DNA from: Loxodes magnus
Taxonomy: Eukaryota; Ciliophora; Karyorelictea; Loxodida; Loxodidae
Assembly (NCBI GenBank): GCA_946699065.1
Contig: CAMPDV010000098.1
Coordinates: 124,001-188,000 of the forward strand
Direction: 5' to 3'
Length of the DNA stretch: 64,000 bases
The translations under genes were made by a program, and so were the position numbers. Positions 1 to 64,000 of the stretch are shown here, one piece after another. Below the pieces are notes generated by a model, which had not been told where the DNA came from, did no database searches, and saw only the letters and a list, made by a program, of their open reading frames with translations. Position 1 is the first letter of the stretch. Each line of letters begins with the position of its first letter.

Positions 1-3000
1 CTAAATCCTTCAAAACTACATTCTTTCATTAATCAAATTTAATATTTTTTCATTCTCTTTTTATATATTTTCCTTTATTTCTATTATTTTTGCCGCTAGA
101 TTCAAACCTTAATTAATTGCCTTACATAGACTTAGATAAATTAAATACATTTCTTTTAAATCTAAATATTTTTAATTAATAGAAGCCTCAAGTAATTTCA
201 GTTCTAATTAATGAAATAATAATATTAGATATGATTGAAGAAATTTAAGTGATTTATACATATAAAAGGTATCTAAAATATAATGGTTTTATTATGTTTA
301 ATCTTAATATTTTAAACTAATACTCTATTCATTTTTATATAGCTTTTTAAAATTTTCTCATTATCCTTTGCTATTAAATGTATATTTCGCTAAGTAAATC
401 TAAAATTCATTTGTTTTTAATTTATTATATCTTAGAAAAGCGTTGGGATTTACGAAAATTTAACATAAAGAATATGGAAAAAAAGAGAAAAATAAAAATA
501 CTTTGGTATAAGGCAAAATAGAAATAAAAGATATCAATTAAGCAAATTGTAAAGCAGACTTTCAGAATTAAAATTATCCTTAATAAAAGTTCCTTAAGGT
601 AATTTAATATCAAAACATATCTGATATAAAACTTCAAAAGAATAAGCATCTAAAATTTTTAAAAACTTATATCAATAAAATTATTAATCTTAAATTTAGT
701 TTTTGATTAAGATATCTAAATATGAAATAAACAGCAAAAAGAAATAAAATAAAAAGAAATTAAATAAAAACATAAACTAAAAAGTTAGATTTTAATAATT
801 TTAAATAAAACCAAATATATATAATTATACTAAATATATAAATAAATAGAAAACTTTAAAAAGATATTAATTTTAAATTAAATTAAAAGTAAAAGATGAA
901 AAAAATCAATACAAATCAAATATAATAAATAGAGTTATAAGTTAATTAATAAAAAATTAAGAACATTTCGCAATTTGCACTGTTGTCCTTTATAAAACTA
1001 AAAGCTTAAAAAATAATTTATCGCAAAATATTTGAAAAAATAAAGATGATTAAATAATAATTTTTAACAAAAATAATAAAATGTAAAGAGATAGAAATAA
1101 TAAACTTACTTAGATTAAGAGTGAATCATACTGTTTTTCCTAAGAATTTTATTTTTAAGCAAATAATTTTAAAATATTTAAAATTTAATAAATTTAAAAC
1201 TGTCATATGTTCATATTTACATCTAAAACTTTAATTTCAAATCTTCAAATTGCTCTCTACTTTCCATAATTTTTCCTAATACTAGCCTATTTTATCGAAA
1301 TTTAACTTTATTCTTCTTTATTTAACTGACTTTAACGGTAGTTCAATGGTATTTTATTTAGATTGGTTTTCTTTTATCTAAAATTAAATAGCTATCTGAT
1401 TTAGATGGTTATATATAAAAACTATGAAATTAATTTCTATTAAACCTAAAACAGATTCAAATATAAATAATAAAAAAGTTAAAATAAGTCTAAAGCTTAG
1501 ATAATAAGAAATGGTAATAATTCCTTCTAAGATTTTAATATAGATTATGCATCTCATAGATAAAACTAATTATATATTAATACCATAGCATAATAAACTA
1601 ACTAGTTTTTAAATTAAAGTTTATAACTAATTTATTTTATAAACTATATAAGTATACAAATTATTTTTTAAATAGATATATATTCTTTAAGTTTTGTATA
1701 GTTTCGCTTATTTTAAATCGAATATACATTCTAAGATAAATTTATAAAGTTTTAATATAAGTATTCAAAATAATCAAGCTGATATGCTGTTTAGGAAAAT
1801 TTGAAATACTTTGCAGAATTTAATTTCAATATATATTTAATAAAGCAATAGCTTTTAAAATCGAAGAAAGAAACTAATGCTTTGAAAAGGAGAAAATAAA
1901 ATAAAAAAAGCAAGTTTAATAAAAAAATAATGCAAAGAAAGACAGCTATTATAATAAATATTCTAAGGTAATTTTTAATTTAAATACATAATAAAAAGGA
2001 TTTGCTGCTTTATATTTTTCTATTTATTAATAATTTTAAATTTAAAAAGTTTAAGAAAAGATTAAAAGATATAAAGTTGTTGTTATTTTAAAATTACAAG
2101 GATTAAATAAATAATAAATCCTAAAAAGTCTTTACTTCAAATAAAAATCCAATTAAATCTTAATATAAATTCTTCTTAAAACATAGCGTATAATTTATAC
2201 GAAGCCGTAGAAAAATAGAAATATAACTAATTATTCAGTCTAGATGCCTGAAAACTTAAATAATTAGTAAATTTATTATTTTTTTAATAAGTAGAATAGA
2301 TAAATAAATAAATAATAGCAAACTAAAAGAAAGCCTTTAAGGAATAAGATAAAATAATTTAAAAAGGTTAATTAGTTTTTTAGGAAAATCTATTAATATT
2401 TAAGATGTATTTAGTTATAATTTTATCTATAATTAATAAATTTTAGCTTTTATTATTTTAAATCTTAAAATTCCCTAAAATTCTAAACAGAGATAAATTA
2501 TTTCTTTATTTTTTATCTTAAATATAAAGAAAAATTCACTAAAATATTAAGAAAATAACTTTTATATTTAGAAAGTTAGAAATATAGTCTCAGATTTATG
2601 TATTTATAGCTTGCAATGCAAGATAATTAAATTTTATATAGTTTGAAAACCTTCAAATTTAGTTGCTTTAAGTTAAGATAAAATGAGAAAAACTTTATTA
2701 AGGTTATACCATTTAATAATAAATTTTATAGTGCTTTTAATTTTAAAATTTTAATAAGCCTTCGTTTAGTAATTTCATAATTAGGAATGTTAGTATTATA
2801 AAAATTGTTGGATTCACTGCCAATATATAAATTCCATAAAATGTATTAGAAATGAAACCTTTTAACTTAAATATTTCCAAAGCTTTTAATATAATGCTTA
2901 AATTATCTGAAGATTTATCTAAATTAATAAATTTTAAATTTATTATTTGTTCGCTACAATTTTTAATTTATTACACTTTTCTTTGAATTAATTTTTTTCT

Positions 3001-6000
3001 TAGTTTTAGTTAAAGCTTATTAACTAAAGTTTTATGGTAATATTTATTCCTATACAATTTATTAAATTTTAAAGTTTAAACTAATAATCTCATTTTAATA
3101 TTTTTCAATCACTTAAAAAATAAAGATTTGATATTTATTTTAATTTAAGCATTAAATTATTTAAATTATAATTAAACTAAGATAAGCTGATGTTTTGAAT
3201 ATATCTATTACATTTTTATGAATTTAGTTTCTAGCAAATTTAAAATATCACCTTTAATTTTTCTACCTTAGACATTTAGTTTATATTGCTTATATCACTA
3301 TTTATCTATATTTAATCATAAACAATTAAGTTATTTAAATGCATTCCTATGCATTTTCTAAATTCCTTTTACGTACTATATCCCATTTTATTTATCAGTC
3401 TATTTAACAACGACTGAAAATATAAGCTATTGTTATTTATTCTTTAAGATTTTTTAATTTAAATTAGATATAATTTAATCTTCCCTTTCTCTATACTCTT
3501 ATATACATTTATTTCCAGACATAGAATTTTAAAGTGTTTATAGTAAGTATAAATAGAAATTATACCCCTTTGTATCTTTATTAATTAAAAGCTCTCAATT
3601 TATAATGACTTTAAATAAGGATTTACATTATAAAATGAGATCTCTTACAATAATTTATAATATCATTATTTTAATTTACTAAGCTATTTTAATAAAATAC
3701 CTTATAGATAAGTTTATTATTCCAACTTATTCAAGAAGCTTAATTTACTAAAATTAATTGAGCTTCAACATCCTAAATTTAGATGAACTTTAGTTTTAGC
3801 ATAATATTTATTTATTTTCCTAATTAAAAAATAATTAATAAAAAAGATAATTTGATATACATTAAGATATTAAATGGGAGTAAAAAGAATGAAGAACTAT
3901 CCTATATATTAAATATAAGGTTTTAGTTATTCTTATTTAAATATTGTCAATCCTATTTTATCTAAATTAAGGGTTATTTAGACTATTTCTTTTAATTATT
4001 TTAATTTATAAATCTAAAAATATCAACCAAAAATTAATATATCATAGTAAGCTACTAACAATTTTACCCTTTGCTTATAGAATAGGGGCTTTATTTTATT
4101 GCTTTAGATATAAAAAGTGAAAGCTAAAATAATAAGTTTATTTATAATCTAAATAAATTAATAATTGAAGCCTAATATAATTAAACTTTAATTTTAGAAC
4201 GAAATTGCCAATCATATTCAGTCGTAGCTTTTTGTAAAAACATTAAGATTTTTTCTATAATTTTATATTCTTCATATGAACAATATCACACTTTTTTAAA
4301 TTATAATCACTATAAAAGCAAGTTAGTAGATAGTAAATATTATAATTATCTTTAATGTTTTTAGATATGAGGAAATATTAGTAAGCATCATCTATTAAAG
4401 CATACCTTTATGATAAACTAACTATTAAAAATAACTTTTTATTAAGATTCTTTTCAGATTATTTAAACTATTTTCATGCATTTTAAAATAAGATTTTTAA
4501 AATGAACTAAATTAAATAAAAAATCTATCTCTGAGATATTTTAAATATAGGTATAATTAAATTAAAATCATATATAATAAAATTTTATAAGTTTATTCTA
4601 AATTTAAGTGAAATGCATTTCGAGCGAGATATTTTATATATGTTTGTTAGAGGAAGTTAGAAACAAACTATTTTAAATTGAAAAGACACTTAATTAAGTT
4701 ATAATAAATCTTAAAATCTGGAAAAGCTTTTTTAAAATTAGATAATAAGATAATATTCTTAACTTTAAATTTATTTTAGGATATTAATCTATCGACATAA
4801 GAAAGAAAACTTCAACACAAATCTCAAAGGATTTTTTTTCTATCCAAAATAGCGAAAATTGAATTTTATATATGAATTTTAATATAAAAAATAGTTAATT
4901 TTACTTAAGACAAATCATAATATTCTTAAATAAAATATAAACATTTATTTTAATAATCTTCTAATATATCAATACTCTTTATTAAACTTTTTAAATACTA
5001 ACATCTTTAATTAAGCATCAATTTCACTTTAATTTTCAAATAAGTTCGAAGATAGATAAGCAAAATAATTATAATTTTCCTTAATTGTGAGCTTTCTTTT
5101 CACTTTAAATTAAAAATCTATTTAGCTATGCTTTTGCTAGTATATTAAAATGTATAAAGTTCAAATAAAGGTATTCTTTTTCTTAAAAATAAACAAAGTT
5201 AATATACAAATTTATAAAGAAAAAACAAATTTAATTATATTTTTTTAATTACATATTTCATTTTATTTTTTTTTAAATATAAGAAACAATAAATTTTATA
5301 ATTTGCTGCTATTCATATCAAAAAATATATATAAAAATTTAAGAAACTTATGTTTACAATGCTTTTGCTAAGGTGGCGGCAATTTTAAAAATTTTCAAAT
5401 CAAGTAAATCCTAAGATGTTTATTTATTAATTTAAAATAAAGATCATTGAGAGAATTTGATAATTTATTTGTCCTCAATTTATTAGACTTACAGTGTGGT
5501 GTAAAAGAGCTTTAGCTAAATTAATTATATGACAATTTATGGAATTCATTAATTATAAGAGTGAAAATTATAAACTTTAATAAGCTATTATATATTGCAG
5601 GTTTGAAACAATACATAAAATCATTAATTTTTTTATTCACTTTCTTCTTGGCTTAATTTCTTACCTTCCTTTTTCTATTTCTTTGAATTAAACGAATGGT
5701 AAAATTTTTAAGGGCATGCTCTGCTTTTTAATATCTCAAGTTGACTAAAATTTGATTTTTGTTATATTCAGGGAAAGAAATAATACAACTCATGGACAAT
5801 TATCTTTATAGTTTCATAATTTTTGTAATTTCGATCTTTACATGTTCAAAGGGAGCTAATTAATAGGCTTAAAAATTTTAATTCTCTTCTCTAGCACTTC
5901 CCTTTAATTGAAACTACTATTTATAAAAATTGTTTTTGTTGTTTAATAGATTCACAACAATATTCTTATTACATCAATTACCATAATCAACTTTCAATAT

Positions 6001-9000
6001 GCAAATTCCCTACCCTATTACACTCCACTTAAGTATATCTTCTTCTTTAACTCTTTACTAATTATATAACCTAAATAGAACCTTCCACTTTAGAATTTGA
6101 TATAAATGTATTAATAAAGTATTTATATATTAACCTTAGTATTTTACTCTAAATTTAAGCTGAAATAAACTTCAAATTAAATATATAGATCTTAATTAAA
6201 ACTTAGCTTATCTTAGCTCTTAAAGATATTAAGTTTATGACTACTAAGCATCTTTCTTAGAAGTATTTTAATTTTATATTCTAATGATATCCACTTAAAT
6301 TATTTCAGTAGTATAAATATTATAAGCTGATTGAGTATACTTTAGTAAATTAGAAGGCATTCTTAAGAAGATAAATTGGTAAATTTTAAAATATTTAAGT
6401 TAAAAGCTTGAATACTTTGATATAAAGAGATAGCTTTATAAAGAAGCAAACTAAGAAAGAGGAATGTAAACTATTAAACTTAATCAAAAAGTATAATTAA
6501 ATGTATTTCTTAATTAGAACATTAAATTAGGCTTTCACTATATTAAATAATTAAAATTCTTAAAAAATAATTTAATAAATATATAGAGAGTAAGATAAAT
6601 TGAAACAGAGAAAGCTTATTTATTTCTAAAATCTCATATTAATAGCTTTTATAATTATATAAATAAAAATTATATAATTTACTCATTATTTTAAATCTAA
6701 ATTTACTCAATTTAGCTTTTATTTATTTACTTTTTTATATAAAAGAAATATCCAATAATTAAGGGAAATGCATTTTCAATTAACTTAAAAAAGCTATTTA
6801 TCAGTTTTTATTTTTCTTCCAAGCAAAGAATTAAAGAAAATTTTTCTTTCATATTTGTGAATTTAAGAATTTTTTACCTATACAGCAACTAAAACCTCAA
6901 TTAAAAAAAATATTACAATAAGGTTATCAAAAGCAAAATTAATGAGTACACTTCACTTATGCAAATTTTGCTTTAGAAATAAGAGATAATAATTTAATTT
7001 ATTTGGAAATCCAAAATTGTTAAATCTAAAAGTTAGAGAAATTGCTAGAATGTTTTATTGGTACTAATTAATAAAATAAGTAATAAATTAAGATGCTGCT
7101 TAAAGCCAGCTAATATTAATAAGAATATTTAAATTTGTTAGGATAAAATGAGATTTAGTAATAAAATTCTTACATGACATCTATTATGCTAAATTAAATA
7201 ACTATTTGCTAAAGAAGAAAGGTTGCTATGATTTTCATTAAACTAACTTAATGAAATAAAATAATTTGCTTTTAGCTTATAAAAGATAAGCTTTTATATT
7301 TTAAAAGATTTTTGCTTATTTTTGAATATAGCCATTTTCTTGAGGAAATATAGTTGTAATAAATAGCTATATCTATAAACAAATTCAAAGTTCCCTTATT
7401 TCTCCTTTATGTATTTCATGAATAATTGTTTCTATTAGACTGTCTACTGTTATTTAGATTTCAAATGATATACTTTTCTAAATAATTTAGATATTATATA
7501 TATGAGTATATTATAAGAGAAAGGTAGTTTCAATTAATATTTAATATACTTAAATGATTATTAAAGAAATTTAAAATATTAAACTGTTTGATATTTATAT
7601 GGAAAGATAAAGTAGTATTAAAGTTGGTTTATATATCTTAAATATTTATCTAAAATTTTATTTTTAAAAGAAATAATAAAAGATAAAAGGAAATTATAGT
7701 TTAGATATTTTTAATGTAAGCCATTTGCTTAAAGGCAAGAATTTAAGTATTAGAATAACGCTAGATTATCATCATTGTCTTATGGAATATTTTAAAAAAG
7801 TAAAGTTGATTGTGAAATTCTTTAAGATCCTTATAAATAAACTTCCAAATAAATAATTTTTGGTCATTAGATTTAAATGAAGGGTTAATTAAACTTAAAA
7901 TAAATCTATCTGGTTTGAATGTTCTAGATTTAAGAAAAATTATATTCTTTAAATATTTTATGATAAAACTTAATTTGATTCATTTAGCCTTTAATTTTTA
8001 TTAATTTTTTTTAGAGAAAAAAAAATTTTTGCAAAATATAAAAATTATTTGTATTATAATTAATTTTTTAAACTTAAAACACTAATTAAAAACAATAAAA
8101 TTCACCAATTTAAATCTAAATAAAGTTACTTCTATATAATTTCTTTAATTTTTTCAATTTTTTATTATTTTTAATATTTTTCCTTAGGTTTTAGCTTTTC
8201 AAGAGATTAAATTTTTTTTTAATTTTAACATTATTTTTCATTAATTTATAGTCCTAGTTTTATAATTTTAAGTTTATTTTTTATTCTTTTATTTTTTATT
8301 ATAATTATGTAATTATTGTTGAGTTATTAAATTGATTTCCTTAATATAATAATTATTAATTTAAAAATTTTAGTTTCATATAAATAATTTTATTTTAAAG
8401 TTTATTTTTTTCCATTACTTTTTTTAATTAATTTTAGTTATTTTTTCTGAATTATTCCAGATGTAATTGCTTTTATCAAAAAGTTACAATGAAGTATAAA
8501 TTGTAAAAATAGCTCAATTAATTTGTGATTAAGCTTTATCAAATCTACTTTTATAAAATTTTCCCTTTTCTTCAAAATTATTTTAATTATATTTCCTACA
8601 ATTTTATTATTAAACTTTTAAATCTCCATTTGTTTCTTTTTTAAGGTTAAAAAGATAAAAAAAATTAAGCTTATTTATTTTTTAGATAAACTGTAAAAGG
8701 AATTATTTTAAATTTTTCTTAGGATTAAAAAGGATTTGATTTAAATTTAAATTTAAATAATATTAATATATAATAAAATAAATTTAAAGCTAAATAGATA
8801 ACTATAATATAGTAATCAGTTGATTAATTATAAACTATTGCTAATTTAATTTTTAAACCTACTTTTATAATTTTGATATTAGTATGATTTATTTAAATAT
8901 ATATAGTTATTGATTAAGAGGAAAATATTTATTTAGTAAGACATTGAATATATTAATGAACTTAATCCACTTATAAAATATAAGCATTATATTTATTTAT

Positions 9001-9642
9001 GAAATAAAGCTATAATACATCTAATTAAAATTTAATAAATACATTAATTGATTATCACTCTCTAATAACTTTTAAACTAATAAATCTAAATTCCATGCTT
9101 ATTTTTAAATTTGAAGAGACTAGTTAAATTTGCCATTTTCAAATAAAAAAGGTGAAATTAATTTTATTCTATAGGAATTAAGTAATAATAATGATAAAAC
9201 TAAATATTAAATAGATTATGAAAGGATTTAATAATTTAAATAAGGAAATATTTTAAACTTTTAAGCTTATTTATTTTAAATAAATCTTATAATTAAATAA
9301 TTACTTAAGCTTTAATAATTTATACCTAGTAAATTCAATTAATAGGGAAATTTGTTTATGTGTTATAACTTATTAAAGCAAGTTAGGAAAATATTAGAGG
9401 AAAAATATTAAATAATTATCTAATTTATCCTCAGTCTTTTTTCACGTAAATTTGAAAGCAAATATTTCAAACTATAATAAAGACCATAAAATGATTATAA
9501 ATCTAACTAAGCAAAACATAAAAAATAAAAAATAGATTCCTAACTCAATTTTGAGTATTGTAAACTTCAAGAAGATATAAATGAAAATTTGAATTGGAAA
9601 AATAGCAAAAATAATAGAGTAAACTCGCGGAAAATAAATTTA

Positions 9643-9695
9643 AAACTTAAGAGCATGATTTATTTTTTGATTTTATAAGCACTGCTCTTAAGTTT
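9643..9695. repeat. Short inverted repeat (13-bp arms)
   Basis: AAACTTAAGAGCA at 9,643-9,655 is the exact reverse complement of TGCTCTTAAGTTT at 9,683-9,695, with a 27-nt AT-rich loop between. It could be a hairpin or the footprint of a small element. No flanking gene is recognisable. Confidence 0.6.
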
Positions 9696-10234
9696 ATTCA
9701 GAATACTATAAAATAAAAAAAGAATAAAAAAACCTTAATTTAAAAATTAGCAGAATGACTAATAGCAATAAAAATATCAAAATATTTAAAGAAGCAAACA
9801 TTTGAAGTGAGTAAAGATTATAAAAAAATAAAAATTCGAAGTGTAGTACAACAAAGAAAAAGAGAATATCTTTATTACTTAAAATAAAATCGAATAATTT
9901 TTAAGTGGAGAGAGCAAAGTTAGCAAATCAATGCAACTTAATATCGAAGAAAAAATAGTTTAGGAATAAAAGAAACTAAAGTGAAGAAAATATTCAGTTT
10001 TATTGTCTGTCTATTTTCTTTTAAATTCCTGAAAATTTCAAATTTCTCTTCAAATTAAAAATTTAGATTCAAGTTAATGAATTTAAAATGAAGCTAATAT
10101 CTTTTAGAAATAAAGAAAAGTTTTGCTTAATGTTTAATCATCTTTTGAAAATAGTAAAATTATAAAGATTTTAAATGGTCTTACGATTTACTATGATTTA
10201 AAAGCTTTCTAGATAAAATAATTATGAAATTAAT

Positions 10235-10264
10235 TTAAATTAAATTAAATTAAATTAAATTAAA
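10235..10264. repeat. TTAAA pentanucleotide microsatellite
   Basis: Six consecutive TTAAA units lie in AT-rich intergenic DNA. There is no gene context, and the unit lacks the G-run expected of a ciliate telomere repeat, so it is taken as a simple microsatellite. Confidence 0.9.
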
Positions 10265-11644
10265 AATTTCTTAATGGTTCATTAATTTTCACCAATAAAT
10301 ATTAGTAGCTAAAATAAGCATCTTCTAATTTTCCTAAGTACTTAAGCCTTTATTATACCATATTTCATTTAAAATTAAATAAGTCTTCAGCCTTTTTAAA
10401 AATTAGAAGTTTCTATTTATTTATTAAATTTTAAGCTTTGAGATTAAAATGTTAAATAGCCATATGATAAAAAAAATTTAGTTTATAAATCTTCTTGATA
10501 AATTAATTCAAATTTTATAAATAAAAAGCAAACTTTTCTTTAGTTTAATAGTAACTCTTCAAGTTGAGAACTTATTATTCTTACATAATTTAAAAATTAA
10601 AATTAAACAAATAAAGTTTACTTAAGCTAAGATTATAAAATAGTCACTAAAGTTTACTTAATAGTTCTTATCTTTTATTCTATAATGAAAACTTTAATAA
10701 ACATTATAGCCAAAAAGCCTTTCTCGGCAAATAAATTTAAAAATGGGTAAAATAAATAAATTTTTATTTTAAATTGACTATAAAACATTTTTGCATGCAT
10801 TTAATTATAAAACTATTAGTCAACTTGCAGATGAATAAATAACCAATAAAGACTTATTTATTTATTTAAAAATAAAGGTTTTAACTATTTTGATTTTTGT
10901 TTTTAAATTTCAGAAATTTTAATTTTTAAAATAATGAAACAACTACTAAAAATAATATAAGCAGACCTTATGTAAATTTTATAATTAAAATAAGCATAAC
11001 TTTAAAATAGTTTAGAGTTATTAAAAATAATTTAAAGTACTAAAGAATTTATTATTACTAGTTCCTTTAATAAATTTTTTTATAATTAATCACTTAACTA
11101 AATTAAAATAATTCTTGAAGTTAATTATCAAATTATCTCAATTATATAAAGTATTATTTTGGAGATATACTTTTTCTTTATAAATTATATTAATTTATTA
11201 ACTAAAATTATTTTAATTTTATTAATAATTTTCTTTTTAGAGATTATTACGCTTATTTATATAAACTTCGTGTTTTTATAATTTTATATCTAATCAGTGC
11301 TATATTTAATTTATTTAGCTAAAATTAACTGTAATCAATCATAACCTTATTATTTTATAGCTTTCTATTTTCTCTATTAAAATAGCATCACTTGTTGAAA
11401 TTATTTTAAAATACCTACTTGATTTTTATGAAAAGCAAAAGCTTGTTGTTAGGATTTAAAATTAAATTATCTAATTCGCATAAAAAAACATTTTCCTATA
11501 AATAGACAAGATAAATAAAAATGACTAATCCAGATAATTATTATATGATACCTTTCATTAAAATTTTATTATTTACTGATATTAACAGTAATTCTACTTT
11601 TTATTAATGGCTAATTATTAACTTTTATTTTTTTGAGATATCTA

Positions 11645-11990
11645 TGTTCTAACCTGATATTACCTGACGGTCTCTCAATAGATAAGTTAGTTTTTTTCCA
11701 AGCAAGAATCAACATGAGTAATTATTTATATACTCCATAATCATATACTTAAAGCACCTACCAAGTTCTTATGTTTACCTTCTAAATCTTGTATGTAGCA
11801 GGAACTTTTCTAATGTAGAAGTACATTTAGACAAATAAAAATATCGCTACCTTACCTCTTTTGATTATTTGACTTTATCTTTTCGGCAAATATTTACTGA
11901 GAACTTACTACTAACTTTTTCTTTATATTATCCAACTAAGTTATTTATAACATAGAAGTGATAATTAAGCTTTCGAAAATAAAACACATA
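11645..11990 (+). other. Coding-like GC-elevated leader, unidentified
   Basis: Composition rises clearly above the flanks from about 11,640. A frame with codons starting at 11,663 gives a varied, protein-like reading (beginning PDGLSIDKLVFFQARIN) with a hydrophobic middle, passing one TGA near 11,864 that would be Trp. This is a different frame from the reading at 12,084-12,776. It may be a leader or upstream ORF of the same unit, or a decayed fragment. I do not recognise it. Confidence 0.3.
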
Positions 11991-12083
11991 CTAATACCAA
12001 TATCGGAGGAGAAGCCGAGGAAGTAAACAAAGTCCGTCTTACATAAAGAGTCCTCAAATTTTAATTCCTCTGGCTAGTTGAGC

Positions 12084-12776
12084 ATGGAATATCTCATTAA
12101 GGAAGTACCAAATCTCTAGGAAGAGGTAAAAAACTCAGAAAGAAGAACTTGAAGCTAGCTGAGCAATTCTAGCATGGGTTACGAGATAATTATACTTCAT
12201 AATGGAAAATAAAGAGAGGAATTTGGATACTCTACGGAAATATTAACAAGATCAGTTTAGTTAGTCAAATTCCTAGTTGTAGAGAATTCAAGATTAAAGC
12301 TATTAGATTGAAAATCTATTATAAAGCTAGAAAAACCTCCAAATTCAGCAGATCCTAATAAAATAAGACACAAATTCGAATAAGATGGAGATAGAAAAGA
12401 CTGCATTAATAACTAAGAAAGAAAAACTGAGTAAGGACATTTTGCAACCATTACAAAACTTAACTAAATCTATTTAAGAATTCTAGCAAATTTAAAAAGG
12501 TTGTAAAATGATCGTGGAGCAGCAAATAGAATATCAAATAAAAAAGAACAATAATTAAATTTGATGTAGAGAGAATGGAGAAGTCTTCAGAATGAAAAAA
12601 ATCTTAAACCAGAAGAACTTAGGACTACAGTTGAAACAAGTTACGGTGGTAGAAGAGAAGCTCGAAAGACAAGGCTCACGAGTGATAGAACTCTTAAAAA
12701 GCTAGGCGATCAAACTTCAAAACATTTACTTATTGGTGATCTGTCAGACTCCACAAATAATTTTAATAACAATAAT
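12084..12776 (+). CDS. Unrecognised hydrophilic protein, possible retroelement ORF
   Basis: With TAA/TAG as Gln and TGA as Trp, one frame stays coherent across this GC-elevated island and gives a highly charged, Gln/Glu/Lys/Arg-rich product of about 230 residues. The ATG at 12,084 (MEYLIKEVPNLQEEV) is the first convincing in-frame start, although the frame reads acceptably upstream to about 11,997. The N-terminal part has a short heptad-like Leu/Glu pattern. The C-terminal part is basic (GGRREARKTRLTSDRTLKK) and then runs into an Asn-rich, AT-rich tail where the island ends. Two in-frame TGA codons, in RRTWSQ and LLDWKS, would be Trp. The composition resembles the gag-like fragments elsewhere in the window, but I see no CCHC zinc knuckle, so the link is a guess. 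The end is set by the composition change, not by a clear stop. Confidence 0.4.
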
Positions 12777-13588
12777 TTAATTAATTATATGTATACATAT
12801 TAAATATATTCTATAAATTCTGCATATTATATACTATTTTTTTTTAAATTTAATAGATCATTTACTAATAATTTTTTCTATATATTCAAATACATTTTAT
12901 TTAGATAAAATATTTTTAGCTAGAAACTATAAAAATCCATTAAAACATAAATTGTTTTTTTATTTAAAAATTCAAATACTTTATTTAATTATAAAAGTCT
13001 ATAAAATAAATTCATAATAACGGAAATTTTAATAATTTTTCTGAAAAGAGAATTTAATTTAAAAATTAATATCTTAACCAAAGATACTAATACTCTTCCA
13101 TATCTTTCATATTCTTAAAAAATGCACTTCTCTTAACATTAGGATTTTAATTGTGAATCTTATTTCTTTCTTTTCTCTTTTCTTTATTTGTTTTGTTTGC
13201 ATATATGAATATTATTTTATAATAATCTAACTACCATATAAAGTTATATAACTTTCTAGTTTTAACTTCCATTTCTAAATAACCTATATTAAAATTAAAT
13301 TTACAATTTAGTCACTATAGAAGCTATTATGTTCATTGATTCTTAAGAATTTTATAAAAAGTATATAATCCAAATTTTTTTTGTAAGTTATTTTGTTTTC
13401 TAAAATATTTTACCTTAATAAACAATTCTAAAATAAAGATTTAATTTCTTATTATTACTTTAAATTATGATTTAAATAAAAATAAGTTTAATTATTATAA
13501 ATATATACTTAAACTTTAGAAATTAAAAAGAGATAATAAGTAAAAATTAATTGATAAATATAAAAATTAATGTATTTCAACTTTCTTT
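12777..13588. other. AT-rich intergenic DNA
   Basis: This stretch separates the coding-like island from the 3' end of the minus-strand giant gene. Nothing recognisable was seen. The first bases below 13,589 are the presumed 3' untranslated region of the gene; they do not resemble the 3' flank of the other giant-gene copy. Confidence 0.6.
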
Positions 13589-16500
13589 TCATCTCCAGTT
13601 CTTAACCTTTTCTTCCTCTTCTGGTAGTATGATTTATTCTAAATCTTCTTTTACAGAAAATTCATCGAAAAGAAATTCAGATTTATAGTTATCGAGATTT
13701 GATTCTTTTAAATGGTCTTCAAAGGCGTTCTATTCTTTTTGTCATTAAGTTTAAAAATAGCATTGATTTAGAAAGATTTTTCTTTTCAAAGCAGAAAGGT
13801 TATTTTTAATTTCTTATTAATCATAAGCTTATTATATTTACTAATTAAATTAAACTTTCCTTATATTTGACTCATTAACAGAATCATTATTTAAGTCTTC
13901 TATTATTAGATCATTTTCTTGTATTTTGCTTGCTGTTAAATTATCTGTACTTTAATTTTCCTTTAATTTTCTATTCTATTTTTTAAATTTAATTGGCTCT
14001 ACTTCAATTTCCTATAACCAATACCTATTTTCATTTTATTCACTTTCCCTCTGTAAAAACGCTTTAAGTCTTTTTTTTCAATATAATTTCTAAGATAAAT
14101 TATGGTTAGCTAGTATCACTTTATATAGGTCTATAATATTAATATCATGTATAAGCATTAGTTCTAAATATTTTAAGCAGTTTACTAGATTTATATCTTA
14201 AATAGATTAGAAATATTTTCTAGTATGTTTGTTTTCTATTTTGCTGATATACTAATGTAACGTTTCTTCTACTTCCTTTTATTTTTTAGAAGCATTTTTC
14301 TTCTTTTTGGCTTTCTCCTACTTTTTAATTTCTTCTTTTTCTCAATTTTAAATTATATCATTTAATTGTATTTATCCTTTAAAGCAAGTTAATTTAGAGT
14401 ATATTCTTAAAGAAGCTTTTTACATTTCATACCCAAATTCTATTATTAAATATCTTAGTCATACTATTATGAAATATCCATTAACTAGCACTAAAACAAT
14501 AAATATTAAAAGATCAATAATTTAGTAATGCTAACCTGAGTCAAAGTAAATACCACAGTATAATATCAAAATAGAGATAAACAAGTAGTAAGTTTCTAGT
14601 AGGTTTAGCTAATCTTTAATGTAAGGCTTGCATTTAACTTATAGTAAAACACAAACTGCTAAAATCAAAATTACACATCAAAATTAGAATATAATGGTAG
14701 ATTTTTATAGGAATATGAATATCAATGAAATCATAAACTTTTCATACATTTTAACTATTTCTCAGTAGTAATACTATTCTTTAAACCCTATTATTAAAAA
14801 CCCAAACTAAGACTTTATTTGAATAGTCTTTATTTTTTTTCTATTTCTATATAGATATAAAACTACTATAATTGGAACTAGAACTCCATATATCATAAAT
14901 GAAGGAAGAGCTATTAGTAGTATATACTTAAGATGGTCTCCTTCCCAACATACTATGTTAGTATAAGCATTTAAAACTTCTACGTTTGCAGAGACATTAT
15001 AGCAACTAAAGGCACTAAAAATAGTTAATACCATGCTAGTATTTATCTAAAAGAAGGAAACACTCAGAGAAGTTACAAACAATGATTTACTGAAAAGTTT
15101 TTATTTAAAGAGAGAATAGAGAAATATTAATGAAGCACTTATAATTAAAATGATAATAGGTAGAAGTAAAGTGCCTGTTACTTTTCCATAATATCTTCAT
15201 TCATCTTCAAAATAAATGCAGTCAAAATTGAATATTGTTGATGTAGTTTAAATAAATTATCCATTCAATTAAAAGAAATCCTTAATGACATCTGGCCAAT
15301 CAAATCTAAAGTTTTGAATTAAAACTGAGAACTACATATAATTAGTGAATATTTTAAAGTATACACTATGATACTAGTCCTATTCATATGCTGATTTCAA
15401 TGTAAATCTAACTAAGTAAAAAATGTATAATCCAAATATACATAAAATAATTAAAGCTACAGTGATAGTTGAATTTTAACTCAAGCATTATTAGCATCTA
15501 TTTTTTCCATCTTTTATTCAATCTTATTAGCATACGTCACAAAGAGGACCTGTGTAACCATCTTTACAGCTTCCTTATCACTGTATTCCTTTTCTATAAT
15601 TTTATTTTGCAATCTTATCAGTGATTTAAAAATATTTGGAAATATAACTTTTATTTAAATTCGTACCCAAACATGCTAGTTATTTAGGACATTTATGCAT
15701 TACTTCAGAAGTAAAATTTTCTCTTCAATACCCAGATATTGGCACAACTAAATCTCCACCATAGCATTTTGCTCCTTACATACATTCTCTGCAAGACTTA
15801 TCACTTATATTAAATGAATATTACCCATATAGGCAATTTTAGCATTAAATTGAGTCAATAAGGATTTAACCAGTAAGACATTACTAAATATTAATTTATA
15901 GCACTAATTTACTTTATTCAATATTATCTAAGCCTTAATCAGCTTTTTTAATAGCATCTGATTAAAATTATAGTTAAACTTGACTTCCTGGTTAAGCTTT
16001 TACTATTATATCTCTAATTGTGAATGCTCCTTACTCTGACTATATTCTAGTTTTACCTGATAATTCTGCTTCATCTGAATATATAGAAACTAGTGATTAG
16101 TTATCAGTTTTTACTACTTAACCAAAAATATCAGTTAAATAAATTTAGCTTTCAGGTATTTACATTCCTGGTATTTAATCTAATAGTTTTCTTTCTATTT
16201 TTTCACTTTAATAGCATTAAGTTATTGAATCATGTTAAGAAACATTATCAAGTTTATATGGAAAGGCAGCTAGATGATTCCCATAATATGCCTTATTATG
16301 TTTAAACAAAGAGCATATTTCTTAACTAGTAGTATTAGGAATAAAAATAGGTATAGTATCTTGAATAGAAATGGCACCTCCTTGACTAATTTAACTACTG
16401 ATAGTGTTATTAATAAAAGTATTGTAAGTAATTTGATAACTGCATTATTATTAATCTTCACATATTAGTCTTAAAGCTCCTCCTTTAGTAATATATGGTT

Positions 16501-19500
16501 CAATACCATTTATTCTATTATTATAGAATTAGTTAAAATAGAAACTTATATTAGCATTTACAACATACCCTACTCCTCCTTCTTTTGCAGCAATACAGTT
16601 TTCAAACTTACTATTACTTATCAAGTTATGATTCTATTAGTTATCATTTAGGATAGCAAAGCAAGAACCTGATATTGCTATTTGATTAGAACAATAGCAA
16701 TTTTACATATTCATATAGGAGTTATAAGAATAAATGGCAGATCCATAAGTAAGACTACTAACTCCATTAATAAAAGAAGTATTATTTAAATTTAAAAAGC
16801 TATTTTCAGAATAAACAGCAGTATTTACATATTCCTTTAAAGTACATCATTCCATATTCATTTAGCAGCTTTTTATATAAATTATAGATCCATAAAGTTA
16901 AGAACTTAAGCTTCTAAAGGAACTATTTCAAATCATTAGGTGAGATTAAACAGCAAAAATGCTACCTTATTAAGCGTTCATGTTTTCGAAAGTCACTGAT
17001 GATAAATATAAAGAAGAATTAGCTAGTTAAATTGCACTTCCATACTCTCCTTTACTATCTTTGAATTTAGAATTAAATACTTCTATTTTAGAATCTAAAT
17101 CACCTAAAATATAGACTCCTGAATAAGCACTCTAATTTTCAAATGTTGATCATTCAATTTTAACTGTAGAATCTCAGATCATGATACCTGAAGTCATTTC
17201 AGATGCCTTGTTTGAACCAATTGAAACGTTTTTAAGTTGTAACTAACTTTTATAAATGAATATTAAAGAATTTTATCCAAAATTAGTATTAATAGAAGTA
17301 TTTTAGATTATACTTGCTGCTTCACTCTATGAGGTTCATAAACTTATTATACCTAAAGATAAAGCAGTGTTGTTAAAGATATTTGAGTTTATTATTGTAA
17401 ATTAGCAACTTTAGCCGTATATAAAAGCTCCATCAACTGCTTAATTATTAAAAAAACTAGAGCTTAAGGTTTTAAATTAGCTCCTTTATTAGAAGTAGCC
17501 TACTCCTCCTATTGCTGAAGCAACATTTGAATTACATATAATATATTAGAATGTTAAATTTGAAGCTAAGAGGTAAAAGACAGCTCCTTAACTTGCTTGA
17601 TTCCTAGTGAAGTTAGAGTTTATAATTTGAATATAAGAATTATCTGCTTTTACAATTCCTCCTATGCTTGCATTATTTTAATAACCATAAATTTATTCCA
17701 AAAATACTTAAGATTATTAAAATTAAAACACTCCTCCACTCTAGGCTTTATTTTTGAAAAACTAGCATTTTTTTATTTAAATAAAGTCTTAATTACCTTC
17801 AATTATACTTCCTGAAAAATTAGCTTCGTTCTCTATAAAAATACTCTCAGATAAACTATAATTAGAAAGCTAAGAGTATATAGAAGCTCCTTTATATCCT
17901 TTATTACCTTCAAAGTATGATAAGCTAATCTTTGCTTTAGCATATTTAGCAGAAATCATTAGACCTTATTAAGCCATATTCTTTATTATTGAACTGTTCT
18001 ATAAAACAAAATTTTGGTTGAAAACTTCAATTAAAGATCCAATATCAATAACATTTTATTAAATTAAAGAGTTTTAAATGATTAGGTTTACATTTTTGGT
18101 TTCTATTAATCCGTAGCTTGCATTATTTTATAGGAATGTAGTTTTATTAATAGTTAGTTATTATATTGAAAGTGAGTATATTATAGAAATAGCTTTATTA
18201 TTTCTAAATCAACTTTCTTTTATTATTATATTATCTGATAACTATGTCTCTAAGCAACTTCCTCCATTCCCAGTATTTTCTTCAAACCTTATTAAATATA
18301 ACCTTATATTACTTTCAGTCAGATACATAATCGATCCTTTTTGTGCCTAGTTTTAAATTACTAAGCTTTCTATCAACTTTAAATAACATTAAGACAAGTA
18401 AAAAGCAACTCCATTCTTAGCATTATTATTTCTTATACTACCATTTTCAACTTCAATATTACTTTGTATACCATATGCAAATCCTCCGTACTCTTAAGCT
18501 ATGTTTTCTACAAAAGTACTATCATAGAGAGTTAGATTTGATTGACTTAAGTAAAAGCAACCTCCAAATAAGGCTCTCATTTTTTAAGCTGCTAAACTCT
18601 AAATAACTAAGTTACTTTGCTCTGAATATATTAATCCTCCTTCTCTTTCTGCAATATTATTATGAGATATTATGTCTTTTAATTTAATTTATGATGATAA
18701 GCAATATATAAAAGTTCCTCTTTAAGCTCAGTTTTCTTAAATTAAAATATCTGAAAAATATGCATCAATTTAATTCAAATAAAAGATTCCTTTTTCAAAG
18801 GCTTTATTATTCTTTATTTATATACTAGATAAAGTTATTTTTATATTATCAAGATAGGCTGCACTTCCTTATGCTGCTGAGCTATTTGTAAAAGAGCAGT
18901 TATAGATATTTATAATTTCGTTTTTAAGCATTTATATATATAAATCTCCTCCACTTTAGGTAGCTTTATTATTAGTAAATATAGAGTTTTTCAGATTACT
19001 TATAAGAGACATAGAAGAATACATAAATCCTCCACTATCTTTAACTGCCTCATTTTCTACTGCATTTATGAACTATATCTATTATATTTAAGATTATTAA
19101 AGAAAAATTGCTCCTCCAAAATAGCCATCTGCTTTATTGCCTGAGAATAAGCAATTTTATATTGTAGTGATATTAGAACCAATAATACTGAGTGCTCCTC
19201 CATTTTTTTAGGATTTATTTTTAATGAAAGTATTATTTTAAATTAGCTAAGCACTTGAGTTAAAAAAATAAATACTTCCTCCTTATTCTTCAACTTCATT
19301 GTATTCAAAAATATTATTTTCTATTGTCATTACTTAACTAAAGTAAAGTGATAACGAACCTCCAAAAACTGTCATATGTTCTCTAAATATGCTATAATTT
19401 AGTACTTCCAATTTTGATTCATAAGCATATAAAAAATTTCCACCTCTATTTGCTTTATTTTGATATGCAAATAAATTTGTTATTTACGTAATTTATGAAT

Positions 19501-21612
19501 TGCTAGCATGTAATATTCCACTATTCTAATCTAAAGCCATGTTTTAGATAAAAGAACAATTATAAATAAAAGAAATATTTGTTAAAGAAGTTTAAATAAC
19601 TCCTCCTTAAGAGGCTTTATTATTCAAAAATGAATTATTGACTAATTTATCTAGAGATGAGTTTTAAAAATAAATGCATCCTCCATAATTAGTAGCGCTA
19701 TTCAATTCAAATTTATTATTTACTATATCTTTAATTTAACAGTCTTAAAATTATAAGACTCCTCCAATAAATGCCCAATTTTTTATAAAATTATTATTTT
19801 ATATAAAATCAATTTAAGATTCTATGGCACTTAAAAATCCTCCTGAGTAAGAAGCAATGTTTTATTAAGCACTAATATTTGCTATTGTATTTATATGCGA
19901 ATTTAATAATGATATTGCTCCTAATAATTTTTCAGCTTCATTTTAAATGAAAGAACTGTTAGAAATTACAAAAACTTCTATTTTTATTCCGTAAATAACA
20001 CTTCCATCTTAAGCATTGTTTTGTTGAAAAGTACAGTTAGTAATTAACTTTATATAAGAATTTTCTATGTATATTGTTCCACCATTCTATTAAGCTTAGT
20101 TTTATTCAAAAATATTATTTTAAATAATTTCTATTTAGCTTTCACTAAATGAAAAAACAGCTCCAAACTTAGCTTAATTCTATATAAAACTATTTTTAAT
20201 AAAGATACTCACATTCGATTTTAAAAGATATAGGGATCCTCCTTCTTCTGCAAAGTTATTATTAAATATATTATTTGAAACTTCTTAAATTTTAGAATTC
20301 TCTACATAAAAAGCTCCTCCTTAGCTTAGATAATTTTTTATTTGAGTAACATAATTATCAATAAATATACAGTTTTAAACATTATAAATTATTGAATTTA
20401 CTAGCATTATAGCTCCTCCGTAAAATTGAGCTGCATTCTTTTCAAATGAACAGTTTAAAATACTTTTTACAGTGGAGTTTTCAATATAAAAGCTACCTCC
20501 ATAAATAGAATTTTGCTTATAAAATATAGAATCTTTTATATATTCACATGTTGAATTTAATATTTTGATTAAAGAATCAATTTTAGCTTAGTTTTCAACA
20601 AAAAGGCACCTTTCAATTTATAAACTTGAGTTTTAGTACGAATATATCAATTAATTATTTTATTCAAAGGTAACTTCTATCAAAAAGAATGTTGAATTTT
20701 ATGAAGTCAAAGCAGCATCAGAATTTTGTGTATTGTATTAAAAATAGGATGTTTTCATTCATAATTTAGTATCGATGTAGAAAAAGCAAAATTAGTCAAT
20801 GGCATTATTCTAAAAGATTGAATAACTAACATTTAATTAGCTATTAGAACTATAAATTATATTTTCTTTATTATATTCAAATTAAGTATTATTTAGGATA
20901 AAATGTGAATTATAAGCTCTTATTACACTTCCTCTTTTCGAAGTTTCCATATGATGTATATAAACTTAATTAAATTCTAAATAACTCAAATTTGCACTTA
21001 ATAAGTAAATTATTTTCAAGGGAGATTAAAAATTATTACTGTTTAGAATAAAACATAAGATTCCTATGATGATAATAGATAAGAATTATTATATTCGCTA
21101 CAATCAGAGGTCTCGCAGGTAGATTATAATTACTGGTTAATGCCAGTAATTATAATATTTTTTAGTATAAATGAGTCTTTATTTAAATTTATTTTAATTA
21201 AATGATTTTCAAAAAAAATGGTTCCTATTTAATCTTAATTTTCGCACATTGTATAAACATGCGAATATTAACTACAATTAAAACTTTCTATTTAAATTTT
21301 TTTAGAGCCAGATCATTATTCTCCAGATCTTAAAATTTCGCAATTATCTATACAATTTACACAAGAAAGACATTCCATGGTATGAAAATATGGGGAAATA
21401 AATATGTAATTCTAAATATCCATGTCCAAAAGATTCAGTACTTCTTATATTGAAGTATAAGGAAAATTAATGGTTCCATTCTCCTAATTTAGTCCCAGAT
21501 TTTAAGAAATTTCAGGAGTTGTTATGTAGTAAACTGCATTATGCGACTCGCAACTCAAAAAGAGAAGATAACCGATAATGGATAAAATAATCATCCTAGT
21601 CCTCGAAGGCAT
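13589..21612 (-). CDS. Giant beta-helix/Cys-rich/multi-span membrane protein, copy L, frameshifted
   Basis: This is the inverted paralogue of the gene at 54,404-62,431. The ATG (21,612) opens a signal peptide (MPSRTRMIILSIIGYLLFLS) identical to the other copy. A long ectodomain of Asn-rich, GG-containing beta-helix-like repeats follows, then a Cys-rich segment, about seven membrane spans and a charged tail. The last codon is taken as TGA at 13,591-13,589, after EEEEKVKNWR, aligned with the end of the other copy. One base is missing at about 20,997-21,005 (CTTATTAAG against CTTATTTAAG), which shifts the frame near codon 204. The ectodomain part is 1 nt shorter overall than its partner, consistent with that single lesion. 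It may be a young pseudogene or a sequencing error, because the rest of the reading is undamaged. From 15,537 downward the sequence diverges strongly from the partner while keeping the same fold plan. The family resembles the large ciliate membrane proteins with a pectin-lyase-like repeat ectodomain; the function is unknown. Confidence 0.85.
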
Positions 21613-22178
21613 TTTAAATTATAATTAAACTAAAATAAAATTTAAATATGCTACTTAACATTTGATTGGCTAATAATTTCTATCTATTATTAATTTAATT
21701 TAAACAAACTCAATTATCTTTATTTTAAATATATCTTTAATTTTATTATTTAGTATTTTGTAAGCAAAGCAAATTAAAATTAAAAATACATTTAATTTAT
21801 GAATTTTATATCTAAAATAAATTTAGCTGATTAAGTATTTGTTGATTGAGTATGAAAATAATAATTAAATAATAGCTATTTTAAATTAAAAGTTTCTAGT
21901 ATAATGTAAAAGTATATAACAAATTTATTTAAAATGCTTTAATTGAGATTAATAATTAAACTATTAGCTATTACCAAAATATTTAATAGTTGGTTTATAA
22001 ATAATAAATAATTATAGTAAATATGTAAATTTAATAGCTATTTTAAAGGAATTTATTTAAGTTATAATTAAAATAATTTAAATAGTTATAATTAAATACT
22101 AGGTAATTAAATTTTTTCTTTTGCTAGTCTTTATTTTTCATGTTGAAACAATTGTTTATTAATATTCTTTAAATTTTA
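21613..22178 (-). promoter_or_regulatory. Upstream region shared by both giant-gene copies
   Basis: About 565 bp upstream of the copy L start is closely similar to the reverse complement of 53,831-54,403 upstream of copy R. Similarity stops abruptly at about 22,178 and 53,831. The duplication therefore included the 5' flank, and both copies probably inherited the same promoter. No individual promoter motif can be named. Confidence 0.6.
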
Positions 22179-25100
22179 GGAAATTTTAGCTTAAGTTTTT
22201 TTATTCGCCTATATTTAATGGATAAAATTATTTCTGAGGAAAATTAATTCCAATCAAATATTTATTATTTAAAGACTGACTTAAAGCATTTGCCAAACAA
22301 AATAAATAGATATTATAATCTTCTTCTAAAATTAATTTAATGATCAATCTTTTTTTATTTTTGAGATTAATAATTGAAAATAAAAGCGCTTTTGCTACTT
22401 ACTTTAAACTTAGATTTAGAAGCCAGGATAAATTATGTAAAATCTCTTTATTATTGAGTAAAATTTTAAAACTTAAGCATAATTTAATTTTTAGACTTAA
22501 AATTAGGCTTTCTTTTAATGTATAAATATAACTTTTTAATTTTTTTAATTTATAGATAAATTTGGATTATAATATTTCACCAAAGATTTAAATTATTAGC
22601 TTGCCCTTAATTTTTATTCTTGAATGGATATAAATTTTATTTTTATAGGTTACTATTAATTTTACCTAAATAAATGCAAATAAATTTCTTTTTTTAGGTA
22701 ATTTTTACCAGGCTTTTTCTGGATTATCTTAAAGAATTTATTGATTAAAAATACTAATATAATCATATTAATAAAAATAATTGAGTTATTAATTAATAGT
22801 ATAAATTAAATTTTTAACTCTTAGTCAAAATAAAATAAATCAAACTTAGCAAATAGACTAATATTTAAAAATATTTCCAACTTTATAAATAAATTCTTAA
22901 ATTAGATAAATAGCTAATTTATAAAACTTAATTAATTAATTAATTTTAATTATAATCAATTTATTAATTAATTAGCTTGCTATTTATTTGCTTAAAATAA
23001 CTTGCTTACTATTTTACTATCTATTTATTAACTACTTTAGTAATTTAATTTATAAAGTTATACTTAGAAGCTACTAATTTTATATTTGCTAATAGCTATA
23101 TCTTAAGCTTGCTTAATTTACCTTTATTTATAATTAAACTTATTCTTATTATTATTTTAAATCTTTCAATTTGTACTCTAATAAATCTGTTTGCTCTAAG
23201 TTAAAGGTTTAGTCAAAGAGTTACTAAAATTATTTTTTTCGATTTATTTAAAGAAGGAATTAAAATCATAAGCATAATTTACATTTTTTATTCATTGAGA
23301 CTAAAAGAATAAAAATAGAAAAGAAAGCTAAATTTAGAGCTAAAAAGTTATAATAATTTATAAATTTAACTTTTAGAAACATTTTTAGTTTTTTTCGGTA
23401 TTATACAAGCGGTTGTAGAACCTTTTAAAATAAGCTAAACTTAAATGTAGATTTTTATTTTGCTCAGATTTTATTAAGGATATTTTAAATCTAAAAAATC
23501 AAAATAATGATAATAAAAATATAATAAATTATTTAGGAGAGAATAATTAATAAATTAATTAATTTTATATTGTAACTTATGCGCAATTACATCCAGACCA
23601 AATTTCCTCTATTTTTACATGCTATTTAGTATTTTTTACTGAGTACTATTATTAAAAAAGTTTTAAAACTTTCTCTATAATTTAACTAATTAAATTTAGA
23701 AATTTTATTTAGTTAAAATAATTTTTAAAGCTTTTATGCTTTTAAATCCAATCTTGACTAAAAAGCTTTATTTACCAAAAAATAAAATAATAAATTATAT
23801 GGGAGCATAAGCTTTATCTTTTTATAGTTATTTCAATTTTTAAATAAAAATTTGACAAAACAAGTATGAAAAGCCAAAGCTAAAGTTTAAAATAAGAAAA
23901 TAAAGGCATAAATTAAACTAGTAATTTTAGATGTAATATAAAGAACATAATTACATTAGTTAGTCTTATTTTAAATTTATTATTTTCTTATTTATTATTC
24001 TTTTTTTCAAAATTAATAAATGAAATTTAAAATAACTATATACAGTTTTAAAATCTATTTTTCATCATTAGTGTCTTTAATAAAATGGCTAAGTTTACAA
24101 CACTAATTACGAATATAACATCTTTATAATAAATATAAATTAATATTTAAAAGCTTCATCAAACCTTTAAAGTTTAAAATTTTATAAGCATCTATATTTT
24201 ATTTTAGAATTAAGTTAAATTAAATAAATTGGCTTTAATTTACTTTTATAATTCAGCTCAATTTAATTTGTTTTAAGGTTAATAATTTTTAAGTCTGGCT
24301 TAAGGAAAAAATTAGAAGTTGAAAATTTCCTTTAAAAATTTATGATATTAATTAGAGACTTAATAACTTATCAACTTCCTATCAAAGCTGAAAGAAACGA
24401 AATTAAAAATTTATTTTGTTAACATCGTTTGAAAAACATTTAAACAAACTAAATGACGGTTTATCTTAAAATTTTAATTTTTTAAAATTTCATAATTTAA
24501 GTAAAAACATATTAGACTAAGGTTTATATTCTATGGAGTTTAGAAAATAATCAAAATGCCTGATAGAAAATTATAAGCTAAGAGTATAAGTTCGATAGAT
24601 ATCATAAAATAGCAGCTTTAATATTCTATTTTAGTAATAATCATGAATCTATCTAATTATTTATATAAATTGCATAGACTTTATTAAAATTGGCTTTTTT
24701 AGAAATACTCTAATTATTTAGATAAAACATAGATGTTTTGCTGTAAATTTATATACAATTTTTAAGAAAATTTAACCAAATTTCAAAAAGGAGATCATAA
24801 GTCTGATTTATTCAATGTTTAATTTATAAATTTTAGATTTTTTTAAGTTTGCTTAGCTATAAAATATTCTAAAATTAATAGTAAAAATAATACATATTTT
24901 ATTTAATAGTCCTCGCTTTTTATTATCCTTGAGAATTACAAGAAGATTTTTCTAATAACTTCATCAATATTTTAATTGATTTTTTGAATGATGAGAAAAT
25001 ATAATTAATTTTGATTTAGCTAATTATTTATTTATTTGTTTAATTAAAAAAATTTCTTAATTAAATTATTATTAGATAAGTTTTAATTAGCAATAACTAT

Positions 25101-27911
25101 TTAATATTGTTTATATTGATTAACTATGCCTTCGAATAAATAATCTAATAAAACTTATTTTAAAATTGAAAATACTCTATAAATAAAGAGTTTATGCTTA
25201 TTAAATTTAAAATTAAAGTTATTTATTTAATAAAAGGTTTAGTTAAATAAAGAATTTAAGGCTAATAAAATAATATCTGAACTCATTCATATTAATTAAT
25301 TTACACAGCTTAGTTAATTAAAATTATTTTAAAAGTTTATCTAAATAGCTATATTTTATTTTTAGGTTTTGCTAATTTTTTTGTATGCTTTTAGTTATTT
25401 GGTTGCTATCTCTAAAATAATATTTTTTAGGTATAATCTGGAATTTATGACAAAATTTAGTACTAAGGATTAATTTTGGAATTTTAATTTGTTGTCTTAA
25501 GCATATAAAAAGCAAAGCATACAAAGCAACTCAAAATACTTTAAATCTTCCTATAAATTTAAAAGAGAACATTTGGAATTAATTGTAATTAATAGCAGCT
25601 ATAAGCAAATATATCTAAAATAATAAGTACAACTGGTTATTATTATTAAGCTGGTCTTTAAAGAAAAATATTTTTATTATTGTTTGTTAAATTTAATTTA
25701 ACCTTAAATTATTAAATAAATTTGGAGTGATGATAAATATACTGACTAGAAATAAAATAGCATTATTAAAAATATTTAACTTGATTTTTAAAAATTATAT
25801 GACTTATATAGTTATTTAGATAATCTACTTGCTAGATAAGTAACTAGAGTATTTTTTTATTTGTTAATTAAATAGACTTACTTTTATTTTTCTATTATAT
25901 ATTAAAAGAAAATGAGATGAATCTCTTATATATTAAAATAAAGAGAATTAATTATCTTTTCGTAAAATAATAGAAAATAATTTATTAATTAGTAAACTAT
26001 GCTACAATCCATAAATTTCTAAGTTTATTACGTTGTAGCATCTTCTAAAAGTTAGATTTAAAATATTATAAATGTATTTTATTTTTTAAATCGCATTTAT
26101 TATATTTAGTTGCTTATTATATATATTTTTTTTAATTTTTTTAATTATAAAATTTCCTAATTTTAAGCTTTAATTATTAAATTTATATAAAATTATACTT
26201 CAATATATTTAACTAAAATTTTTTCAAATATTTTGGAAGTTACAACTGTGATTATGAACTTAAAACACTTGGACAATTATATAAAAGTTATATTAAGTCT
26301 ATTAAATTAATTAAAAAAATATTTTAAATAAAGCTAAAATAAATTAATAAATTATTTCTTTAATTAAATTTTGTTGCTTTAATTATAAATTTTCGTAAAA
26401 ACTAATTTAAACTTAAACAGCAACTTATCAAAAAGTATCGTTTAGTTTTATTTATAAAGAAGTGGGGATTTTAATTTTTTCTTTAAATAAAAAGATTTTC
26501 CTTTTTATAAGCAAAGGAGTAGCGAAATAATAAATAATTATTTGAAGCCTTTTGAAAAATTAAAAAAATAAAGGATTATAAAATTATATTTCTGTTTTTC
26601 TTTGTAAATAGCAGAGAATAGTAAATTTTTATTAAATTCAAATTATTTATCTAATTTGATGCTATATTTTTCATATTTGAAACTTCATTAAATCTCAATT
26701 AAATAAAAAGCTGTATTCCTTATTTAGACTAGGAGTATATTAATTAAATAAATATATTAAATTTCAACAAAATTGTCTTTATCTTGGTAGAGATATAAAT
26801 ATATTAAAATGATTATAAATAATTTAAATACATATTATAATTTAGTATCATAGATATTGCTAAGGAATTTAATCAAAGTATATGATAATTTCTTCTATTA
26901 AATTACAAAATTGTGATAGCTTAGTAATAACTAATAGAGAATCGCTCTATTCTAAACTCTAAAATTTAAATAATTAATAAATATAAATTGTTATTTTTAT
27001 CTTATTCGTAGATACTTCTTTACAGTGATTTTTTTATATCTAGGAATTTAATTTAGTGAGTCAGAAGATATCTATCACATATTATATAAAAATTTACCAA
27101 AATTAAGCATTAGTCTGATCTTAAAAATTTGTTTATAATAAACTATTAAGAACCTCTTAAAATAAAAAATGATCAGAACTCTAGGAGGAATTTAAAAAAT
27201 TAGAAGACATATGATAAAAACTCTTGCAAGTTATGGTTTTTTTTTAATTAAAACTTAAGCTGTTATTTTTAAATAAATCATTAAGAATAAAAAAATTTTA
27301 AATACATAATATTTTCTTTATTAGGTAGTAGATTTAAAATATTGTTATATAAAATAATTAAAAATAAATGAAGAAAAGATATTGCTTTTATTTAAGATTT
27401 AAAATGTCTTTGATTGAAAGAAATATTTCTTACACTTAAAGAAGTCTATAAATTCTTAAAGTTATAGTTAATAAATTATTTCATAAAATGATTAATAAAA
27501 CCAAAACACTAAAATTATGAATATAACTTGCTAGTTAAAATTAAAAAATTAAGATTAGTTAAATAAAATTAGATAAAAAAATATTTTTACTAAGAGGAAT
27601 TGATCTGTTCAAATACTTCAGTTAATATGTACAAATTATTTAGTTTAAAATTTTTAATTTTTAATTAATAAAATTTATTAAAAAATGATAAAGCTACATT
27701 TAAAATTAATATTTTTCTTTTTCTTTTAATTTACTATTTATTTAAATTTCTTTTAACTCAGTTAAAGCTTTGCATGATTGTAATTTTTTCTTCAGAAATT
27801 AAGATATAGCAATTTTTTATTAGAAAGTTCTCTAAAGCGTATTTCTAATCTTAATTTCTGGATTATTTAAAAAACTTTTTTTTTATTTTAGGTTCAATTT
27901 CTTTATTATAA
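22179..27911. other. AT-rich spacer without recognisable genes
   Basis: This is the gene-proximal part of the spacer between the inverted arms. Low-complexity TTAA/TAAT runs occur (for example 22,920-22,980). The open frame at 22,340-22,525 is Leu/Ile/Lys-rich noise with no homologue near the other arm. No RNA gene, terminal inverted repeat or coding-like composition was seen. Confidence 0.55.
25999..26041. repeat. Short inverted repeat (9-bp arms)
   Basis: ATGCTACAA at 25,999-26,007 is the reverse complement of TTGTAGCAT at 26,033-26,041, with a 25-nt loop. It is a possible hairpin in gene-poor DNA; no other context. Confidence 0.5.
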
Positions 27912-27930
27912 ATAAATTTATATTGGTTTA
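27912..27930. repeat. Target-site duplication, left copy
   Basis: The 19-bp sequence ATAAATTTATATTGGTTTA occurs here and exactly again at 28,769-28,787. The copies bracket a GC-elevated gag-like insertion. This is the pattern expected of a duplication made on retroelement insertion. Confidence 0.8.
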
Positions 27931-28768
27931 GAAAAAAAAATTGATTAATCTCTTCGACTCTCAAAAAATTAACTTAGAAAGCTAAAGAGAAGAGCGGCAA
28001 AAGAAATTTAGAAAAAATAATAACAATAGGAGGAGTCAAGCTCTTCTTCAGAAGGTAAAGTTATGGTAGGATAAATAGAGATAAGTTAACCTAAAAACGA
28101 AACTAATCAAAAACTTTAAATTTAATTAGACCAAATGTAAAAAGTAATCTCAAATTATGAAGAAACAACTTACAACTTAGGCGAAAAAATACGGGAACTA
28201 ATGAGTAACATAGAAGATTAGAACAACTAATTACTAATACTTAGAAGATAACTTATTTGTAGCAAATTAATAACGGAAGAATAACTCTGAACTTAATCAT
28301 AATAAAATTTTAAATATGACACAAAAATGGAAATAGAAAAAATACCAATAGAATTAAAAACAGAATTGAATCCAGCAAAAGAAATGATTGCTACAAGTTT
28401 CATTAAAATATTAGAAAATATAGAAAATAAATTATCATAAAAAAGAACGAAATAAAGACAATAATACAAACTTTGTTGATGTTGCAAATCAAATCAACAT
28501 ATTTTAAAAAACTGTTGATAATGAAAGAAAATTAACGAATAAGAGCAGAAAAGAACATGGAGACAACTCAATAAACTATGAATAACTCCAACAGGGATCT
28601 ACAAATAAAAGCTTTTTGCAAGACCACTTGAACGGTTACAGTGGTAACCTTCCACTTAATAAAAAGGTCGTGGATCACATCCACGTTAAAAAAACTGTCC
28701 GCAGGAACTGGTTGCAATTCCAGAGAATGCAAAACTCTACTAACTTTAAGTATATTATTATTATTATT
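27931..28768 (+). mobile_element. Gag-only retroelement-like insertion (838 bp)
   Basis: The segment lies between two exact 19-bp direct repeats and contrasts in composition with its surroundings. It starts with an A-run (GAAAAAAAA) and ends with a short ATT-type tail (about 28,752-28,768), as seen at the 3' end of non-LTR retroelements. Almost its whole length is one open frame for a coiled-coil, zinc-knuckle, gag-like (ORF1) protein. No reverse transcriptase or endonuclease is present, so it is either a non-autonomous element, a retrocopied ORF1 transcript, or an internally deleted element. Confidence 0.7.
28063..28749 (+). CDS. Gag-like ORF1 protein with CCHC zinc knuckle
   Basis: With TAA/TAG as Gln and TGA as Trp, one frame runs through the whole insertion. 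The first in-frame ATG is at 28,063; coding-like sequence (basic, then QQQQEESSSSSEG) already begins upstream at about 27,961, so the 5' end may be truncated. Residues 1-80 form a predicted coiled coil (QKLQIQLDQMQKVISNYEE). A retroviral-type zinc knuckle lies at 28,474-28,515: CWCCKSNQHILKNC fits C-x2-C-x4-H-x4-C. The Trp inside it and the Trp after the last Cys are both encoded by TGA. A basic C-terminal part follows and resembles the C-terminus of the minus-strand fragment at 30.0-30.6 kb. No clear stop precedes the tail; the end given is approximate. Such proteins bind element RNA. Confidence 0.7.
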
Positions 28769-28787
28769 ATAAATTTATATTGGTTTA
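28769..28787. repeat. Target-site duplication, right copy
   Basis: Exact second copy of the 19-bp repeat at 27,912-27,930. It directly follows the ATT-rich tail of the insertion, which fixes the 3' boundary. Confidence 0.8.
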
Positions 28788-30023
28788 TTATTTTGCAATG
28801 AATCAAAAATAACTTGGACTAGATTTAGTTATAATTTTTAAATTTATTTGGAAAATATAAGAGCAAGAAAAGCGAATTAAAAATTTGAATTGAAGTATAA
28901 TAAATAAGTTTATACTTAATTCTTTAATTTAAATAAATAATTAACTTCCCACTATTTTATTACATTGAAAAATAAAAGATTCTAATTAAATTAACCTTAT
29001 ATTCTTAAATAATGTCTTATCTCATTAAATTATTTGATTTTAATTAAGTATTTTAAGTTAAGAAATTACTAGTTAATTTAAAAAAGAAATATTTTATAAA
29101 ATTATAAGATAAAAATGTAAAATAAAATTAATAAAGCAAAAGCAATTTATCTATAATCTTTGTAAAAATAAGTTAATAAAGCTAGTTAGAATAATTACAT
29201 TCTTTAAATATTAAAGATTTAATTTTTAGAATAGTTCTTATCTGAAAAATAATTCCATAAATGCATTTAGTAATAAGTCTTCTAAATTAAAAACTTGGGC
29301 TAATTAAATTAAATTGCTATGTATTTTTATTATCCAAATATACTAAATTAATAGGAAAGCATTTTTATTTTGAATGATTTAAGCTAGATATTTTTTGGTA
29401 TAATTTTAATTATATTTATAATTAATACTTTGTCTACTTTACTATTTCTTCAAGTTTTTTAGATATTTTATAAAATTTAAACAAAATTTATTTTCTCTTG
29501 TCAAAGAAATTTAAATCATAATCTTAATTATAAAATGAACAATAAAGAAAAATAAAATTTCTAAGCGCAGAAAATGAATAAAACTAGGAACAAAAGAATA
29601 AAAGATGTAAATGTAATTATTAAAGCCTTTTAAATTTAAACCTTTAAAGGAATCTGGCTATCTTTCTTTATTTCTTTTAAATTTATTATATTTAAGCAAA
29701 TAATTAAATATAAGCATAATCTCTAAGTTAAAATATAAATAGAGTTTATATAAATGTCTTATAACTTTTGTATGAGATTAAATTAAGCTTTTATTTTAAT
29801 TAACTTTATATTAAACATTTAAATATAATTATTTCAAAATAAATTAAAAATATCTTAATAATCTAAATAAAATAAGTTTATAAAAGCTAATTTAGAGATT
29901 TAGGTATAACAATTAATAAAAATTAATTATAATTATTTAAACTAGTAATTTTCTGATTAAGGCATTAACATATTTAAAATAATAATCTTATTTAAAAATT
30001 TGATTTTAAATTTAAATTAAAGT
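28788..30023. other. AT-rich intergenic DNA
   Basis: Nothing recognisable was seen between the two gag-like fragments. Composition returns to the AT-rich background. Confidence 0.55.
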
Positions 30024-30626
30024 GCTAAAGAAGGATCGTCTACTTAAAAGCTTCCTACTTCCCTATCCAACCAATAGGAACTTGATCTCTAGGTGGTCTT
30101 CTCCTCCCTTCACTGTCAAGTTTTCGGAATGGTTGTCTCTTCATATAGCTTGCTTTCTTCTTATAAATTTCTCCATTCCTGGTTGGGTAAAATTAGGTTA
30201 GGTCATTCCATATTTTCTATTAAATCTCCTTTCTCTTCCAGCATCGTCTCCATAGGTGGTCTGTGTTCTCCTGCAGATGTAACATTTTTTCCTAAAATAT
30301 TTCTCTTTAGTTTGTTCAATTGGCTTATTATTCTCTTATTCGATCTCCATTGGGATAGATTGCATAGCCTATTATTTTACACTTGTCTCTAATTTTTCCA
30401 ATTTGATATGAATATTTTCATTCGATTCGTATAATTGTTCCAGCTGCCTATCAAATTCGTCAATTCTGATATTCATTGCAGCCTGGTTTAAGTTTCTAGG
30501 AGCATGGGTTTCCTCATCTTCTAAATGATCTTGCTGTTCTTAAGCTAGTTCTTCAATCTGTTTTTCCAGATCTTTATTTTTTTCTATTAATGCTAAGATA
30601 TGCTTAGCCATTTCCTCCTTCGTCAT
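30024..30626 (-). pseudogene. Coiled-coil zinc-knuckle ORF-B, frameshifted
   Basis: The ATG at 30,626 lies in the -1 frame relative to ORF-A and opens with a Glu/Lys/Leu coiled coil (KNKDLEKQIEELAQEQQ); a second coil follows (FDRQLEQLYESNENIHIKLE). The zinc knuckle at 30,284-30,241 starts as CYIC, but a surplus of 2 nt (AG) after the second Cys throws the frame. Skipping it gives ENTD-H-LWRR-C, an intact C-x2-C-x4-H-x4-C followed by Trp (TGG). Without the skip the frame reaches TGA at 30,143-30,141. The downstream frame matches the C-terminal part of the plus-strand gag copy (EIYKKK/GIYKQK). It is probably inactive. Confidence 0.65.
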
Positions 30627-30928
30627 TCCTAAGATTTGTTCTTTATTGAGATCTCCGAGGTCCATGTAGGGGTTGAATGTCCTAATCTAGGCCTGAAAGT
30701 TACTAATCTTTTGCTTCTTGGGAAGGTCCTCAGTCGATATTGTTGCATGTTAGTGTTTCTAGGGTTGTCTGGGGGGTGTTGTTTAGAGTTGCTCCTATAT
30801 GGTTTAAGAAGAAGGTTTGATTTTGGAAGATGACGTGTGGTGTTTAGAAATTTAGGTTTCCTGCTTCCTCTCTTCCTTTTTAGCTTAGAAAGAGGTGGTA
30901 TAGAAGCCTTTTTTGAAACCTTTACCAT
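30623..30928 (-). CDS. Small basic ORF-A of gag-like element
   Basis: This encodes a 101-residue, strongly basic protein rich in Lys, Arg, Pro and Ser. It ends in TGA (30,625-30,623), which overlaps the ATG of the next ORF as ATGA. The segment RGSRKPKFLNTTRHLPKSNL aligns with GRESKNPHLQLTHLLPKNNL in the ORF at 63,607-63,777, which shows it is a real conserved product. One TAG (30,631-30,629) near the end reads as Gln. It may be a nucleic-acid-binding leader protein or the N-terminal part of a frameshift fusion with ORF-B. Confidence 0.65.
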
Positions 30929-30930
30929 AT

Positions 30931-31375
30931 TTTTTTTTATAAAGTTGATTTAATTTAAAAAATTTAAAATAAAGAAAATTAAAAGCTTTAGGAAAATAAA
31001 AATTTAAATAAATTATGGTAAAATTTCATTATATTTAATTCAGTTTAAATATAGAGTAAAATGTATATTTTTTAATAAAAAAAGGAAAATAATTTAAATT
31101 AAATAAAATTTAAAGAATAATCTTAACTACTTTGATTAGAAAATAAAATAAATATAGTTGCTTTTATATATAACAGTTTTCTTTATTTTTAAAGTTTTTC
31201 ATCTTATTTTTAGATTTTAAAATTTAAATAAATTTCTTTATGAGATAGCAAAAATTAAAGTTCTATTTTTTTTAATTTCATAATACTTTAAATTTAATAA
31301 AAATCAATAAGTAAATTTTATATTTAAATAAAAAAATTAAATTTATAATTAATTAAATAATTTTAAACTAAAAGA
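30931..31375. other. AT-rich DNA between gag fragment and inverted core
   Basis: No gene or repeat was recognised. It is low-complexity A/T sequence. Confidence 0.6.
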
Positions 31376-31660
31376 GTTTTTGGACTGCAACTTCTTGCAG
31401 TTTAACGACCCCAACACTTCCTTCATGGGATAACGGGGATATCCTGTTGCTTTCGAAAAGCAGCTGCCAGAGAGCTTCATCGCTATGGGAAACCAGGCTT
31501 CAAGCCCCTACCAGGAGTGGTAATCAAAAAGAAGGTTTCCTTTGCAAAGGTTGACTTTGAACAGGGACGTTCTCAGCACCAGGAAAGGAACTTGTTCCAA
31601 GACATAAAACCAGAAAGTATGATTCAGAAGGTCAATCTCAGCTCCCACCATCTTTTTATC
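31376..31660 (-). repeat. Diverged inverted copy of the array core
   Basis: The GC-rich segment matches, in reverse complement, the core that heads every 2,246-bp unit. Landmarks kept in order include GGGATATCCTGTTG, CATCGCTATG and CTTCAAGCCCCTACCA. A 72-nt stretch in the middle aligns without gaps at roughly three-quarters identity; the ends are more diverged. It stands in opposite orientation about 230 bp before the array. At the two sites where array copy 10 differs from copies 1-9, this copy carries the copy 10 bases. Confidence 0.8.
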
Positions 31661-31890
31661 TATGAGATTAAATTTTTAAAAAATTATTTTTAAAGTAAAA
31701 AAAAAAAATTGAATATATTTAAAAACCATAAATTTTGAATTTACTTAAATAGTTCATTTTTTTTATTTTATTTGTAATAAAATTACCTTTTATGCATATT
31801 CTAGTTAATTTAAAAATATTTATAAATTTATTTAATTTTCCATTTTTTCTAAAGATAAATATAAATTTTATCTAAAATTAAAAAGAAATT

Positions 31891-32150
31891 TAAAACATGG
31901 TGGGACCTCACAATTACCTTTCTCCTTTTATGGCTACCAACAAGTTCCTGGTCAGAGTCATTTTCTCAAGGGAACGCTGTCTTTGAGATTATCCGCTCTT
32001 GGTAGGGGCTTGAAGTCTGGCTGCTCATAGCGATGGAGCTCCCTAGCAGCTGTGACTGGAGCACAACAGGATATCCTCGTTATTCCATAAAAAGAGAGTG
32101 TCGGGTCATGCAATCGGAAAGGAGTTTCTGGTTCAAAAACTTTTTTAGTT
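31891..32150 (+). repeat. GC-richer core of the array unit (copy 1)
   Basis: This is the first of ten cores. It is near half G+C in a window that is mostly A+T. It contains the palindrome AGGATATCCT and a GCTGC/GCAGC hairpin candidate, and ends with GGTTCAAAAAC followed by a run of six T, which loosely resembles a Pol III B box plus terminator. An ATG at 31,897 opens an 86-codon frame ending in TGA at 32,155-32,157 if internal TGA is Trp, but this product is not conserved in the diverged inverted copy. The core may be a noncoding RNA gene, a SINE-like element or a fragment of a larger element; I cannot decide. Confidence 0.6.
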
Positions 32151-32310
32151 GAAATGAATAAAAAATTGAAAAAGAAAAAAAAGATAAAAACTATAAATCT
32201 GTTTAATGGTGTTTGAAATAAATATATTAAGATTAGTTTTATATTAATTAAATATATTAATAATATTAAAAGTAATATTTAATATAATAAATATAATAAC
32301 AGTTAGAACT

Positions 32311-32334
32311 ATGAGATTTCATATTAAATCTCAT
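32311..32334. repeat. Hairpin in array spacer (repeated every 2,246 bp)
   Basis: ATGAGATTT and AAATCTCAT form a perfect 9-bp stem with a 6-nt loop. The hairpin recurs at the same place in all nine spacers. No T-run follows, so it is not a clear terminator. Confidence 0.6.
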
Positions 32335-33762
32335 ATATTTAACATCAATGAAGCATTAATTTATTTTTAATGTTCATAAACTTCCAGTTTGAGCTTGATT
32401 AAAGTTTTAAAATATAAGTATTTTAAGAATATAAAGAATAGTTAAGTATTTTTTATTATGTAAATGTTTGGGAAAAATAAATAAAAATGAACTATAAATA
32501 TATTTTGATTATACTTTCTTAAAAGTATAATAGAGATAGAAAATTCATAATTACTTAGAAAATGTTTATTAGGTAATTGCACATTTATCTAAAGATATCT
32601 TAGTCTTAAATCTATAAATTATAACTGAAGGAATAGATCATAAAGTTTGTAATAGTTATGGATGATTTTAACTCTTTGTATATGATTTTTGATAATAATT
32701 GAATATTAATAAGTTTCATAAAGTATTGAATTAAAAAGGGTTGAGTTATTGATTATAAAAATAGCTTAATAGATTCTAGTTAAATACATAATAGTTTTTG
32801 AATCTAAATGAATATATTTATCTTTGAATAAATAATTGGAAATGAATTATTTAATATAAAGTATTAAAATATAATATATTTATTAAAGTATCTTATTATT
32901 TATTTAAATAGATATTGGTCTTTTTAAATAAGTTTATAAGTTTATAAACTAAATTAAAATAAATATCAAATATTAAATTGTTTCTAAGCTAAATTATATT
33001 TAAAATGTTACATTAAATATAATTTGCTTAACTAAAATTGCTAAATAATATTCATATAAATACATAATTGGATATAAAAGTAAATCTTATAATCATTTAA
33101 ATAAAATGCTTATAATTATCTTTAGAAAAGAAAATATATATGAACAACTTTTACTATTTTCATATTAAATTTAATAAATTTAACTTTAAAAAAGTTTAAC
33201 TAATAGATAGTTAAAAATAAGTAAAATCAAAATAATAGCTTACTAAATCATTTAGTTAAATCATTTAAATATTTTTATACTTTCTTATTTCAAAATATCA
33301 TATCAATTTAATTTATGTCTTAGAGTCTTTCTATATTAATTTAAGTTAGATTTTTCAAATAAACAAATTTATTAGAAATATTTACAATCAGATTGATAAG
33401 CAACTTCTTGCAAGTAATTTATTTTAATATAATAATATTAAATCACAAAAGAAATATTTTCCATTTACGAAGCAACTAACTAATTTTAAATGTTCTTCAA
33501 TTTCTAATACCATTAAATTTAATTTAGATAATTTGACTATAAAAACATTTTATCATTAAAGTTATTTTAATTAATAATCCACATATTAAGCATACTAATT
33601 TACTTTGCTGCTTACTTGCATTATTTTATTATTATTTGATTTAATGATATAAAAAATATATAAATTTTAAAGATAATCTTTAATTATTTTAAGTTTGATG
33701 AATATTATTTTAATTTCTTTTTAAATATTTAATATTAGGTTATTGCTTCTTAAATTTAACTT

Positions 33763-33791
33763 TTGTTTATAATATAATTAATTATAAACAA
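33763..33791. repeat. Second hairpin in array spacer
   Basis: TTGTTTATAAT and ATTATAAACAA form a perfect 11-bp stem around a 7-nt loop. It is repeated in every unit and is the strongest secondary-structure candidate in the AT-rich spacer. Confidence 0.6.
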
Positions 33792-36700
33792 ATAATTTCC
33801 TTGTATACTTTTAATTAAAAAAATGTTATAGTCCTACTAATTTCTAAAATTAATCTGCTCTTATATTTATATATTTGTTAATCATTTTATTTAGAATTTT
33901 AGTAGAGTTCTTATAATTTATAAACATTATATTACTCTTTATTTTCACTTTATAAGAAAAATAATCAATAGTCAATCAAATTATTACTTAAAACAGCATA
34001 ACCAAGTGCTTAAAGATTAGGGCTATTTAGCTCAACTTTATTCTTTCACAACATTTCATATTTAAATCATTTGGAAAATAAAAATTATTCAAAATTATTT
34101 TTAAATTCATATCAATCTAAAGTTATAATTATCATTTAAAACATGGTGGGACCTCACAATTACCTTTCTCCTTTTATGGCTACCAACAAGTTCCTGGTCA
34201 GAGTCATTTTCTCAAGGGAACGCTGTCTTTGAGATTATCCGCTCTTGGTAGGGGCTTGAAGTCTGGCTGCTCATAGCGATGGAGCTCCCTAGCAGCTGTG
34301 ACTGGAGCACAACAGGATATCCTCGTTATTCCATAAAAAGAGAGTGTCGGGTCATGCAATCGGAAAGGAGTTTCTGGTTCAAAAACTTTTTTAGTTGAAA
34401 TGAATAAAAAATTGAAAAAGAAAAAAAAGATAAAAACTATAAATCTGTTTAATGGTGTTTGAAATAAATATATTAAGATTAGTTTTATATTAATTAAATA
34501 TATTAATAATATTAAAAGTAATATTTAATATAATAAATATAATAACAGTTAGAACTATGAGATTTCATATTAAATCTCATATATTTAACATCAATGAAGC
34601 ATTAATTTATTTTTAATGTTCATAAACTTCCAGTTTGAGCTTGATTAAAGTTTTAAAATATAAGTATTTTAAGAATATAAAGAATAGTTAAGTATTTTTT
34701 ATTATGTAAATGTTTGGGAAAAATAAATAAAAATGAACTATAAATATATTTTGATTATACTTTCTTAAAAGTATAATAGAGATAGAAAATTCATAATTAC
34801 TTAGAAAATGTTTATTAGGTAATTGCACATTTATCTAAAGATATCTTAGTCTTAAATCTATAAATTATAACTGAAGGAATAGATCATAAAGTTTGTAATA
34901 GTTATGGATGATTTTAACTCTTTGTATATGATTTTTGATAATAATTGAATATTAATAAGTTTCATAAAGTATTGAATTAAAAAGGGTTGAGTTATTGATT
35001 ATAAAAATAGCTTAATAGATTCTAGTTAAATACATAATAGTTTTTGAATCTAAATGAATATATTTATCTTTGAATAAATAATTGGAAATGAATTATTTAA
35101 TATAAAGTATTAAAATATAATATATTTATTAAAGTATCTTATTATTTATTTAAATAGATATTGGTCTTTTTAAATAAGTTTATAAGTTTATAAACTAAAT
35201 TAAAATAAATATCAAATATTAAATTGTTTCTAAGCTAAATTATATTTAAAATGTTACATTAAATATAATTTGCTTAACTAAAATTGCTAAATAATATTCA
35301 TATAAATACATAATTGGATATAAAAGTAAATCTTATAATCATTTAAATAAAATGCTTATAATTATCTTTAGAAAAGAAAATATATATGAACAACTTTTAC
35401 TATTTTCATATTAAATTTAATAAATTTAACTTTAAAAAAGTTTAACTAATAGATAGTTAAAAATAAGTAAAATCAAAATAATAGCTTACTAAATCATTTA
35501 GTTAAATCATTTAAATATTTTTATACTTTCTTATTTCAAAATATCATATCAATTTAATTTATGTCTTAGAGTCTTTCTATATTAATTTAAGTTAGATTTT
35601 TCAAATAAACAAATTTATTAGAAATATTTACAATCAGATTGATAAGCAACTTCTTGCAAGTAATTTATTTTAATATAATAATATTAAATCACAAAAGAAA
35701 TATTTTCCATTTACGAAGCAACTAACTAATTTTAAATGTTCTTCAATTTCTAATACCATTAAATTTAATTTAGATAATTTGACTATAAAAACATTTTATC
35801 ATTAAAGTTATTTTAATTAATAATCCACATATTAAGCATACTAATTTACTTTGCTGCTTACTTGCATTATTTTATTATTATTTGATTTAATGATATAAAA
35901 AATATATAAATTTTAAAGATAATCTTTAATTATTTTAAGTTTGATGAATATTATTTTAATTTCTTTTTAAATATTTAATATTAGGTTATTGCTTCTTAAA
36001 TTTAACTTTTGTTTATAATATAATTAATTATAAACAAATAATTTCCTTGTATACTTTTAATTAAAAAAATGTTATAGTCCTACTAATTTCTAAAATTAAT
36101 CTGCTCTTATATTTATATATTTGTTAATCATTTTATTTAGAATTTTAGTAGAGTTCTTATAATTTATAAACATTATATTACTCTTTATTTTCACTTTATA
36201 AGAAAAATAATCAATAGTCAATCAAATTATTACTTAAAACAGCATAACCAAGTGCTTAAAGATTAGGGCTATTTAGCTCAACTTTATTCTTTCACAACAT
36301 TTCATATTTAAATCATTTGGAAAATAAAAATTATTCAAAATTATTTTTAAATTCATATCAATCTAAAGTTATAATTATCATTTAAAACATGGTGGGACCT
36401 CACAATTACCTTTCTCCTTTTATGGCTACCAACAAGTTCCTGGTCAGAGTCATTTTCTCAAGGGAACGCTGTCTTTGAGATTATCCGCTCTTGGTAGGGG
36501 CTTGAAGTCTGGCTGCTCATAGCGATGGAGCTCCCTAGCAGCTGTGACTGGAGCACAACAGGATATCCTCGTTATTCCATAAAAAGAGAGTGTCGGGTCA
36601 TGCAATCGGAAAGGAGTTTCTGGTTCAAAAACTTTTTTAGTTGAAATGAATAAAAAATTGAAAAAGAAAAAAAAGATAAAAACTATAAATCTGTTTAATG

Positions 36701-39700
36701 GTGTTTGAAATAAATATATTAAGATTAGTTTTATATTAATTAAATATATTAATAATATTAAAAGTAATATTTAATATAATAAATATAATAACAGTTAGAA
36801 CTATGAGATTTCATATTAAATCTCATATATTTAACATCAATGAAGCATTAATTTATTTTTAATGTTCATAAACTTCCAGTTTGAGCTTGATTAAAGTTTT
36901 AAAATATAAGTATTTTAAGAATATAAAGAATAGTTAAGTATTTTTTATTATGTAAATGTTTGGGAAAAATAAATAAAAATGAACTATAAATATATTTTGA
37001 TTATACTTTCTTAAAAGTATAATAGAGATAGAAAATTCATAATTACTTAGAAAATGTTTATTAGGTAATTGCACATTTATCTAAAGATATCTTAGTCTTA
37101 AATCTATAAATTATAACTGAAGGAATAGATCATAAAGTTTGTAATAGTTATGGATGATTTTAACTCTTTGTATATGATTTTTGATAATAATTGAATATTA
37201 ATAAGTTTCATAAAGTATTGAATTAAAAAGGGTTGAGTTATTGATTATAAAAATAGCTTAATAGATTCTAGTTAAATACATAATAGTTTTTGAATCTAAA
37301 TGAATATATTTATCTTTGAATAAATAATTGGAAATGAATTATTTAATATAAAGTATTAAAATATAATATATTTATTAAAGTATCTTATTATTTATTTAAA
37401 TAGATATTGGTCTTTTTAAATAAGTTTATAAGTTTATAAACTAAATTAAAATAAATATCAAATATTAAATTGTTTCTAAGCTAAATTATATTTAAAATGT
37501 TACATTAAATATAATTTGCTTAACTAAAATTGCTAAATAATATTCATATAAATACATAATTGGATATAAAAGTAAATCTTATAATCATTTAAATAAAATG
37601 CTTATAATTATCTTTAGAAAAGAAAATATATATGAACAACTTTTACTATTTTCATATTAAATTTAATAAATTTAACTTTAAAAAAGTTTAACTAATAGAT
37701 AGTTAAAAATAAGTAAAATCAAAATAATAGCTTACTAAATCATTTAGTTAAATCATTTAAATATTTTTATACTTTCTTATTTCAAAATATCATATCAATT
37801 TAATTTATGTCTTAGAGTCTTTCTATATTAATTTAAGTTAGATTTTTCAAATAAACAAATTTATTAGAAATATTTACAATCAGATTGATAAGCAACTTCT
37901 TGCAAGTAATTTATTTTAATATAATAATATTAAATCACAAAAGAAATATTTTCCATTTACGAAGCAACTAACTAATTTTAAATGTTCTTCAATTTCTAAT
38001 ACCATTAAATTTAATTTAGATAATTTGACTATAAAAACATTTTATCATTAAAGTTATTTTAATTAATAATCCACATATTAAGCATACTAATTTACTTTGC
38101 TGCTTACTTGCATTATTTTATTATTATTTGATTTAATGATATAAAAAATATATAAATTTTAAAGATAATCTTTAATTATTTTAAGTTTGATGAATATTAT
38201 TTTAATTTCTTTTTAAATATTTAATATTAGGTTATTGCTTCTTAAATTTAACTTTTGTTTATAATATAATTAATTATAAACAAATAATTTCCTTGTATAC
38301 TTTTAATTAAAAAAATGTTATAGTCCTACTAATTTCTAAAATTAATCTGCTCTTATATTTATATATTTGTTAATCATTTTATTTAGAATTTTAGTAGAGT
38401 TCTTATAATTTATAAACATTATATTACTCTTTATTTTCACTTTATAAGAAAAATAATCAATAGTCAATCAAATTATTACTTAAAACAGCATAACCAAGTG
38501 CTTAAAGATTAGGGCTATTTAGCTCAACTTTATTCTTTCACAACATTTCATATTTAAATCATTTGGAAAATAAAAATTATTCAAAATTATTTTTAAATTC
38601 ATATCAATCTAAAGTTATAATTATCATTTAAAACATGGTGGGACCTCACAATTACCTTTCTCCTTTTATGGCTACCAACAAGTTCCTGGTCAGAGTCATT
38701 TTCTCAAGGGAACGCTGTCTTTGAGATTATCCGCTCTTGGTAGGGGCTTGAAGTCTGGCTGCTCATAGCGATGGAGCTCCCTAGCAGCTGTGACTGGAGC
38801 ACAACAGGATATCCTCGTTATTCCATAAAAAGAGAGTGTCGGGTCATGCAATCGGAAAGGAGTTTCTGGTTCAAAAACTTTTTTAGTTGAAATGAATAAA
38901 AAATTGAAAAAGAAAAAAAAGATAAAAACTATAAATCTGTTTAATGGTGTTTGAAATAAATATATTAAGATTAGTTTTATATTAATTAAATATATTAATA
39001 ATATTAAAAGTAATATTTAATATAATAAATATAATAACAGTTAGAACTATGAGATTTCATATTAAATCTCATATATTTAACATCAATGAAGCATTAATTT
39101 ATTTTTAATGTTCATAAACTTCCAGTTTGAGCTTGATTAAAGTTTTAAAATATAAGTATTTTAAGAATATAAAGAATAGTTAAGTATTTTTTATTATGTA
39201 AATGTTTGGGAAAAATAAATAAAAATGAACTATAAATATATTTTGATTATACTTTCTTAAAAGTATAATAGAGATAGAAAATTCATAATTACTTAGAAAA
39301 TGTTTATTAGGTAATTGCACATTTATCTAAAGATATCTTAGTCTTAAATCTATAAATTATAACTGAAGGAATAGATCATAAAGTTTGTAATAGTTATGGA
39401 TGATTTTAACTCTTTGTATATGATTTTTGATAATAATTGAATATTAATAAGTTTCATAAAGTATTGAATTAAAAAGGGTTGAGTTATTGATTATAAAAAT
39501 AGCTTAATAGATTCTAGTTAAATACATAATAGTTTTTGAATCTAAATGAATATATTTATCTTTGAATAAATAATTGGAAATGAATTATTTAATATAAAGT
39601 ATTAAAATATAATATATTTATTAAAGTATCTTATTATTTATTTAAATAGATATTGGTCTTTTTAAATAAGTTTATAAGTTTATAAACTAAATTAAAATAA

Positions 39701-42700
39701 ATATCAAATATTAAATTGTTTCTAAGCTAAATTATATTTAAAATGTTACATTAAATATAATTTGCTTAACTAAAATTGCTAAATAATATTCATATAAATA
39801 CATAATTGGATATAAAAGTAAATCTTATAATCATTTAAATAAAATGCTTATAATTATCTTTAGAAAAGAAAATATATATGAACAACTTTTACTATTTTCA
39901 TATTAAATTTAATAAATTTAACTTTAAAAAAGTTTAACTAATAGATAGTTAAAAATAAGTAAAATCAAAATAATAGCTTACTAAATCATTTAGTTAAATC
40001 ATTTAAATATTTTTATACTTTCTTATTTCAAAATATCATATCAATTTAATTTATGTCTTAGAGTCTTTCTATATTAATTTAAGTTAGATTTTTCAAATAA
40101 ACAAATTTATTAGAAATATTTACAATCAGATTGATAAGCAACTTCTTGCAAGTAATTTATTTTAATATAATAATATTAAATCACAAAAGAAATATTTTCC
40201 ATTTACGAAGCAACTAACTAATTTTAAATGTTCTTCAATTTCTAATACCATTAAATTTAATTTAGATAATTTGACTATAAAAACATTTTATCATTAAAGT
40301 TATTTTAATTAATAATCCACATATTAAGCATACTAATTTACTTTGCTGCTTACTTGCATTATTTTATTATTATTTGATTTAATGATATAAAAAATATATA
40401 AATTTTAAAGATAATCTTTAATTATTTTAAGTTTGATGAATATTATTTTAATTTCTTTTTAAATATTTAATATTAGGTTATTGCTTCTTAAATTTAACTT
40501 TTGTTTATAATATAATTAATTATAAACAAATAATTTCCTTGTATACTTTTAATTAAAAAAATGTTATAGTCCTACTAATTTCTAAAATTAATCTGCTCTT
40601 ATATTTATATATTTGTTAATCATTTTATTTAGAATTTTAGTAGAGTTCTTATAATTTATAAACATTATATTACTCTTTATTTTCACTTTATAAGAAAAAT
40701 AATCAATAGTCAATCAAATTATTACTTAAAACAGCATAACCAAGTGCTTAAAGATTAGGGCTATTTAGCTCAACTTTATTCTTTCACAACATTTCATATT
40801 TAAATCATTTGGAAAATAAAAATTATTCAAAATTATTTTTAAATTCATATCAATCTAAAGTTATAATTATCATTTAAAACATGGTGGGACCTCACAATTA
40901 CCTTTCTCCTTTTATGGCTACCAACAAGTTCCTGGTCAGAGTCATTTTCTCAAGGGAACGCTGTCTTTGAGATTATCCGCTCTTGGTAGGGGCTTGAAGT
41001 CTGGCTGCTCATAGCGATGGAGCTCCCTAGCAGCTGTGACTGGAGCACAACAGGATATCCTCGTTATTCCATAAAAAGAGAGTGTCGGGTCATGCAATCG
41101 GAAAGGAGTTTCTGGTTCAAAAACTTTTTTAGTTGAAATGAATAAAAAATTGAAAAAGAAAAAAAAGATAAAAACTATAAATCTGTTTAATGGTGTTTGA
41201 AATAAATATATTAAGATTAGTTTTATATTAATTAAATATATTAATAATATTAAAAGTAATATTTAATATAATAAATATAATAACAGTTAGAACTATGAGA
41301 TTTCATATTAAATCTCATATATTTAACATCAATGAAGCATTAATTTATTTTTAATGTTCATAAACTTCCAGTTTGAGCTTGATTAAAGTTTTAAAATATA
41401 AGTATTTTAAGAATATAAAGAATAGTTAAGTATTTTTTATTATGTAAATGTTTGGGAAAAATAAATAAAAATGAACTATAAATATATTTTGATTATACTT
41501 TCTTAAAAGTATAATAGAGATAGAAAATTCATAATTACTTAGAAAATGTTTATTAGGTAATTGCACATTTATCTAAAGATATCTTAGTCTTAAATCTATA
41601 AATTATAACTGAAGGAATAGATCATAAAGTTTGTAATAGTTATGGATGATTTTAACTCTTTGTATATGATTTTTGATAATAATTGAATATTAATAAGTTT
41701 CATAAAGTATTGAATTAAAAAGGGTTGAGTTATTGATTATAAAAATAGCTTAATAGATTCTAGTTAAATACATAATAGTTTTTGAATCTAAATGAATATA
41801 TTTATCTTTGAATAAATAATTGGAAATGAATTATTTAATATAAAGTATTAAAATATAATATATTTATTAAAGTATCTTATTATTTATTTAAATAGATATT
41901 GGTCTTTTTAAATAAGTTTATAAGTTTATAAACTAAATTAAAATAAATATCAAATATTAAATTGTTTCTAAGCTAAATTATATTTAAAATGTTACATTAA
42001 ATATAATTTGCTTAACTAAAATTGCTAAATAATATTCATATAAATACATAATTGGATATAAAAGTAAATCTTATAATCATTTAAATAAAATGCTTATAAT
42101 TATCTTTAGAAAAGAAAATATATATGAACAACTTTTACTATTTTCATATTAAATTTAATAAATTTAACTTTAAAAAAGTTTAACTAATAGATAGTTAAAA
42201 ATAAGTAAAATCAAAATAATAGCTTACTAAATCATTTAGTTAAATCATTTAAATATTTTTATACTTTCTTATTTCAAAATATCATATCAATTTAATTTAT
42301 GTCTTAGAGTCTTTCTATATTAATTTAAGTTAGATTTTTCAAATAAACAAATTTATTAGAAATATTTACAATCAGATTGATAAGCAACTTCTTGCAAGTA
42401 ATTTATTTTAATATAATAATATTAAATCACAAAAGAAATATTTTCCATTTACGAAGCAACTAACTAATTTTAAATGTTCTTCAATTTCTAATACCATTAA
42501 ATTTAATTTAGATAATTTGACTATAAAAACATTTTATCATTAAAGTTATTTTAATTAATAATCCACATATTAAGCATACTAATTTACTTTGCTGCTTACT
42601 TGCATTATTTTATTATTATTTGATTTAATGATATAAAAAATATATAAATTTTAAAGATAATCTTTAATTATTTTAAGTTTGATGAATATTATTTTAATTT

Positions 42701-45700
42701 CTTTTTAAATATTTAATATTAGGTTATTGCTTCTTAAATTTAACTTTTGTTTATAATATAATTAATTATAAACAAATAATTTCCTTGTATACTTTTAATT
42801 AAAAAAATGTTATAGTCCTACTAATTTCTAAAATTAATCTGCTCTTATATTTATATATTTGTTAATCATTTTATTTAGAATTTTAGTAGAGTTCTTATAA
42901 TTTATAAACATTATATTACTCTTTATTTTCACTTTATAAGAAAAATAATCAATAGTCAATCAAATTATTACTTAAAACAGCATAACCAAGTGCTTAAAGA
43001 TTAGGGCTATTTAGCTCAACTTTATTCTTTCACAACATTTCATATTTAAATCATTTGGAAAATAAAAATTATTCAAAATTATTTTTAAATTCATATCAAT
43101 CTAAAGTTATAATTATCATTTAAAACATGGTGGGACCTCACAATTACCTTTCTCCTTTTATGGCTACCAACAAGTTCCTGGTCAGAGTCATTTTCTCAAG
43201 GGAACGCTGTCTTTGAGATTATCCGCTCTTGGTAGGGGCTTGAAGTCTGGCTGCTCATAGCGATGGAGCTCCCTAGCAGCTGTGACTGGAGCACAACAGG
43301 ATATCCTCGTTATTCCATAAAAAGAGAGTGTCGGGTCATGCAATCGGAAAGGAGTTTCTGGTTCAAAAACTTTTTTAGTTGAAATGAATAAAAAATTGAA
43401 AAAGAAAAAAAAGATAAAAACTATAAATCTGTTTAATGGTGTTTGAAATAAATATATTAAGATTAGTTTTATATTAATTAAATATATTAATAATATTAAA
43501 AGTAATATTTAATATAATAAATATAATAACAGTTAGAACTATGAGATTTCATATTAAATCTCATATATTTAACATCAATGAAGCATTAATTTATTTTTAA
43601 TGTTCATAAACTTCCAGTTTGAGCTTGATTAAAGTTTTAAAATATAAGTATTTTAAGAATATAAAGAATAGTTAAGTATTTTTTATTATGTAAATGTTTG
43701 GGAAAAATAAATAAAAATGAACTATAAATATATTTTGATTATACTTTCTTAAAAGTATAATAGAGATAGAAAATTCATAATTACTTAGAAAATGTTTATT
43801 AGGTAATTGCACATTTATCTAAAGATATCTTAGTCTTAAATCTATAAATTATAACTGAAGGAATAGATCATAAAGTTTGTAATAGTTATGGATGATTTTA
43901 ACTCTTTGTATATGATTTTTGATAATAATTGAATATTAATAAGTTTCATAAAGTATTGAATTAAAAAGGGTTGAGTTATTGATTATAAAAATAGCTTAAT
44001 AGATTCTAGTTAAATACATAATAGTTTTTGAATCTAAATGAATATATTTATCTTTGAATAAATAATTGGAAATGAATTATTTAATATAAAGTATTAAAAT
44101 ATAATATATTTATTAAAGTATCTTATTATTTATTTAAATAGATATTGGTCTTTTTAAATAAGTTTATAAGTTTATAAACTAAATTAAAATAAATATCAAA
44201 TATTAAATTGTTTCTAAGCTAAATTATATTTAAAATGTTACATTAAATATAATTTGCTTAACTAAAATTGCTAAATAATATTCATATAAATACATAATTG
44301 GATATAAAAGTAAATCTTATAATCATTTAAATAAAATGCTTATAATTATCTTTAGAAAAGAAAATATATATGAACAACTTTTACTATTTTCATATTAAAT
44401 TTAATAAATTTAACTTTAAAAAAGTTTAACTAATAGATAGTTAAAAATAAGTAAAATCAAAATAATAGCTTACTAAATCATTTAGTTAAATCATTTAAAT
44501 ATTTTTATACTTTCTTATTTCAAAATATCATATCAATTTAATTTATGTCTTAGAGTCTTTCTATATTAATTTAAGTTAGATTTTTCAAATAAACAAATTT
44601 ATTAGAAATATTTACAATCAGATTGATAAGCAACTTCTTGCAAGTAATTTATTTTAATATAATAATATTAAATCACAAAAGAAATATTTTCCATTTACGA
44701 AGCAACTAACTAATTTTAAATGTTCTTCAATTTCTAATACCATTAAATTTAATTTAGATAATTTGACTATAAAAACATTTTATCATTAAAGTTATTTTAA
44801 TTAATAATCCACATATTAAGCATACTAATTTACTTTGCTGCTTACTTGCATTATTTTATTATTATTTGATTTAATGATATAAAAAATATATAAATTTTAA
44901 AGATAATCTTTAATTATTTTAAGTTTGATGAATATTATTTTAATTTCTTTTTAAATATTTAATATTAGGTTATTGCTTCTTAAATTTAACTTTTGTTTAT
45001 AATATAATTAATTATAAACAAATAATTTCCTTGTATACTTTTAATTAAAAAAATGTTATAGTCCTACTAATTTCTAAAATTAATCTGCTCTTATATTTAT
45101 ATATTTGTTAATCATTTTATTTAGAATTTTAGTAGAGTTCTTATAATTTATAAACATTATATTACTCTTTATTTTCACTTTATAAGAAAAATAATCAATA
45201 GTCAATCAAATTATTACTTAAAACAGCATAACCAAGTGCTTAAAGATTAGGGCTATTTAGCTCAACTTTATTCTTTCACAACATTTCATATTTAAATCAT
45301 TTGGAAAATAAAAATTATTCAAAATTATTTTTAAATTCATATCAATCTAAAGTTATAATTATCATTTAAAACATGGTGGGACCTCACAATTACCTTTCTC
45401 CTTTTATGGCTACCAACAAGTTCCTGGTCAGAGTCATTTTCTCAAGGGAACGCTGTCTTTGAGATTATCCGCTCTTGGTAGGGGCTTGAAGTCTGGCTGC
45501 TCATAGCGATGGAGCTCCCTAGCAGCTGTGACTGGAGCACAACAGGATATCCTCGTTATTCCATAAAAAGAGAGTGTCGGGTCATGCAATCGGAAAGGAG
45601 TTTCTGGTTCAAAAACTTTTTTAGTTGAAATGAATAAAAAATTGAAAAAGAAAAAAAAGATAAAAACTATAAATCTGTTTAATGGTGTTTGAAATAAATA

Positions 45701-48700
45701 TATTAAGATTAGTTTTATATTAATTAAATATATTAATAATATTAAAAGTAATATTTAATATAATAAATATAATAACAGTTAGAACTATGAGATTTCATAT
45801 TAAATCTCATATATTTAACATCAATGAAGCATTAATTTATTTTTAATGTTCATAAACTTCCAGTTTGAGCTTGATTAAAGTTTTAAAATATAAGTATTTT
45901 AAGAATATAAAGAATAGTTAAGTATTTTTTATTATGTAAATGTTTGGGAAAAATAAATAAAAATGAACTATAAATATATTTTGATTATACTTTCTTAAAA
46001 GTATAATAGAGATAGAAAATTCATAATTACTTAGAAAATGTTTATTAGGTAATTGCACATTTATCTAAAGATATCTTAGTCTTAAATCTATAAATTATAA
46101 CTGAAGGAATAGATCATAAAGTTTGTAATAGTTATGGATGATTTTAACTCTTTGTATATGATTTTTGATAATAATTGAATATTAATAAGTTTCATAAAGT
46201 ATTGAATTAAAAAGGGTTGAGTTATTGATTATAAAAATAGCTTAATAGATTCTAGTTAAATACATAATAGTTTTTGAATCTAAATGAATATATTTATCTT
46301 TGAATAAATAATTGGAAATGAATTATTTAATATAAAGTATTAAAATATAATATATTTATTAAAGTATCTTATTATTTATTTAAATAGATATTGGTCTTTT
46401 TAAATAAGTTTATAAGTTTATAAACTAAATTAAAATAAATATCAAATATTAAATTGTTTCTAAGCTAAATTATATTTAAAATGTTACATTAAATATAATT
46501 TGCTTAACTAAAATTGCTAAATAATATTCATATAAATACATAATTGGATATAAAAGTAAATCTTATAATCATTTAAATAAAATGCTTATAATTATCTTTA
46601 GAAAAGAAAATATATATGAACAACTTTTACTATTTTCATATTAAATTTAATAAATTTAACTTTAAAAAAGTTTAACTAATAGATAGTTAAAAATAAGTAA
46701 AATCAAAATAATAGCTTACTAAATCATTTAGTTAAATCATTTAAATATTTTTATACTTTCTTATTTCAAAATATCATATCAATTTAATTTATGTCTTAGA
46801 GTCTTTCTATATTAATTTAAGTTAGATTTTTCAAATAAACAAATTTATTAGAAATATTTACAATCAGATTGATAAGCAACTTCTTGCAAGTAATTTATTT
46901 TAATATAATAATATTAAATCACAAAAGAAATATTTTCCATTTACGAAGCAACTAACTAATTTTAAATGTTCTTCAATTTCTAATACCATTAAATTTAATT
47001 TAGATAATTTGACTATAAAAACATTTTATCATTAAAGTTATTTTAATTAATAATCCACATATTAAGCATACTAATTTACTTTGCTGCTTACTTGCATTAT
47101 TTTATTATTATTTGATTTAATGATATAAAAAATATATAAATTTTAAAGATAATCTTTAATTATTTTAAGTTTGATGAATATTATTTTAATTTCTTTTTAA
47201 ATATTTAATATTAGGTTATTGCTTCTTAAATTTAACTTTTGTTTATAATATAATTAATTATAAACAAATAATTTCCTTGTATACTTTTAATTAAAAAAAT
47301 GTTATAGTCCTACTAATTTCTAAAATTAATCTGCTCTTATATTTATATATTTGTTAATCATTTTATTTAGAATTTTAGTAGAGTTCTTATAATTTATAAA
47401 CATTATATTACTCTTTATTTTCACTTTATAAGAAAAATAATCAATAGTCAATCAAATTATTACTTAAAACAGCATAACCAAGTGCTTAAAGATTAGGGCT
47501 ATTTAGCTCAACTTTATTCTTTCACAACATTTCATATTTAAATCATTTGGAAAATAAAAATTATTCAAAATTATTTTTAAATTCATATCAATCTAAAGTT
47601 ATAATTATCATTTAAAACATGGTGGGACCTCACAATTACCTTTCTCCTTTTATGGCTACCAACAAGTTCCTGGTCAGAGTCATTTTCTCAAGGGAACGCT
47701 GTCTTTGAGATTATCCGCTCTTGGTAGGGGCTTGAAGTCTGGCTGCTCATAGCGATGGAGCTCCCTAGCAGCTGTGACTGGAGCACAACAGGATATCCTC
47801 GTTATTCCATAAAAAGAGAGTGTCGGGTCATGCAATCGGAAAGGAGTTTCTGGTTCAAAAACTTTTTTAGTTGAAATGAATAAAAAATTGAAAAAGAAAA
47901 AAAAGATAAAAACTATAAATCTGTTTAATGGTGTTTGAAATAAATATATTAAGATTAGTTTTATATTAATTAAATATATTAATAATATTAAAAGTAATAT
48001 TTAATATAATAAATATAATAACAGTTAGAACTATGAGATTTCATATTAAATCTCATATATTTAACATCAATGAAGCATTAATTTATTTTTAATGTTCATA
48101 AACTTCCAGTTTGAGCTTGATTAAAGTTTTAAAATATAAGTATTTTAAGAATATAAAGAATAGTTAAGTATTTTTTATTATGTAAATGTTTGGGAAAAAT
48201 AAATAAAAATGAACTATAAATATATTTTGATTATACTTTCTTAAAAGTATAATAGAGATAGAAAATTCATAATTACTTAGAAAATGTTTATTAGGTAATT
48301 GCACATTTATCTAAAGATATCTTAGTCTTAAATCTATAAATTATAACTGAAGGAATAGATCATAAAGTTTGTAATAGTTATGGATGATTTTAACTCTTTG
48401 TATATGATTTTTGATAATAATTGAATATTAATAAGTTTCATAAAGTATTGAATTAAAAAGGGTTGAGTTATTGATTATAAAAATAGCTTAATAGATTCTA
48501 GTTAAATACATAATAGTTTTTGAATCTAAATGAATATATTTATCTTTGAATAAATAATTGGAAATGAATTATTTAATATAAAGTATTAAAATATAATATA
48601 TTTATTAAAGTATCTTATTATTTATTTAAATAGATATTGGTCTTTTTAAATAAGTTTATAAGTTTATAAACTAAATTAAAATAAATATCAAATATTAAAT

Positions 48701-51700
48701 TGTTTCTAAGCTAAATTATATTTAAAATGTTACATTAAATATAATTTGCTTAACTAAAATTGCTAAATAATATTCATATAAATACATAATTGGATATAAA
48801 AGTAAATCTTATAATCATTTAAATAAAATGCTTATAATTATCTTTAGAAAAGAAAATATATATGAACAACTTTTACTATTTTCATATTAAATTTAATAAA
48901 TTTAACTTTAAAAAAGTTTAACTAATAGATAGTTAAAAATAAGTAAAATCAAAATAATAGCTTACTAAATCATTTAGTTAAATCATTTAAATATTTTTAT
49001 ACTTTCTTATTTCAAAATATCATATCAATTTAATTTATGTCTTAGAGTCTTTCTATATTAATTTAAGTTAGATTTTTCAAATAAACAAATTTATTAGAAA
49101 TATTTACAATCAGATTGATAAGCAACTTCTTGCAAGTAATTTATTTTAATATAATAATATTAAATCACAAAAGAAATATTTTCCATTTACGAAGCAACTA
49201 ACTAATTTTAAATGTTCTTCAATTTCTAATACCATTAAATTTAATTTAGATAATTTGACTATAAAAACATTTTATCATTAAAGTTATTTTAATTAATAAT
49301 CCACATATTAAGCATACTAATTTACTTTGCTGCTTACTTGCATTATTTTATTATTATTTGATTTAATGATATAAAAAATATATAAATTTTAAAGATAATC
49401 TTTAATTATTTTAAGTTTGATGAATATTATTTTAATTTCTTTTTAAATATTTAATATTAGGTTATTGCTTCTTAAATTTAACTTTTGTTTATAATATAAT
49501 TAATTATAAACAAATAATTTCCTTGTATACTTTTAATTAAAAAAATGTTATAGTCCTACTAATTTCTAAAATTAATCTGCTCTTATATTTATATATTTGT
49601 TAATCATTTTATTTAGAATTTTAGTAGAGTTCTTATAATTTATAAACATTATATTACTCTTTATTTTCACTTTATAAGAAAAATAATCAATAGTCAATCA
49701 AATTATTACTTAAAACAGCATAACCAAGTGCTTAAAGATTAGGGCTATTTAGCTCAACTTTATTCTTTCACAACATTTCATATTTAAATCATTTGGAAAA
49801 TAAAAATTATTCAAAATTATTTTTAAATTCATATCAATCTAAAGTTATAATTATCATTTAAAACATGGTGGGACCTCACAATTACCTTTCTCCTTTTATG
49901 GCTACCAACAAGTTCCTGGTCAGAGTCATTTTCTCAAGGGAACGCTGTCTTTGAGATTATCCGCTCTTGGTAGGGGCTTGAAGTCTGGCTGCTCATAGCG
50001 ATGGAGCTCCCTAGCAGCTGTGACTGGAGCACAACAGGATATCCTCGTTATTCCATAAAAAGAGAGTGTCGGGTCATGCAATCGGAAAGGAGTTTCTGGT
50101 TCAAAAACTTTTTTAGTTGAAATGAATAAAAAATTGAAAAAGAAAAAAAAGATAAAAACTATAAATCTGTTTAATGGTGTTTGAAATAAATATATTAAGA
50201 TTAGTTTTATATTAATTAAATATATTAATAATATTAAAAGTAATATTTAATATAATAAATATAATAACAGTTAGAACTATGAGATTTCATATTAAATCTC
50301 ATATATTTAACATCAATGAAGCATTAATTTATTTTTAATGTTCATAAACTTCCAGTTTGAGCTTGATTAAAGTTTTAAAATATAAGTATTTTAAGAATAT
50401 AAAGAATAGTTAAGTATTTTTTATTATGTAAATGTTTGGGAAAAATAAATAAAAATGAACTATAAATATATTTTGATTATACTTTCTTAAAAGTATAATA
50501 GAGATAGAAAATTCATAATTACTTAGAAAATGTTTATTAGGTAATTGCACATTTATCTAAAGATATCTTAGTCTTAAATCTATAAATTATAACTGAAGGA
50601 ATAGATCATAAAGTTTGTAATAGTTATGGATGATTTTAACTCTTTGTATATGATTTTTGATAATAATTGAATATTAATAAGTTTCATAAAGTATTGAATT
50701 AAAAAGGGTTGAGTTATTGATTATAAAAATAGCTTAATAGATTCTAGTTAAATACATAATAGTTTTTGAATCTAAATGAATATATTTATCTTTGAATAAA
50801 TAATTGGAAATGAATTATTTAATATAAAGTATTAAAATATAATATATTTATTAAAGTATCTTATTATTTATTTAAATAGATATTGGTCTTTTTAAATAAG
50901 TTTATAAGTTTATAAACTAAATTAAAATAAATATCAAATATTAAATTGTTTCTAAGCTAAATTATATTTAAAATGTTACATTAAATATAATTTGCTTAAC
51001 TAAAATTGCTAAATAATATTCATATAAATACATAATTGGATATAAAAGTAAATCTTATAATCATTTAAATAAAATGCTTATAATTATCTTTAGAAAAGAA
51101 AATATATATGAACAACTTTTACTATTTTCATATTAAATTTAATAAATTTAACTTTAAAAAAGTTTAACTAATAGATAGTTAAAAATAAGTAAAATCAAAA
51201 TAATAGCTTACTAAATCATTTAGTTAAATCATTTAAATATTTTTATACTTTCTTATTTCAAAATATCATATCAATTTAATTTATGTCTTAGAGTCTTTCT
51301 ATATTAATTTAAGTTAGATTTTTCAAATAAACAAATTTATTAGAAATATTTACAATCAGATTGATAAGCAACTTCTTGCAAGTAATTTATTTTAATATAA
51401 TAATATTAAATCACAAAAGAAATATTTTCCATTTACGAAGCAACTAACTAATTTTAAATGTTCTTCAATTTCTAATACCATTAAATTTAATTTAGATAAT
51501 TTGACTATAAAAACATTTTATCATTAAAGTTATTTTAATTAATAATCCACATATTAAGCATACTAATTTACTTTGCTGCTTACTTGCATTATTTTATTAT
51601 TATTTGATTTAATGATATAAAAAATATATAAATTTTAAAGATAATCTTTAATTATTTTAAGTTTGATGAATATTATTTTAATTTCTTTTTAAATATTTAA

Positions 51701-52104
51701 TATTAGGTTATTGCTTCTTAAATTTAACTTTTGTTTATAATATAATTAATTATAAACAAATAATTTCCTTGTATACTTTTAATTAAAAAAATGTTATAGT
51801 CCTACTAATTTCTAAAATTAATCTGCTCTTATATTTATATATTTGTTAATCATTTTATTTAGAATTTTAGTAGAGTTCTTATAATTTATAAACATTATAT
51901 TACTCTTTATTTTCACTTTATAAGAAAAATAATCAATAGTCAATCAAATTATTACTTAAAACAGCATAACCAAGTGCTTAAAGATTAGGGCTATTTAGCT
52001 CAACTTTATTCTTTCACAACATTTCATATTTAAATCATTTGGAAAATAAAAATTATTCAAAATTATTTTTAAATTCATATCAATCTAAAGTTATAATTAT
52101 CATT

Positions 52105-52364
52105 TAAAACATGGTGGGACCTCACAATTACCTTTCTCCTTTTATGGCTACCAACAAGTTCCTGGTCAGAGTCATTTTCTCAAGGGAACGCTGTCTTTGA
52201 GATTATCCGCTCTTGGTAGGGGCTTGAAGTCTGGCTGCTCATAGCGATGGAGCTCCCTAGCAGCTGTGACTGGAGCACAACAGGATATCCCCGTTATTCC
52301 ATAAAAAGAGAGTGTCGGGTCGTGCAATCGGAAAGGAGTTTCTGGTTCAAAAACTTTTTTAGTT
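52105..52364 (+). repeat. Terminal core, copy 10, with two variants
   Basis: This last core lacks a following spacer. It differs from copies 1-9 at 52,291 (C instead of T) and 52,322 (G instead of A). Identity to the array ends right after the T-run and AGTT, then unrelated AT-rich sequence begins. Both variant bases are shared with the diverged inverted core at 31,376-31,660. Confidence 0.9.
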
Positions 52365-53830
52365 AAAATTAATTAATTAAAAAATTAATCTTAAAAATTT
52401 AAGATTAATTTTTTTAAGATGTAATTTCTTTGTTAGTTTCAGTTTTTAATAGAACTTATGTTTATTTACCCTTTAAACTCTACAAACTATTATTTTTATA
52501 TTTGTATTTTCCATTTTAGCCATTGAATTTCCTTAAGAAAGAATCAACACAATATTCTAAATATAAATTTATTAATACTAAAAGCTTCTAAAATTAGCCA
52601 TAAGCATTTTAAATGTATAAAGTATACTTCAAAATAATTAATTATAAACTTGAACTTATTTAAACTCTTAATATCTAAAGTTATGTTTTTTATTTTAGTC
52701 TTAATAAAAAAAATTATTAAAACTAATAATGTGTTTATATCATCTATTTTTCTTTAAAACTAAAGCTTAACCAAATTCTATTTATAACCTTTCAATGCTT
52801 CAATCCATAAAATTATAATTAGAACACTCAGCTAAAAGATTTAAAATAATCTTAAGTTAAACTTAATATATTACCATTAAGAAAAGTAACTTAGATTAAG
52901 TTTAATAAAAAGGTTTAAAGTACATTTGCAATAATAATATAGATAATAAGGTAGTAAGATAATTATAAAAACTAGATAATTATATATAATAATTATAAGG
53001 TAATTAAAAATAGTTATATTATAAAGTTAATTTTAAATAGCTTTTATTAATTTAATTTTTATTTAAAACTTTCTAAATTTAATATATTAAATCTATTTTA
53101 TAAAATCATATCAAACTATCTTGATGATTTTAACTAAATTTAAATTATCACTATTAATTAAATATCTAATTATTTTATTTTATTTTATTTATTACTTTAA
53201 ATATTCATTAGAAAATAAAATGATTGAGCTATAAATTTATTTTACTATCTTAATAAATTTTAAAGATAATATATCTAAGCTTAGAACAACAAATTAAAAA
53301 GTCAGCTTATTTATGAAGTTAAAATAATAGAAAAATATAATTTATAAAATAAATTATATTTAACTTAAAAATCTAAATTTTGGTTAGTTATTAAATTAAA
53401 ATTAAGAAAAATTATTTAAATTTTATTTAAAATAAACAATTTAAATGTATGGATTTATATAAGAAAAATTAATATTTTTATATATTAAAATTAAATTGCT
53501 ATGAATCTTAATTAGTATAATTTAGAGGAGCTTATTTAAAAATTAATATGTCTAATTTAACAATTTTACTCAATAGAAAAGAGTAATACATAATTTAAAC
53601 TCAGGCTTATATCTATAAGTTTTAATTAAATAGCAAAAGTATTTGTATTTTCAATTTAGAATCACATAAATTATATAATTTTAATAATTAAATATATTTA
53701 TATAGTAAGTAAATTATAATATACATTATTTTTATTTTTATTAAAAATCTTTTTCATTCTTTAATTACCTAATACTTGTTTGTGTTTATAATAAATTTAA
53801 ATTATATCTATTAAGTATACAAAATCTTCT
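52365..53830. other. AT-rich DNA between array and right arm
   Basis: No gene is recognisable. It is not similar to the DNA bordering the left arm (22.2 kb onward), so the inverted duplication ends at about 53,831. Confidence 0.6.
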
Positions 53831-54403
53831 TAAAATTTAAAGAATATTAATAAACAATTGCTTCAACATGAAAAATTAAAGACTTGCAAAAGAAAAAATT
53901 TAATTACCTAGTATTTAGTTATAACCATTTAAATTATTTTAAATATAATTTAAATAAATTCCTTTAAAATAGCTATTTAAATTTTACATAGTTACTATAA
54001 TTATTTATTATTTATAAACCAACTATTTCATATTTTGGTAATATCTAATAGCTTAATTATTAATCTAAAGTAAAACATTTTAAATACATTTGTTATATAC
54101 TTTTAAATTATACTAGAAATTTTTAATTTAAAATAGCTATTATTTAATTATTTCTTTCCTACTCTATCAACAAATACTTAATCAGCTAAATTTATTTTAG
54201 ATATAAAATTCATAAATTAAATGTATTTTTAATTTAAAATTGCTTTGATTACAACAATTTTACTAAATAATAAAATTAAAGATATATTTAAAATAAAGAT
54301 AATTGAGTTTGTTTAAATTAAATTAATAATAGATAGAAATTATTAGCCAACCAAATGTTAAGTAGCATATTTAAATTTTATTTTAGTTTAATTATAATTT
54401 AAA
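53831..54403 (+). promoter_or_regulatory. Shared upstream region of the giant gene, copy R
   Basis: This region mirrors 21,613-22,178 with few differences and contains the presumed promoter and 5' leader. The last bases before the start are AATTTAAAATG, the same A-rich start context as copy L. Confidence 0.6.
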
Positions 54404-57400
54404 ATGCCTTCGAGGACTAGGATGATTATTTTATCCATTATCGGTTATCTGCTCTTTTTGAGTTGTGAGTCACAGGATGCAGTTTACTTCATAACAACTC
54501 CTTAAATTTCTTAAAATCTGGGACTAAATTATGAGGATGGAACCATTGATTTTCCTTATACTTCAATCTAAGATGTACTGAATCTTTTGGACGTGGATAT
54601 TTAGAATTATATATTTATTTCTCCATATTTGCATACCATGGAATGTCTTTACTGTGCAACTTGCATAGATAATTGCGAAATTTTAAGATCTGGAGAATAA
54701 TGATCTGGCTCTAAATAAATTTAAATAGAAAGTTTTAATTGTAGTTAATATTCGTATATTTATACAATGTGCGAAAATTAAGATTGAATAGGCGCCATTT
54801 TTTTTGAAGATCCTTTAATTAAAATAAATTTAAATAAAGACACATTTATACTAAAAAATATTATAATTACTGGCGTTCACCAGTAATTTCAATTTTCCTG
54901 CTAGACCTCTGATTGTAGAGAATACAATAATTCTTATCTTTTATCATCATAGGAATCTTATGTTTCATTCTAAAATGTAATAATTTTTAATCTCCCTTGA
55001 AAATCATTTACTTATTTAAGAGCAAATTTTAGTTATTTAGAATTTAATGAAGTTTATATACATCATATGGAAACTTCGAAAAGAGGAAGTATAATAAGAG
55101 CATATGATTCAGATGTTATCTTAAATAATACTTAATTTGAATATAATAAAGAAAATATAATTTATAGTTATAATAGCTAATTAAATGTTAGTTATTCAAT
55201 CTTTTATGGTAATACCATTGACTAATTTTGCTTTTTCTACATCAATACTAAATTATGACTGAAAACATCATACTTTTAATACAATACATAAAATTCGGAA
55301 ACTGCTTTGATTTCGTAAAATTCATCATCGTTTTTGATAGAAGTTACCTTTGAATAAAATGATTAATTGATATATTCGTACTAAAACTCAAGTTTATAAA
55401 TTGAAAAATGCTTTTTTGTTGGAAACTACGCTAAAATTGATTCTTTAATCAAAATATTAAATTCAACATGTGAATATATAAAAGATTCTAGATTTTATAA
55501 GCAAGGTTCTATTATCGGAGGTAGCTTTTATATTGAAAACTCCACTGTAAAAAGTATTTTAAACTGTTCATTCGAAAATAACGTAGCTCAATTTAAAGGA
55601 GGAGTTATAATGCTGGTAAATTCAACAATTTATAATGTTTAAAACTGTACATTTATTGATAATTATGTTACTCAAATAAAAAATTATTTAAGTTAAGGAG
55701 GAGCTTTTTACATAGAGAATTCTAAAATTTAAGAAGTTTCAAATAATATATTTTTTAATAACTTTGCAGAAGAAGGAGGATCCCTATATCTTTTAAAATC
55801 AAATGTGAGTATCTTTATTAAAAATAGTTTTATATAGAATTAAGCTAAGTTTGGAGCTGTTTTTTCATTTAGTGAAAGCTAAATAAAAATTATTTAAAAT
55901 AATATTTTTGAATAAAACGAAGCTTAATAGAATGGTGGAACAATATACATAGATAATTCTTATATAAGGTTAATTACTAACTGTACTTTTCTAAAAAACT
56001 ATGCTTAAGATGGAAGTGTTATTTACGGAATAAAAGTAGAAGTTTTTGAAATTTCGAACAGTTCTTTCATTTAAAATGAAGCTGAAAAATCATTAGGAGC
56101 AATATCATTATTAAATTCGCATATAGCTACAATAGCAAATATTAGTGCTTAATAAAACAAAGCTTCTTACTCAGGAGGATTTTTAAGTGCCTGAGAATCT
56201 TAAATTGATTTTATATAAAATAATAATTTTATAAAAAATTGGGCATTTATTGGAGGAGTCTTATAATTTTAAGACTGTTAAATTAAAGATATAGTAAATA
56301 ATAAATTTGAATTGAATAGCGCTACTAATTATGGAGGATGCATTTATTTTTAAAACTCATCTCTAGATTAATTAGTCAATAATTCATTTTTGAATAATAA
56401 AGCCTCTTAAGGAGGAGTTATTTAAGCTTCTTTAACAAATATTTCTTTTATTTATAATTGTTCTTTTATCTAAAACATGGCTTTAGATTAGAATAGTGGA
56501 ATATTTCGTGCTAACAATTCATTAATTAAGTAAATAACAAATTTATATGCATATCAAAATAAAGCAAATAGAGGTGGAAATTTTTTATATGCTTATGAAT
56601 CAAAATTGGAAGTACTAAATTATAGCATATTTAGAGAACATGTGGCAGTTTTTGGAGGTTCGTTATCACTTTACTTTAGTTAAGTAAGAACAATAGAAAA
56701 TAATATTTTTGAATACAATGAAGTTGAAGAATAAGGAGGAAGTATTTATTTTTTTAACTCAAGTGCTTAGCTAATTTAAAATAATACTTTCATTAAAAAT
56801 AAATCCTAAAAAAATGGAGGAGCACTCAGTATTATTGGCTCTAATATCACTACAATATAAAATTGCTTATTCTCAGGCAATAAAGCAGATGGCTATTTTG
56901 GAGGAGCAATTTTTCTTTAATAATCTTAAATATAATAGATATAGTTCATAAATGCAGTAGAAAATGAGGCAGTTAAAGATAGTGGAGGATTTATGTATTC
57001 TTCTATGTCTCTTATAAGTAATCTGAAAAACTCTATATTTACTAATAATAAAGCTACCTAAAGTGGAGGAGATTTATATATATAAATACTTAAAAACGAA
57101 ATTATAAATATCTATAACTGCTCTTTTGCAAATAGCTCAGCAGCATAAGGAAGTGCAGCCTATCTTGATAATATAAAGATAACTTTATCTAGTATATAAA
57201 TAAAGAATAATAAAGCCTTTGAAAAAGGAATCTTTTATTTGAATTAAATTGATGCATATTTTTCAGATATTTTAATTTAAGAAAACTGAGCTTAAAGAGG
57301 AACTTTTATATATTGCTTATCATCATAAATTAAATTAAAAGACATAATATCTCATAATAATATTGCAGAAAGAGAAGGAGGATTAATATATTCAGAGCAA

Positions 57401-60400
57401 AGTAACTTAGTTATTTAGAGTTTAGCAGCTTAAAAAATGAGAGCCATATATGGAGGTTGCTTTTACTTAAGTCAATCAAATCTAACTCTCTAAGATAGTA
57501 CTTTTGTAGAAAACATAGCTTAAGAGTACGGAGGATTTGCATATGGTATACAAAGTAATATTGAAGTTGAAAATGGTAGTATAAGAAATAATAATGCTAA
57601 GAATGGAGTTGCTTTTTACTTGTCTTAATGTTATTTAAAGTTGATAGAAAGCTTAGTAATTTAAAACTAGGCACAAAAAGGATCGATTATGTATCTGACT
57701 GAAAGTAATATAAGGTTATATTTAATAAGGTTTGAAGAAAATACTGGGAATGGAGGAAGTTGCTTAGAGACATAGTTATCAGATAATATAATAATAAAAG
57801 AAAGTTGATTTAGAAATAATAAAGCTATTTCTATAATATACTCACTTTCAATATAATAACTAACTATTAATAAAACTACATTCCTATAAAATAATGCAAG
57901 CTACGGATTAATAGAAACCAAAAATGTAAACCTAATCATTTAAAACTCTTTAATTTAATAAAATGTTATTGATATTGGATCTTTAATTGAAGTTTTCAAC
58001 CAAAATTTTGTTTTATAGAACAGTTCAATAATAAAGAATATGGCTTAATAAGGTCTAATGATTTCTGCTAAATATGCTAAAGCAAAGATTAGCTTATCAT
58101 ACTTTGAAGGTAATAAAGGATATAAAGGAGCTTCTATATACTCTTAGCTTTCTAATTATAGTTTATCTGAGAGTATTTTTATAGAGAACGAAGCTAATTT
58201 TTCAGGAAGTATAATTGAAGGTAATTAAGACTTTATTTAAATAAAAAAATGCTAGTTTTTCAAAAATAAAGCCTAGAGTGGAGGAGTGTTTTAATTTTAA
58301 TAATCTTAAGTATTTTTGGAATAAATTTATGGTTATTAAAATAATGCAAGCATAGGAGGAATTGTAAAAGCAGATAATTCTTATATTCAAATTATAAACT
58401 CTAACTTCACTAGGAATCAAGCAAGTTAAGGAGCTGTCTTTTACCTCTTAGCTTCAAATTTAACATTCTAATATATTATATGTAATTCAAATGTTGCTTC
58501 AGCAATAGGAGGAGTAGGCTACTTCTAATAAAGGAGCTAATTTAAAACCTTAAGCTCTAGTTTTTTTAATAATTAAGCAGTTGATGGAGCTTTTATATAC
58601 GGCTAAAGTTGCTAATTTACAATAATAAACTCAAATATCTTTAACAACACTGCTTTATCTTTAGGTATAATAAGTTTATGAACCTCATAGAGTGAAGCAG
58701 CAAGTATAATCTAAAATACTTCTATTAATACTAATTTTGGATAAAATTCTTTAATATTCATTTATAAAAGTTAGTTACAACTTAAAAACGTTTCAATTGG
58801 TTCAAACAAGGCATCTGAAATGACTTCAGGTATCATGATCTGAGATTCTACAGTTAAAATTGAATGATCAACATTTGAAAATTAGAGTGCTTATTCAGGA
58901 GTCTATATTTTAGGTGATTTAGATTCTAAAATAGAAGTATTTAATTCTAAATTCAAAGATAGTAAAGGAGAGTATGGAAGTGCAATTTAACTAGCTAATT
59001 CTTCTTTATATTTATCATCAGTGACTTTCGAAAACATGAACGCTTAATAAGGTAGCATTTTTGCTGTTTAATCTCACCTAATGATTTGAAATAGTTCCTT
59101 TAGAAGCTTAAGTTCTTAACTTTATGGATCTATAATTTATATAAAAAGCTGCTAAATGAATATGGAATGATGTACTTTAAAGGAATATGTAAATACTGCT
59201 GTTTATTCTGAAAATAGCTTTTTAAATTTAAATAATACTTCTTTTATTAATGGAGTTAGTAGTCTTACTTATGGATCTGCCATTTATTCTTATAACTCCT
59301 ATATGAATATGTAAAATTGCTATTGTTCTAATCAAATAGCAATATCAGGTTCTTGCTTTGCTATCCTAAATGATAACTAATAGAATCATAACTTGATAAG
59401 TAATAGTAAGTTTGAAAACTGTATTGCTGCAAAAGAAGGAGGAGTAGGGTATGTTGTAAATGCTAATATAAGTTTCTATTTTAACTAATTCTATAATAAT
59501 AGAATAAATGGTATTGAACCATATATTACTAAAGGAGGAGCTTTAAGACTAATATGTGAAGATTAATAATAATGCAGTTATCAAATTACTTACAATACTT
59601 TTATTAATAACACTATCAGTAGTTAAATTAGTCAAGGAGGTGCCATTTCTATTCAAGATACTATACCTATTTTTATTCCTAATACTACTAGTTAAGAAAT
59701 ATGCTCTTTGTTTAAACATAATAAGGCATATTATGGGAATCATCTAGCTGCCTTTCCATATAAACTTGATAATGTTTCTTAACATGATTCAATAACTTAA
59801 TGCTATTAAAGTGAAAAAATAGAAAGAAAACTATTAGATTAAATACCAGGAATGTAAATACCTGAAAGCTAAATTTATTTAACTGATATTTTTGGTTAAG
59901 TAGTAAAAACTGATAACTAATCACTAGTTTCTATATATTCAGATGAAGCAGAATTATCAGGTAAAACTAGAATATAGTCAGAGTAAGGAGCATTCACAAT
60001 TAGAGATATAATAGTAAAAGCTTAACCAGGAAGTCAAGTTTAACTATAATTTTAATCAGATGCTATTAAAAAAGCTGATTAAGGCTTAGATAATATTGAA
60101 TAAAGTAAATTAGTGCTATAAATTAATATTTAGTAATGTCTTACTGGTTAAATCCTTATTGACTCAATTTAATGCTAAAATTGCCTATATGGGTAATATT
60201 CATTTAATATAAGTGATAAGTCTTGCAGAGAATGTATGTAAGGAGCAAAATGCTATGGTGGAGATTTAGTTGTGCCAATATCTGGGTATTGAAGAGAAAA
60301 TTTTACTTCTGAAGTAATGCATAAATGTCCTAAATACCTAGCATGTTTGGGTACGAATTTAAATAAAAGTTATATTTCCAAATATTTTTAAATCACTGAT

Positions 60401-62431
60401 AAGATTGCAAAATAAAATTATAGAAAAGGAATACAGTGATAAGGAAGCTGTAAAGATGGTTACACAGGTCCTCTTTGTGATACATGTTAAGAAGGTTGAC
60501 AAAAAAACAATTACAATAATTGTGAAAAATGTAAAAGTACTAAGTCAATAATAATATTGTATTCAATTATAATAGTGATATTTATATGCTTTATAATCTA
60601 TTTAGTGAAATAAACTCTAAAATCAGCTTTTGAATAGGAATAGTATTATGGAGTTTATTTCAAAATTTTTACTAATTACATTTAGTTTTCCAATCTAATT
60701 TTTAACTTCAAATTTGATTGGCCGAATTATTTCGATTATTTTTTTAATATAAATGAATAATATCTTGCTGTTACCCAATCCATATTCAAGTTCGATTGCA
60801 TTTAAATAAGTTAAGACAATAAGTATTATTATGCAGTAATTGGAAATATTTTTCTTCCTTTTTTAATACTTTTAATTTCGTTTTTGACTCTTCTTTTATG
60901 AACTGTAATATCATGGAAGCGTTTTAATAAGTCATTTTTTATTACGGTGTTGAGTGTTAGTTTTTTCTAAATCTTTACTAATTTAATGATGTAGATTTTT
61001 AGTGTCTTCAGCTGTTATTCTATTTCTAATGATTCATCAGTTCTAAATGCATTTACTAGCATTGCATGTTGAAAGGGATTTCATTATAAGTTTATTTTCA
61101 TTTATGCGTTACCAGCACTTTTACTCTATGGCTTTCTAGTTCCCTTTTTAGTTACTTTATATCTATATAAGAATAGAAAAGCAATCAGAACTATCGCAAT
61201 AAAGTCTCAGTTTGGATTTTTAACAATTGGGTACAGTGAGAAATTTTACTTCTGAGAGTTTGTAAAGACATATGAAAAATTTGGAATTAGCTTTGTCTTT
61301 GTTTTACTATAAAAGAATACCATTATGTTTTAATACTGATGCTTAATTATAGTTTTAACTTCAAGTATTTACTTATAGCTTAGATTTAAGCCCTACATCA
61401 ATAGTTAGTTAAATAAACTTGAAATTAGCTATCTAGCAATTTCAAGTTTTATACTATTTATAGGCATTTATTTCAACTCAGGTGAAAGCTACTTAGTTAT
61501 AGACTACTTAGTTTTCCTTTCTTTGATACTAGTAAACTGCTACTTTTTACTAATTTGAATATAGTCGTTAATCATTTAGTTTGGGTATCAAGCTTCTTAT
61601 AAAACTTTAGACATTTACTTACGCTTTTGCCGCTTTAAAAAGCATATTTAATTAGATGAAATTATAAATAAATGAAGTAGCAAAGAGAATGAATAAAAGA
61701 AGGGGAAAGAAAGATTCTTAAAGTTAAGGACTTAAATAAGCAAAATTTTTAAATTGAAGAATTAATCTAAATAAAAGCTAAATGACACCTAGTTTTATGA
61801 CTTAGATCAATACAATAAACGCTCTAAGCTCTTATTCTCTAGGTTTGATGATTAAGAGGCTCCTCAGTTACTAAAGCAAGTAGAATGGTTACTTTTACTT
61901 GATATAAGCTTAATAGAACTTTACTAGCAAACTGTATAAAATTTGACAATGACTTAAAAGGATTATTGAACCAAGCAAGTCAATAAATTTTTCAGCAAGA
62001 TTTAAGATCCTTGAGATAACTTTTCTTTCTTTAGTAGAAATGACGAAAACCGTACTAAAATTATAAAGGTAGAAATGAAATAACCAGAAAATTAAGAATC
62101 AGACATTAATAATTAAAGGAAATAAGAAGCTATTTATTTATAAGATTTAGATGAATCATCAAATAATAATCTATCCCATCAATATGATATAAAATAAATT
62201 TAAAGTAGTCTTAGTATTTTAAAAAGGAATATTCTACAAAACTAATGTAGTTACTAAAAATAATGGAAGGGAATTTAATTTGCATTTTAGGAAACCTTTG
62301 AGGAAAGCAGAAAAAGTCAAAATCTTGAAAATGAAAAATTAGAATTTTTTTATAATGACATTACTCAGCTAGAATAAATATCTTCCTAGCAGATTATGAG
62401 AGAAGAAGAAAAAATTTAGGATGAAAGATGA
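54404..62431 (+). CDS. Giant beta-helix/Cys-rich/multi-span membrane protein, copy R, intact
   Basis: The gene is 8,028 nt, exactly 2,676 codons, open from ATG to TGA when TAA/TAG are Gln and TGA is Trp. By hand I count about 23 internal TGA and about 5 TGG. Order of parts: signal peptide (about residues 1-24); a Cys-containing N-terminal segment; beta-helix-like repeats (about 150-1,880), with recurring patterns such as NCSFENN and GGAFYIENS; a Cys-rich segment (about 1,912-2,043) including ISGYWRENF and GYTGPLCDTC; about seven membrane spans (about 2,047-2,395); and a charged cytoplasmic tail of about 280 residues. The terminal TGA (62,429-62,431) follows REEEKIQDER and aligns with the end of copy L. 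The plan fits the large families of surface or membrane proteins seen in ciliates. A role in adhesion, sensing or surface variation is a guess. It is convergent with copy L across the array only in the sense that both 5' ends point toward the array. Confidence 0.93.
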
Positions 62432-63106
62432 AAACATAAAAGAAAATAAACTAATTTTGATTTAATATTTCATAATTTTATATGTTTAGCTTTCATTATA
62501 TTTTAATTTACAAATTATCATTGTCATTGAAAAATAAAATCTAAAAAGTAACTAAAATAAATTAATCTACATTATAATAATAAAAAGAGAATTAAATTAA
62601 TAAAAGAATTCAAGCATTGGAGAAGTTAAAATTAGTGCCAGCATTAAGTTACTTATATTAGTTTAACTTTATATATTAAAAAGCTTTATAGTAAATAATT
62701 AATTTTAATTAATGTTTCTTTTAGCTGGCTTTAATAGTGATTTATCTACACTTATTTATTATTTTAATATAGATTTATAATTACTTCTTTTAAAAATTGC
62801 TTTTTATTCACTAAGAATGATATTTTATTCCATAAGAAACTCGAAATACAACTTTTATTAGTTGATAAATTTGAAAAAATTAAAATAAGCAAGGGGAAGT
62901 TTTAAGCTCAATGTAAAGTATCTTAATTTCAGTTTTGTACCTATATAAAAATTCTATTAGAAAAAAATGTATTATTAAACTATTTTTGCTTATAATTAAA
63001 TTTTATCATATTTAGCTATATTTTTCCATAGTCATTTATATTATTATAGATTTTTAATTAAAAGGTAACTTATATAATAATCCAAAAGAATACCTTAAAT
63101 AATGTA
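62432..63106. other. AT-rich intergenic DNA
   Basis: This is the presumed 3' untranslated region of the giant gene followed by AT-rich DNA. Nothing else was recognised. Confidence 0.6.
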
Positions 63107-63345
63107 ATGCTTTATTATATCTAAAGCCTTAAAGAGATTCCTAGTTGGATTAAGTTCTTGAAGACTATTCAACTGGATGATTATATTCTTTGGGGGCCTG
63201 AATTCTATGATCATGAAATATGTATTAAGTACATGGTGTTCCCAGTTTGCGAAAACTTAACAGAAGAATATCTTATATCCATTAAGAGAACTATTAAGAG
63301 TAAAAGTATGATGGAAATTTCGTTACCTAAAACTAAAATCTAATA
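63107..63345 (+). CDS. Short unrecognised coding-like fragment
   Basis: An island of more even composition gives a varied, protein-like reading. From the ATG at 63,107 it continues through SLKEIPSWIKFLKTIQLDDY and YMVFPVCENLTEEY to about 63,345, where AT-rich sequence and in-frame TAA codons resume. The tryptophans are TGG. No TGA stop occurs at the end of the coding-like part, so it is probably a gene fragment or an exon, and the end is approximate. No family was recognised. Confidence 0.35.
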
Positions 63346-63606
63346 AATAGGCATTAATTTTTAAGTATCTTAATAAACCAATGCTAAACATTTCTATTAT
63401 TTAAAATTCTAAAAATATTAATATTTTCTTATATAATAATAATTTAATTAATGTATTTCACTTTTACTTGGTTTATTACGAATTAAAAGTTTAATGTAAA
63501 ATAAAAGTATCAACTTGCTTGGGTCTTCTCTGTCATAAATCTCGATTATTTTAGATTAGTGCCTCTAATACTAAAAAAATGGTAGAAGGGTTCAAGAAAG
63601 GCTTTT

Positions 63607-63777
63607 ATGCCATCTCCTAAAAAGGGGAGAGAAAGTAAGAACCCCCATCTTTAACTCACACATCTTCTTCCTAAAAATAATCTTCTTCTCAGAACCTTCA
63701 AGAATAATAGACTCAACTACGAACTTACAGGCCAGCCTAAAAGATGGGGCAAAAGCGCCAAAAGGCTACTCCAATGA
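63607..63777 (+). CDS. Small basic ORF-A of gag-like element
   Basis: This encodes a 56-residue basic protein (starting MPSPKKGRESKNPHLQLTHL) that ends in TGA at 63,775-63,777. It aligns with the central part of the minus-strand ORF-A, including HLLPKNNLLLR against HLPKSNLLLK. An upstream ATG at 63,579 matches the start of the minus-strand copy at the DNA level but is out of frame with this ORF because of one extra base near 63,585; the start at 63,607 is therefore chosen, though 63,579 may be ancestral. The stop overlaps the ORF-B start. Confidence 0.6.
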
Positions 63778-64000
63778 CATCAACCGAAGAGGAAAGACCT
63801 AGAATGGTGCTGGAGACGCAAGAAGCAGCAGCCGTGCGAGAGTTTGCGATGCCACAGTTCCAGGAAGAACAGGCATAAATTTTAGTCGCATTATCTGACC
63901 TGAAGGAGGAAGTAAAGAGGCTACGATTAGAGAATAAAGCTCTAAAAAATCCAGTTACTGAGCTCGAGGAATGGAAAGAAAGCTTCTGGGAAGTCTACGA
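63774..64000 (+). CDS. Coiled-coil ORF-B (gag-like), partial
   Basis: The ATG at 63,774 overlaps the ORF-A stop as ATGA and lies in the -1 frame. Seventy-five codons are visible before the window ends. The product is Glu-rich (MTSTEEERPRMVLETQEAAA) and then forms a coiled coil (LVALSDLKEEVKRLRLENKA), the same position and style as ORF-B on the minus strand. Glutamine is mostly CAG/CAA here with a single TAA, unlike the giant genes. The same frame also stays open upstream to an ATG at 63,579. The zinc knuckle expected downstream is outside the window. Confidence 0.65.

Follow-up and report, generated by a model that had tools for sequence, protein, structure and literature searches.

Copy R, a gene in the 64,000-nucleotide window of Loxodes magnus DNA analyzed here, is very probably an ordinary nuclear gene of this ciliate, written in its context-dependent code (NCBI table 27). 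Judging from aligned codons, interior UGA would mean tryptophan and terminal UGA stop in R and its relatives. Copy R offers a clean, checkable example of a single codon that means both tryptophan and stop. Of the two precedents named in the initial annotation of this DNA, the karyorelict code is the correct one; it is table 27, stated for Loxodes magnus (PMC11441545). In this species, UAA and UAG are known to encode glutamine, and UGA encodes either tryptophan or stop depending on context (PMC11441545). The annotation had read UAR as Gln and UGA as Trp, and both assignments stand; it omitted UGA as a stop, a known point of table 27.

The frame of copy R begins with ATG and covers 8,028 bp (54404 to 62431). 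As first described, it forms a single frame, with 2,675 codons ahead of the closing TGA, when TAA and TAG are read as Gln and TGA as Trp. Its interior contains 159 TAA, 35 TAG, and 23 TGA codons along with 28 CAA, 7 CAG, and 5 TGG codons. The open frame is weak evidence in itself because a code in which all three stops are sense lets no frame stop; over the same stretch, stop-type codons number 217 in frame 0, 244 in frame 1, and 312 in frame 2. The frame is backed instead by codon-position GC, by Pfam Beta_helix matches, and by purifying selection among the paralogue tails (pN/pS of 0.18 to 0.25 for the tail of copy R against diverged paralogues). Copy R looks functional. The interior TGA nearest to the terminal one lies at 62012, 139 codons upstream, which leaves the UGA-free zone required ahead of a stop (Table 1).

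Table 1. Coordinates of copy R, copy L, and their features in the window
Feature	Position	Strand	Remarks
Copy R gene	54404..62431	+	2,675 codons plus final TGA; 217 interior TAA/TAG/TGA codons
Predicted terminal TGA of copy R	62429..62431	+	Opposite a TGA of L in the protein alignment; putative stop
Top Beta_helix stretch of nine (residues 305-459)	55316..55780	+	PF13229
Cys-rich module, weak DUF7630 (residues 2013-2043)	60440..60532	+	Below the curated cut-off in R
Helical hydrophobic region (residues 2046-2396)	60539..61591	+	Low-confidence model, mean pLDDT 46.9
Copy L, inverted paralogue of R	13589..21612	-	Lacks one base relative to R at 21002; probably ends with TGA at 13591-13589
Interior TGA of R opposite TGG of L (14947-14945)	61070..61072	+	R/L alignment
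CAG of R opposite TAG of L (14809-14807)	61208..61210	+	R/L alignment
TGG of R opposite TGA of L (13744-13742)	62264..62266	+	R/L alignment
Stretch with zero R/L differences	57494..60336	+	Identity falls sharply from about 60481

The initial annotation took codon swaps between copies R and L as an argument against pseudogene stops. The three swaps that it named are exact (R 61070/L 14947, R 61208/L 14809, and R 62264/L 13744), and all lie within the last quarter of the gene. Identity between R and L in this tail is 44% across 628 aligned codons. The eight interior TGA codons of R face five TGA, one TGG, one TAT, and one AAT codon of L there; therefore, not every TGA faces Trp. Upstream of the tail, identity is 92 to 100% (300-column windows). 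Between 54404 and 57499, the copies differ near-neutrally (pN/pS of 0.74), with no excess of third-position changes, and two TGA codons of R align with TAA and ATA in L. The stretch in which the copies are identical is a probable gene conversion tract. Copy L has a single-base deletion relative to R (L 21002/R 55015), a frameshift, and is therefore not a single frame.

The frameshift in L and the near-neutral upstream differences are what would favor R being a pseudogene in an organism with another code, its in-frame stops having arisen by decay. Because of these same two features, the R/L pair as a whole makes no case against pseudogenes, and the argument from codon swaps applies to the diverged tails. 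Decay is nevertheless highly improbable, given that a gene with 217 interior stop-type codons has such a low tail pN/pS against diverged paralogues and that the same codons occur inside actin, eRF1, histones, and kinases.

Support for table 27 comes from the R family and from conserved proteins elsewhere in the genome (705,730,643 b searched; the published somatic assembly is 706 Mbp [PMC11441545]). Eight columns of the R family alignment (12 nonredundant rows of 31) are purely TGA/TGG, and 3 of the 12 listed columns with at least two TGA plus other codons are not Trp columns. Within four diverged actin genes, five of eight interior TGA codons occupy conserved Trp columns, with TGA in place of TGG at Trp 76, 83, and 337; the other three stand where canonical actin has Gln, Gly, and Phe. 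Glutamine columns in five actin sequences mix TAA, TAG, CAA, and CAG, and the Gln codon of the eRF1 GGQ motif is TAA or TAG in both copies. An eRF1-family match (L039) lies on the minus strand. Among the kinase domain matches scored, 135 of 136 contain a standard stop codon, and 91 contain TGA. UGA is neutral in frequency in the R family and avoided in actin, eRF1, and the top-scoring kinases. At gene ends, TGA directly follows KC[FY] in all six actin loci read and appears at most 53 codons past the match in 29 of 30 histone-fold loci. Glutamine at UAA/UAG, tryptophan at interior UGA, and UGA stops at gene ends were thus each found, the first also through tRNAs with the anticodon TTA.

The same positions bear on the code of table 6, in which UAR is Gln and UGA is only a stop, so that interior TGA would represent short introns, selenocysteine, or sequence errors. 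Loxodes introns are about 17 to 25 bp long and easily missed (PMC11441545), and passages of an earlier study read Loxodes single-cell transcriptomes with UGA as stop and UAR as Gln (PMC6935857). However, in-frame TGA lies opposite TGG, not Cys or gaps, in the eight pure columns, and it recurs at the three actin tryptophans and in the kinase domains. We consider table 6 hardly credible; selenocysteine, short introns, and sequence error were each rejected, as TGA is in frame at Trp/TGG positions.

The checks proposed in the initial annotation, as run on conserved proteins, eRF1, and tRNA genes, agree with table 27. A genome search with a UUA/CUA pattern gave 192 matches, compared to 6 in the control, and the three that were fetched are tRNAs with the anticodon TTA. 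The corresponding tRNA-Trp search gave 129 matches (none in the control). The anticodon is CCA in all 100 matches listed of these 129, and 98 of the 100 lie in tandem arrays on two contigs. All five array copies fetched have a 4-bp anticodon stem (two of two on contig C67 and three of three on C148), with an A.C mismatch on C67 and a U.C mismatch on C148. According to excerpts of PMC13092985 and PMC12005148, Swart et al. (eLife) reported a Loxodes tRNA-Trp(CCA) with an unpaired top anticodon-stem pair. Neither of two tRNA-Trp genes on contig C110 has the 4-bp stem, both having an ordinary 5-bp stem; a reading of these two as contradicting the published stem was dropped in view of the 4-bp array copies. 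An Rfam tRNA search, with 63 of 42,786 candidates scored and nearly all at one score, was uninformative on Trp and Gln tRNAs.

Under table 27, UAA, and UAG by wobble, would be decoded by the tRNA-Gln-type tRNA(UUA), and interior UGA would be decoded by the 4-bp-stem tRNA-Trp outcompeting eRF1. Close to the poly(A) tail, eRF1 would prevail, and UGA would terminate. The neutral use of UGA in the R family and its avoidance in actin, eRF1, and the top-scoring kinases, together with the tandem arrays of near-cognate tRNA-Trp genes, suggest that UGA decoding competes with termination, a cost that the cell may pay via tRNA dosage.

Some gene ends might point to a role for UAA in termination. The H3-like gene L050 ends in TAA TAA TAA, with TGA absent within 80 codons past the match. 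In L047, TAA takes the place of the TGA present in its paralogue L048. Across 28 histone-fold genes, TAA is also scarcer among the final 20 codons (3/560, compared to 67/2,939 elsewhere; P = 0.0045). The count of TGA in these codons (0/560, compared to 3/2,939 elsewhere) is not telling by itself. The Loxodes magnus genome paper reports depletion of UAA, not UAG, before stops (PMC11441545). Loxodes might therefore depart from table 27 in that UAA still terminates some genes near the transcript end, a proposal that we regard as doubtful. If true, UAA termination would account for the published prestop loss of UAA but not UAG, and Loxodes would fall between the karyorelict code and that of Condylostoma.

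The ends of L050 and L047 and the scarcity of TAA, matching the published report, could also be taken for a Condylostoma-like code (table 28), which lets UAA and UAG terminate as well. This is quite improbable, since TGA is found at or after the conserved end in 6 of 6 actin and 29 of 30 histone-fold loci, and copy R itself carries two TAG codons, 4 and 14 positions ahead of its terminal TGA, and a TAA 18 codons ahead of it. The three codons were not all found as stops: there was no UAG stop among the 6 actin and 30 histone-fold loci, and a UAA stop was suspected in one gene only. As for table 27, the observations that weigh against it are the three of eight actin TGA codons off Trp, the 3 of 12 mixed family columns off Trp, the two 5-bp tRNA-Trp genes, L050, and the near-neutral upstream L/R differences.

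The R protein is most likely a cell surface adhesin or receptor, as suggested by its beta-helix repeats, Cys-rich module, and hydrophobic helical region. Pfam Beta_helix (PF13229) matches it in nine stretches (whole-protein E value of 1.1e-27), and DUF7630 matches 11 of 12 aligned paralogues at an E value of ≤0.1. Residues 2046 to 2396 probably span the membrane, according to a low-confidence AlphaFold model built from 513 tail residues of copy R and 12 paralogues (mean pLDDT of 46.9). The family has at least 68 matches in the genome. A protein search with the tail region had no match at an E value of ≤0.001 among 7,994 candidates scored, a solved-structure search with the whole protein had none at an E value of ≤1, and a literature search found no report on the family. 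Three solved-structure matches obtained with the family alignment (E values of 0.056 to 0.77) were judged not real. Elsewhere in the window, Pfam matched nothing above the cut-off in six frames of 28.0 to 32.5 kb and 34.0 to 36.5 kb. Rfam gave no match on the whole window and only chance-level matches on the array core.

The dual-meaning UGA code of copy R is already known. Three observations may be new: UGA being neutral in the R family and avoided in actin, eRF1, and the top-scoring kinases, tRNA-Trp arrays bearing two different stem mismatches, and an H3-like gene ending in three TAA codons. The karyorelict code, described in 2016 for Parduczia sp. according to passages of PMC4967479, shares with copy R UAA/UAG as Gln and context-dependent UGA, as does Loxodes. 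The window shows no departure from it, whereas L050, outside the window, may depart. Compared to the reported Loxodes tRNA-Trp, the array genes have the same unpaired top stem pair and CCA anticodon but are grouped in two large tandem arrays, each with its own mismatch, beside two 5-bp genes. In Condylostoma magnum (table 28), as described in the same passages of PMC4967479, all 64 codons can likewise be sense, and termination is set by closeness to the transcript end; UAA, UAG, and UGA all terminate there, whereas the gene ends read here carry TGA with a single exception. Blastocrithidia, according to an excerpt of PMC12153298, also uses all three stops as sense, with reassigned codons scarcer in highly expressed genes, but there UAR is Glu and UAA is the stop, while in Loxodes UAR is Gln and UGA is the stop.

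The uninterrupted frame that the initial annotation reported for copy R is real, with interior codons that include 159 TAA, 35 TAG and 23 TGA, but it is weak as proof, since no frame can stop once all three codons are sense; stop-type codons over the stretch number 217 in frame 0, 244 in frame 1 and 312 in frame 2. The frame is supported by the GC content at the three codon positions (0.272/0.302/0.188), nine Beta_helix stretches (E 1.1e-27) and a pN/pS of 0.18 to 0.25 in the diverged last quarter of the gene (the tail), measured against seven diverged copies (including an identical pair). At its N terminus the protein has a hydrophobic, signal-like stretch; beta-helix repeats follow, then a Cys-rich module that matches DUF7630 weakly in 11 of the 12 paralogues and a helical, hydrophobic region modelled with low confidence. 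It is probably a cell-surface adhesin or receptor.

Copies R and L are 92 to 99% identical in their 5' part (300-column windows), show no differences over 57494-60336 and drop to ~57% identity in the tail, from about 60481, a pattern that would be expected of recent gene conversion. Over 54404-57499 they differ near-neutrally (pN/pS, 0.74; 50/38/48 changes by codon position). Copy L has one base fewer than R at 21002 and is therefore either frameshifted or misassembled there. The three codon swaps first noted between the copies (R/L: TGA/TGG at 61070, CAG/TAG at 61208 and TGG/TGA at 62264) are exact, and every one lies in the diverged tail. Searching the genome with the R tail gave 68 matches, all that were scored among 3,684 candidates; the list is incomplete, as copy L is missing from it. 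Several family members form (-,+) pairs ~34 to 35 kb apart or near-identical repeats along one contig (C98, C195, C280 and C1410), for example, L013 and L014.

Coordinates of the features (window positions unless a contig is named)
Feature	Position	Strand	Description
Copy R	54404-62431	+	2,675 codons, then TGA
Copy L	13589-21612	-	Inverted copy of R
Ten-copy tandem array	31888-52401		2,246-bp unit
Diverged inverted copy of array element	about 31380-31655		
tRNA-Trp(CCA) tandem array	C67:482301-491371		At least 48 copies among matches listed, ~187-bp period
tRNA-Trp(CCA) tandem array	C148:155442-168961		At least 50 copies among matches listed, mostly ~241-bp period

The window also carries a ten-copy array, in which nine copies are 100% identical and the last 93% (300-bp stretch compared). 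A GC-rich core of ~220 bp in its unit recurs genome-wide at 90 to 96% (at least 44 matches) and ends in a B-box-like GGTTCAAAAAC plus a T run; it resembles a dispersed, SINE-like repeat of Pol III type. Rfam gave no match for the window and only chance-level ones for the array core.

The code was tested independently on the family, kinases, actin, eRF1 and gene ends, and the observation that all three standard stop codons are read as sense is confirmed. The initial interpretation is right in essence, and the code of this gene is already known: the Loxodes magnus genome paper describes Loxodes as using NCBI table 27, with UGA as the sole stop and, when sufficiently distant from the poly(A) tail, also as a Trp codon (PMC11441545). 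That paper gives a macronuclear (MAC) assembly of 706 Mbp (PMC11441545); the one used here has 7,843 contigs and 705,730,643 bases, and the window is C98:124001-188000 in it. Under table 11, no open reading frame of at least 150 amino acids occurs in the 64-kb window.

In the family alignment (31 rows; 12 retained at <90% identity), eight columns held only TGA and TGG, and Trp made up 58% of residues opposite TGA over all columns, stop-type codons excluded. Among 136 scored kinase matches (out of 5,592 candidates), 135 contained a standard stop codon and 91 contained TGA; the conserved Trp of DxWSxG was TGG in seven of eight kinase loci and TGA in one. The genome has 96 actin matches, from which we read four diverged genes and two canonical loci. 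Eight interior TGA codons occur in the diverged genes, of which five stand at conserved Trp residues encoded by TGG in canonical actin (three at position 76 and one each at positions 83 and 337) and three opposite canonical Gln, Gly and Phe codons. TGA immediately follows KC[FY] in all four diverged actins and both canonical loci, so that single genes on contigs C15, C17 and C64 each use UGA in both roles, for a conserved Trp and as the final codon. The 43 top-scoring actin matches are near-identical to one another. The eRF1 gene has two copies on C196, with a TAA/TAG codon for the Gln of GGQ and the motifs GRAQNIKS and FLCENTF; the usual motifs are TASNIKS and YxCxxxF. These copies (L040 and L041, at C196:19713 and 54613) are closely similar and ~35 kb apart. 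The checks proposed at the outset on conserved proteins and eRF1 agree with the reading, with UGA at five actin Trp positions and TAA/TAG at the eRF1 GGQ Gln.

In 29 of 30 histone-fold loci read (31 matches), an in-frame TGA lies within 53 codons past the match, at a fixed place in putative H3 (5 loci), H2A (5 loci) and H2B (6 loci, with two places). The end GEK[HQ]LTD[MV] is common to three H3-like paralogues; it is followed by TGA in L048 (C146), by TAA with TGA five codons on in L047 (C34) and by TAA TAA TAA in L050 (C327), where the 80 codons past the match contain no in-frame TGA. For L050, a possible exception, the loss of its stop, an intron or an assembly slip in that single gene would be explanation enough; with 36 synonymous against 10 other codon differences from L048, L050 looks constrained. 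Over the final 20 codons of 28 histone-fold genes (L050 and the duplicate L060 left out), TAA was scarce (3/560 versus 67/2939; P = 0.0045), TAG was not significantly scarcer (6/560 versus 53/2939; P = 0.28) and CAR was unchanged (12/560 versus 65/2939; P = 1). The genome paper reports UAA and UGA, not UAG, as depleted (PMC11441545). Residual UAA termination would account for both the L050 end and the scarcity of TAA but not TAG.

Of the decoding tRNAs suggested initially, those with a UUA and with a CCA anticodon were found, the latter as a putative reader of UGA. Matches to a tRNA-Gln-like pattern (anticodon UUA or CUA) numbered 192, versus 6 in the reversed control. Of the 100 listed, 97 are UUA and share one arm, with no more than a single base altered; the remaining three look like chance. 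Three fetched UUA-type matches were tRNAs with anticodon TTA (ARAGORN), and likeness to tRNA-Gln suggests that they carry Gln. At C214:232607-237600 lies a tandem run of at least 19 tRNA(UUA) genes among the matches listed (~275-bp period). The tRNA-Trp(CCA) pattern, allowing up to 3 mismatches, had 129 matches versus 0 in the control, the 100 listed being on C110 (2), C67 (48) and C148 (50). Five fetched array copies have 4-bp anticodon stems owing to a mismatched top pair (A27.C43 in two from C67, U27.C43 in three from C148); ARAGORN called tRNA-Trp in four, the other (L087) being a shortened sequence. The two C110 genes have 5-bp stems. The Loxodes 4-bp tRNA-Trp was published by Swart et al. 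in eLife, as cited in PMC13092985 and PMC12005148; the contents of that article aside, a literature search found no paper on the arrays.

The TGA:TGG ratio of R (23:5) matches the A/(A+G) of other NNR codons (0.80; P = 1), and that of 12 nonredundant family tails is 96:53 versus a background of 0.68 (P = 0.41). The ratio is 2:20 in the 8 top-scoring of 136 kinase loci (P = 2e-8 versus background), 0:6 in the two eRF1 copies and 0:4 in each of two canonical actin loci; TGA is absent from all 43 top actin rows (at least 450 bits), and its counts by quarter of kinase score are 26, 40, 38 and 53. Stop-type Gln codons in the canonical actin loci are mostly TAG (7 TAG, 2 TAA), whereas R prefers TAA. 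Members of the R family thus use UGA freely and certain conserved genes avoid it, in a comparison that takes conservation as a proxy for expression and draws on small, score-picked gene samples. For Blastocrithidia, avoidance in highly expressed genes is already in print (PMC12153298).
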